Source: a virus. From it: 28,973 nt of DNA. Location of the stretch: positions 1-28,973 of IMG/VR virus record IMGVR_UViG_3300046507_000605. One strand, given 5' to 3'. The notes beneath the pieces were generated by a model, which searched no databases, was not told the DNA's origin, and worked only from the letters and a program-made list of their open reading frames with translations. Positions 1-28,973 of this stretch are shown here, one piece after another (within the stretch, counting starts at the first letter, position 1; every line of letters starts with the position of its first letter). The position numbers were made by a program, and so were the translations under genes.

Positions 1-171
1 CCAGTCGTGTTTATTCTCATCTGTCAGCTCAATGATGTGATCAACTTCCTTGCCGGCTTCGATCCTGTGCTGCCTGGTGCATTCCTCACATAGTCCATTG
101 GCTCGTTTGATTACGAATCTCCGAACCTTCTTCCACTCGGGATTAGCGTATATCTCAGGATGTCTTGCCAT
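1..171 (-). CDS. HNH endonuclease, N-terminal part (cut by window edge)
   Basis: The first 57 codons of a leftward gene; the rest lies outside the window. The visible part has a basic N-terminus, then a CEEC pair (CxxC, zinc-type) and VDHIIEL, the first half of an HNH beta-beta-alpha metal nuclease fold. ATG at 171 is preceded by GAGGTG. Small HNH proteins of this kind commonly sit just upstream of the terminase genes in tailed phages and help cleavage at packaging. That role is inferred, because no terminase is visible. The later Asn and His of the motif are beyond the edge and cannot be checked. Confidence 0.8.
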   Translation of the reverse strand, partial: MARHPEIYANPEWKKVRRFVIKRANGLCEECTRQHRIEAGKEVDHIIELTDENKHDW

Positions 172-248
172 TGACTACACCTCAATTTGTCGATCTAATG
201 AAGGAAATCTGGGATTCAATCTTGTCACTATATGACGATTTTTTTTCA

Positions 249-278
249 TTGCTGTTGGATTATGATGGGTAGTACAAT
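249..278 (+). promoter_or_regulatory. Possible promoter of the Sm-like gene
   Basis: TTGCTG and TACAAT separated by 18 bases, ending about 30 bases before the start codon at 311. The match to the sigma-A consensus is moderate. Confidence 0.35.
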
Positions 279-310
279 ATGATCAAGCCCATTACAAGGA
301 GGTCCTACAT

Positions 311-493
311 ATGACGTCGTTCACTCTCCAAAGTTATGTCGGAAAAAAGATTCGTCTCAAAACAAATACTGGTGATAGTTATGGTGGTCAGCTCGTAGGC
401 GTTGATCCAGCATACAACTTGATTGTTATAAACAACGGCAATACTGACATCATGTTTCCAATCAATTCAATTGAACACATCATACCTGCTTAA
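311..493 (+). CDS. Small Sm-like (LSm/Hfq-type) protein
   Basis: A 60-residue protein with an excellent Shine-Dalgarno site (AAGGAGG) 9 bases before ATG. Nearly its whole length follows the Sm fold. Residues 9-42 fit the Sm1 pattern: VGKKIRLKTNTGD, then GGQLVGVDPAYNLIVI, with the conserved G, D and N. Residues 48-57 (IMFPINSIEHI) fit Sm2. Such domains form rings that bind RNA, or serve as small beta-barrels in Bacillales proteins. It is transcribed alone, rightward, against most neighbours, and ends in its own terminator. RNA binding is inference from the fold pattern; it is too short to be a canonical Hfq. Confidence 0.7.
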   Translation: MTSFTLQSYVGKKIRLKTNTGDSYGGQLVGVDPAYNLIVINNGNTDIMFPINSIEHIIPA

Positions 494-519
494 AGAGTCC
501 TAATCAGGGCTCTTTTTTT
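494..519 (+). terminator. Rho-independent terminator after the Sm-like gene
   Basis: A 7-bp stem (AGAGTCC with GGGCTCT, one G-T pair), 6-base loop, then seven T. It starts right at the stop codon. Its T-run also holds the stop codon of the convergent small gene. Confidence 0.8.
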
Positions 520-661
520 ATACCTCGACAACTTCACCATGCACAACGTATTCCTTCGCTCTCGGTGCTCCTGGTGCTTCAATCACTTTAGGCATGCTGT
601 ATAGACCGTTGATCGCTCCGAACCATATTGCGCCAGCTGCAAGCAATGCTTTCATTCGCAT
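518..661 (-). CDS. Small membrane or exported protein, 47 residues
   Basis: A short gene coupled to the one before it: its ATG at 661 overlaps the upstream TGA by one base (TGATG), with GGTGGGG in front. The product starts MRMKALLAAGAIWFGAING, a basic start followed by a hydrophobic stretch that could be a signal sequence or one membrane anchor, then a short soluble tail ending in VVEV. No family is recognised. The coupling, spacing and hydrophobic profile support a real gene; function is unknown. A start at 655 is also possible. Confidence 0.6.
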   Translation of the reverse strand: MRMKALLAAGAIWFGAINGLYSMPKVIEAPGAPRAKEYVVHGEVVEV

Positions 662-900
662 CAGTTCCCCACCTCTATACTTGATACATCCCTCATATTT
701 ACGATAAGAATTCGTCCGTAGTAAGGAAGCGAGAGAATTGTCCTGTCCGTCAACATGCCTGAATTAAATGCAGCCTGAATAATGTTGGCTGCTTCCTCGC
801 TATCAAAATCACAACCGCCCCCGCTTGTATATCGGATCTTCACTGACTTCCCTATCTTACGTTCGACACTATTAGGTAACCGTGCAGATGGTTTGTCCAT
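661..900 (-). CDS. Hypothetical protein, 79 residues
   Basis: A leftward gene with GAGGAG 9 bases before its ATG. The 79-residue product has a basic start (MDKPSARLPNSVERKIGKSVKIRYTS), a GGGCDF segment and a beta-rich C-terminus ending in VSSIEVGN. I do not recognise the family. It overlaps the start of the next small gene by one base, so the two are probably translated together. A terminator hairpin lies just upstream, separating it from whatever is transcribed from 1.0-1.3 kb. Confidence 0.7.
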   Translation of the reverse strand: MDKPSARLPNSVERKIGKSVKIRYTSGGGCDFDSEEAANIIQAAFNSGMLTDRTILSLPYYGRILIVNMRDVSSIEVGN

Positions 901-916
901 ACAATCGTCTCCTCAC

Positions 917-945
917 AAAAAAAGAGCCACTCGTTTGAGGGACCC
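917..945 (-). terminator. Leftward terminator
   Basis: On the minus strand a 9-position stem (GGGTCCCTC with GAGTGGCTC, one mismatch, one G-T pair) and 4-base loop, followed by seven T. It closes any leftward transcript from the 950-1250 region and lies just before the ribosome site of the 661-900 gene. Confidence 0.7.
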
Positions 946-1299
946 CTTTATACGGTATATAGTTACTATGTGCGTTGCCTTAAAGAATTGGGCTCATTGC
1001 CGCCCCGCTAACGCTCCTAGGCTAGATCATCGGTCTAGAAACCTCCCGATGACCGCGTATTTTAAATTCGTATTTAAATGCCTTCAAGAACAAAGAGCAC
1101 GGTGTAACGCTACGCTTACCGCAAACCGCGCACAAACGCGCCATTACTTAAAAGCATACGTACTTAGAAACTAAGGAGGAAGAACAAGTCCATTATACTG
1201 AGGTTTAGCATAAAAATCCTAACCGCAAATTCAGCCATTTTCGACCGAAAAACACGAACATATGTGCTTATTCGATCTCTTACTGATTCTTAAGTATTC
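946..1299. other. Gene-free stretch, possibly a leftward structured RNA
   Basis: No convincing gene over about 350 bases. There are inverted repeats: TCATCGG (1027-1033) with CCGATGA (1046-1052), and GCGC (1128-1131) with GCGC (1138-1141). On the minus strand a TATAAT occurs near 1190, without a clear -35. A minus-strand 24-codon hydrophobic frame starting near 1240 lacks a ribosome site. Leftward transcription would end at the 917-945 terminator, so a small RNA of about 250 bases is possible but unproven. Confidence 0.35.
1255..1268 (+). promoter_or_regulatory. LexA-like box, copy A
   Basis: CGAACATATGTGCT, 12 of 14 matches to the Bacillus LexA consensus CGAAC-N4-GTTCG. It shares the 13-base word CGAACATATGTGC with copies at 7.78, 12.24 and 23.89 kb. 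It lies in the non-coding stretch downstream of the 1300-1767 gene. Confidence 0.45.
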
Positions 1300-1767
1300 T
1301 TACACCTTGTTTTCAAGGTACTCTGCAGTAGTTCCCATCCCAAGCACGTTGAGTTGTGCGATTCTTAATTTGGATCTTTGAATAAACAACTCTTTTTTAT
1401 CAATCTTGGATTGACTAAAGAACACTTGCATTTCATCAATTAATGAATAAGCTCGACTGGTAGCACTTTTATGGGCATCATCAATATCAACATGGTGATA
1501 ACTTGTAAACGGAGGAGCCTTTGGGAGTGTTCTAATTATATATGAAAAATCATATTCTTCCTGGCTCAAGATGAAATCAATTTCTGCGACAACCTCATTG
1601 AAAAATCTTGACATGGCCTGCTTGTCATCTTCAAACTGTTTGAGCCATTTTTGCCGGTTGTCCTTTTTCCTATAATAAACCGTAACACCAATCCCAGTAA
1701 TTACACCGGATATAACTCCCGATAATACGCCCAAACCAAGATTCAACCATAAATCTGCTGCAGTCAT
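1300..1767 (-). CDS. Single-pass membrane protein of unknown function
   Basis: A 155-residue protein. The start at 1767 is chosen because GGAGG lies 10 bases upstream; a longer frame to 1806 has no such site. Residues 5-30 are a glycine- and valine-rich membrane segment (LGVLSGVISGVITGIGVTVYY), followed by basic RKK. This gives an anchor with the remaining ~120 residues in the cytoplasm. The soluble part is charged and probably helical, with no motif I recognise. It is leftward, with a gene-free stretch downstream and a divergent small gene (1869-2060) upstream. Confidence 0.7.
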   Translation of the reverse strand: MTAADLWLNLGLGVLSGVISGVITGIGVTVYYRKKDNRQKWLKQFEDDKQAMSRFFNEVVAEIDFILSQEEYDFSYIIRTLPKAPPFTSYHHVDIDDAHKSATSRAYSLIDEMQVFFSQSKIDKKELFIQRSKLRIAQLNVLGMGTTAEYLENKV

Positions 1768-1868
1768 AATAATAGATCCTCCAATAAATTCTTCTTTTCC
1801 GCTCACTATTCGATAAGAAAAAGGGAAATCCTTTAATGTGGCGAATTGTGTCGTTAGGAGGCGATAAC

Positions 1869-2060
1869 ATGCAACACGAACTTACAACCGATGAAGACTT
1901 TAAATTCGCAATCGAAAGCGGTAAGGCTGTCAAATTCTTATCGCTGGACCGCATCGGGTCCGGCAAAATCAAAAACTTCAACGACCTATTTGTTATAATC
2001 GGCGACGAAAGCCTCGTTCGACAGCGATTTAAATTCTTCATAGAAACAGCCATCCTTTAA
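1869..2060 (+). CDS. Hypothetical protein, 63 residues
   Basis: A rightward gene with AGGAGG 8 bases before ATG at 1869; the frame extends 11 codons further but without a ribosome site. The product begins MQHELTTDEDFKFAIESG and continues with alternating hydrophobic residues (AVKFLSLDRIG, LFVIIGDES) that suggest a small beta-barrel-like domain. No family is recognised. It converges with the leftward 2057-2446 gene, whose stop overlaps its own, and both ends lie in one shared hairpin. Confidence 0.7.
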   Translation: MQHELTTDEDFKFAIESGKAVKFLSLDRIGSGKIKNFNDLFVIIGDESLVRQRFKFFIETAIL

Positions 2061-2070
2061 TGGGATGGCT
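2048..2070. terminator. Shared hairpin between convergent genes
   Basis: AGCCATCC (2048-2055) pairs perfectly with GGATGGCT (2063-2070), with both stop codons in or next to the loop. There is no good T-run on either strand, so termination is plausible but not certain. Confidence 0.5.
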
Positions 2071-2446
2071 TAAACATTCCTGCTATATATTCTGCAAGCC
2101 GCACGCTCATTTCAGAGCGAACCACTTCTTTCATCAATCCAAATTCATTGTGGTATCCCCGCAACCAAAATTCAAAATGCACCGCAGCTGGATCGTACTT
2201 ATCTTTCATCTCGCTCACTCTGCAATTAATCCGTTTGAGTTCCTTTCGGATCTCATATAGATCAACGTGTATCTTCTTCGCAAGCGCCTCAGCTGCCTTA
2301 ATGTAAAGCCGCTTAAGCGAGTGGTTCGCGAATTCCATGTCTTTACGATTCTTCTCAACTATATCGAGCAGCATAGGCATGAGGCAATAATCTCGAATCA
2401 ACTCGAGTTCCTCTTTGCTCGGAATCGCAGGTCTTTGTCCGTCCAA
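2057..2446 (-). CDS. SOS-controlled phage protein of unknown function
   Basis: A 129-residue protein. I choose TTG at 2446, because GAGGTG sits 6 bases upstream. The longer frame from 2494 would run through the promoter and is rejected. The product (LDGQRPAIPSKEELELIRDY at the start) is helical and charged, with a later FEFWLRGYH segment, and has no domain I recognise. Directly upstream is a promoter whose spacer is a perfect LexA box, so damage-induced expression is a firm prediction while function is unknown. It follows the DNA ligase gene in the same direction with its own promoter. Confidence 0.7.
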   Translation of the reverse strand: MDGQRPAIPSKEELELIRDYCLMPMLLDIVEKNRKDMEFANHSLKRLYIKAAEALAKKIHVDLYEIRKELKRINCRVSEMKDKYDPAAVHFEFWLRGYHNEFGLMKEVVRSEMSVRLAEYIAGMFKPSH

Positions 2447-2465
2447 TTCAATCACCTCAATGGCG

Positions 2466-2494
2466 ATTATATAGCGAACGAATGTTCGAATCAA
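2466..2494 (-). promoter_or_regulatory. SOS promoter with perfect LexA box in the spacer
   Basis: On the minus strand TTGATT, 17 bases, TATAAT. The spacer begins with CGAACATTCGTTCG (2475-2488), an exact CGAAC-N4-GTTCG. A bound LexA dimer would block polymerase. Transcription leads into the TTG-started gene ending at 2057. Confidence 0.85.
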
Positions 2495-2504
2495 GTGTTG
2501 ACAT

Positions 2505-3359
2505 TTACATTACGAACTGTACGAACTCTGGCGACCGCATCATCCCTGATTTGTACCAGTTACGCATTCGTATCTTCGCTGTAATCAAAGGCTTCACGTA
2601 AACGAAGTTCTTATCCTCACCTGTTACGATGTCCTGAGCGATACTGTAGAATGCCTTACGGTGATTACTCGGCACCGCCAGCTCAATCACTCCAACCACT
2701 CGGCCGTCATGCTTTGCTAACCAACCGAATTCACTTTTCCGATAGCCGCAAATCTTCACATCAGCATAGGTGTAGTTGATCATCTTCAGCCACTTGTCTG
2801 ACCTTCGCCCAACATAGCTGCTGTCCTTACGCTTGGCGACGATCCCCTCGAGCTGTTGCTGCTCAATGACCTGGAATAAATCTTTCCCGCGGCCATCGAT
2901 CTGCATTACGCGTTTGAAGTGAGTGTTCTCCGTCATGATTGATTCAAGAATCGCCCGGCGTTCAGTAAGCGGCAGTTTTCGAACATCTTTGCCGTCAACC
3001 TGCAGCACATCGAATACGAAATACTGTACCGGTATCTTCCGGATGCCTTCCTGAACTCTCTCCTGCTTCGTCATCATAAACCGCGTCATAATTGCCTCAA
3101 AGTCAATCATTCCCGTGTCGGGATCGACATATGCAACTTCACCGTCAAGAATGCAACTGGTGCAGTTTAGCGGCGGTGTATGCAACTCTGGATACTTCTG
3201 TGTCACTTCGTTCTCATGCCTCGTCCAGAGCTTTATAGAATCTCCATCCTTAGCGAGCAGCAGCCGGTGTCCGTCGATCTTTGGCTCAAACACATACCGT
3301 GGATCGTCGAACGGCGCTTCTCTCTTCTGGAGGAGCATTGCTTGTGGTGCAGTGTTCAT
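2505..3359 (-). CDS. ATP-dependent DNA ligase (YoqV-like)
   Basis: A 284-residue ligase. Residues 25-31 (EPKIDGH) are motif I with the lysine (K27) that takes AMP. The other ligase motifs follow in order: ILDGEVAY, QYFVFDVL, EGIVAKRK and SDKWLKM. After the nucleotidyltransferase domain comes a short OB-like domain. Length and order resemble the small ligases of Bacillus phages such as SPbeta YoqV. It should seal nicks in phage DNA using ATP, unlike the NAD-dependent host enzyme. The start at 3359 follows GGGAGTGA; a longer frame to 3605 runs into structured non-coding DNA. A TACAAT lies upstream without a clear -35. Confidence 0.92.
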   Translation of the reverse strand: MNTAPQAMLLQKREAPFDDPRYVFEPKIDGHRLLLAKDGDSIKLWTRHENEVTQKYPELHTPPLNCTSCILDGEVAYVDPDTGMIDFEAIMTRFMMTKQERVQEGIRKIPVQYFVFDVLQVDGKDVRKLPLTERRAILESIMTENTHFKRVMQIDGRGKDLFQVIEQQQLEGIVAKRKDSSYVGRRSDKWLKMINYTYADVKICGYRKSEFGWLAKHDGRVVGVIELAVPSNHRKAFYSIAQDIVTGEDKNFVYVKPLITAKIRMRNWYKSGMMRSPEFVQFVM

Positions 3360-4036
3360 GATGTCTTCACTCCCATCTTCCAATTGTAACATTTCGTTAC
3401 TCTCAGAACCTTGGGAAGTGATGGTCACTACACACATCGAAACTGCCAAAGACGCATAGCCAGAAATGCTTATCAGGCATTCCCCTTTGCGCGACTGCCT
3501 CCCGGTTGGCCCGTTTAGTAGCTTCGATCTATGTATGAATGGCGGTAATTTATAATATGCGCCTACCGCCAATGCGCCGTGCCCGGAATGGGCCGCTATG
3601 TGCACACCTTTAATGCTCCGGGGTATTCCCCTCTGTGTGCTGCTTCAAATGGAATCCGCAAAGCTGTGTCATGGGATGAAGGAGTTTCCTCCTCAAAGTT
3701 AGTCGGGTGCCACCCGAAAGTTACGGAGAAGCTATACATCACCAGACGCTCTATAAGGCGATTACAGACGTTTTGATATTGCAATACATCTTTACCGCGC
3801 AGTGTACCAAACATATGTTCTGTGACCGCCAGAGAGCGTCTGACAACGAGATACTATGATCACCTCCGGCAGTGGCTGCCTTCATGATGAACTCTGAGGA
3901 CAATCGCGATGATCCCCGCTTGTGCTACCCTCACGAATTAAACGGATGGGGTATGTGTTGTGTCGGGGTGATGCGTTTTTGCCTCTCACTTATAGGTGGC
4001 GTTTGAATGACATATAGGATGGAAATAAGTTTAATG
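3360..4036. other. Structured gene-free region with consecutive hairpins
   Basis: About 680 bases without a convincing gene. Between 3541 and 3716 there are five perfect inverted repeats: GGCGGTA/TACCGCC (3541-3570), GCCC/GGGC (3581-3593), GCACAC/GTGTGC (3602-3640) enclosing GGGG/CCCC (3620-3631), AGGAG/CTCCT (3680-3693) and CGGGT/ACCCG (3704-3716). A further AATGC/GCATT lies at 3465-3481. This density suggests a folded RNA of several hundred bases. The strand cannot be decided; no terminator with a T-run is seen on either side. The 72-codon minus frame 3596-3814 lacks a ribosome site and is taken as chance. Confidence 0.45.
3808..3821 (-). promoter_or_regulatory. LexA-like box, copy C
   Basis: On the minus strand AGAACATATGTTTG, one mismatch from CGAAC-RNRY-GTTYG. 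It lies at the edge of the structured region and could control a leftward transcript through it. Confidence 0.45.
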
Positions 4037-4066
4037 TTTACAAATATGTACATATTGTATTATATT
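4037..4066 (+). promoter_or_regulatory. Promoter of the HTH-integrase operon with palindromic operator
   Basis: TTTACA (4037-4042), 18 bases, TATATT (4061-4066). Immediately after the -35 lies a perfect 14-bp palindrome, AATATGTACATATT (4043-4056), a likely operator. The HTH protein encoded next is the obvious candidate to bind it (inference). Confidence 0.65.
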
Positions 4067-4097
4067 ACATACATATTTAGCTTGGGAGAGTGTTAAT

Positions 4098-4307
4098 ATG
4101 GCTTTTTCTTATAAACCTTTGTGGAGATTGATGTTTGAAAAAAACCTCAATAAGAATTATTTACGTGAAGAATTAAAATTTTCACCAACCACCGTTGCTA
4201 AAATGGGCAAGGACGAATATGTATCACTTGAGATAATCGATAAGCTTTGCAATCACTTTAACGTCCAGCCTAACGATATATTGGAGCATAAGGAGGATGA
4301 CATGTAA
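4098..4307 (+). CDS. Small Cro/CI-type HTH regulator upstream of the integrase
   Basis: A 69-residue protein that is almost entirely a helix-turn-helix domain. It begins MAFSYKPLWRLMFEKNLNK, with the recognition region around SPTTVAKMGKDEYVSLEIID and the typical end FNVQPNDILEH, as in YozG-type (COG3655) regulators. GGGAGAG precedes the ATG. Its stop overlaps the integrase start by one base (TAATG), so the two are translated together. It probably controls integrase expression through the palindrome in their common promoter, making it part of the lysogeny decision. Confidence 0.85.
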   Translation: MAFSYKPLWRLMFEKNLNKNYLREELKFSPTTVAKMGKDEYVSLEIIDKLCNHFNVQPNDILEHKEDDM

Positions 4308-5500
4308 TGCCTTGGTATGAGGATGAAAAGACCGGTACTTATTACTTCAAAGTCAATTACAAGGAAAATGGGAAGTACAAACAAATCCTTCGCCGTGGAT
4401 TCAAAACTCAAAAGGCAGTTAAAGCTGCTATGGCTGAAGTCGAAAATGAAATAAATAAAGGAACGTTTATTAAGCCATCTAAACGACTTTATAAGGACTT
4501 TGTTGAAGACTGGCTAGAGGATAAAAAGCGGAGCATTAAAGCTGGATCGTTGCTCAACTATACAACTCTCATGAGAAATCACATCTTACCAGAGCGTGAT
4601 AATAGCAAAGGTAAAGCTGTAGGACTTGGTAACAAGGAAGTGGGAGCGATCACAACACGTGACATATTAGACTTATACAATGAGCTCCATGAAACTGGCA
4701 GGATATCCGATGAAAATATTCAAAAGTGCCACACTCTCATTAAGGACTCGTTCAAGCAAGCCAGAATTGAGAAGCTTGTTTCTGATGATCCCACAGAATT
4801 TATCAAACGCCCCACCGCTCGAAAAAAGGAAATGGAAGTTTGGTCTTTGGGCGAAGTTCAACGATTCCTATCTGCTATAGAGAATGACCGGCTGTACATT
4901 GTTTTCTTGCTTGCACTCACTACAGGTATGCGACAAGGTGAAATATTAGGTTTACGGTGGAAAGACGTTGATTTAGATAATCGGATCCTTAGCGTTACTC
5001 AGATATTGAATCATGATGGGAAAAGTTTTGATGTTGGGGCCAAAACGATATCTGGTCAAAGGCCGATACGAGTCGACAAAGAGACTATGGAGGTATTGGC
5101 AAAATATCAAAGAAAAGCTAAGGAAGAGCGGATGAAATATGCTGATGTGTTCGAGGATTACGGTTTGGTCATTTCTACTCGATTTGGCACTCCTGTATCC
5201 CCTCGTAACGTCAATCGTACCTTTGATCGATTGGTCGCCGATATTAATGCTAACATCGATGCTCGTCGTGCAGTTGGAGAGCAAACAGAAGATCACTTGA
5301 AGAAAATACGGTTCCACGATCTGCGTCATACGCACGTGACGTTCTTAATCAAAAACAGAGAAACACCTCAAGCTATTGCTGAGCGACTTGGATGGTCAGA
5401 CACTAGGATGATTGATAAGTATGCACATATTCGACCCGACATCCAAGAAGACGTTGCAGATACATTTGGGAAGTCTTTTTACAGCAGCAAAGAGATGTGA
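4307..5500 (+). CDS. int: Tyrosine-recombinase integrase
   Basis: A 397-residue phage integrase. Residues 1-55 are the three-stranded arm-binding domain, with YYFKVNYKENGKYKQ and KGTF after it. Residues 60-170 are the SAM-like core-binding domain. Residues 175-390 are the catalytic domain, with R209 (TTGMRQGEILGLRW), K246, H337-R340 (HDLRHTH), W363 (GWSD) and nucleophile Y372 (DKYAHI) all present, so the enzyme should be active. It catalyses integration at, and with an excisionase excision from, the attachment site directly downstream. The arm-type repeats start inside its own stop codon. Ribosome site AAGGAGG lies within the upstream HTH gene. Confidence 0.95.
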   Translation: MPWYEDEKTGTYYFKVNYKENGKYKQILRRGFKTQKAVKAAMAEVENEINKGTFIKPSKRLYKDFVEDWLEDKKRSIKAGSLLNYTTLMRNHILPERDNSKGKAVGLGNKEVGAITTRDILDLYNELHETGRISDENIQKCHTLIKDSFKQARIEKLVSDDPTEFIKRPTARKKEMEVWSLGEVQRFLSAIENDRLYIVFLLALTTGMRQGEILGLRWKDVDLDNRILSVTQILNHDGKSFDVGAKTISGQRPIRVDKETMEVLAKYQRKAKEERMKYADVFEDYGLVISTRFGTPVSPRNVNRTFDRLVADINANIDARRAVGEQTEDHLKKIRFHDLRHTHVTFLIKNRETPQAIAERLGWSDTRMIDKYAHIRPDIQEDVADTFGKSFYSSKEM

Positions 5501-5807
5501 TACGAAATATGATACGAAAAGGGCTACAGAAGCCTACTTAAAGACACCAAACAAATGTTCCTGCGAACACTTTAAATGCTTGTCCTGTATGGCTATATAC
5601 CGAAACATACCGAACATGGAAACATCTTGACAGGGTAGGGGTCAGTGGTTCGAGCCCACTACAGATCATACAAACAGAAACCCGCAAAGCCTTGTGCTTT
5701 GCGGGTTTTCTTTATTCTGAGTTATATACACACAATCTGAAATCGATACGAAAGCGCAGTGTGATACGAATTTGATACGAATCGGGTTTTGATACGAATG
5801 ATACAAA
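5498..5807. other. Phage attachment site attP (tRNA-end core plus arm repeats)
   Basis: Core: AGTGG-TTCGAGC-CCACT (5644-5660) is a standard tRNA TpsiC arm, followed by ACAGATCA as acceptor end. The rest of a tRNA is absent. Arms: TGATACGAA or one-base variants at 5498, 5510 (left) and 5744, 5762, 5773, 5790, 5799 (right), seven copies, all in the same orientation. They fit binding sites for the integrase N-terminal domain. Arms on both sides of the core, with phage genes beyond, mean attP rather than attL or attR. The exact crossover segment and tRNA identity cannot be told from this sequence. Confidence 0.8.
5678..5714. terminator. Strong terminator inside the attP region
   Basis: A 13-bp perfect stem (AAACCCGCAAAGC with GCTTTGCGGGTTT, loop CTTGT) followed by TCTTTATT on the plus strand. 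It may stop integrase transcription. It could also be the terminator carried over from a host tRNA gene. Confidence 0.8.
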
Positions 5808-5825
5808 AAAAAAGAGAACGAGGAT

Positions 5826-6068
5826 TTAGGTCCCGTTCTCTTCTCTGTTGAAAACATTTAAATTTGTACCCTCGAGCCAATTTCGAAACACCAATTTGCT
5901 AATGTATATCTCCCTGCCTGCTCTTGCCACATGAAAAGGTGGGTCACTTAAAAATTCGTATACCTTCTTTTGGCTCATCTTCATAATTGCTTCTATATGC
6001 TTCGGTCTCAAGGTCATTGGATATTGTGCCCAGTCATTTTGTTCAACTTGTTCAGTGGTAGTTGTCAA
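5826..6068 (-). CDS. Excisionase-like small DNA-binding protein
   Basis: About 80 residues. TTG at 6068 fits best, since AAGGGGTG lies 6 bases upstream; GTG at 6077 would overlap the ribosome site. After a polar start, residues ~18-65 look like a winged HTH of the excisionase/HTH_17 kind: LRPKHIEAIMKMSQKKVYEFL, then PPFHVARAGREIYISKLVFRNWL, with the typical 'pf.v.r.g....i.k..f..wl' pattern. It is the last gene of the leftward early operon and ends next to the attP arms, a good place for a directionality factor that helps the integrase excise. Excisionase role is inference. Confidence 0.65.
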   Translation of the reverse strand: MTTTTEQVEQNDWAQYPMTLRPKHIEAIMKMSQKKVYEFLSDPPFHVARAGREIYISKLVFRNWLEGTNLNVFNREENGT

Positions 6069-6110
6069 TTTAATCACCCCTTAGTATGTTTATGAATGTT
6101 TAAGCTTTTC

Positions 6111-6677
6111 CTAATCCTCTTCCTCCCAGAAGAACAAATTACCCTGTAACTCTCCGCTCACTTTCTTCTGCGCTCTTGAGATCATCGTATCTACAGAGCC
6201 TTTTGTAATGCCCAGCAATCCTGCTACTTCCTCATGTGTAAATCCCTTGCCGTGCGCCAACTCATATGCTTCTCTTTCCTGAGGACTGAGCATCTGTAGT
6301 GCCTGCTCCAGTTTGAACAACTGATCTGGTGTCAATGTTGATGAGCTTCGCGAGTTGTATGAATTCTTGTAACTCTGCATGATTAACGGAGATAACAATT
6401 GTGTCCTTTGGTAAACTGATCGCCTTTCGATGCCTCGCTTACTTCCCGGCCGTTTGCCGCTCTGCATCCAGTTAATTGCGAAGTTCACATCTGAGATAGC
6501 TCCGCGGATAATTTTCTCATCTGGATGACTGCCGTCTTCTCCTGTGGCAACAAGTGCTGCGCGTAACCTCTTATGTGTCGCACGATAAGCACGTTCCATG
6601 TCCTTAAACTCCTTCATAAACCCGCGCTCATCCAACTCAGGGATCGGTTCTGGCTTTTTCTTTTTCACATCACCCAC
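6111..6677 (-). CDS. Sigma-70 region 4-like phage regulator
   Basis: A 188-residue protein starting at GTG 6677 with GGTGAG before it. The N-terminal ~110 residues are basic and helical. Residues ~118-175 are a sigma region 4-like HTH: LTPDQLFKLEQALQMLSPQE, then EAYELAHGKGFTHEEVAGLLG and SVDTMISRAQKKV. Proteins of this build (positive control factor Xpf, ArpU-type) act late in the early operon of Firmicutes phages and switch on late genes. It lies near the end of the early operon, as expected for a late-gene activator. The acidic C-terminus (WEEED) is unremarkable. Confidence 0.8.
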   Translation of the reverse strand: MGDVKKKKPEPIPELDERGFMKEFKDMERAYRATHKRLRAALVATGEDGSHPDEKIIRGAISDVNFAINWMQSGKRPGSKRGIERRSVYQRTQLLSPLIMQSYKNSYNSRSSSTLTPDQLFKLEQALQMLSPQEREAYELAHGKGFTHEEVAGLLGITKGSVDTMISRAQKKVSGELQGNLFFWEEED

Positions 6678-6700
6678 ATTCTCACCCGCCTTATAAGTAA

Positions 6701-6726
6701 GGCCCCGATCCGGAAGAACCGGGGCC
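6701..6726 (-). terminator. Strong hairpin before the sigma-like gene
   Basis: GGCCCCG (6701-6707) pairs with CGGGGCC (6720-6726). On the minus strand it is followed by TTACTTATAA rather than a clean T-run, so partial termination or RNA processing between the two genes is more likely than a full stop. Confidence 0.45.
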
Positions 6727-6732
6727 GATCTA

Positions 6733-6831
6733 TTACTCCTTGATCAATAACCAAAGCCCTGCAAACGTGATGGCCCAACATATTAATCTGAAAAGCATTG
6801 CACCGATCAGACCCCAGTTCCAGCTGCGCAT
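6733..6831 (-). CDS. Tiny single-pass membrane protein, 32 residues
   Basis: A gene starting 4 bases after the stop of the acidic-tail gene, with GAGG 9 bases before its ATG. The product begins MRSWNWGLIGAMLFRLICWA and continues with hydrophobic residues to a short charged end (LIKE), so nearly the whole peptide is one membrane span. No family is known to me. Small membrane peptides in phage early operons may affect host membrane processes or superinfection; that is speculation here. Confidence 0.55.
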   Translation of the reverse strand: MRSWNWGLIGAMLFRLICWAITFAGLWLLIKE

Positions 6832-6834
6832 ATG

Positions 6835-7323
6835 TTAGTCCTCGAGGTCGTCGTTGTCTTCTTCCTGTTGCTGCTCTTCGTCTTGTTCCTCTTCGACTTC
6901 CTCATCGTCAACTGCTTGCTCCTCTTCATCCTCCGGGAGTTCATCTTCTGTTTCTTCAGTTGGCTCCTGCTCAGTTTCCTCAACCGACTCTTGCTCTTGG
7001 TCAGACTGCTCAGTCGTCTCCTCAGTTGGTGCCGGCTGCTCCCCGACCTCTTCCAAGGTCACTTGACCTTCATCTTTCTGATTCAAGTTAATCGTACCGT
7101 CCGGGTAAACTGTGCCACGAACACCTTCCCGCGAAGAATGGTACTCATAGTAGTCATCAACATCAGTTTGCGAGCTATTGAATGTGATGTAAGCCGTGCC
7201 TTGCTTCATGATTTTACGAAGGGTTTCCAATTGATCGCCATTCAAGGAATCCAGTGTGAGTGTGATGACTTCTTCTTTCGCGAGTTTGATATCTTTGATC
7301 TTTGCGTTAATAAATGTTTTCAT
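6835..7323 (-). CDS. Phage protein with a very acidic repetitive tail
   Basis: A 162-residue protein. Residues 1-85 look folded (MKTFINAKIKDIKLAKEEVI at the start, later QGTAYITFNSSQTD and GTVYPDGTINLNQ). Residues ~86-162 are almost only E, D, Q, T and P, with runs such as EETEDELPEDEEE, so disordered and strongly negative. The N-terminal domain resembles small phage proteins found near recombination genes; the tail may mimic DNA or keep the protein soluble. Function is unknown. It starts 2 bases after the stop of the winged-helix gene. The minus-strand tail produces a misleading serine-rich frame on the plus strand. Confidence 0.8.
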   Translation of the reverse strand: MKTFINAKIKDIKLAKEEVITLTLDSLNGDQLETLRKIMKQGTAYITFNSSQTDVDDYYEYHSSREGVRGTVYPDGTINLNQKDEGQVTLEEVGEQPAPTEETTEQSDQEQESVEETEQEPTEETEDELPEDEEEQAVDDEEVEEEQDEEQQQEEDNDDLED

Positions 7324-7325
7324 GG

Positions 7326-7766
7326 TTAAATTGCCTCCCTAGATTTGGTTTCCATATTGTTTTTAATTAAGAATAGGTTTAATGCCAACTTGCTGATCCC
7401 GAGTCGCTCGGCTAACTTCTTTCGTGGCATGTGCTGATGATGGTTTTTCATATAGAAAACTTGATCTTCCGAAAGAGTGATTGCACTTGCCTCATCGATA
7501 AGTGAATCCGGGTGCGGAATACTATCCAACTCAGAACTCACCTTCACCAGCTCGTATTTCAGATCTGGATCAACATAATGCCGGTAGCTTTTCTGTTTGC
7601 CAGTACGGATGAGGACTTTTTTAGCTTTTAAATACCTCATTACCTCATAAGCTGTTCTGCTGTTGCTTTTAAAGCCTGCCTTCTCCAACATTGGTGGCAA
7701 TGCAATACCAGGATTCGCTTGAACTACCTTGACCAAATCAAGCTGTCTTTGCGTCAGTTTTACCAT
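7326..7766 (-). CDS. Winged-helix DNA-binding protein
   Basis: A 146-residue protein with two likely DNA-binding parts. Residues 1-60 form a winged helix: LTQRQLDLVKVVQANPGIAL, then a helix-turn-helix (PPMLEKAGFKSNSRTAYEVM) and wing (KKVLIRTGKQKSYRHYVDP). Residues ~100-140 contain a second HTH-like segment, MPRKKLAERLGISKLALNLF. It may regulate other early or late phage genes. A LexA-like box lies 17 bases upstream of its start, so it may be damage-responsive. ATG at 7766 is preceded by AGGAAGGA. Confidence 0.7.
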   Translation of the reverse strand: MVKLTQRQLDLVKVVQANPGIALPPMLEKAGFKSNSRTAYEVMRYLKAKKVLIRTGKQKSYRHYVDPDLKYELVKVSSELDSIPHPDSLIDEASAITLSEDQVFYMKNHHQHMPRKKLAERLGISKLALNLFLIKNNMETKSREAI

Positions 7767-7782
7767 ATCTCGTCCTTCCTAC

Positions 7783-7796
7783 CGCACATATGTTCG
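7783..7796 (-). promoter_or_regulatory. LexA-like box, copy D
   Basis: Minus-strand CGAACATATGTGCG, one mismatch from CGAAC-N4-GTTCG. It lies between an upstream GGCAG/CTGCC hairpin and the winged-helix gene. I see no convincing -35/-10 around it. Confidence 0.55.
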
Positions 7797-7845
7797 GTTT
7801 AATGGCAGTAGTTGGCTGCCAGCTCGCCGATGACGTCCGTGTGCA

Positions 7846-7932
7846 TTAAATGATTTTGATGACGATCACCAACAGAATGCCGATTACAACGCCGAACAAT
7901 ACATAGATGTTTTTGCTGTCCTTCTCGCTCAT
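7846..7932 (-). CDS. Tiny single-pass membrane protein, 28 residues
   Basis: A complete small gene: GGAGGTG 4 bases before the ATG, an excellent ribosome site, and a 28-codon frame ending in TAA. The product has a polar start (MSEKDSKN) and then an uninterrupted hydrophobic span (IYVLFGVVIGILLVIVIKII). It would sit in the membrane with its N-terminus outside or inside by charge. Nothing else of the family is known to me. The perfect ribosome site and ideal span length make chance unlikely. Confidence 0.65.
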   Translation of the reverse strand: MSEKDSKNIYVLFGVVIGILLVIVIKII

Positions 7933-8054
7933 GGCGCACCTCCTATGTGGGATGGCCGGCTTAAGAGCATTCGGTGTTACGGGTTAGCTGAAGCAGCTGA
8001 TAGGTTCCGGACGGCCTTCCCTGGTTGTTCAAAGCAATTGAATAAAAGGTGTTT

Positions 8055-8074
8055 AAAGTTCGACGTCGAACTTT
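8055..8074. promoter_or_regulatory. Perfect 20-bp palindrome upstream of the 8105 gene
   Basis: AAAGTTCGACGTCGAACTTT reads the same on both strands. It is 30 bases before the start codon of the only rightward gene in this part of the early region, so it is a likely operator. No convincing -10/-35 pair can be assigned. Confidence 0.55.
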
Positions 8075-8104
8075 GTATTAAATCCATTTAAGGAGGCGAA
8101 TATT

Positions 8105-8434
8105 ATGCAAGTTTCGCACATGAAAGTCTACCAAAAATACACAATAGCGGTCATACCTCTAGGAGACAAATTCGACTTTCGATTCATGCTGAAAGATCCT
8201 GATCGAAGCTATCGAATTGAACTCTGTGACTCTGAGCACTATGCTGTTGAAGGAGCTAAAAGGTTCCCAGAATTATATGAGATTGCACTAAAACTGGATT
8301 TCATCATCTCTCCGGCAGAAGGATGTTTCAAACATAAGGTGACAGGAAGAGAAATTGATTTTACTTATGCAATGGATATGGACTGTACACCTCGCTCCTT
8401 TGAACAGTTGCTTCTAGGGAGAGAAATTTTATAA
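8105..8434 (+). CDS. Hypothetical protein, 109 residues, own operator and terminator
   Basis: A rightward gene embedded in the leftward early operon, with TAAGGAGG 8 bases before ATG. The product is a mixed alpha/beta protein starting MQVSHMKVYQKYTIAVIPLG, with DFRFMLKDPDRSYRIELCD in the middle; no family is recognised and there is no membrane segment. It has its own upstream palindrome and its own terminator, so it is an independent unit. Such single counter-oriented genes in phages are often expressed in the lysogen and benefit the host or exclude other phages; that is only a suggestion. Confidence 0.75.
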   Translation: MQVSHMKVYQKYTIAVIPLGDKFDFRFMLKDPDRSYRIELCDSEHYAVEGAKRFPELYEIALKLDFIISPAEGCFKHKVTGREIDFTYAMDMDCTPRSFEQLLLGREIL

Positions 8435-8458
8435 AGGAGGGCTTCCAGCCCTTCTTTT
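8434..8458 (+). terminator. Terminator of the 8105 gene
   Basis: AGGGCT (8438-8443) pairs with AGCCCT (8447-8452) around a 3-base loop. Flanking bases extend the stem, and TTCTTTTCC follows. Confidence 0.75.
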
Positions 8459-8492
8459 CCTTTATGCTTTGCCCACCACTGTCCAGTAGCCT

Positions 8493-8657
8493 TCACTTGA
8501 ACCTTCTCGTACTCGGATACTCACTGGTCAAGGCAGCCATGAGCACACCAAGCATTGCCGCAGACATTCTACGAGGTCTGGGAACCGATTGATGAGCCTT
8601 AATTTTCTTTGGTTCCGGCACGATTCCAAGCTGCTTTTTCCTTCTTGCTTCACCCAT
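8493..8657 (-). CDS. MGEARRRK-type small basic phage protein, 54 residues
   Basis: A gene that fills the gap between the methyltransferase and the 8105 gene. TAGGAGGG lies 7 bases before ATG. It starts MGEARRKKQLGIVPEPKKIK, a basic leader of a type seen in many small phage and bacterial proteins, followed by a hydrophobic segment, RRMSAAMLGVLMAAL. It is a paralogue of the gene at 20432-20545 (MGEARRRKHLGITPEP), which appears frameshifted. Function is unknown. The basic start suggests nucleic acid contact, but I see no fold. Confidence 0.65.
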   Translation of the reverse strand: MGEARRKKQLGIVPEPKKIKAHQSVPRPRRMSAAMLGVLMAALTSEYPSTRRFK

Positions 8658-8677
8658 GCTCATTCCCTCCTATTCAT

Positions 8678-10342
8678 TTACACTAATTGCAATTCAAGCT
8701 GATGCTCTCCACCATACGGTACATCCTTGCACAGTTCCGGCAGATTGGCTATTACCAGGTGCTGAGCAAATGGCGGTGGCACTGAATTTCCGCAGCGGGC
8801 TACCTGTGCAGATTTCGGATATTGCTTGCCGTCAGCATCCTTGGAAATGATGTATTCTTCAGGGAAACCTTGCGCAGCGAATAGTTCATGTGGCTCTAAC
8901 ATTCTCATGCCGATGTCTACAATGGCATAATCCTGACCATGTACTGTTATAAGTCCGAAGCGATCCTTAGTAGGAATGGTGTGCATTGGTTCGCTGATCT
9001 CTTGCCCTTCGCCAGTACCGTAATATTTCATCAGGAAAGCCCTAACCTCTCCAAAATGAAGTCCCCCAGCTGTGATGGTTTGCAATGGTTCGTCTGCCGG
9101 CTGTCCTATGTTTGTGCCCTTCATCTTGATTAGATGACTAGTTACAAGGCCATATCTGTTTGAAGTATCAAGCGTAAGGATCGGGCGATCAAGCTGCTGA
9201 CCGCGGGCATCGTGGCTTGCAGTTTCACTGTGATATTGGGCAAGAAAAGCAGTCACTAGCGCATTATGATCGACTGTAGTCACAGTAGGCAGCGGTTCTT
9301 CACATGAAACACCTGGACCCTTATATCCTCCTCCATAGTGCTTTGCAATGAAGGGTTGAATCAGCAGATGCTCAGCCTTAGTAGTGATTGTTGTTAATGG
9401 TTTATTCAATTCATATTGCAGGCGGTCTGCACCGAATCCCGTCTGACCGATGCGAGCAATATAGGGAGTAACGACTCCCCATCCATTTTTAGCTGTGACA
9501 GTTTGTAATGGCTCGCTGATTTGTTGTCCTCTAAAAGCCTCACCTTGATGATTCACCTTAATGACAAAAGGATCTGGGTTGTTTAGTACGAACTTGTGAA
9601 TACCTCTGGCTATCCGGCGCATTGTATTCTCAGCTAGTGGCTTCTTACGTTCGAATATGCTCATACACTCTAAAGACCAATCGATGATTTCGCCGGCTGT
9701 CCGCCAAGGCTTCAGCAGCCCTTTCTTAACTTCGATGCTATTCGGATCTCCATGAGTCGGCTTCGGCCATACAATCGGTTGACCATCACACCGAGCAATC
9801 AGGAAAAATCTCTTTCTAATCGTTGGCGCTCCGTAATCGCATGCCCGGAGTTCTCGGTGATCTACCTCGTAACCTTGACGTTTTAGTGCATTGATGAATG
9901 CTTGGAATGTCTTGCCCTTCTTATCCGGATCAGGCATGCCGTCCTTCAGCAGCGGACCCCACGTCTTGAATTCCTCAACATTCTCCAGCATGATGACCCT
10001 TGGCCGAACCGTTGCCGCCCAACGTACTGCTACCCAAGCGAGTCCACGAATCCCCTTCTCTTTTGGCTTCCCGCCCTTAGCCTTGCTGAAATGTTTGCAG
10101 TCAGGAGAGAGCCAACACAGTGCGACCTGCTGACCTCTTGCTACTTTTCGAGGATCCACATCCCAAACCGATTCGCAGTAATGCTCGGTGTCCGGATGGT
10201 TAGCCTTGTGCATGGCTATAGCAGCCGGATCATGGTTAATCGCAACATCGACGCTCCGACCAATTGCTAATTCAATACCGGTACTTGCTCCTCCGCCGCC
10301 GGCGAAATTGTCAACGATTAGTTCTCTGAGAAGCTGCTTCAT
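8678..10342 (-). CDS. C5-cytosine DNA methyltransferase with six internal repeats
   Basis: A 554-residue protein from ATG 10342, which overlaps the previous stop by 4 bases; GGCGGAAGA lies upstream. Motif I is DNFAGGGG (residues 11-18). The catalytic Cys is C82 in SPDCKHFS, a variant of the usual PPCQ. Motif VI is ENVEEF (120-125), VIII is RACDYGAPTIRKRFF (166-180), IX is QGFPEEYI (491-498) and X is GNSVPPPFA (518-526). Between VIII and IX the target-recognition region is made of about six repeats of ~34 residues (259-466), each with EPLxTxT near the middle and xFxxKYxG after it. It probably methylates cytosine to protect phage DNA from restriction. No partner endonuclease is seen. Confidence 0.93.
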   Translation of the reverse strand: MKQLLRELIVDNFAGGGGASTGIELAIGRSVDVAINHDPAAIAMHKANHPDTEHYCESVWDVDPRKVARGQQVALCWLSPDCKHFSKAKGGKPKEKGIRGLAWVAVRWAATVRPRVIMLENVEEFKTWGPLLKDGMPDPDKKGKTFQAFINALKRQGYEVDHRELRACDYGAPTIRKRFFLIARCDGQPIVWPKPTHGDPNSIEVKKGLLKPWRTAGEIIDWSLECMSIFERKKPLAENTMRRIARGIHKFVLNNPDPFVIKVNHQGEAFRGQQISEPLQTVTAKNGWGVVTPYIARIGQTGFGADRLQYELNKPLTTITTKAEHLLIQPFIAKHYGGGYKGPGVSCEEPLPTVTTVDHNALVTAFLAQYHSETASHDARGQQLDRPILTLDTSNRYGLVTSHLIKMKGTNIGQPADEPLQTITAGGLHFGEVRAFLMKYYGTGEGQEISEPMHTIPTKDRFGLITVHGQDYAIVDIGMRMLEPHELFAAQGFPEEYIISKDADGKQYPKSAQVARCGNSVPPPFAQHLVIANLPELCKDVPYGGEHQLELQLV

Positions 10343-11514
10343 ACCGAAATCTTCCGCCAACCATCTTGGCCAAGCAGCAGCTCCATGCGTTTCAGATGCT
10401 CCTGGTTGTGATGGCCGAAGAACTCCTGCACTGCTTCGAGCGCTTTATCGGGTTTAACTACCACCGCACTCGTTTGGTCGTATACCAGACTGACCACTAC
10501 CTGAAGGATCTCAAGGATATCAGCTGCGAGAACTGGGTAGTCCAGACTTGTGGAGTCCACTCCATCAGAAAGCAGCCTGCTCATTGATTCGTAAGCTTTA
10601 TCTCGCTTCGCCAACTTTGGTTCGTTCGAGATAATCAACGGAATGGCTACGGAGATATATGCTTGATGTTGCGTGCGATCTAGTAGAATGATTGGAGTGG
10701 CAGGTGTTGTTACAACTGGTTCTGACTTCTCAAGTGCCACAACCTGCTCTTCTTGCGTCTCAACCTCTATCTCTGACGATTCATTATTTCGTTCTGAGGA
10801 TTCTACTACAACCTCCGCAACTTCGGGAGTGGCTACCTCAGCTGTAACCATAACCGGCGTTTCTTCTGGATCCATAGCCGCTAGCAGCTCGCGCGCCTTG
10901 CCTGGAGTAATTCCTTTGAATCCCCACTTCTTCACCCAGTCATGAAGTGTGTTGTACTTCATGCTCCATGCCTTCTCAATACTTGCGATCGTTTCGCCTT
11001 CAGCTATGGATTTCAGGAAGTCTTTCTTTGTCAGCCCACAGGCTGGACCTTCTTTCAGTGCAGGACCTCTCCGTTTATTCATGTCTTCATCCTCCTTCTG
11101 ATTAGGTACAGTGCTTGGCGTATGCTTGCCGCCATTCATCCGTTCAAACTCTCTTTCCATTTGCTCCGGGCTTAACTTGGTAACATGCACCTCACCAGAA
11201 CCCTGCGACTGCATTTCCCTGTCACGCATCGGCACACCTAAATGCAAAGCGTCCGCCTCCTCCGGATAAAATATTTCGACTTCCGTTTGATTCGTATCAA
11301 TGGTGACCATGCCTTCACCGATTCGGATCTCATTTGCTTTTTTGATTACTGCAGCCATTGTTTCGGGATCAAACAGCTCTCTCATGGCTTGATGGTAATG
11401 CCTGACGCATGTTGCATAAGCTTTTGTATGAAGCACATTCATTGCTGACCAGAATTGATCTGGCTTCATCGCTTTAAGCACTTGGAACTGTTTGCGCTTC
11501 TCTTCCCGGTTCAT
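10339..11514 (-). CDS. Multidomain phage protein with HTH segment
   Basis: 391 residues from ATG 11514, which has GGAGG 8 bases upstream and overlaps the previous stop by 4 bases. Residues 1-130 form a charged helical domain. Residues ~150-215 hold a helix-turn-helix of the type found in phage and transposase proteins: GLTKKDFLKSIAEGETIASI, then MKYNTLHDWVKKWGFKG. A disordered acidic linker follows (many E, V and T), then a helical C-terminal domain. A second strong ribosome site (AAGGAGGATGAAGAC) precedes an in-frame ATG at 11082, just before the HTH. The function is unknown; DNA binding is inferred from the HTH. Confidence 0.75.
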   Translation of the reverse strand: MNREEKRKQFQVLKAMKPDQFWSAMNVLHTKAYATCVRHYHQAMRELFDPETMAAVIKKANEIRIGEGMVTIDTNQTEVEIFYPEEADALHLGVPMRDREMQSQGSGEVHVTKLSPEQMEREFERMNGGKHTPSTVPNQKEDEDMNKRRGPALKEGPACGLTKKDFLKSIAEGETIASIEKAWSMKYNTLHDWVKKWGFKGITPGKARELLAAMDPEETPVMVTAEVATPEVAEVVVESSERNNESSEIEVETQEEQVVALEKSEPVVTTPATPIILLDRTQHQAYISVAIPLIISNEPKLAKRDKAYESMSRLLSDGVDSTSLDYPVLAADILEILQVVVSLVYDQTSAVVVKPDKALEAVQEFFGHHNQEHLKRMELLLGQDGWRKISV

Positions 11515-11687
11515 GACTTCTTCCTCCAAACAAACGGCTGCTTACCTTTTGGCGCTGGTGCCGATTCAAATCGCTGTCGTTCTTCTTCTGTCCATTTCCG
11601 GCTGCTCACTGGGCCATTTGCTGAGGCCTTATCAAGCCTCTCTCTTGGCAGCGGCTTGTGCTTCTGTCTGGGAGAGTGATCCTTCAT
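11511..11687 (-). CDS. Small basic protein, 58 residues
   Basis: A gene filling the gap in the early operon. Its ATG overlaps the upstream TGA (CGATGA), and its own TGA overlaps the next ATG (TCATGA), each by 4 bases, so it is tightly coupled on both sides. The product is rich in K, R and P (MKDHSPRQKHKPLPRERLD at the start), includes SSRKWTEEERQRFES, and ends FVWRKKS. It is probably mostly unstructured. No family recognised. Confidence 0.65.
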   Translation of the reverse strand: MKDHSPRQKHKPLPRERLDKASANGPVSSRKWTEEERQRFESAPAPKGKQPFVWRKKS

Positions 11688-11857
11688 CGCGGATGCACCG
11701 CCTTTATCTTCTGATTCAGCCTGTCGTACCGCTTACGAGCCCGGCGCTTCAGTTCATCCTGTGCTGCTATGCGGTGCTCTAACGGTGCTTCAGTATCGAT
11801 GATTGCGATGTTGACCAGCATTTCTCTGCTCGCCAATCGCCAGTTAAGTTGTTTCAA
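11684..11857 (-). CDS. Hypothetical protein, ~57 residues
   Basis: A short helical, basic protein (KQLNWRLASREMLVNIAII, then RRARKRYDRLNQKIKAV). The start is uncertain: TTG at 11857 overlaps the preceding stop (CTTGA); GTG at 11869 and 11881 are alternatives but lie on or before the GGGAGGGA sequence. It is coupled to the next gene by a 4-base overlap. No recognised domain. Confidence 0.55.
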   Translation of the reverse strand: MKQLNWRLASREMLVNIAIIDTEAPLEHRIAAQDELKRRARKRYDRLNQKIKAVHPR

Positions 11858-12219
11858 GATGCCGGCCACTCTCCCTCCCACTCTGTCTCGTCAGCTACGA
11901 TCCGTTTGTCTTCCTTCTCCCGCAGCTCATCCAAGATCGTTCTTTCAAGTCCTAGGGAACACTGATGCTCCCAGACAACGAACAGCGCTGCCTTTACGTT
12001 TTCAGCAAATCCAATAGGTTCGATGTCGGCTGCTGCTGCATTCAGTCCGTGCTTCTCGGGATCATTCGTAACCAACCAGCGGCGTGTGCCAGTGTGATAA
12101 ACGACCAACCACGGCTCACCTGTATCAACTACAACCTTCTCTCTGACAGGACCGAAGAACCCGATTCCAATCACAGTTTCTCTGACCTTTGGCATGATTC
12201 GAACATTTGAATAGGCCAA
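11854..12219 (-). CDS. Hypothetical phage protein, 121 residues
   Basis: The frame is open from 12276, but TTG at 12219 is preferred because AAAGGGTGA lies 6 bases upstream. The longer version would translate a LexA-like box. The product is beta-rich in the first half (RETVIGIGFFGPVREKVVV, then EPWLVVYHTGTRRWLVTND) and helical and acidic at the end. I do not recognise it. It sits between the RuvC-like gene and several small genes. The box just upstream could give it separate, damage-responsive control. Confidence 0.65.
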   Translation of the reverse strand: MAYSNVRIMPKVRETVIGIGFFGPVREKVVVDTGEPWLVVYHTGTRRWLVTNDPEKHGLNAAAADIEPIGFAENVKAALFVVWEHQCSLGLERTILDELREKEDKRIVADETEWEGEWPAS

Positions 12220-12235
12220 CTCAATCACCCTTTCA

Positions 12236-12249
12236 CGCACATATGTTCG
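12236..12249 (-). promoter_or_regulatory. LexA-like box, copy E
   Basis: Minus-strand CGAACATATGTGCG, identical over 14 bases to copy D, 17 bases before a TTG start. ATATATAA lies just upstream on the same strand and could be part of a -10; no -35 is evident. Confidence 0.55.
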
Positions 12250-12291
12250 GTTATATATCAGCACGAACCCCTTCACCGAGCGTGTGCGCGG

Positions 12292-12861
12292 TTATTTTGC
12301 TTTATCGAGTATTCCTTGGATGATTTCGATTTGAAACGGATGAGAATCAATCAGCTGCTTATATTCACGAAGTAAGTAGAGATTCCACGCTGCCCGGGCA
12401 ATGATGTAAGCATCCACTACGTTGTCACTCTTATGCTGATACCCGAACATCTTCAGCACCGCTTTGCTTACGGCTTCCTTCTTTTCCTTATCCTTCAGTC
12501 GGACCTTGCTACCAGCCTCACCTTTCCAGCCAGTGACGCCAACATACTTCTTTGTCTGGAGAGGGTTGATCTCGTGATATACCAATCCTTTACGGTGAAT
12601 GATCGATCGAAGACCACCGTGAATCATTCCGGTTGTGATGCCTTTCTGTGTTCCGGCTGCTGCTTGCTCAATGACTGTTTCATCACCTGGCTGAATGACC
12701 TGATAGAGTTGGTTCTCAAGATCGACAAGCTGGGCAATTGTAATGCCGCCCTTCTCAGCTTTGCCGGCACCTTTCAGCTCAACTTCAAGGACCACTTCAC
12801 CTTTCTCATTAAGAGCGACGACACCTGTTTTTGTGGCTGGATCAATACCTAGAAACCTCAT
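12292..12861 (-). CDS. RuvC-like Holliday junction resolvase
   Basis: 189 residues of the RNase H-fold RuvC type. The acidic catalytic residues are in place: D7 in LGIDPATKTG, E65 in TVIEQ, and D146 and D150 in KSDNVVDAYIIA. These enzymes cut four-way junctions made during recombination and before packaging, which fits RecT and the SMC-like ATPase in the same operon. Its ATG overlaps the stop of the LexA-like gene by one base (TGATG). Length is near that of RuvC itself (about 170). Confidence 0.85.
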   Translation of the reverse strand: MRFLGIDPATKTGVVALNEKGEVVLEVELKGAGKAEKGGITIAQLVDLENQLYQVIQPGDETVIEQAAAGTQKGITTGMIHGGLRSIIHRKGLVYHEINPLQTKKYVGVTGWKGEAGSKVRLKDKEKKEAVSKAVLKMFGYQHKSDNVVDAYIIARAAWNLYLLREYKQLIDSHPFQIEIIQGILDKAK

Positions 12862-13178
12862 CAGTCGCCCACCGCCTCTCGCAGTTCCCCGAATATTGCC
12901 ACCAACAATCTGTCATGATGCTTCATCGTTGCGATGTCTGCTCTCTGCTGCTGATGAGCTTCTGCTGACCGTATAGCCCTCGGTGATTTACCTTCACGGA
13001 CGAGATAGCCTTTCTGCTGCAGGCGGGCCATTATCGCATGAACTGTTGATGAGGAACTCAGCCCCATTCCCTTGCCTACCTCTCGAATTGAAGGAGCATA
13101 CCCATTCGCTGCTTGATAGCGTTGAATGAATTCCAGTGCTTCTCCCTGCCTTTTGCTTAACTTATTTTCTTTTCCCAT
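12861..13178 (-). CDS. LexA-type DNA-binding domain without peptidase domain
   Basis: 105 residues from ATG 13178, with GGGAGG 7 bases upstream. Residues 7-70 closely match the N-terminal winged helix of Bacillus LexA: LSKRQGEALEFIQRY, GYAPSIREVGKGMGL, SSSSTVHAIMARLQQKGYL and SPRAIR. After about residue 72 there is only a short helical tail; the S24 cleavage site and Ser/Lys peptidase of LexA (usually ~200 residues total) are absent. If it binds SOS-type boxes it could not be inactivated by RecA-stimulated self-cleavage. It may compete with host LexA or regulate the boxes in this element (inference). Confidence 0.85.
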   Translation of the reverse strand: MGKENKLSKRQGEALEFIQRYQAANGYAPSIREVGKGMGLSSSSTVHAIMARLQQKGYLVREGKSPRAIRSAEAHQQQRADIATMKHHDRLLVAIFGELREAVGD

Positions 13179-13335
13179 GTATCCTCCCGCAGTTGATATA
13201 AGTTGGGGGTGCGGTGTATACCTCACCTATTATCCGTCCACGATCGTCCTGTATGATTTCCTCTGGATACTCGTGGAATATCGGATCAAACTTTGGTTTT
13301 GGCCGCTCTACTATCTTCGTGTTTCTCTTTCGCAT
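13162..13335 (-). CDS. Small basic protein, 57 residues
   Basis: A gene between the 13335 gene and the LexA-like gene. AAGGTGAAG precedes ATG, which overlaps the upstream stop by one base (TAATG). Its end overlaps the LexA-like start by 17 bases. The product starts MRKRNTKIVERPKPKFDPIF and has a C-terminus with one cysteine and several basic residues. No family recognised. Codon and overlap patterns match its neighbours. Confidence 0.6.
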   Translation of the reverse strand: MRKRNTKIVERPKPKFDPIFHEYPEEIIQDDRGRIIGEVYTAPPTYINCGRIHGKRK

Positions 13336-13580
13336 TACTTCACCTTCGTTCGGTGAGGGTCACATTCCAGTGAGTCGAGCTGGATATATAGCTCACTCTC
13401 CCATTCGGTGTCCTTGACGATCTCAGCTGCTTTGATCTTATGTTCAAGCATAAGCACGGATTCAATATAGGTCTCATTCAGTTGCTCGCATTGCTGGATC
13501 TCGATAATTTCTGCGTCTGTTAAAGGTTTTGTTTTGCGCTTCCTGGTCAGTTCTGCGAGTCGGATGTGAAATGATTTCAT
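13335..13580 (-). CDS. Hypothetical protein, 81 residues
   Basis: Starts at ATG 13580 (AAAGGAG 8 bases before); the frame is open to 13601 but without a better site. The product is helical and charged, with LAELTRKRKTKPLTDAEI and a coiled-coil-like middle. No family recognised. Part of the replication operon, between a helicase-adjacent gene and the LexA-like gene. Confidence 0.6.
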   Translation of the reverse strand: MKSFHIRLAELTRKRKTKPLTDAEIIEIQQCEQLNETYIESVLMLEHKIKAAEIVKDTEWESELYIQLDSLECDPHRTKVK

Positions 13581-13597
13581 TCGATCAGCTCCTTTGA

Positions 13598-13849
13598 TCA
13601 CAGTATTTCATTAGGATCAAGTAAGCCGCAGGCTTCATAGTCTGAGCGCGTGTATAGGAATAATTTGGCGTGCTCTCGAGCGTTATAGGCTCGTATCTCA
13701 TGCCATGTACGATCATAAATTTGTAACTTCTTCTCCCGCTGCTCACCTTTTAACGATGGGTCCTCTTCCAGTTCAATTGCTGTTTGACCAACCCATTCAA
13801 GCGCCTTTTGATATTGCTCTTCACTTTCGATACGTTTTCTTTTTATCAC
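13598..13849 (-). CDS. Hypothetical protein, 83 residues
   Basis: Overlaps the 3' end of the DnaB-like helicase gene by 29 bases. GTG at 13849 is the only good start, with a weak ribosome site. The product is helical and acidic-basic mixed (EEQYQKALEWVGQTAIELEE near the start) and ends in GLLDPNEIL. Its place directly behind the helicase suggests a replication accessory role, but nothing in the sequence proves it. Confidence 0.6.
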   Translation of the reverse strand: MIKRKRIESEEQYQKALEWVGQTAIELEEDPSLKGEQREKKLQIYDRTWHEIRAYNAREHAKLFLYTRSDYEACGLLDPNEIL

Positions 13850-15227
13850 GCGAAGGCTCTACCTCTTTCTTTTCGAGCTCTTTATAACGCTGCAACCAAC
13901 CTTGGAACAGGTACCGGAATTTATTAGTGCCAATGTTACGACCTTTTGCAAATACTGATTGAATGACCTTGCCACCTTGCTCTGTATCCTCCGGATCATG
14001 CCAAAGGAATTCAACCACATCCGCATCCTGCTCAATACTGCCAGATTCTTTCAAATGCGATAGCTTTGGCTCTTCAGCATTCTCACTGTCACGTGTCATT
14101 TGGGATAGCAGGATGAAGCAGCACTTCATTTGGCGTGCGATTTGTTTTGCTGTTCCAGTAACTCGGCCGATAGCTTGATCTCGACGCTCACCTTTTTTCT
14201 GAGGGATGTTCATGATTTGAAGATAATCGACGATAATAGCAGCGATCTTACCGTGCTTTTTCTGAAGTCTTCGGGCTGTTGCTCGAACTTCCTCAATCGT
14301 TATTGCTGCTTTGTCCTGGATGTAGATCGGCAAGGATTTAAGTTCGGCATATGCGTCCTTAATTTTATCCATCTCTGCTGGAGTGAAGCCATCTTCTCCA
14401 CCTTTGTTAATAATCCGGTTATAACTGACTCCCGAAAGATTAGAGATAAGTCGGTCCTTCAATTCGTTTTCATCCATCTCCTGCGAGAAGACCAGAACTA
14501 TGCCGGCGTCCCTTGTATCAACCATAAGCATTTCCACTTCACGACGCTGCCGAGCGATGCCTACACCAAGTTGTAGAGCTTTTGCTGTCTTCCCAACTGA
14601 CGGACGTCCAGCAATGATATACAGCCATCCACGCCATATCTGTGCCCATCTATCGAATTGTTCAAATCCACTGAGCATCTTCTCTGCTTTGCTATTTAGA
14701 TGATCCATATAGCTCTGTTCAGTTTCCTCAAAGCTTTTCATACCGGATATCGCTTGAGGTCTGAGATCATCAACTACTTCTTCAATAGCTGCGAAATACT
14801 CTTCGTCGCTCTCATAATCTTCACGGGCAAGGTTTGAAATTTCCCTACCCTTCTCAGCTCCACGCCGTCCCAATGCCTTTGATCGAACAATATTGGCGTA
14901 ATGCTCTACATGTGATGCAGTAGGGCAACTGTCTATAAGCTTTGCAATGTAGCTCACATGTCCAATTTGGTCGATCATTTCACGATTAGCAAAGTGTGCT
15001 ACAACCTTTACGTGGAAAGGGTCTGATACAGAAACCCGATCGACTGCGATATTTCTGCGATAAAGATACTGCATAGTGCCGTAAATAAGTTGGTGCCGCT
15101 CATCAAGGAAATCTCGTTGCTCAAGATGGCTGATATCGTCCAGACAATCAGGCTTAAGCAGTACGGCTCCGAGAACAGATTGTTCAGCTTGTAGGTCGAA
15201 ATTATAGTCATCGCCAATCGAATTCAT
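13821..15227 (-). CDS. Replicative DNA helicase, DnaB-like
   Basis: 468 residues from ATG 15227 (AAGGAT upstream). Residues 8-110 are the DnaB N-terminal domain (DLQAEQSVLGAVLLKPDCLD). Residues 185-450 are the RecA-like motor: Walker A GRPSVGKT (207-214), FSQEM (248-252), and Walker B IIVDYLQI (331-338), followed by LSQMTR and KESGSIEQDAD. It unwinds phage DNA ahead of the polymerase. It overlaps the DnaD-like gene by 20 bases; together they make a phage initiator-plus-helicase module. A loader may be provided by the host or by that neighbour. Confidence 0.93.
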   Translation of the reverse strand: MNSIGDDYNFDLQAEQSVLGAVLLKPDCLDDISHLEQRDFLDERHQLIYGTMQYLYRRNIAVDRVSVSDPFHVKVVAHFANREMIDQIGHVSYIAKLIDSCPTASHVEHYANIVRSKALGRRGAEKGREISNLAREDYESDEEYFAAIEEVVDDLRPQAISGMKSFEETEQSYMDHLNSKAEKMLSGFEQFDRWAQIWRGWLYIIAGRPSVGKTAKALQLGVGIARQRREVEMLMVDTRDAGIVLVFSQEMDENELKDRLISNLSGVSYNRIINKGGEDGFTPAEMDKIKDAYAELKSLPIYIQDKAAITIEEVRATARRLQKKHGKIAAIIVDYLQIMNIPQKKGERRDQAIGRVTGTAKQIARQMKCCFILLSQMTRDSENAEEPKLSHLKESGSIEQDADVVEFLWHDPEDTEQGGKVIQSVFAKGRNIGTNKFRYLFQGWLQRYKELEKKEVEPSRDKKKTYRK

Positions 15228-15948
15228 CCGGATCCTTCCCCTCTTCAACCCATCGTTGGAAATCAACATCTTTATTGCGAGAACTGATGGCTTTATCTGA
15301 TGCCTTAACTGGCTGTTTACCCATCACACGTTCAACAACCCAATTCAGAATTGCTCGATAGTCACTGGCATACTTTTTGCCGTTACTACCTTTGTAGTTA
15401 TCGAGCACAGCAATCATTTTGAGTGCGTTGTCTTCACCATGCTGCTCGACCAAGGTTTGGTATTCTTTTTCTGTTAGAGTGACGAATTCAGCATATGTTT
15501 GTTTAATATCTTTTTTCTTTTCATTCTTATCATTCTTGTTTGTACCCAGTGACTGTTTACTGACTGTTACTTTGGCGTTACTTTCATTCTCGTTTATCTG
15601 GAAAACATCCCAGTTTATAAGGGTTACAAGTGTATACTTGCTGTTACCATTTTCGACGACTAACATTTGGGCGTTTTTCATCCAATTGAGCATCTCAGTA
15701 ACTGTTTTTGGATTCGGTTCTTTCCATAATCCGCGCTCATACCAGCCAATACCATTAGCGATTTTTCGGATAGATGTAAGATGCTGACCCCGCTTAATCA
15801 ATAATTTAGAACCATCGGTCATAGGTATCTCGGCATCATCATGATTCACTTTGTACTTTAACCATTGCCATAACCGATGGTACAAGGGAGGCATCTGCCA
15901 AATATCACTCTGCAATTCCTGGCGATGATCCTTGATGTATCCCTGCAT
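15208..15948 (-). CDS. DnaD-like replication initiator
   Basis: 246 residues. The N-terminal ~110 residues are a winged-helix replisome-organiser domain: MQGYIKDHRQELQSDIW, then a segment with LTSIRKIANGIGWYERG and KTVTEMLNWM as the HTH. A lysine-rich linker follows. Residues ~150-215 resemble the DnaD C-terminal domain, ending in the YKGSNGKKYASDYRAILNWV signature. Such proteins bind a phage origin and recruit the helicase; its gene overlaps dnaB. GGTGATATGGT precedes ATG. Confidence 0.85.
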   Translation of the reverse strand: MQGYIKDHRQELQSDIWQMPPLYHRLWQWLKYKVNHDDAEIPMTDGSKLLIKRGQHLTSIRKIANGIGWYERGLWKEPNPKTVTEMLNWMKNAQMLVVENGNSKYTLVTLINWDVFQINENESNAKVTVSKQSLGTNKNDKNEKKKDIKQTYAEFVTLTEKEYQTLVEQHGEDNALKMIAVLDNYKGSNGKKYASDYRAILNWVVERVMGKQPVKASDKAISSRNKDVDFQRWVEEGKDPDEFDWR

Positions 15949-15964
15949 ACCATATCACCAACGT

Positions 15965-16537
15965 TCATTTCGCAATTTCTGTAAAGTAATCTGTAATCCG
16001 TTCGGCGACATCCTTGTTCAACTCATAGCGGCTGCGTCCGTCCCAAGTGGTGACCAACCGTTCAATGTCAATCCGCAAGCGCTGCTCGTGGTCGATTGGT
16101 TCTTCGATGGTGTAGCCGTATTGGAGAGCGTTGACTAGTTGAATGAAACCATCTTTTTTTATTGCGTAATTGTTCAAAGTTCCTTCTGCATCAGTGGCGT
16201 CTGCTCTGCCCCCATGTGCAATCAACCATGCAGCTTCATCAACCGTGTGACCTACTGCTTCTAGTTTCTTCATCGCTTCTGCGATCTCTTTAGGCAGAAC
16301 AACCTTCTTGCCTTTCCGCACCTCTGTCAACTCCCGTTGCAGATGTACCACATTATCCGTCAGGCGATCTGCAGCAACTACTGCCCGTTCTTCGTCCTCT
16401 GTTGAAATCTTCAGCTCAGTCTCGAGAGTATCGATATGACTGAGCAGTTGCAGGATAGTATCTCGTCCGTACCTTTGAACACTTTGCATGCTGGCAGAGT
16501 TTCGGATCGACTCCATGTACTCAAGCGATTGTCTCAA
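15965..16537 (-). CDS. Hypothetical phage protein with coiled-coil segment
   Basis: About 190 residues. TTG at 16537 is chosen because GGAGG lies 8 bases before it; ATG at 16552 and a longer frame to 16585 would put the ribosome site inside the gene. The N-terminal half is helical with a likely coiled coil (ILQLLSHIDTLETELKIS, then VVHLQRELTEVRKGK). The C-terminal half is mixed, with KLEAVGHTVDEAAWLI. No enzyme motif is seen. Overlaps the end of the upstream 99-residue gene. Confidence 0.65.
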   Translation of the reverse strand: MRQSLEYMESIRNSASMQSVQRYGRDTILQLLSHIDTLETELKISTEDEERAVVAADRLTDNVVHLQRELTEVRKGKKVVLPKEIAEAMKKLEAVGHTVDEAAWLIAHGGRADATDAEGTLNNYAIKKDGFIQLVNALQYGYTIEEPIDHEQRLRIDIERLVTTWDGRSRYELNKDVAERITDYFTEIAK

Positions 16538-16820
16538 CTTGGTCGCCTCCATCCGGTTTGGCTGCTTCCCAATCAAATTCAGCACTGATCATTTGCTCTA
16601 TCCGTTTGATCTCTTCATGAAGTTCCAAAAGTGTCTGGGCCGTGGACTGCATGATTTTCTGTTTAATAACTGCATTTAATGCTGATTTAATATTCGTGTA
16701 GAAGCCGAGTGTTTTGAAGGTTTCTCTCTCGTGCTTATCCTTGTTGCCTGTATATTCTTTCAAGATGAACTGCATTGAGTCTGACTCCAGGTATAGCTGG
16801 CCTTCGATGTGGACTTTCAT
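16521..16820 (-). CDS. Hypothetical protein, 99 residues
   Basis: Perfect ribosome site GGAGGTG before ATG. The product starts with beta-strand-like MKVHIEGQLYLESDSMQFIL and then a helical part rich in Q, K and E, ending GGDQVETIA. No family recognised. Located between the metallo-beta-lactamase-fold gene and the coiled-coil gene. Confidence 0.7.
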   Translation of the reverse strand: MKVHIEGQLYLESDSMQFILKEYTGNKDKHERETFKTLGFYTNIKSALNAVIKQKIMQSTAQTLLELHEEIKRIEQMISAEFDWEAAKPDGGDQVETIA

Positions 16821-16821
16821 T

Positions 16822-17574
16822 TTAAAGCACCTCCAATTCGTAATGTTTTCCTTCGAGCAGCCCCTTCGCTTTAAGAGCTCTTTTCACTGTTCCCCTAGCG
16901 AGCGCCGGCATATTGTTGTTACTGGACATGTGGGTTAAATAGATCCGTTCCCCGCGCCCCTTGACCAGCTGTGCGAGGGCCGCTGCTGCGGAATCATTTG
17001 ATAAGTGCCCGATGTCGGAGAGTATCCGCTGCTGTAGGTGTTTGTTGTATTCTCCGTTCAGTAGCATATCCTGGTCGTGGTTACATTCGAATACGTAGAT
17101 GTCGCTATTCCCCATAGCCTGCATCATCTCTTCAGTCACACAGCCCGTATCCATCATCACGCTGACCTTGCAGTCCTTGCCTTGTATTGCGAACCCCAGT
17201 GGCTCCATTGCGTCGTGTGAGACGTTGAATGCTGTGATGAACATGTGGTTCGGTAGGCTGAAAGCATCGAAGCAGATTGGCTTGCTGGGCTTGATGATGC
17301 GGCCAGTGTCCAGCCGCTTGAGCTCCTTCAATGTCCCTTCGCTGGCGTATACCGGAATCTTGTATTTGTCCGCGAATCCAAGGCCCTGGCAATGATCCTT
17401 GTGCTCGTGTGTAATCCATATAGAGTGGATCTTCGTCGGATCAATTCCAGCAGCGAGCAGGATCTTCTCGACCTTTGTCTTAGGTAGGCCGATATCAACC
17501 ATGATTGTGATGCTGCCGTTGCTGATTGTGACGCAGTTTCCATCTGAGCCAGTGGCGTGGATTTTAACGTCCAT
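16822..17574 (-). CDS. Metallo-beta-lactamase-fold hydrolase (YycJ/WalJ-like)
   Basis: 250 residues with the MBL fold throughout. The metal motif HEHKDH spans residues 56-61. The nearby GSDGNCVTI start and a SHDAMEPLGF segment with a DTG(C) turn are as in YycJ/WalJ proteins, which have been linked to DNA repair and 5'-exonuclease activity. Placed just after RecT and the SMC-like ATPase, it may process DNA ends for recombination (inference). GGAGTAAGGC precedes ATG. Confidence 0.88.
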   Translation of the reverse strand: MDVKIHATGSDGNCVTISNGSITIMVDIGLPKTKVEKILLAAGIDPTKIHSIWITHEHKDHCQGLGFADKYKIPVYASEGTLKELKRLDTGRIIKPSKPICFDAFSLPNHMFITAFNVSHDAMEPLGFAIQGKDCKVSVMMDTGCVTEEMMQAMGNSDIYVFECNHDQDMLLNGEYNKHLQQRILSDIGHLSNDSAAAALAQLVKGRGERIYLTHMSSNNNMPALARGTVKRALKAKGLLEGKHYELEVL

Positions 17575-17577
17575 GCC

Positions 17578-18486
17578 TTACTCCAACTCGTCGCCGGCAG
17601 AATCAAGTTGCAACTTCAAAATCTTAATGAGACCAGTGATCTCAGCAACAGTAGCCTTATCGCCTTTAATTTTGAGGTTCTCTCGGATGTATTCAGCCTG
17701 CACCTTCTTATCAGTGACGCCGAGCTTTTGGAATAACTCTCCGACTTCTTTCCATTTAGCTTCAACAGGATCGGCAACTGGCTCAGATGGCGCTTGTTGA
17801 GCTGCTGCAGCATTGACTTCTGCCGTGATATCTTTCCGTTGAGGCTCCTGCTGTGCATAGCCTTCTGGTGTGTTCATTGACTCCATGTTCTCTTCCACAA
17901 CAGAAGCGATATCGTATTGTGCTTTAATCGATCGGAAGCCTACATGCTTCTTGAACATATCCGGATCAGGCGAGCCGTCTTCCATCTTCCAGAATTTCTG
18001 ATTCTGGCCTTTAAGCATCTTCTGCACTTCCATGACATCCATTAAGACAATAACTGGCTTGTGGCCATCACGTTTGGCGATAGAATACGCTGCGATTACC
18101 TTGCCTCGAGGGAACTTAACCTTGTGTTGAATCTTAACAACGATACCCTCATCATCAGTCTCAGCTTCAAACGTATCAGCTTCGTTTTCGCATACCACTT
18201 GGTTAAATACGCCTTGATAGCCTGGCGATTTTTTCGCTAAAGAGAGTAACCCTTCATATGAAACCCGACTGTCGAGCTTGCCGCCGTACAAGATCGGGAA
18301 AGCGTGCTTCAATGCCGGGTCTAGACCCATTCGATTGCATTGGTACATGAATAGGTTGAATTGTGGAATGGTTAAGTCTTTGCCGATTGTTTCTTTCATT
18401 GTCATGAGCTCATTAGCTCCAAAGTCACCGATCTGTACGATTTGATTAAGCTCTGTTGCGACTTGAATTTGATTGTTAGTTGTCAT
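17578..18486 (-). CDS. recT: RecT-type single-strand annealing recombinase
   Basis: 302 residues. The annealase core (residues ~25-215) has the family pattern: TIPQFNLFMYQCNRMGLDP, then LDSRVSYEGLLSLAKKSPGY and VLMDVMEV. A low-complexity linker (EVNAAAAQQAPSEPVADP) leads to a C-terminal helical region. It anneals complementary single strands during phage recombination. The SMC-like ATPase directly upstream and the MBL-fold enzyme downstream form a likely recombination cassette; no RecE-type exonuclease is visible. Confidence 0.9.
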   Translation of the reverse strand: MTTNNQIQVATELNQIVQIGDFGANELMTMKETIGKDLTIPQFNLFMYQCNRMGLDPALKHAFPILYGGKLDSRVSYEGLLSLAKKSPGYQGVFNQVVCENEADTFEAETDDEGIVVKIQHKVKFPRGKVIAAYSIAKRDGHKPVIVLMDVMEVQKMLKGQNQKFWKMEDGSPDPDMFKKHVGFRSIKAQYDIASVVEENMESMNTPEGYAQQEPQRKDITAEVNAAAAQQAPSEPVADPVEAKWKEVGELFQKLGVTDKKVQAEYIRENLKIKGDKATVAEITGLIKILKLQLDSAGDELE

Positions 18487-18488
18487 GT

Positions 18489-20033
18489 TTATTTACTCAC
18501 TCCGTCCACTTCAATTTTTAACTCTTGATCCGGCACCGCGCGTCCAGTGATAACCTGGTCATAAGCTGTGATCTTCCCTGTGTACTCACCAACGTTATCA
18601 ATGAATACCGGTGCGATGATGCCTGTTTGTTTATGAAGGACTTCGGTCAGTTCCAGACCTGCTGCGATCTTCTCTCCTGTGGAAAGGAACTGATAGTCCT
18701 TACCGTCCATCTGGATGCTGAAGTCTGGTTCGTATGCGTCATTGGTCTTCACAAATTTGAACAGTCGAACTGATAAGCGAGTAAACTTCGATTCGATCTC
18801 TGCAGCCTGCAGCTCAGCTTCCTTGGCTTTGTAGGCTTTAATTGCATCAAGGATAAGAGTGGATCCACGGAGGCTTTCAAGCGTTGCTGCTTCGATATTT
18901 TTTGTTTGCTTAAGCTCTTCTTCAAAGCGGGCTCGGTCCTTATGAGCTTTGATTTTATCCAGGATAAGAGTCCATGCATCTTCAAGTGCTTGGGACTTGG
19001 CTTGTTGCTCGGCTATGTCGATTAGCGTTGCGGCTTCTAGCTCTGCTTGGGCCGCCTTCTTCTTATCCACTAGCGCAGCGTGCTTGGCTTTGTAAGAATC
19101 AATCCGTTTCTGTTTCTCAGCAGTGACTGCCTCGACCGCGTCATCCTGTAGTAGTTGTTTGCAAGTCCGACAAGTATCTTGGATAGGCTCATCTTTCAAG
19201 ATCGGCCATGCTGCCTTAGATTCCTCGACTTGATTCGAAATTGACCGATAAGCGAATTCGATATCGCGGTAACGATTGTTGTTCTCCCAAGCGTCAGCGA
19301 CAATCTGGTCTTCTTTGACGAACACAGCCTTAGCAGCTGCCGCTTCTGCTTCAAGTTCCTCCAAGTTACCTTCTACAGTCGGCATCTTTTCGAGCATTTC
19401 TTTGAGCTTCTTAACTGCACCGACCGCTTCGGTGTTTGCTTTTTCGCTTTGCGTCTTATCCTGCTTGTGCTTTCTTTCTAGATCAGATATGGAGTGCTTT
19501 TTGAGCAGCGGTTCGAGCTTCTCGGAGTAAGTCTGCGCCAATTCCACTAAGACGGTTTTATTAAGCGGCGGCGTAGCACCCTTCATTAATAACTCACGCT
19601 GTTTGGTCCAGTTAAGGTTGAAGAAGCAAGCCGGGAAGTATAAGGACATGAATTCGTCTTGCGTTATGAGTGCAGCTACAGCAGCGTTGAAGTCCGATGC
19701 TGATTTCGGAATGTCATTTATATAGAAGTTGTTTTTCTTCTTCTCATCGATCTCTCGAGCAAATTTGTACTCAGTGCCGTCGATTGAGAGCAGGATTGAA
19801 GCAAAGACCCGATCATATTCGTAGTTGGTTGGTCGCGGACTGTATTTGTCTTTGGTGTAGTCGTTGCCTAGGAGATCCTTGCCCCATAGTATCCAAACTG
19901 GCGCTGTGCCGATTGATGATTTACCTTCGCCGTTCTGTCCGGAGAGGTTTGTTACAGTTTTAAACTTAACAGTGAGATTCTTGATGCCGGCGAAGTTGAT
20001 GAGTTGTTCTTCGATTAAGCGGATCACTGGCAT
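18489..20033 (-). CDS. SMC/Rad50/SbcC-like ATPase with zinc hook
   Basis: 514 residues. Walker A GQNGEGKS lies at 32-39. A coiled-coil middle (~180-420) contains CRTC (C288, C291), a zinc hook. The ABC signature LSTGEKIAAG is at 450-459 and Walker B APVFIDN at 474-480. In place of the usual acidic residue after the aspartate there is N480. It is a small Rad50-like ATPase for DNA ends, likely working with the recombinase or a nuclease not identified here. Its start overlaps the previous stop by one base (TAATG). Confidence 0.88.
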   Translation of the reverse strand: MPVIRLIEEQLINFAGIKNLTVKFKTVTNLSGQNGEGKSSIGTAPVWILWGKDLLGNDYTKDKYSPRPTNYEYDRVFASILLSIDGTEYKFAREIDEKKKNNFYINDIPKSASDFNAAVAALITQDEFMSLYFPACFFNLNWTKQRELLMKGATPPLNKTVLVELAQTYSEKLEPLLKKHSISDLERKHKQDKTQSEKANTEAVGAVKKLKEMLEKMPTVEGNLEELEAEAAAAKAVFVKEDQIVADAWENNNRYRDIEFAYRSISNQVEESKAAWPILKDEPIQDTCRTCKQLLQDDAVEAVTAEKQKRIDSYKAKHAALVDKKKAAQAELEAATLIDIAEQQAKSQALEDAWTLILDKIKAHKDRARFEEELKQTKNIEAATLESLRGSTLILDAIKAYKAKEAELQAAEIESKFTRLSVRLFKFVKTNDAYEPDFSIQMDGKDYQFLSTGEKIAAGLELTEVLHKQTGIIAPVFIDNVGEYTGKITAYDQVITGRAVPDQELKIEVDGVSK

Positions 20034-20284
20034 TAGGCGCTCACCTCTTCAACAGGACCATCGACAGCGATCGTCTTCCATTCGACCTGGCAAGCTAGTT
20101 TTTCGATCGTGAAGATCGTTTCACCGTCTTCGTTCAGCAAATCGAACTCGATAGTACCAACGGTGCTTTTATCAACGATCTCGATTACTACCTCGCCGTT
20201 TACTTCTTCGCCGACAGCAAACTTCTGCTGTTCATCTCCCTTGTGAACCGTAACTGATTGAATAACTCGAGCTTCTTCAACCAC
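20033..20284 (-). CDS. Hypothetical protein, 83 residues
   Basis: GTG at 20284 is chosen because GAGGAGG lies 7 bases before it; the longer frame to 20353 starts in non-coding sequence. The product is beta-rich (ARVIQSVTVHKGDEQQKFAV and VNGEVVIEIVDKSTVGTIEF), perhaps a small barrel. No family recognised. Coupled to the SMC-like gene by a one-base overlap. Confidence 0.65.
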   Translation of the reverse strand: MVEEARVIQSVTVHKGDEQQKFAVGEEVNGEVVIEIVDKSTVGTIEFDLLNEDGETIFTIEKLACQVEWKTIAVDGPVEEVSA

Positions 20285-20431
20285 TGAAATTCCTCCTCTA
20301 AACCATGATTTCGGGCTCAAAATCCCGATTTTGGCAAAAAAATAATAAGCCATGCGCTTTTGAACTATTTATTGAACCTTATTTGGTTCTCACAATTCCT
20401 CGTCTAGCAGCCATCATTGCTACAATCAAAC

Positions 20432-20545
20432 TTAGGTATTCCGCGCGTCTTCTTCAATACTTCTGTTTTTGCGAACCAGTTTAGCTCTAACCTGTCTAGG
20501 TTCGGGTGTTATGCCAAGATGCTTTCTTCGTCTTGCTTCACCCAT
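20432..20545 (-). CDS. MGEARRRK-type small protein, apparently frameshifted
   Basis: A 37-codon gene overlapping the previous stop by 8 bases, with GAGAGGTG before ATG. It starts MGEARRRKHLGITPEPRQVR, closely similar to the 54-residue gene at 8493-8657. It ends early after ARNT. In the -1 frame the sequence just downstream encodes RRRAEYLSLIVAMMAARRG up to about 20379. This matches the second half of the paralogue (RRMSAAMLGVLMAAL). So it is probably a one-base-shifted copy: a broken gene, a sequencing error, or a genuinely short form. Confidence 0.5.
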   Translation of the reverse strand: MGEARRRKHLGITPEPRQVRAKLVRKNRSIEEDARNT

Positions 20546-20972
20546 TTAATTCACCTCTCACAAATGAAGGTCTTACTATGTCTTGTTCAAGCCCTGCAAT
20601 TTCTTGGTTGAGCCAAACATCGTGAGTCGGATCTACCTCACCACTGAGGCGAAACTTACAAAGGTTATTCCAGTGCTTCACCGATTCAACCTTGGCAGAC
20701 CGCATCTGCTCAACGTCCACCGGCTCCATGATGAGATTAACTAGCTCGAAAAATTCATCTTCGCTTACCCCTTGCTGCTTATGTAGATCGTGTTGCTTGT
20801 GTAGGTAGTTCAGTTTGTTGCGTCTGACTCTCATCGTGTTGAGCTGCTGCTTATTAGCCCGGTACTGCTCACGAGCATGTTTCGCTTTGGCGGGATCGCG
20901 ATCTGCCTTGGCTCTCTCTTCAAGTTGGAGGAAGAACATGCATCTGTTCATTACTCTTTGAATGCCGGTCAT
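20538..20972 (-). CDS. Hypothetical phage protein, 144 residues
   Basis: ATG at 20972 has GGGAGGCG 5 bases upstream; the frame extends to 20987. The product is rich in K, R, E and Q and almost wholly helical, with a likely coiled coil (AREQYRANKQQLNTMRVR). A conserved-looking acidic segment follows, SEDEFFELVNLIMEP. No family recognised. Second gene of the early operon, directly after abrB. Confidence 0.65.
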   Translation of the reverse strand: MTGIQRVMNRCMFFLQLEERAKADRDPAKAKHAREQYRANKQQLNTMRVRRNKLNYLHKQHDLHKQQGVSEDEFFELVNLIMEPVDVEQMRSAKVESVKHWNNLCKFRLSGEVDPTHDVWLNQEIAGLEQDIVRPSFVRGELNG

Positions 20973-20991
20973 CGAATCGCCTCCCAATCTT

Positions 20992-21237
20992 TTAAGCTTT
21001 GATTTGACCTACGCAGCTGCCGCAGATCAATTTACCGTTAACCAGCTTTTCAATATTGTCGTTGCTCCCACACAAGACGCATCCAGGACGGTATTTCTTA
21101 AGAACAATGCGATCGTTCTCTACGAAAAACTCCAATGCATCATCTTTTGTATCCAAGCCCATCGTTCTACGCAATTCAATCGGGATAACCACCCGTCCTA
21201 GTTCATCAAGTTTACGAACAACACCAGTTGCTTTCAT
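20992..21237 (-). CDS. abrB: AbrB-family regulator with C-terminal zinc-binding tail
   Basis: 81 residues, first gene of the early operon. Residues 1-52 match Bacillus AbrB closely: MKATGVVRKLDELGRVVIPI, then ELRRTMGLDTKDDALEFFV and IVLKKYRPG. The remaining ~28 residues carry two CxxC pairs (CVLCG, CGSCV), a zinc-ribbon-like tail replacing the AbrB multimerisation part. AAGGAG precedes ATG. AbrB proteins repress many transition-state genes. A phage copy made first after induction could alter host state or its own operon (inference). Confidence 0.9.
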   Translation of the reverse strand: MKATGVVRKLDELGRVVIPIELRRTMGLDTKDDALEFFVENDRIVLKKYRPGCVLCGSNDNIEKLVNGKLICGSCVGQIKA

Positions 21238-21303
21238 ATGTTTTTGCTCCTTAAATTTTGGATTTGTTTTTTTTGGGGATACACATCAGACTTTTTGGAT
21301 ATC

Positions 21304-21332
21304 ATTTTATTGAATGACACTAAAAATGTCAT
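21304..21332 (-). promoter_or_regulatory. Early (lytic) promoter with operator
   Basis: On the minus strand ATGACA, 17 bases, TAAAAT, about 65 bases before abrB. An inverted repeat TGACA-N7-TGTCA (21315-21331) covers the -35 and part of the spacer. This should drive the whole leftward early operon and be closed by the CI-like repressor (inference). Confidence 0.75.
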
Positions 21333-21647
21333 TTAGATTAAAAAAATAAGCTTTAATTCGGTTTATGTTTGTTTAACAAGCAAATTTTACGAACGTATAT
21401 TCTCTTGTGCTATTTTAACAAGCATAATATAATTTCATTAAACCAAAAGCCAACAATTGTAATCATTTCCGTATCTGCGAAATATGGAAATGACAGTAAG
21501 CTCAAAACTGAGAGATACAACCCTCCTTCATATGTAAGCTGCCTATCGTATTCTCGGGAGCTTATTTTGTCATGTGTTGGAAATTCACCACCTTTTTGCT
21601 TTCGTGAACTGATATTACCATGCCTTCCAGAATACCGCAAGTCCTAA
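21333..21647. other. Divergent intergenic region between early and repressor promoters
   Basis: About 315 bases, AT-rich, without a convincing gene. Overlapping frames exist on both strands (up to 92 codons), but none has a ribosome site with correct spacing. AAGGAGGG on the minus strand near 21525 touches a TTG and is not usable in an ordinary way. A TAAGCT-AGCTTA inverted repeat lies at about 21533-21562. Confidence 0.4.
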
Positions 21648-21676
21648 TTGACATTAATAATGTCATTTTTTTAAAA
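21648..21676 (+). promoter_or_regulatory. Repressor promoter with operator
   Basis: TTGACA (21648-21653), 17 bases, TTAAAA (21671-21676). A perfect inverted repeat with single-base centre, TGACATTA-A-TAATGTCA (21649-21665), overlaps the -35. The early promoter carries the same half-site, so the repressor probably binds both and autoregulates. Confidence 0.75.
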
Positions 21677-21707
21677 GCAATCCCTTTGAAAAGGATGATG
21701 ATATATC

Positions 21708-22088
21708 TTGGAAACATCAGCAAAACAAACTCTGGGTACTCGGCTAACTATGCTGCGCAAGAAAAAAGGGTACACACAAGCATGGATGGCAGAAACACTA
21801 GAAATGTCTCGTTCTAATTATGGCGGATACGAACTAGATCGCATCCAACCGCCTTCAGAGGCTCTTAATAAAATTGCTGCACTTTTAGACACAACAATGG
21901 ATTTCCTAATCGGAAATACAGATATCTCTGTAAAAGCTGACGCAGAAGATCGATTCATTGACTCATTGGATCTTGCTGACGAGGCCATCATGGAGAAGTT
22001 CAACTTGACGCTTGATGGCCAGACTTTAACTCCGGACCAAATGAAAACAATGATTACTGTTCTTCGTGCTTTGAAGCAGCAGAAGTAG
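21708..22088 (+). CDS. Cro/CI-type phage repressor
   Basis: 126 residues starting at TTG 21708. Residues 8-63 are a classical Xre-type HTH: LGTRLTMLRKKKGYTQAWMA, then SRSNYGGYELDRIQPPSEAL and LLDTTMDFLIGN. The C-terminal ~60 residues are helical, with TLTPDQMKTMITVLRALK; there is no peptidase domain, so induction is not by self-cleavage. It diverges from the early operon and is the probable lysogeny repressor. Both operators share TGACAYTA half-sites. Confidence 0.88.
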   Translation: METSAKQTLGTRLTMLRKKKGYTQAWMAETLEMSRSNYGGYELDRIQPPSEALNKIAALLDTTMDFLIGNTDISVKADAEDRFIDSLDLADEAIMEKFNLTLDGQTLTPDQMKTMITVLRALKQQK

Positions 22089-22206
22089 CAGTAGGAGATA
22101 TTAGAGCGCGAAACTGATTTAGTAGATCGGTTTCGTGCTCTTTGTTATAATTTACTAAGCGCTTGATGAGGGTATTTGAAATCTCAATTGTCTCAATATC
22201 TCCCAT
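22054..22206 (-). CDS. Small protein antisense to the repressor 3' end, 50 residues
   Basis: AAGGAGGGG lies 7 bases before ATG, a near-perfect ribosome site, and 50 codons follow. The gene runs leftward and its last 35 bases lie opposite the end of the repressor gene. The product starts MGDIETIEISNTLIKRLVNY and is helical and charged, with an A/S/T-rich end. No family recognised. Its transcript would pair with repressor mRNA, and the protein could be an antirepressor or partner; both are speculation. It also crosses the repressor terminator. Confidence 0.6.
   Translation of the reverse strand: MGDIETIEISNTLIKRLVNYNKEHETDLLNQFRALISPTATSAASKHEEQ
22103..22147 (+). terminator. Terminator of the repressor gene
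   Basis: AGAGCGCGAAAC pairs with GTTTCGTGCTCT (one G-T), then TTTGTT. The hairpin is inside the antisense small gene. Confidence 0.7.
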
Positions 22207-22272
22207 GCAGATCCCCTCCTTTCTAAAAGTGCCGATACAAACTTACATAAAATCTGTCGCAAAGGTTGGAAC

Positions 22273-22551
22273 ATGATGGCCTACTCCCGAGGGAGAGGGC
22301 GTCTCCAGTATTGGATCGACTTGCGGAAGATATCGCAAGTCGAGCTTTCTCGTCGATCTGGTTGGAGTGAAGTTAATCCTGATATCGGCTGGTCCCCGAG
22401 GATGATCTCACACTTTTGCCAGAACAAGAAAGCAATGCCGATCGAGGCTGTTTACACGTTTGGTGTAATCCTCAACATTCCTAATCCATTAGTCGATCTA
22501 TTCGATAGTTGGGATTGGGAAGGTAACGGAGACGCTCCACCGCGCCGGTGA
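22273..22551 (+). CDS. Second Xre-type HTH protein
   Basis: 92 residues; AAAGG lies 8 bases before ATG. HTH from about residue 8 to 72: LQYWIDLRKISQVELSRRSG, then SPRMISHFCQNKKAMPIEAV and VILNIPNPLVDLF. The tail (DSWDWEGNGDAPPRR) is short. The insertion EVNPDIGW between the two HTH halves is unusual but seen in other Bacillales relatives. It may be a Cro-like partner of the repressor. No clear promoter is seen, and the stop codon lies in a 14-bp palindrome. Confidence 0.75.
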   Translation: MMAYSRGRGRLQYWIDLRKISQVELSRRSGWSEVNPDIGWSPRMISHFCQNKKAMPIEAVYTFGVILNIPNPLVDLFDSWDWEGNGDAPPRR

Positions 22552-22559
22552 ATTCACCG
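22546..22559. terminator. Palindrome over the stop codon of the HTH gene
   Basis: CGGTGAATTCACCG is a perfect 14-bp palindrome with flanking GCG/CGC. It could end transcription or protect the mRNA; no T-run follows. Confidence 0.35.
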
Positions 22560-22721
22560 CGCACCCCCCGGTTGATTCAGAACCCCAAGGTTCCGAAGGT
22601 GTCGTCATTCATGCTTCCAACTACCTTCAACCGAGGTATCAGCTTTTACATTTTTAATATAACACAGGGACTCGTTCCCATTTGTCGAAATTCGCCGCAA
22701 TACCTAACATTGTCGTACTAG

Positions 22722-22751
22722 TTTACAGATCGTCCACTTCCATGCTATAAT
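22722..22751 (+). promoter_or_regulatory. Strong promoter pointing into the agr-like cassette (antisense)
   Basis: TTTACA (22722-22727), 18 bases, TATAAT (22746-22751), with an extended -10 (TGCTATAAT). It faces the 3' end of the leftward LytTR gene and no rightward gene follows, so it would make an antisense RNA. Confidence 0.55.
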
Positions 22752-22762
22752 TGACATTTTTT

Positions 22763-22801
22763 TACGAAAAGAAAAACGGCCTAGCTGAATGCTAGGCCGT
22801 T
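22763..22801 (-). terminator. Terminator of the agr-like operon
   Basis: On the minus strand AACGGCCTAGC pairs with GCTAGGCCGTT (11 bp, loop ATTCA), followed by TTTTTCTTTTCG. The stop codon of the LytTR gene is within the stem. Confidence 0.88.
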
Positions 22802-23533
22802 AACTATTTGGGAAACCATGCTGCGTTTGGTTCCTGGAATATCAACTGATGTTTCATCTTTAAAGCGGATGAAAGAAGCACCTGCCTGACTTTCCGTTAC
22901 ATCATCGACATAATCAATATTGACTAAAAGGCCACTATCGATCTTGACGAAGGTTGGGAACATTTCCGAACAAGTTTCCATCTTCAGGATAACTGTGAAT
23001 ATCCCTTTTGCTGTATGGAACCTCGGCACTTTGTAGTTGCTTTTAACTTCAAATGTGTCTATGTAACAAAGATCAGCAAGGGAGAACGTTCCGAAATCAT
23101 CTGTCACCTCATACCCATTCTCGTCCACAATCATCCCAACAAACTCTACGTCCAGCGGTATCTCCCGCAGCTCCTGGGTCATTGCAAGGTCGATCCGTCC
23201 TTTAGGAACCTGAATCTCTTTGGCTCCGTCGAACATGGCGATTGCTACCCCCGAGAATCTTTTCTGAGAAATATCCTTCACCTGTCTAGGATTAACCAGA
23301 TACTTCGTATCGACCGGAATGAAATTGTAACCTGAGAACAAATGCTTACAGGTTTCAAGTGTTAGCGGAACAGAATATTCATCGCCAGAGATAAGGTGGA
23401 AACCTGGTACGCAGTAATTCTTTTTGGGCCGCCAAGTTTTAATGTACTTTACCTGACCGCCCTTGAAGACTCCAAGCTTACCAGTTTCCTTATCCTTCAC
23501 AACTTCAACACCAAGAAATGTTCTTCTTATCAT
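22781..23533 (-). CDS. Regulator with two LytTR-like domains and no receiver
   Basis: 250 residues; ATG at 23533 has AAGGTG 7 bases before it (ATG at 23539 is too close). Two copies of a LytTR-like DNA-binding domain are seen, about residues 25-120 and 135-245. They share YIxTxxxKxNYxVPxFH, then a glycine, a TxETC / METC segment, and VNxxxVxD, the LytTR signature for the strand before the recognition part. There is no CheY-like receiver, unlike AgrA. Last gene of the agr-like operon, 11 bases after the AgrD-like gene. It probably binds DNA as a built-in dimer and controls phage genes in response to the peptide (inference). Confidence 0.8.
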   Translation of the reverse strand: MIRRTFLGVEVVKDKETGKLGVFKGGQVKYIKTWRPKKNYCVPGFHLISGDEYSVPLTLETCKHLFSGYNFIPVDTKYLVNPRQVKDISQKRFSGVAIAMFDGAKEIQVPKGRIDLAMTQELREIPLDVEFVGMIVDENGYEVTDDFGTFSLADLCYIDTFEVKSNYKVPRFHTAKGIFTVILKMETCSEMFPTFVKIDSGLLVNIDYVDDVTESQAGASFIRFKDETSVDIPGTKRSMVSQIVNGLAFS

Positions 23534-23544
23534 AAGCATGCACC

Positions 23545-23667
23545 TTACTTACGTTTCAGTTCTTGGGGCAGCTTTTGAGCGCCAACAACTGTCTTGTTGA
23601 TAGTTGCAAAACCATCAGCGCTTTTCTCCAGTCCTTTAGAGAACTGTTTAGCTAGTACTTTTTTCAT
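23545..23667 (-). CDS. agrD: AgrD-like signal peptide precursor, 40 residues
   Basis: A short gene starting inside the last codons of agrB (20-base overlap), with GGGGGTG before ATG. The product has the AgrD layout: an amphipathic basic helix (MKKVLAKQFSKGLEKSADG), a central segment (FATINKTVVGAQ), and the conserved tail KLPQELKRK, which corresponds to the xPxEL recognition tail cut by AgrB. There is no cysteine, so the usual thiolactone cannot form. A lactone through Ser or Thr, or a linear peptide, would be needed. Position between agrB and the regulator supports the call. Confidence 0.75.
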   Translation of the reverse strand: MKKVLAKQFSKGLEKSADGFATINKTVVGAQKLPQELKRK

Positions 23668-24205
23668 ACTTGTTCACCCCCTTCCATATTGGGACTATGA
23701 GAACACCCTGAACTAAAAAGGTAAGGGTGAGCACATCGGATTGGATAAAGATATTTGAAAAGACTAGCATCAGTGATATTACTTTCATAGCTGGATAATA
23801 TTTCGGGTTCATATTCGTCGTCTCCTCATCCATGTTTGGTGAGAATCTCAGGAAAATTAGACCCGTTATGATTGTCAATAATAGCACATATGTTCGCATT
23901 ATTTCAATATGTGGAATAGGTGCTATTAATGCTGCAGTCACGAACGAACAAAGTGTTAATGATTTGAAATGAAAACCTCCGGAGAAGAAACGAATGACAC
24001 AGAATGCAGTGAACGATACGATTGTCATTCCAAGTGAGTTAGTAAGCAAACCAGTAATGACAACAAGAACAGCTGTTAAAAAGAAATTTAGATAAACCCC
24101 TAACGCATACGCCATTACATTCACACTTGCAGTAATCCCCTCGGGATCTACAGCTTTTATTTTGTGAGCAATTGATCGGGATAGTGTCTCAATCAAATTG
24201 ACCAT
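23648..24205 (-). CDS. agrB: AgrB-type membrane peptidase
   Basis: 185 residues, with five or six membrane segments. The catalytic motif of AgrB is present: RFFSGGFHFKSLTLC, with His and Cys separated by six residues as in staphylococcal AgrB (H77, C84). It should cut and cyclise the AgrD-like peptide and help export it. The start is uncertain: ATG at 24205 touches the GAAAGG site, while TTG at 24196 has the better spacing. Overlaps the receptor gene before and the agrD gene after. Confidence 0.9.
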   Translation of the reverse strand: MVNLIETLSRSIAHKIKAVDPEGITASVNVMAYALGVYLNFFLTAVLVVITGLLTNSLGMTIVSFTAFCVIRFFSGGFHFKSLTLCSFVTAALIAPIPHIEIMRTYVLLLTIITGLIFLRFSPNMDEETTNMNPKYYPAMKVISLMLVFSNIFIQSDVLTLTFLVQGVLIVPIWKGVNKYEKSTS

Positions 24206-24860
24206 CCTTTCTGTTTGAGTAGTAATATAAGAAGCCGAATGCAATTAGTGCAAAGGGAAGGATACAGAGTGTGACAAGATGTACTATGGTGATCAGAGTC
24301 ATTGAGATAACAACAAGAACTGCAACAGTTGCTATCAGAATGTTTCTGTTTACCGGCGATAAAATGTCATCTTTAATATTGAAATCATGTGGAGGTTCAA
24401 TGATAAAGGAGAAACCTCTTCCGAATTTGTAAAATATAAAACCAATTATGTAGGATGCCGAAATGCTTGTGATCTGAATGAGACTAACTCCATATCCTTC
24501 CGCCTGGCTTATCACGTTGCTGTGAATGATTCCAGTTTGTGTCATAAACAGGATTATCAGAAGCTGCAAGGGAATATAAGCTCCGATCGCGGTAACTGTC
24601 ATGAATAAGGACCAATGCAGTTTATATTCGAATCCATATCTTAAAAACAAACTGAAGATAATCACTTGTACTGGTAAGTCAATCAGAGGAACGTCCAGTA
24701 CAATCCGAAATAAATAAGACACGATTGCGACTGTCACGCACCCAAGTACTATTGTTCGATGGTGTTTTAACATCGGTTGTCTATGTAGCTTTAACCCTAG
24801 AACAAAAACTGCTAAAGCATCAAAAACACTTAGAACAATGTACAAAACATCACTGATCAT
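24189..24860 (-). CDS. AgrC-like membrane receptor without kinase domain
   Basis: About 223 residues, nearly all membrane: seven hydrophobic segments (roughly residues 3-22, 35-57, 61-77, 82-107, 125-145, 173-195, 198-216). This matches the 6-7-TM sensor half of AgrC, but the protein stops after the last segment (YYYSNRKDGQFD). No DHp or ATPase domain is present here or in the next genes. It overlaps agrB in the same operon, so it likely senses the peptide. How it signals without a kinase is open: direct contact with the tandem LytTR protein or with a host kinase. ATG 24875 is an alternative start. Confidence 0.65.
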   Translation of the reverse strand: MISDVLYIVLSVFDALAVFVLGLKLHRQPMLKHHRTIVLGCVTVAIVSYLFRIVLDVPLIDLPVQVIIFSLFLRYGFEYKLHWSLFMTVTAIGAYIPLQLLIILFMTQTGIIHSNVISQAEGYGVSLIQITSISASYIIGFIFYKFGRGFSFIIEPPHDFNIKDDILSPVNRNILIATVAVLVVISMTLITIVHLVTLCILPFALIAFGFLYYYSNRKDGQFD

Positions 24861-25056
24861 CTCGGTCACCGTCATCCTTCTTCAGGCGATTTTCGCCGTA
24901 TTGTATCACGCTTGATTTCAAAAGAAGTAGTGCCCCACCTGAAGCTTCTCGATATGTGAGTTTGTTCATTTTACACAACCTTGATATTTGCCGTCGTGAT
25001 ACCTTAAGATGATCAGCAGCTTCTCCAGCAGTCATTACCTCATCCAAAGGATTCAA
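24850..25056 (-). CDS. Excisionase-type small HTH protein, first gene of the agr-like operon
   Basis: About 68 residues. TTG at 25056 is chosen, since AAGGAG lies 9 bases before it and the ATG at 25065 directly abuts the site. The domain is an HTH_17/MerR-like winged helix: MTAGEAADHLKVSRRQISRL, then KMNKLTYREASGGALLLLKS. The tail is acidic (KKDDGDRDDQ). It overlaps the receptor gene by 11 bases. It could bind the operators in its own promoter or act as an excision factor linked to the peptide signal (inference). Confidence 0.75.
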   Translation of the reverse strand: MNPLDEVMTAGEAADHLKVSRRQISRLCKMNKLTYREASGGALLLLKSSVIQYGENRLKKDDGDRDDQ

Positions 25057-25119
25057 TATAATCATCTCCTTTTTCCTGTATTTTCAGAACCTATGGGTTC
25101 CGATTTAGGTAAACAATAT

Positions 25120-25137
25120 GAGTCTCGTTCGAGACTC
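25120..25137. promoter_or_regulatory. Operator 1 of the agr-like operon
   Basis: GAGTCTCG-TT-CGAGACTC, arms of 8 bp. It lies downstream of the -10 of the leftward promoter and shares AGTCTC-N4-GAGACT with operator 2. Centres are 34 bp apart. Confidence 0.7.
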
Positions 25138-25146
25138 TGTAGTTAG

Positions 25147-25176
25147 ATAATACCAGTCTCAAATGAGACTTGTCAA
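25147..25176 (-). promoter_or_regulatory. Promoter of the agr-like operon with operator 2 in the spacer
   Basis: Minus-strand TTGACA, 18 bases, TATTAT, a strong sigma-A promoter. The spacer contains AGTCTC-ATTT-GAGACT on this strand (25155-25170). A repressor there would block polymerase directly. The regulator is unknown; candidates are the HTH proteins of this window or the LytTR protein. Confidence 0.8.
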
Positions 25177-25248
25177 ATATTTCTTTATAATATTAACAAA
25201 GCTACTTTTTCATTGCAGTAGATGTCGAAATAAATCGATTTATTTATC

Positions 25249-25278
25249 ATGACACGTATAGGCGCAATGTACTATAAT
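25249..25278 (+). promoter_or_regulatory. Divergent promoter for the 41-residue gene
   Basis: ATGACA, 18 bases, TATAAT, about 50 bases before the start codon at 25332. It lies back to back with the agr-like operon promoter, so shared control is possible. Confidence 0.65.
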
Positions 25279-25331
25279 ATTCCTTGAATATCATTATGAG
25301 GAGGCGGTTATTTGGAGGTGAAACTACATAT

Positions 25332-25457
25332 ATGGAGCAATCCTCTGAGCACGGTGAAGATCACCGTACTGAAAAATTAGATCAAAAAGACTCCTATGGG
25401 CAACAAAAAGAAAATGTTGATCTAATTGAAATTATTAAAAGACTAATGAATTCTTAA
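25332..25457 (+). CDS. Small hydrophilic peptide gene, 41 residues
   Basis: ATG at 25332 with GGAGGTG 11 bases before it, a slightly long distance. The product is very polar (MEQSSEHGEDHRTEKLDQKD) and ends in an amphipathic helix (VDLIEIIKRLMNS). An overlapping frame starts at TTG 25312 with its own GGAGG at ideal spacing and encodes 22 residues, possibly a leader. The product has no signal sequence. Placed opposite the agr-like operon behind a good promoter, it may be part of the circuit; function unknown. Confidence 0.5.
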   Translation: MEQSSEHGEDHRTEKLDQKDSYGQQKENVDLIEIIKRLMNS

Positions 25458-25543
25458 AAACGAAATTATCCCTGCGTCCTACGATGAGGGTTAGGGCGCA
25501 GAAGGGTTAATATATAGAAGGTATAGGAAGTCCACGGGCTGTA

Positions 25544-25561
25544 TATTGACTATAGTCAATA
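25544..25561. repeat. Perfect 18-bp palindrome
   Basis: TATTGACTATAGTCAATA, followed by seven A on the plus strand. It is a possible protein-binding site or, read leftward after T-run and hairpin, part of a terminator system. Confidence 0.5.
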
Positions 25562-25567
25562 AAAAAA

Positions 25568-25595
25568 CATTTTTTGTTTATTAAAACAAAAAATG
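25568..25595 (-). terminator. AT-rich 12-bp inverted repeat, possible leftward terminator
   Basis: CATTTTTTGTTT and AAACAAAAAATG around ATTA. On the minus strand it is followed by TTTTTTTATT, as in a weak AT-type terminator. Confidence 0.45.
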
Positions 25596-25874
25596 CAAAT
25601 TGTAATTCACAAATGTGTGCTTAGTCGAAACACATACATAAAATCTAATAGAGAGGCTTGCATCAGCATTTCGACTTGATTCTCTTGCTGAATGCCAAAT
25701 AAAGTGCGCGAAGCGCTGCCACAAGCGTAATATAAAATGAATAATGCTAGATAAATTGGTATTCAGAACTTTCAAACAAACAAAATATCTAAATTATGCT
25801 TTATTATGTGGCATAATAATGTATTACGTGTGTTTTGAAAACTCATTTACTTCAAAAATTCGTTCCTAAAACAC

Positions 25875-25920
25875 AGAAAAAAGTGCTCATAATTAAAATT
25901 CTTGGGCACTTTTTCTATTT
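25875..25920 (+). terminator. Terminator hairpin in the non-coding region
   Basis: AAAAAGTGC pairs with GCACTTTTT, with a 19-base loop, followed by TCTATTTT. No gene precedes it closely, so it may end a small rightward RNA. Confidence 0.6.
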
Positions 25921-25967
25921 TAAATTTACAGTTTCTAATTCGAAATGTGCTACATTACATCTCAAGG

Positions 25968-26003
25968 TAAAAAAAAATCTCCTAGCTTAATTGCCAGGAG
26001 ATT
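25968..26003 (-). terminator. Terminator of the ATPase operon
   Basis: AATCTCCT (25976-25983) pairs with AGGAGATT (25996-26003); on the minus strand at least eight T follow. The stop of the 25987 gene lies in the loop. Confidence 0.85.
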
Positions 26004-26250
26004 TTTCATTTTTGAATCGTGTTGCCATTTCATATATAAGTGCATCGGACATTGTGGATACATCAGGTGTTTTTTTGCGTTCATTTTCAAATCGATCACA
26101 TAATTTGTAGAATGTGTTGTTGTCTTCTACAATTTCTTCATCACTACTTAGTTCCTTATCACCTTCAAATGCTTCACATAATTCTTGATTACTCAGCTTT
26201 TCGAGGAAGGCTTTTATTTCATCCTCAGTAGCCCAGATCGTCTTAATCAC
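25987..26250 (-). CDS. Small acidic protein, 87 residues
   Basis: Starts at GTG 26250 with AAGGAG 8 bases upstream. The product is acidic and helical (WATEDEIKAFLEKLSNQELC at the start, later FYKLCDRFENERKKTPDVS) with no membrane segment. No family recognised. Last gene of the operon with the large ATPase, directly followed by the terminator, so possibly a cofactor of that system. Confidence 0.65.
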   Translation of the reverse strand: MIKTIWATEDEIKAFLEKLSNQELCEAFEGDKELSSDEEIVEDNNTFYKLCDRFENERKKTPDVSTMSDALIYEMATRFKNEKSPGN

Positions 26251-26309
26251 CTAACCAGCTCCTTTATTCAGATAAGAAATACTTCAACCAAATACAAGAT
26301 AATTCCTCC

Positions 26310-28685
26310 TTACCTTACTGGCGCAGGGAGCTTAGTGATAAACCGTGCGTATCCATCTTTGTTCTTAATCAGATTCAAGCTGTGATGCCGTGGAAGCTTA
26401 AGTAGATCCTCCTCTGTATATGGATACAGTTCGCTGCTCAGCTCCTTATAATTGTTCTTATCGCAGCCACTAATAAGCATATAAGAGGCATTGGCTGATC
26501 GCAACTCGTCGCGGATATGCCGGATCTGGTTGAGATAGTGGGCGCTTATGATCGGCTTTGCTCCGAACTTAGCCAATCGGCTGATCTTTTCTGTGAGAAG
26601 CTTTTCTGTATTCTCGACTTGATACAACTCATCGATAATGACATTTAGTTTGGTTAGATCGTTCCGATCTGGTATCTGTTGCCCACGTATCTGGAGTGCC
26701 AGCCAAATCTTAGCTAGCCAGTAAGTCGTATAGATGTCGCGTTCTCCATCTGTTTGGAACATGGTCTCAGGCATTTTCAAGCATATCAATTGATTCTTCT
26801 GGATCTCTTGGACCAGATCGATGTTCCCAGCAGTTGATTTCTTAAGCATCTGTTCCATCCAAGTGTTCGCTTTGAGTTTGTTCAGACGATCAATTACACC
26901 AGTGATAAGGTGATCTTTAGTACCGCATAACACCGATTCAACTATCGTGTCCTTCCCAACCTTCGTTTTCACATCCTTGTATTCATCAAGCTCCTCAAGA
27001 TTATTCATGTACTCTTCTAAGTTTTCAAAATGCACTTTTGGTACTTTCATAAGAAAAGAATGTCTGGCTTGATGGTTCTGCAGCACACTGAATACATCCT
27101 TGATGCTCCCTCCTGTTATGAACACGATGTTCGCTGCACTTGTTAAGTATCGTTCCATCTTAGCTGACAGTCGTGTATCGTCAGCATTAATTGAATTGAT
27201 CAAGGCCATCAGCTGCGTGGTCTGCTTCTTCGCATTATCGTATTGGTAAAAAGGGTCTGGGGTATGAGGGACTTCATTGAATCCTAATCCTTGTATTTTC
27301 CGAGGGTCTGCACAATCAATGACCAATCTTTTATCTAAGGGGAATAGTGCTGCTACTTCAGAACTTAGCTCGCAGTTTTTAACGAAGTCAAAGATGAAGA
27401 CACTCTCACCTGCATTAATTGCGTCTCGGCTTAGGTTGCCGATTAGTGTAGATTTACCAGCACGTGTTGGTCCAATAATCGCGAGCATGAGGTTTTTATA
27501 TTCTTTATCGTTTGTAAGATACGCCTGCTGATCATGGCCGCGATATGTGCTGGTGCCAATACACATAACCCCTTGCTTCAGATCATCCGGTACTTGGGTT
27601 TCCTGTGTCTCTACCTTGTCAATGAAGTCATAGCGCTCTAACACGCCTCGACCAGGCAACTCTAGGAAGTTCTGTGCCTCCAGATCACCAACCTTATTCT
27701 TAGAAGCTGCTGGTAAATAGCGATCCGTGAATTGAAACTGCCGGCGATAAGGCTTGTAGAGCAGCCTGTTGTCTTCTGACACTGTGTCAAAGGATTGTGC
27801 TAGGCTGCGTGCTGCATTCCTCTCCCGAAGCTTATCTTCGCACTCTGCCATGACTAAAATCTGAGTATCGATCACAGTGCTTGAGGCTTTCTTGGTTGTG
27901 CTCTCGCTTACCTTACGGCCTCCGTTCAATCGGTCGAGTAATGTGTCCATATAGTCGGCGCCCGCTCCTGAGCCCTTACGATCGCCTCCTAGCGATTCAG
28001 CTATCTCCTTGAATACTGCATTCCCCGCAGCGATCAGGTAGCGGAATAGATACCAAGTTCCCATCTTATTGCGGTCTACTGGTAACCTGCGGTTGACTTT
28101 GTCAATTGTGGCCTTGTAGAGATGCCGCCAGCTGAGTTGTGAGGTAGGTATGAAGTTATACATTATGGCGAGCTTATCGCCTTCCTCAAGCAGTTCTACT
28201 GCGTTCAGGTTACTTGTGAGCAAGTCATTGTTACGGCGGTCTGTAGCCATGCTCAGGGCGTCCTCTTTCTCATAGACCAACTCATACCGTGTGGCCTTAG
28301 TGCTGAAGCCTGGGAGCTCAGAGACCTCTTCGATTGTCACCTGCCCCCATACGTCCGACAGCTTCTCACGGAGATAAGACAGATGCTGCCGCGGAACTAT
28401 GAAAAAGAATTCAACCTTTCGTTGTTCCATGTAAATGTAATAGCCAACCTTAGCCGGCAGAGTGTAGCGGTATTTTGTGCCGAGCACGAATTCTCTGCCG
28501 AATGCTTTAATCAGTTTGTGTTCTTCGATTTTGATGTTAGAGAGTGCGGTTTTGTATAACGAGGCAATTGCTCTAGCGATCTTATAGGTGCCTTGGTTGC
28601 GGACAGCATTGTTTGGTTTGATTTTGAGGTAAACATATTCAGGGTGTGAAACCTGTAGGTATTTCGTGAACGTGATGCTTTTCAT
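26310..28685 (-). CDS. HerA/VirB4/VirD4-like P-loop ATPase
   Basis: 791 residues from ATG 28685, which overlaps the previous stop by 4 bases. The first ~390 residues have no clear motif. The ATPase domain follows: Walker A GPTRAGKST (405-413), IFDFVKN (431-437), and Walker B NVIIDELYQ (681-689), then LAKFGAKPIISAHYLNQI, as in TraG/VirD4 and VirB4 relatives. Such motors move DNA or protein in conjugation, or pump DNA. The nearest group cannot be fixed by eye. A T4SS-type motor next to phage regulation genes is unusual and suggests a phage-plasmid or mobile-element mosaic (inference). Confidence 0.8.
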   Translation of the reverse strand: MKSITFTKYLQVSHPEYVYLKIKPNNAVRNQGTYKIARAIASLYKTALSNIKIEEHKLIKAFGREFVLGTKYRYTLPAKVGYYIYMEQRKVEFFFIVPRQHLSYLREKLSDVWGQVTIEEVSELPGFSTKATRYELVYEKEDALSMATDRRNNDLLTSNLNAVELLEEGDKLAIMYNFIPTSQLSWRHLYKATIDKVNRRLPVDRNKMGTWYLFRYLIAAGNAVFKEIAESLGGDRKGSGAGADYMDTLLDRLNGGRKVSESTTKKASSTVIDTQILVMAECEDKLRERNAARSLAQSFDTVSEDNRLLYKPYRRQFQFTDRYLPAASKNKVGDLEAQNFLELPGRGVLERYDFIDKVETQETQVPDDLKQGVMCIGTSTYRGHDQQAYLTNDKEYKNLMLAIIGPTRAGKSTLIGNLSRDAINAGESVFIFDFVKNCELSSEVAALFPLDKRLVIDCADPRKIQGLGFNEVPHTPDPFYQYDNAKKQTTQLMALINSINADDTRLSAKMERYLTSAANIVFITGGSIKDVFSVLQNHQARHSFLMKVPKVHFENLEEYMNNLEELDEYKDVKTKVGKDTIVESVLCGTKDHLITGVIDRLNKLKANTWMEQMLKKSTAGNIDLVQEIQKNQLICLKMPETMFQTDGERDIYTTYWLAKIWLALQIRGQQIPDRNDLTKLNVIIDELYQVENTEKLLTEKISRLAKFGAKPIISAHYLNQIRHIRDELRSANASYMLISGCDKNNYKELSSELYPYTEEDLLKLPRHHSLNLIKNKDGYARFITKLPAPVR

Positions 28686-28942
28686 TTTGCCACACCGCCC
28701 AAGAGGTATCGTATTAAAGCAACTGATGTGAACGTCAATCCTGCCCATCGGTATCCGTTCTTTAGCCCGACTGTACCGAGGATAATGAGCGCTGCACAAC
28801 CAATAAGACCAGCCCCATAACTTAACTCGTAAAGCACAGTAGCGGCTGCCTGGAGCCAATCCAGAACGTGTGCAGCCATACTGTGTGCTACTTGATCCTT
28901 GACTGCATCTCCTATGCTGTGAGGCACTTTCTCTGCAATCAT
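28682..28942 (-). CDS. Small two-span membrane protein, possibly pilin/VirB2-like
   Basis: 86 residues. A polar N-terminal helix (HSIGDAVKDQVAHSMAAHVL) is followed by two membrane segments around residues 38-58 (YELSYGAGLIGCAALIILGT) and 66-82. The layout resembles small membrane proteins encoded just before T4SS ATPases in Gram-positive elements. The frame stays open to the window edge and the ribosome site (AAAGG) is 12 bases from the ATG, so the true start may be outside. No named family. Confidence 0.65.
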   Translation of the reverse strand: MIAEKVPHSIGDAVKDQVAHSMAAHVLDWLQAAATVLYELSYGAGLIGCAALIILGTVGLKNGYRWAGLTFTSVALIRYLLGGVAK

Positions 28943-28973
28943 GAGTGCAGGACCTTTTATTCCTAAAAAAGAA

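Follow-up and report, generated by a model that had tools for sequence, protein, structure and literature searches.

In the agrBDCA system of Staphylococcus aureus, the signal precursor AgrD carries C28, is cut at M32/D33 and has a 14-residue tail and a 16-membered ring (PMC10196373, PMC4979651). LytTR Regulatory Systems, such as HdrRM and BrsRM of Streptococcus mutans, have direct repeats as a defining feature (PMC6193735). Phage carriage of agr genes is not new: besides agr3 of the Clostridioides difficile phage phiCDHM1, whose AgrC bears a HATPase domain and for which no response regulator was found, the 2014 paper on that phage reported that Brevibacillus phages Davies, Emery and Abouo encode AgrB, AgrD and membrane proteins without a kinase (PMC3901668), and the four-gene order described below was thereby partly noted for three phages.

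We compared with these systems a cassette in a stretch of 28,973 nucleotides of viral DNA, here called the window. The cassette shares with S. aureus agrBDCA an AgrB (PF04647) with an H-x6-C dyad, a P-x-E-L precursor tail, an AgrC-like sensor and a LytTR output in one operon, but it lacks a histidine kinase and a receiver, carries two copies of LytTR and has Lys at -4 instead of Cys/Ser at -5. With agr3 of phiCDHM1 it has in common phage-borne AgrB and AgrD adjoining a sensor gene. Peptide communication on temperate phages of Bacilli is shared with arbitrium (AimR-AimP-AimX); that system, however, reads an imported peptide of linear form with a TPR receptor in the cytoplasm, whereas the window encodes a membrane protease, a membrane receptor and a LytTR regulator, and the proteins of the cassette and the regulators next to it gave neither an AimR nor a TPR match (Pfam, NCBIfam, PHROGs). 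The earlier note on this DNA had claimed parts different from both arbitrium and classical agrBDCA; the difference is stronger than claimed, as the cassette has no kinase, no receiver and no ring Cys/Ser. The pairing of a kinase-less sensor with a receiver-less regulator, and a peptide with an invariant Lys at -4 without a ring Cys/Ser, appear to be undescribed so far. We slightly favour reading the whole as a phage-borne, kinase-less agr-type cassette with a lactam signal, a direct receptor-regulator readout and phage targets, a proposal supported at the level of sequence by gene content and order, the lack of kinase and receiver, the AgrB dyad, the Lys/Ser/Cys rule and the phage setting.

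The cassette forms one minus-strand operon (25176-22775) at the place given by the earlier note, and its five ORFs, overlapping or abutting, all lie where that note had put them. At the core of the operon are four genes, for a receptor-like protein with 7 helices, AgrB, an AgrD-like peptide of 40 aa and a regulator with LytTR in tandem, each named by the earlier note and recovered here. The earlier note had passed over the missing Cys/Ser at the peptide ring position, the Lys at -4 and the receptor's lack of a kinase. Gene 1 encodes a 71-aa HTH_17 (excisionase/MerR-like) protein (24850-25065, minus strand; Pfam HTH_17, 2.9e-6); the HTH fold claimed for it stood, but the excisionase model TIGR01764 scores below its cut-off. 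Homologues of this protein stand at the head of a few S-type cassettes. The operon is bracketed, as had been stated, by a promoter and a terminator: a sigma-70-type promoter (25147-25176, minus strand; TTGACA-18-TATTAT, with a TG before the -10 giving an extended -10) agrees with 11 of 12 consensus positions, and an intrinsic terminator (22775-22801, minus strand) combines 11 pairs with a T tract. A perfect palindrome, AGTCTC-N4-GAGACT, lies just downstream of the -10 box (25121-25136), and a second copy, 34 bp from the first, falls within the -35/-10 spacer (25155-25170). Both are probable operators of the cassette promoter. An operator shared with the neighbouring repressor was considered and rejected, the two copies at the cassette promoter being the only exact ones in the window.

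The element is a tailed-phage fragment, from a phage of soil bacteria. The phage setting was borne out by a close relative (L234) that shares 77-84% DNA identity with the element across shared blocks and encodes a head-tail adaptor, tail completion protein, holin and endolysin. An ICE or plasmid, suggested by a VirB4/TrwB-like ATPase, was rejected because such an ATPase occurs in tailed phages and L234 has phage structural and lysis genes. On the same element, as the earlier note had said, are a tyrosine integrase (4307-5500) and an XRE repressor (21708-22088, plus strand; RstR-like, 1e-15), the latter probably the element's lysogeny repressor.

Chance does not explain the gene order membrane protein, AgrB, AgrD-like peptide, LytTR: it recurs in phages Davies, Emery and Abouo and in Paenibacillus phage Harrison, and is also present on plasmids, on some 30 prophage contigs of IMG/VR and in numerous genomes of Paenibacillaceae. 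With the window AgrB alone, the viral contig search gave a single distant match; the receptor alignment was far more productive. The cassettes of the four complete temperate phages (PHROG_10353, 15604, 15081) share with the window the gene order, the kinase-less membrane protein, the Lys-type precursor and the lysogeny neighbourhood, the cassette lying near integrase/recombinase genes and XRE regulators. They differ in having a single LytTR where the window has a tandem, in a second membrane protein (Davies and Emery), and in sequence, identity to the window being low (~25-40%).

Position makes a role in lysis-lysogeny plausible, and the circuit proposed by the earlier note holds as to location beside lysogeny genes. 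Related cassettes, many of them outside any recognised phage, are common in Paenibacillaceae genomes (cassette-family AgrB in 259 of 400) and occur on plasmids, a spread indicating that the core serves signalling in general and that phages are among its users. This spread also suits a lysogenic-conversion (moron) cassette, whose bacterial-type signalling would alter host behaviour with no control of lysis-lysogeny, as do the position of most IMG/VR prophage copies, about 3 kb or less from the contig end, the usual moron place, and the absence of AgrB from L234. We regard this as a serious possibility, somewhat short of an even chance, since the cassettes of Harrison, Davies, Emery and Abouo adjoin recombinase/integrase and XRE regulator genes and 0.7 kb separates that of the window from the XRE repressor.

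The favoured reading, with a lactam signal and phage targets, draws its chemistry from the peptide. The 40-aa AgrD-like precursor (23545-23667, minus strand; ORF translation MKKVLAKQFSKGLEKSADGFATINKTVVGAQKLPQELKRK) has no Cys, and no Ser near the core; it ends in PQELKRK, with the PQEL tail claimed by the earlier note at residues 34-37. The offset from S. aureus AgrD M32/D33 predicts an AgrB cut at V28/G29, which places Asn at -5 and Lys at -4, so that the canonical Cys/Ser ring nucleophile at -5 is missing. Applied to control Bacilli loci, most of which adjoin a kinase, the same offset gave Cys or Ser at -5 wherever an AgrD was found. We then collected 144 distinct peptide cores by their P-x-[EA..]-L tail, blind to ring position. 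Lys was found at -4 in 99 of them (2 of these also with Ser at -5; one, L117, is a wrong ORF), Ser at -5 in 38 and Cys at -5 in 5; the 2 remaining cores, with none of these, were both wrong ORFs. Detection required a P-x-x-L/M tail, 26 of 205 AgrB loci yielded no peptide, and the register of one peptide (L032) is uncertain. Among ~140 peptides, those with Ser/Cys at -5 hardly ever have Lys at -4, and vice versa. When the Lys-bearing (K-type) peptides were grouped into 41 clusters at 60% identity, entropy was 0 at -4 compared to 3.35 bits at -5 and 2.95 bits at -3; Cys was absent from positions -12 to -1 of every cluster, and Ser stood at -5 in one. The two arrangements would give the same ring size, 4+12 = 16 atoms with Cys/Ser and 7+9 = 16 with Lys. 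This exclusivity and the equal ring sizes lead us to predict, from sequence, that these AgrD-like peptides yield lysine macrolactam signals, in the window the macrocycle K25-T-V-V28 (23584-23595, minus strand); the window peptide shows the Lys at -4, the 16-atom spacing and the lack of Cys/Ser at -5 expected of such an AIP class.

Arbitrium is an example of small linear peptides serving as phage signals, and a kinase-less cassette could also emit one if the product cut before G29 were hydrolysed, Lys marking a second, trypsin-like cut or an AgrB recognition surface. The absence of Cys and Ser fits such a signal, and the basic residues frequent at about -5 to -7 in mobile K-type peptides could suit a trypsin-like protease. 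However, Lys is fixed at the exact offset for a 16-atom ring and, across the family, hardly ever occurs with Ser/Cys at -5, the chromosomal K-type peptide (LKPWA|HSPEAPKEL) has no basic cluster ahead of Lys, and the AgrB catalytic dyad is retained, and we consider a linear signal unlikely.

That dyad, whose intact motif the earlier note had reported, belongs to an AgrB membrane cysteine protease (23648-24205, minus strand; Pfam AgrB 6.9e-13). The open frame begins at 24244, and the conserved start at 24205 is probably the real one. H92 and C99 were invariant in 110 relatives, 71 of 71 K-type and 39 of 39 S/C-type. The loop most divergent between the two types is equivalent to the H4-H5 loop of S. 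aureus AgrB, which touches AgrD in a model of that protein (PMC10196373). In the AgrB tree all K-types lie on the same side of one branch (support 79.8), suggesting that the Lys rule may reflect one ancestral event rather than repeated convergence. Several origins were considered, the first tree having required two changes, and were set aside as one suffices after long-branch removal.

The receptor-like membrane protein (24189-24875, minus strand; 228 aa; PHROG_15604, 1.4e-44) has an AgrC-type sensor domain of 7 helices. Its AlphaFold2 model (pLDDT 87) shows seven long helices, in agreement with the 7-TM protein of the earlier note, and a cytoplasmic loop carries a conserved GFSFIxxPPHDF. With an HMM of the receptor, similarity extends over roughly residues 4-222 of sensor proteins of ~420 aa that occupy the equivalent operon position in other Bacilli (best 2.2e-9); the C-terminal parts of these sensors are only weakly kinase-like with no Pfam HATPase match, and their partner regulators in two loci (L255, L260) combine receiver and LytTR. 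The window protein consists of the sensor only and is not a canonical AgrC histidine kinase. No Pfam match was found for it or, at family level, for any of 38 relatives, and a PDB fold search with the model gave no match. Homology to divergent SPOB_a kinases of some loci was discarded, being non-significant by hhalign, while other AgrB-linked sensors were significant. Two histidine kinases were used to build an HMM, which, with canonical loci as positive controls, found kinases in the latter and none beside K-type loci (1 weak, distant match in 95). The regulator (22781-23539, minus strand; 252 aa) has the two LytTR DNA-binding domains reported by the earlier note (Pfam). Unlike canonical AgrA, which has receiver and LytTR, the regulators gave no Response_reg/receiver match, LytTR being the sole match in 18 of 18. 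With a sensor lacking a kinase and a regulator lacking a receiver, no phosphorelay is encoded.

A relay might still run through a chromosomal two-component system if the receptor-like protein paired with a host histidine kinase and LytTR were a modulator only. A divergent SPOB_a/HATPase kinase does adjoin a small number of chromosomal cassettes of the S/C type (L196, L197, L202, L210, L221), and the host genomes tested hold several HATPase_c_5 kinases. In 18 of 20 genomes, however, none of the HATPase_c_5 matches listed lies within 10 kb of the AgrB locus, the regulator has no receiver domain, and the cassette moves on phages and plasmids without a kinase, and we judge this route improbable. 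A decaying, functionless agr remnant, to which the lack of kinase, receiver and peptide Cys would point by canonical standards, is hardly credible given the purifying conservation seen in intact ORFs throughout, catalytic residues shared by all 110 diverse AgrBs, a Lys at -4 that never varies, and a gene order kept although receptor identity falls to 21-41%.

The favoured kinase-less cassette with direct readout resembles LytTR Regulatory Systems, since a receiver-less LytTR regulator adjoins, in the same operon, a membrane protein without an enzymatic domain and there is no phosphorelay. In those systems the membrane protein inhibits the regulator. Unlike them, the cassette includes genes for AgrB and for a signal precursor of its own, and its membrane protein is a sensor of the AgrC type. 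Direct repeats like theirs (spaced by ~12 bp, immediately ahead of the -35) were not found in the cassettes by a simple scan: among 170 cassette upstream regions, periods around the expected 20-22 bp were not enriched, and the window upstream region had none at 15-39.

Based on these data, we propose that AgrB would cleave the precursor at V28/G29 via an acyl-thioester on its catalytic Cys, and that the side-chain amine of Lys25 would attack this thioester to release the 16-atom macrolactam K-T-V-V, with the ring size of thiolactone and lactone AIPs. After N-terminal trimming and export, the ligand would bind to the membrane protein of 7 helices, an AgrC-type sensor minus its kinase, which may hold or release the tandem LytTR regulator by direct contact, probably via the conserved cytoplasmic loop, so that a phosphorelay would not be used. 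The regulator would act on the cassette promoter and neighbouring phage genes, through which relatives in nearby cells could influence induction or maintenance. For the wider lineage, we give even chances to a Paenibacillaceae/Brevibacillaceae and phage agr branch in which Lys, one residue nearer the cut, replaced Cys/Ser, natural AIPs are 16-atom macrolactams, and kinase-less receptors control LytTR directly without phosphorylation, in phages a chemically stable circuit.

If true, AgrB proteases would make amide rings besides thioesters and esters, a new natural AIP chemistry for which the ring-size rule is a sharp prediction; the lactams should resist hydrolysis better than thiolactones. An agr system could then sense without a phosphorelay, which would bring the study of agr together with that of LytTR Regulatory Systems and offer a candidate ligand class to receptor and LytTR pairs of unknown signal. 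Paenibacillus and Brevibacillus phages would also gain a communication channel distinct from arbitrium.

The cassette is a minus-strand operon of 5 overlapping or abutting genes (25065-22781) encoding, in order, an HTH_17 protein of 71 aa, a membrane protein of 228 aa without a Pfam domain, AgrB (PF04647, 6.9e-13), a 40-aa AgrD-like peptide, and a 252-aa protein with 2 LytTR domains. It is preceded by a near-consensus promoter with an extended -10 (TTGACA-18-TATTAT; 25176-25147, minus strand) and closed by a strong intrinsic terminator (22801-22775, minus strand). The earlier note had described this cassette accurately. The perfect palindrome AGTCTC-N4-GAGACT appears in the promoter spacer and again directly past the -10 box, and no further exact copy occurs in the window. 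A divergent 57-aa ORF (25284-25457) lies directly upstream of the promoter.

We examined the precursors using S. aureus AgrD as reference, where AgrB cuts at M32/D33 and C28 attacks the acyl-enzyme to give a 16-membered thiolactone (PMC10196373; PMC4979651; PMC5789755), which places the tail Pro at +6 and the Cys at -5. This offset was applied to precursors chosen solely by their place after AgrB and a P-x-x-L/M tail. Among 144 distinct cores, 99 had Lys at -4 (K-type; 2 of them also had Ser at -5), 38 had Ser and 5 had Cys at -5 (S/C-type), and the remaining 2 were wrong ORFs; in these counts some precursors are missed, the register of locus L032 is uncertain, and L117, counted as Lys, is a wrong ORF. 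Lys at -4 was invariant in the K-type clusters at 60% identity (41/41, entropy 0), against 3.35 (-5) and 2.95 bits (-3) for the flanking positions, with no Cys from -12 to -1 in any of the 41, and Ser at -5 in 1. At -1, Ile, Val, Leu, and Phe account for most residues, and +1 is predominantly Gly; the K-type comes in two forms, KxPhiPhi|G, seen in all mobile members, and KPxx|H, on chromosomes. Every precursor found at control loci from other Bacilli had Cys or Ser at -5. Closure through that residue gives a ring of 4 + 4x3 = 16 atoms, and closure through the side chain of Lys at -4 gives 7 + 3x3 = 16, so that the lysine rule preserves ring size, a feature that is hard to explain with a linear peptide. 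Searches of an open-access library turned up neither a lysine-type AgrD nor a natural lactam autoinducing peptide.

The catalytic His and Cys of AgrB were kept in 110/110 representatives. The positions that best discriminate K-type from S/C-type AgrB lie in a loop spanning roughly residues 137-149, corresponding, when aligned on the catalytic Cys, to the region of the S. aureus H4-H5 loop, which contacts AgrD in the S. aureus model (PMC10196373). The AgrB tree has weak support at depth, and the K-type may have a single origin.

None of 38 receptor-like proteins matched a Pfam family (E 0.01), and LytTR was the sole Pfam match in 18/18 tandem regulators. The receptor AlphaFold2 model has 7 long helices (pLDDT 87), and its most conserved stretch, GFSFIxxPPHDF, is probably located in the loop that joins helices 5 and 6 on the cytoplasmic side, judging by the positive-inside rule. 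The receptor HMM aligns with approximately residues 4-222 of 420-450-aa sensor proteins from other Bacilli (best 2.2e-9) that occupy the same position before AgrB, and 2 operons with such sensors carry a full receiver-LytTR regulator. Most simply, a kinase half was lost from the sensor and a receiver from the regulator. With an HMM made from 2 histidine kinases, kinases were found beside most canonical AgrB loci and, bar one weak, distant match, beside none of 95 K-type loci; a divergent kinase adjoins a small group of S/C-type loci. This SPOB_a/HATPase histidine kinase (L196, L197, L202, L210, L221) may represent a kinase branch that was either added or ancestral. Pfam does not recognize a kinase in the C-terminal half of the AgrB-linked 420-450-aa sensors L255, L256, L259, L260, and L262 (4 of the 5 scanned), which are possible pseudokinases; the partner regulators of L255 and L260 have a receiver domain.

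The order receptor-like protein-AgrB-AgrD-like peptide-LytTR is shared by P. larvae phage Harrison, whose AgrB and receptor have homologues in Paisley, by Davies, Emery, and Abouo, which are phages of Brevibacillus, by Paenibacillus plasmids, and by most of 31 viral and most of 34 genome contigs; prophage boundaries in IMG/VR are approximate. In 4 complete phages inspected, the cassette lies close to a recombinase or integrase and XRE regulators. Davies (L006 2619-3278) and Emery (L007 2622-3287) have 2 receptor-like proteins in tandem before AgrB. Hargreaves et al. noted in 2014 that Davies, Emery, and Abouo have AgrB, a candidate AgrD, and membrane proteins that lack HATPase_C; the passages concerned do not discuss the LytTR gene (PMC3901668). 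An HTH gene comes first in the operon of the window (24850-25065), as it does in a few chromosomal cassettes of the S-type (L186, L208, L011, L222, L223), the L186 and L208 versions being close homologues (NPLDEV..T..EAA..L.V..RQ..RLCK). Several genomes (G001, G144, G150; L051, L055, L064) hold 2 to 6 AgrB cassettes of the family, with 6 in P. alvei DSM 29; in some, K-type stands beside S-type, making cross-talk possible.

The window, an IMG/VR record of 28,973 bases, encodes DnaB, RecT, an SbcC-like protein, a RuvC-like resolvase, a sigma factor, a DNA methyltransferase, a ligase (2505-3605), a tyrosine integrase, an RstR-like repressor, and, at the right end, a VirB4/TrwB-like ATPase (26310-28859). 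In a plasmid (L004, 7855-8393), the cassette is followed by genes for a Doc-type toxin and an ATP-dependent DNA ligase. The ATPase raised the possibility of a conjugative element, against which stand the presence of its family in tailed phages (Terrisporobacter phage TPDSL_ph2 has a full-length homologue, 30% identical) and the head-tail adaptor, tail completion, holin, and endolysin genes of viral contig L234. This contig matches the window in the ATPase, where 2.6 kb of DNA are 84% identical and the proteins 93%, and in the recombination block (77-81% DNA identity). Because of this kinship and gene content and the ATPase family of tailed phages, the window is best interpreted as a segment of a temperate tailed phage. 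L234 has no AgrB and carries a different repressor between ATPase and recombination block; the cassette is thus accessory, placed in the repressor region.

The cassette shares its logic, a membrane protein and a LytTR regulator with no phosphorelay, with LytTR Regulatory Systems (LRS), in which a membrane protein inhibits the regulator without phosphorylation (PMC6193735). Since the direct repeats described as characteristic of LRS were not found upstream of the cassettes, and inhibition by the membrane protein is only putative here, we did not file it as an LRS.

Conservation supports AgrB, precursor, receptor, and regulator as the parts of a circuit whose biochemical steps we infer throughout. 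In the most likely scheme, AgrB would make a Lys-macrolactam peptide, its binding by the kinase-less receptor would release or hold the LytTR regulator, and the regulator would act on the cassette promoter and nearby phage genes. Position is the sole pointer to a possible role in lysis-lysogeny. A host-directed function, lysogenic conversion, is a serious alternative because cassettes related to that of the window are common outside recognized phages, and an AgrB profile search placed the family in 259/400 host-family genomes. Lysogenic conversion is compatible with the same molecular mechanism.

Follow-up and report, generated by a model that had tools for sequence, protein, structure and literature searches.

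A cysteine-free AgrD-type precursor with an invariant lysine in an agr-like operon of a probable Paenibacillus virus-like element

The operon and its precursor gene

The stretch of DNA analysed here (the window) comprises the 28,973 bases of an IMG/VR virus record. It encodes a phage-type integrase, a DnaB-like helicase, a RecT-like protein and regulators, and is probably a virus-like element of Paenibacillus. One transcription unit on the minus strand contains, in order, an excisionase-like gene, a seven-helix membrane protein, AgrB, the precursor as the fourth gene, a double LytTR regulator and a terminator (Table 1). Both exact GTCTCNNNNGAGAC palindromes of the window (25120-25170) overlap the promoter of this unit and are probable operators of an element-encoded repressor. 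The record is otherwise rich in phage replication genes. Upstream of the operon it also carries genes for a conjugation-type ATPase, weakly TrwB-like (phrog_5156), and a small predicted membrane protein (26310-28646 and 28682-28942, minus strand), and relatives occur in Bacillus and Terrisporobacter phages.

Table 1. Features of the agr-like transcription unit (window coordinates; a dot marks features without strand)
Feature	Position	Strand	Evidence
Intrinsic terminator closing the unit	22775..22801	-	11-pair stem, then T-run
Regulator with two LytTR DNA-binding domains, no receiver domain	22781..23539	-	PF04397, two stretches
AgrD-type precursor without Cys (main finding)	23545..23667	-	ORF, survey of relatives, codon comparison
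Predicted AgrB cut Val28/Gly29, between -6 and -5	23581..23586	-	Inferred from alignment to known AIPs (PMC12312760)
Lys25 codon AAG, position -9, invariant residue, proposed ring-closing nucleophile	23593..23595	-	Survey, ring arithmetic, codon differences
AgrB peptidase, intact His79/Cys86 dyad (RFFSGGFH...C)	23648..24205	-	PF04647; AF2 model, mean pLDDT 83
Proposed signal receptor: membrane protein predicted to have seven long helices, no kinase domain	24189..24875	-	AF2 mean pLDDT 70.5; profile match; phrog_15604
HTH_17/excisionase-like small DNA-binding protein, first gene of the unit	24850..25065	-	PF12728, 27.9 bits; excisionase PHROGs, weak
Palindrome GAGTCTCGTTCGAGACTC, second probable operator, just 3' of the promoter	25120..25137	.	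Palindrome search
Sigma-70-like promoter TTGACA-18-TATTAT, TG before -10	25147..25176	-	11/12 matches; consensus match only
Palindrome AGTCTCAAATGAGACT, sited between the -35 and -10 hexamers and probably a repressor operator	25155..25170	.	The window has just one other exact GTCTCNNNNGAGAC

The precursor gene starts with ATG, preceded at seven bases by the Shine-Dalgarno sequence GGGGGTG, and encodes MKKVLAKQFSKGLEKSADGFATINKTVVGAQKLPQELKRK, 40 residues with a basic N-terminal half, the C-terminal tail KLPQEL and no Cys. It is a real gene and no chance ORF, because it is placed between agrB and the LytTR gene, an equivalent gene is kept at the equivalent location in more than 100 relatives, and the differences among the precursors of close relatives concentrate at the third codon position (3385 versus 1459 and 723 at the other two). 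Consistently with an AgrD, it adjoins agrB and has a PxEL tail and an amphipathic leader, the amphipathicity being judged from sequence only. The initial annotation of the window had described an AgrD-like, cysteine-free 40-residue ORF with a KLPQEL tail at this site, and the ORF, its agrB neighbour and its relatives bear this out. A true precursor elsewhere in the operon was considered and rejected, since no second PxEL ORF adjoins agrB and nearly all relatives have the precursor at this site.

The neighbouring AgrB matches PF04647 with 49.8 bits (cut-off 23), and its catalytic His and Cys are seven residues apart after the GG motif. The starts of its family members suggest that translation begins at TTG 24196. 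No significant fold match to AgrB was found in the PDB, and a sequence search of solved structures gave no match for AgrB or the membrane protein. The unit is very probably a genuine agr-like signalling operon.

Related loci and the invariant lysine

Relatives of AgrB were found by tblastn on five Paenibacillus plasmids, in the Paenibacillus phage Harrison and Paisley records and in the Brevibacillus phages Davies, Emery and Abouo; at the DNA level, no relatives of the operon were found in phages. When 394 genomes in the family of a Paenibacillus popilliae genome were screened with a profile built from seven AgrB proteins, 256 gave a match, Ser and Cys classes included. More than 200 loci were fetched and their operons extracted. 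Among the tblastn relatives, the gene order of membrane protein, AgrB, precursor and LytTR regulator was constant wherever the stretch was readable, and this order is found in phages, plasmids and chromosomes.

Residues were counted from the Pro of PxE[LM] in 174 distinct AgrB loci, and the residues at -10 or -9 played no part in the choice of ORF. Lys was present at -9 in 94 loci (the lysine class), Ser at -10 in 60 and Cys at -10 in 18, with both in one (L015) and neither in one (L220, which has Cys at -11). In sister loci of Paenibacillaceae, position -10 is Ser. Among the canonical control loci of Bacilli, those that yielded a precursor had -10 occupied by Cys or Ser; the exception, L197, is a member of the second lysine group described below. 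The most distant AgrB relatives showed patterns of their own. Among the loci missed by the strict rule, Ser is found at -9 in L141, L065 combines Cys at -10 with Lys at -9 (FASVCKLTLHSPEIPQEL), a possible intermediate, and no precursor was seen in L152. In L069 (genome G391), ORF 1744-2448 joins AgrB and a lysine-type AgrD in one frame (...VVPWKEVLNLKQETARKLSKFISLTAKKASTVEKVIIGSQKLPQQLKKK).

Within the lysine class, the entropy of column -9 is zero and its Lys is the sole invariant residue of the ring region; columns -12 to -10 and -8 to -6 carry 2.4-3.3 bits. Residue -6, the predicted C-terminal residue, is hydrophobic without exception, as in known AIPs. Among close relatives, codon -9 swaps between AAA and AAG, and all 87 differences counted there are synonymous. 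A remnant gene, dead or a decoy, from which no signal is made is the least probable of the readings considered, because the ORF and this Lys are under purifying selection and the whole operon is conserved across many genomes.

In a tree of 132 AgrB proteins the lysine class falls into two main groups, and after removal of long branches it forms one clade with a support of 77. The invariance of K-9 may thus reflect one origin, and a single origin within this family of membrane protein and LytTR operons is likely. Repeated independent origins inside the family were considered and rejected, as the tree allows a single clade.

The window precursor gave no match to the TIGR04223 profile (AgrD, cyclic lactone autoinducer). 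Members of the class tested singly gave only one weak match below the cut-off (14.7 versus 19), and the Ser and Cys sister precursors scored 38-41. Since the NCBI AgrD model puts the tested members below its cut-off, lysine-class systems are probably under-annotated.

The catalytic dyad motif of AgrB is present in all 106 lysine-class loci examined for it. An acidic AgrB residue was considered as a partner of the precursor lysine. Positions 29 and 32 (window numbering) are Glu or Gln in most lysine-class proteins and Ala or Lys/Arg in the Ser class, which is suggestive across the class. In the window protein they are Asn and Ala, so the Glu enrichment is weak evidence and this candidate was set aside. 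No extra conserved base was found in lysine-class AgrB.

Proposed processing and ring chemistry

In canonical AgrD, Cys at -10 forms the ring and cleavage takes place between -6 and -5, as in CDFIM/DEVEVP of S. aureus. The window precursor has neither Cys nor Ser at the ring-closing position and therefore Lys25 is proposed as the attacker. A ring closed by Cys or Ser at -10 over four residues onto -6 has 16 atoms. A ring closed by the side-chain amine of Lys at -9 over three residues onto -6 also has 16 atoms, because the Lys side chain is three atoms longer, which equals the backbone of one residue. AIP-I is a 16-membered thiolactone (PMC4979651). Every known example in the AIP table of a recent review is ring-closed by Cys or Ser (PMC12312760). 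In Listeria, lactam analogues of AIPs can act as active agonists (PMC11297923).

The proposed pathway is as follows. AgrB would bind the amphipathic leader and the PxEL tail of the precursor and would cut between Val28 and Gly29, leaving an acyl-enzyme on Cys86. The side-chain amine of Lys25 would then attack the acyl-enzyme and release a 16-membered macrolactam, K-T-V-V, carrying an N-terminal tail. At neutral pH most of a free lysine amine carries a proton, and closure would need the help of AgrB. No recognisable site for leader removal was seen in the lysine class. The chances that AgrB cuts after Val28 and Lys25 closes this ring are about even.

The initial annotation had instead suggested a threonine lactone or a linear peptide, with Ser16, Thr22 and Thr26 as the only residues able to form an ester. 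These three are indeed present, but Ser10 had been overlooked, and the invariant residue is Lys25, which had not been considered. In favour of an ester, residues 22 and 26 of the window precursor are Thr, and position -8 is Ser or Thr in 31% of the lysine class. Against it, the rings would be 10-membered with Thr26 and 22-membered with Thr22, and the 94 lysine-class precursors share no conserved hydroxyl or thiol column. Ser, Thr or Cys occupies at most 46% of any column from -16 to -5, and ten entries, including the phage Harrison precursor, have none of the three at -14 to -6. The threonine or serine lactone was therefore dropped as a shared mechanism, and closure through Thr22 or Thr26 is considered very unlikely.

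Two further readings give the lysine another role. In the first, AgrB cuts after Val28, water hydrolyses the acyl-enzyme, and a linear signal is released; the Lys, four residues before the cut, would serve recognition by AgrB, leader removal or receptor binding. Conserved charged residues close to a cleavage site are common in peptide processing, and the lack of Cys and Ser at the ring position also speaks for a linear signal. On the other hand, AgrB retains the cyclisation dyad, cutting directly behind the Lys would leave three residues only, and a pure recognition role does not predict Lys in place of Cys in one column of the second precursor group. A linear signal is the main rival of the lactam, though less likely than not. 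In the second, the ends are joined by another closure, for example head-to-tail backbone joining after leader removal, and the Lys is a specificity residue only. Tail-less thiolactone and lactone AIPs do rearrange to homodetic cyclopeptides (PMC11297923), but this route first requires a Cys or Ser and a ring of four residues would be strained, which makes this reading improbable, if somewhat less so than the ester. In the Ser class, a signal-peptidase-like motif, small-x-Ala/Ser, lies right before the ring Ser, with Ala at -11 in 51 of 64 precursors (e.g. L103 and L079). Its use would yield a tail-less lactone that may rearrange to a homodetic ring.

The second AgrB/AgrD group (L226-L244 and L246-L266, in the family of genome G416) also has precursors without Cys. 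It comes from another family of Bacilli, probably Brevibacillaceae, since genomes with a phage Davies-like AgrB occur in the same family group. Its AgrB and precursor tail differ from those of the first group, to which the precursor is unrelated, and the precursor ends in [LM]KxGxx(Y/H)EPxPP in 18 loci. Across this group and its nearest relatives, the same column holds 18 Lys and 5 Cys. If the cut precedes YEP, a ring closed by Lys over four further residues would have 19 members, as six-residue Cys rings do, which speaks against the lactam reading; a cut one residue earlier would alter this. By comparison of sequences, the second group lends independent support to ring closure by lysine.

As an invariant Lys replaces Cys or Ser in about 100 relatives, a lysine amide may be the ring bond. 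Of the explanations for the absent cysteine, the lysine macrolactam has the most support, at about even odds, and a linear peptide comes second. The broader proposal is that AgrB proteins of Paenibacillaceae, of Paenibacillus and Brevibacillus phages and plasmids and of the second chromosomal group make lysine macrolactams, a third chemistry in at least two precursor lineages; this we put just short of an even chance. No paper on a lysine-type AgrD, or on an AgrD isopeptide or macrolactam, was found in the open-access literature searched, where absence is no proof of novelty.

Receptor, regulator and comparison with known circuits

The membrane protein has 228 residues and no Pfam domain, so the histidine kinase of an AgrCA pair is absent. 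Likewise, the regulator consists of two LytTR stretches only, and the receiver domain of such a pair is absent. No significant match to the membrane protein was found by fold search of PDB and BFVD. Its family profile matched residues about 4-213 of proteins of 406-450 residues whose genes precede agrB in other Bacilli, in the position of AgrC, and it gave zero matches to reversed sequences and to 221 AgrB proteins. These matches suggest that the membrane protein is related to the N-terminal sensor part of the AgrC-position proteins. Where scanned, the regulator in the loci with larger sensors is a full response regulator including a receiver domain. As no kinase motifs were recognisable in the C-terminal halves of the larger sensors, the loss of a working kinase is not claimed. 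For the window regulator, the second ATG (23533) fits the ribosome-binding site better. The regulators of these operons consist of LytTR domains alone. That of the window is a tandem domain duplication, and the double form occurs in 18 of the 84 lysine-class loci in which LytTR was found; in 22 lysine-class loci there was no LytTR gene within the fetched stretch.

The operon shares with staphylococcal agr the His/Cys dyad of AgrB, a short amphipathic precursor, a hydrophobic residue before the cut and the PxEL tail. In contrast, the precursor here has no Cys and has a Lys one residue later, the receptor lacks a kinase, the regulator lacks a receiver domain, and the receptor gene precedes agrB and agrD in the operon. 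The serine-lactone AIPs (the S. pseudintermedius AIP and E. faecalis GBAP/FsrD) show that a nucleophile other than Cys is possible, whereas in the lysine class the ring position holds neither Ser nor Thr. Hargreaves et al. (2014) described agr cassettes in phages Davies, Emery and Abouo, called Paenibacillus phages there, and already noted AgrC-like proteins without a kinase domain in them (PMC3901668). These Brevibacillus phages have the same operon and lysine-class precursor as the window. The word cysteine does not occur in that paper, and the missing Cys, the lysine and the LytTR gene of these phages are not discussed there.

In the LytTR regulatory systems HdrRM and BrsRM, a membrane protein restrains a stand-alone LytTR regulator without a phosphorelay (PMC6193735). 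The window likewise has a membrane protein and a receiver-less LytTR regulator in one operon. The gene order differs: the regulator gene is upstream in those systems, and in the window and its relatives the membrane protein comes first, with AgrB and AgrD between. Direct repeats like those of the LytTR regulatory systems were sought as exact 9-mers in 155 loci and were not enriched upstream of the receptor gene. By analogy with these systems, we favour a mechanism in which the membrane protein holds the LytTR regulator in check. The exported signal would be sensed by the seven-helix protein, and this kinase-less receptor would directly release or activate the LytTR protein, which would control the promoter of the element itself and possibly lysogeny or excision genes. 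Arbitrium (AimR/AimP) is similar in that temperate elements carry a peptide communication gene close to their integrase, excisionase and repressor genes. It differs in using an imported linear peptide and a cytoplasmic receptor, where the AgrB product here would be sensed at the membrane.

The operon resembles an agr circuit that has no phosphorelay and is borne by phages and plasmids near their integration genes. If the proposed ring chemistry is true, AgrB would form a lysine amide, a reaction new for this enzyme beside those giving the thiolactone and the lactone; the signal would be hydrolysis-proof, and AgrB would offer an enzymatic route to stable macrolactams.

Follow-up and report, generated by a model that had tools for sequence, protein, structure and literature searches.

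Textbooks present Agr as a two-component system that works with a thiolactone peptide. In the LytTR Regulatory Systems (LRS) of S. mutans, a membrane protein without enzymatic activity keeps a LytTR regulator inactive (PMC6193735). For the Brevibacillus phages Davies, Emery, and Abouo, the passage on these phages in Hargreaves et al. 2014 describes AgrB and a putative AgrD, together with membrane proteins as possible AgrC homologs devoid of the ATPase domain (PMC3901668). The lack of a kinase was thus already noted in 2014 for three phages of the kind described below.

We analysed the whole of one IMG/VR record (28,973 bases, termed the window; coordinates refer to that stretch, and those given with a locus number to the respective locus). 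We are moderately confident that a seven-helix membrane protein encoded there is the complete receptor in a peptide quorum-sensing operon that is mobile and self-contained, and that it controls a LytTR protein by direct contact, through hold and release. The observations behind this reading are the gene content and its conservation, the lack of kinase and receiver domains, the catalytic residues of AgrB, the co-segregation of receptor and peptide types, and natural kinase fusions.

Organization of the operon

Five minus-strand genes, which overlap or almost abut, extend from a promoter (25176-25147) to a terminator (22801-22775). Their order is HTH protein, receptor, AgrB, AgrD-like peptide, and tandem LytTR protein, and the operon thus has its own promoter and its own terminator. 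The promoter is of the sigma-A type (25147-25176, minus strand; TTGACA-18-TATTAT, 11 of 12 positions in a consensus scan) and has a TG ahead of the second hexamer. It is overlaid by two copies of the palindrome AGTCTC-N4-GAGACT, one within the spacer (25155-25170) and one immediately downstream of the -10 hexamer (25121-25136). Both are putative operators, and no further exact copy occurs in the window. The first gene (24850-25065, minus strand) codes for an HTH_17/excisionase-like DNA-binding protein of 71 aa (PF12728, E 2.9e-6, slightly over the cut-off), which is possibly the autoregulator of this twin-palindrome promoter.

The second gene is that of the kinase-less seven-helix receptor (24189-24860, minus strand, with an alternative start at 24875). 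It is followed, all on the minus strand, by the genes for the peptide-processing membrane protease AgrB (23648-24205; PF04647, E 3.4e-13), in which the catalytic His and Cys are present (GGFHFKSLTLC), and for the AgrD-like signal precursor (23545-23667; MKKVLAKQFSKGLEKSADGFATINKTVVGAQKLPQELKRK), which has 40 residues and no Cys. The last gene (22781-23539) codes for a protein of 252 aa with two stretches matching PF04397, LytTR domain 1 at 23192-23386 (E 8.8e-7) and LytTR domain 2 at 22826-23044 (E 1.6e-7), also seen in the AlphaFold2 model; it is devoid of a receiver domain. The operon is closed by an intrinsic terminator (22775-22801, minus strand) with an 11-bp stem, 7 G-C pairs, and a T-run.

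The record is classed as viral. At 26310-28859 it codes for an ATPase that weakly matches VirB4/TraC-like proteins, and at 28682-28942 for a small membrane protein.

A seven-helix membrane protein without a kinase

The receptor ORF has its stop at 24189 and may start with the ATG at 24860 (223 aa) or with that at 24875 (228 aa), the former agreeing better with the N-termini of homologs. An AlphaFold2 model, computed from a 46-sequence alignment (mean pLDDT 90.5), consists of seven helices (residues 3-30, 36-59, 63-82, 86-114, 128-151, 174-198, and 202-226), in agreement with a preliminary description of this DNA, according to which seven membrane segments are followed by a stop. A cytosolic loop with the sequence GFSFIxxPPHDF is conserved.

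The protein matches phrog_15604, which is labelled 'membrane protein' (E 1.4e-44). No Pfam family was found at E<=5, and NCBIfam returned just one chance match (E 4.2, far below the cut-off of that family). A PDB sequence profile search gave no match at E<=10, and a fold search with Foldseek against the PDB and viral models none at E<=0.001. The best Z of VIA-align (6.1 across 53 residues) is inside the range stated for unrelated helical bundles. The preliminary description had considered the protein to be half of an AgrC. This could not be supported, as hhalign comparison with two canonical Paenibacillaceae AgrC sensor groups resulted in probabilities of 23% and 57%, which are above the 1% of an AgrB control but not significant. 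The receptor probably forms a separate family, which is kinase-free more often than it is kinase-linked.

When all six frames of the record were searched with the profiles HATPase_c (PF02518) and HATPase_c_5 (PF14501), nothing matched, while 14 of 14 control genomes were positive with the former profile and 13 of 14 with the latter. The operon is thus kinase-free, as had been claimed, and so is every frame of the 29-kb record; a kinase that would be restored by correcting a frameshift was not found. The position beside agrB and agrD might still suggest a truncated or frameshifted AgrC. However, well over 100 homologs have a similar length, HATPase is absent from every frame, clear homology to AgrC sensors was not found, and the 3′ end of the receptor gene runs 17 bases into the start of agrB, so that nothing has been lost between the two genes. 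Relatives are mostly 217-242 aa long, and because this short length and the gene order recur among them, the ORF is due neither to chance nor to truncation. By the conserved length, the negative six-frame search, and the agrB overlap, we regard a damaged AgrC as ruled out for all practical purposes.

Distribution among Paenibacillus and relatives

The layout is conserved in phages, plasmids, and chromosomes of Paenibacillus and Brevibacillus. Receptor relatives occur in Harrison and Paisley, two phages of Paenibacillus larvae (about 40% identity), in the Brevibacillus phages Davies, Emery, and Abouo, on three Paenibacillus plasmids, and on 31 IMG/VR contigs and 34 genome contigs. The order receptor, AgrB, peptide, LytTR is kept in Harrison, Davies, Emery, and Abouo, in the plasmids pAP1, pY5S7-2, and pYPD9-1, and likewise at dozens of loci on IMG/VR contigs and chromosomes. 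Nearly all relatives have the order receptor, AgrB, short peptide, in most of them the LytTR gene comes next, and the cassettes are kinase-free.

Prevalence was determined with profile HMMs built for this analysis. Among 81 distinct AgrB loci from 75 Paenibacillus genomes, 74 have a kinase-less receptor, 5 have a canonical AgrC kinase, and 2 have neither; both together were found in none of the 81. The five loci with a canonical kinase go with a Cys precursor. The kinase-less receptor again predominates in the fuller set, which includes an order-level sample made up of the best-scoring AgrB matches and a hand-picked spread, so that proportions from that sample are only indicative. The kinase-less layout is the common form in Paenibacillus and relatives. 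What had been taken for an unusual wiring is therefore the majority form at the AgrB loci of sampled Paenibacillus. Most of these loci break the textbook rules of Agr in part, having a kinase-less receptor and, in many cases, a precursor without the ring Cys or Ser.

The cassette is located between an integrase and XRE/CI-like regulators in Davies, Abouo, and Emery, and adjoins an integrase/resolvase in Harrison. The record analysed here also encodes an integrase, RecT, and a DnaB-like helicase. With its VirB4/TraC-like ATPase and small membrane protein, it might be a phage-plasmid or an integrative conjugative element. The position near integrase and repressor genes suggests that the sensing of carrier density may serve to time excision, lysis, or transfer. 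The cassette may be another density switch for the decisions of temperate phages.

Evidence for a receptor role

In three loci (L213, L217, and L251), the same seven-helix domain (receptor HMM, E 1e-23 to 1e-26) is fused to HATPase_c (E about 1e-20). These fusions (L213, 659-2068, and L251, 407-1771, both in minus-strand coordinates; L217, 909-2285) are positioned upstream of AgrB. That of L217 adjoins a REC-LuxR regulator and goes with a Lys-type precursor, a LytTR protein being absent. The seven-helix domain thus serves elsewhere as a sensor, and the natural fusions support a receptor role of the kinase-less protein. The view of the preliminary description that this is the receptor of an Agr-like peptide circuit without a kinase is supported.

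Alternatively, the protein might assist in exporting or maturing the signal (as a leader protease, a chaperone, or an immunity partner of AgrB), with the LytTR protein controlled otherwise. It always adjoins agrB in the cassettes and also occurs in cassettes without LytTR, and a second membrane protease, MroQ, acts in AIP maturation in S. aureus (PMC10885120). However, the C-terminal HATPase_c kinase of three homologs is expected of a sensor, the protein is absent from the canonical AgrC loci of the genus survey, and there are copies without agrB (L053, L067, L068, and L070). We consider an accessory function unlikely.

Receptor type and peptide type co-segregate in 123 loci: 78 combine a Lys-type receptor with a Lys-type peptide and 45 a Ser-type receptor with a Ser- or Cys-type peptide, with no mismatch. 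In part, this may reflect linked descent, both having been inherited as one operon. The co-segregation speaks against a decoy or interference device, which would soak up or misread host Agr signals in order to silence them, and so does the fact that the cassette encodes its own precursor, processing enzyme, and regulator. The element is mobile and orphan receptors without agrB occur, as a decoy would have it, but we judge this explanation to be very improbable.

The orphan receptors (L053, 4950-5717; L067, 4905-5657; L068, 4977-5654; L070, 4980-5657) have neither agrB nor agrD nor LytTR nearby. Those of L067, L068, and L070 adjoin the same CorA-like gene.

Signal precursor and AgrB

The preliminary description had overlooked that the AgrD-like precursor is Cys-less and of a Lys type. 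In canonical precursors, the nucleophile is found ten residues ahead of the tail Pro (P-10), and AgrB cuts between the sixth and the fifth residue before this Pro. The canonical product is a 16-membered thiolactone ring (PMC4979651). The precursor of the record has Asn at P-10 and Lys at P-9. In the first eight relatives aligned, Lys25, Gly29, and Pro34 of the pattern K-x-x-h-G-x4-P are invariant, and about 90 distinct peptides are Lys-type precursors with the Lys one residue closer to the inferred cut. Later classes, with 65 and 23 distinct cores, were defined by these residues, so that invariance there is by construction; at seven loci outside the pattern (L017, L024, L029, L038, L052, L231, and L235) the Lys was seen on inspection. 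Lys-type precursors have two classes of tail, G-type and HSP-type (23545-23667 of the record; peptides of L009-L075 and L188-L259). An HSP-type example is SIMKPAF/HSPEVPKEL, with K at the same place and a classical tail, to be compared with the Cys-type ACPGFG/HSPEVPEEL of L223.

In the Cys/Ser types as well as in the Lys-Gly type, P-6 is mostly Ile, Val, or Phe, a pattern which supports the same cut register for both. With this register, the Lys at P-9 would come to lie three positions ahead of the newly formed C-terminal end. Ring closure via the side-chain nitrogen of this Lys would again give 16 atoms (7 contributed by Lys and 3x3 by the other residues), which is the size of known AIPs such as that of S. 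aureus. The catalytic signature of AgrB (His, Cys) is kept in 112 of 112 AgrB rows. The signal may thus be a Lys side-chain lactam, a specific hypothesis that the sequences suggest; a linear peptide freed by AgrB hydrolysis is a possible alternative. A Ser/Thr lactone was rejected for Lys-type peptides, as they have no Ser/Thr/Cys conserved at P-10. If true, the Lys lactam would mean a type of chemistry that is new for AgrB, and it would be expected to exceed a thiolactone in stability.

The Lys type involves 4 changes on a 120-row receptor tree as well as on the AgrB tree, but the main Lys groups come together on a tree of 69 rows (support 91), so that this type may have arisen once or several times. 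Tentatively, and with more doubt than confidence, we propose a new signalling branch in which a Lys macrolactam (K-x-x-h) made by AgrB would be sensed by a kinase-free seven-helix receptor that directly controls LytTR, with DNA binding as output here and c-di-GMP enzymes elsewhere.

AgrB also occurs with a Cys-type precursor (CWWIAHEPEMPEEVKK) in L176 (2991-3782, minus-strand coordinates), L237, and L240. In L176, AgrB and the precursor are followed by a NusG-like gene (199 aa) and by biosynthetic genes.

The LytTR partner

Most LytTR partners have either a single domain (109-160 aa) or two of them (228-252 aa) and consist of LytTR domains only; those with a single domain are too short for a receiver domain. 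In the protein of the record, the Pfam scan, the LytTR profile, and structure matches revealed LytTR domains and no receiver domain. Its AlphaFold2 model has a pLDDT of 86, and the top PDB matches are LytTR domains, AgrA among them. As the receiver domain is lacking, there is no receiver aspartate for phosphorylation, which makes a phosphorelay unlikely. This bears on the possibility that the receptor signals to a host histidine kinase, resulting in a split two-component system. Kinase-less sensor domains can in principle pair with soluble kinases, and some relatives are kinase-fused. However, the cassette has no phosphoacceptor, and no kinase gene is found beside it, the exceptions being a few loci of the order-level sample, which have AgrC-like genes that are separate from the receptor. 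We consider a host kinase quite improbable. Three options had been offered in the preliminary description: a non-kinase receptor with direct LytTR contact, a decoy, and a host kinase. Direct contact is the best of these, while the other two do not go well with a self-contained cassette and a LytTR protein without a receiver domain.

A candidate for such a contact is found in the clade of the record, where the GFSFIxxPPHDF loop of the receptor co-occurs with the motif PKxNYxVP of LytTR (42 of 45 motif-bearing LytTR proteins have a PPH receptor). This suggests a contact, but the pairing could also be due to shared descent. Among the loci surveyed, a natural receptor-LytTR fusion was not found, which speaks against direct control. 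In six loci, LytTR-family proteins of 602-632 aa are encoded downstream of a kinase-less receptor, AgrB, and a mostly Asn-type precursor (TNSxxx/HRPETPEEL). The one that was domain-scanned, in L224 (3287-5095), is a LytTR-GGDEF-EAL protein, which is a possible link from peptide to c-di-GMP; similar genes are present in L241, L243, L255, L260, and L263. These proteins point to the LytTR domain as the partner module common to these receptors. With direct control of LytTR, one receptor module would be joined variously to a kinase, a transcription factor, and c-di-GMP enzymes.

Besides the missing fusion and a gene order unlike that of the LRS, two observations speak against direct control. At 41 of 184 kinase-less loci, a LytTR gene is missing within 900 bp; either their partner can be encoded at a distance, or their receptor has a different output. 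Direct repeats of the LytTR kind are not significantly enriched in 144 regions upstream of the operons, with a slight excess at a spacing of 21 bp; an ATGGA[T/A]TTG pair occurs in one subgroup. Footprinting of two close groups revealed conserved promoters and no decisive repeat.

A widespread chromosomal Ser-type group (ASYVYVYQGDTPEELLK; L083, L127, L132, and L136-L146) has receptor, AgrB, and precursor, and a neighbouring LytTR gene was not detected. The precursor is fused in frame with LytTR in L024 (1872-2708) and with AgrB in L038 (994-1611). The phage LytTR protein is labelled 'peptidase' in phrog_15081 and in the entries of Harrison, Davies, and Abouo, which is probably a wrong annotation.

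Proposed mechanism

We propose that AgrB processes the Cys-less AgrD-like precursor to a short signal, which it exports. The level of this signal would rise with carrier density, and the signal would bind to the seven-helix receptor. Having no enzyme domain, the receptor would hold the LytTR protein at the membrane by direct contact; binding of the peptide would alter this contact and free the LytTR protein to bind direct repeats in DNA. The outcome would be control of lysogeny or mobility of the element. By analogy, the mechanism most likely resembles that of the LRS, the nearest precedent. Direct action of the receptor on LytTR would make this a minimal peptide quorum circuit without a phosphorelay. 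The LRS, the signals of which were unknown in a 2018 study (PMC6193735), would then gain a defined signal.

Comparison with described systems

The operon shares with staphylococcal-type Agr an AgrB-family protease with His and Cys, a short precursor with a C-terminal P-x-E-L tail, a polytopic receptor, and LytTR output. It differs in having neither an AgrC kinase nor an AgrA-type receiver domain, in gene order, and in a precursor without the ring Cys or Ser, the Lys being one residue nearer to the inferred cut. Homology of the receptor to AgrC is not established (hhalign 23% and 57%).

Canonical AgrBDCA loci of Paenibacillaceae (L165-L169 and L205-L212) belong to the same bacterial family and have a related AgrB. 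In contrast to the operon described here, their AgrC kinases measure about 430-455 aa, their precursors carry Cys at P-10, and the kinase-less receptor is absent, and in L165, L166, and L168 AgrA has a receiver domain. The AgrC of L165 (3321-4747, minus-strand coordinates) is seemingly split into two ORFs and is intact in the close relative L166.

The phages Davies, Emery, and Abouo belong to the same family as the cassette of the record, and the passage on them in PMC3901668 does not mention a LytTR partner, a Lys-type precursor, or prevalence. A search of a limited collection of literature gave no earlier account of these three features or of the receptor-kinase fusions. In phiCDHM1, unlike in our cassette, AgrC was recognised by its ATPase domain, as stated in the part of PMC3901668 that deals with it.

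With the LRS of S. mutans (HdrRM and BrsRM; PMC6193735), the operon shares a receiver-less LytTR regulator and a non-enzymatic polytopic membrane protein within one operon. There, the regulator precedes the membrane protein, and 9-bp direct repeats about 12 bp apart are found upstream of the operon -35; here, the membrane protein gene is first and LytTR last, and the 144 upstream regions show the slight excess at 21 bp. The membrane protein differs in having no DUF3021/DUF2154 homology (no Pfam family at E<=5), there are often two LytTR domains per chain, and the operon adds a peptide made by AgrB/AgrD.
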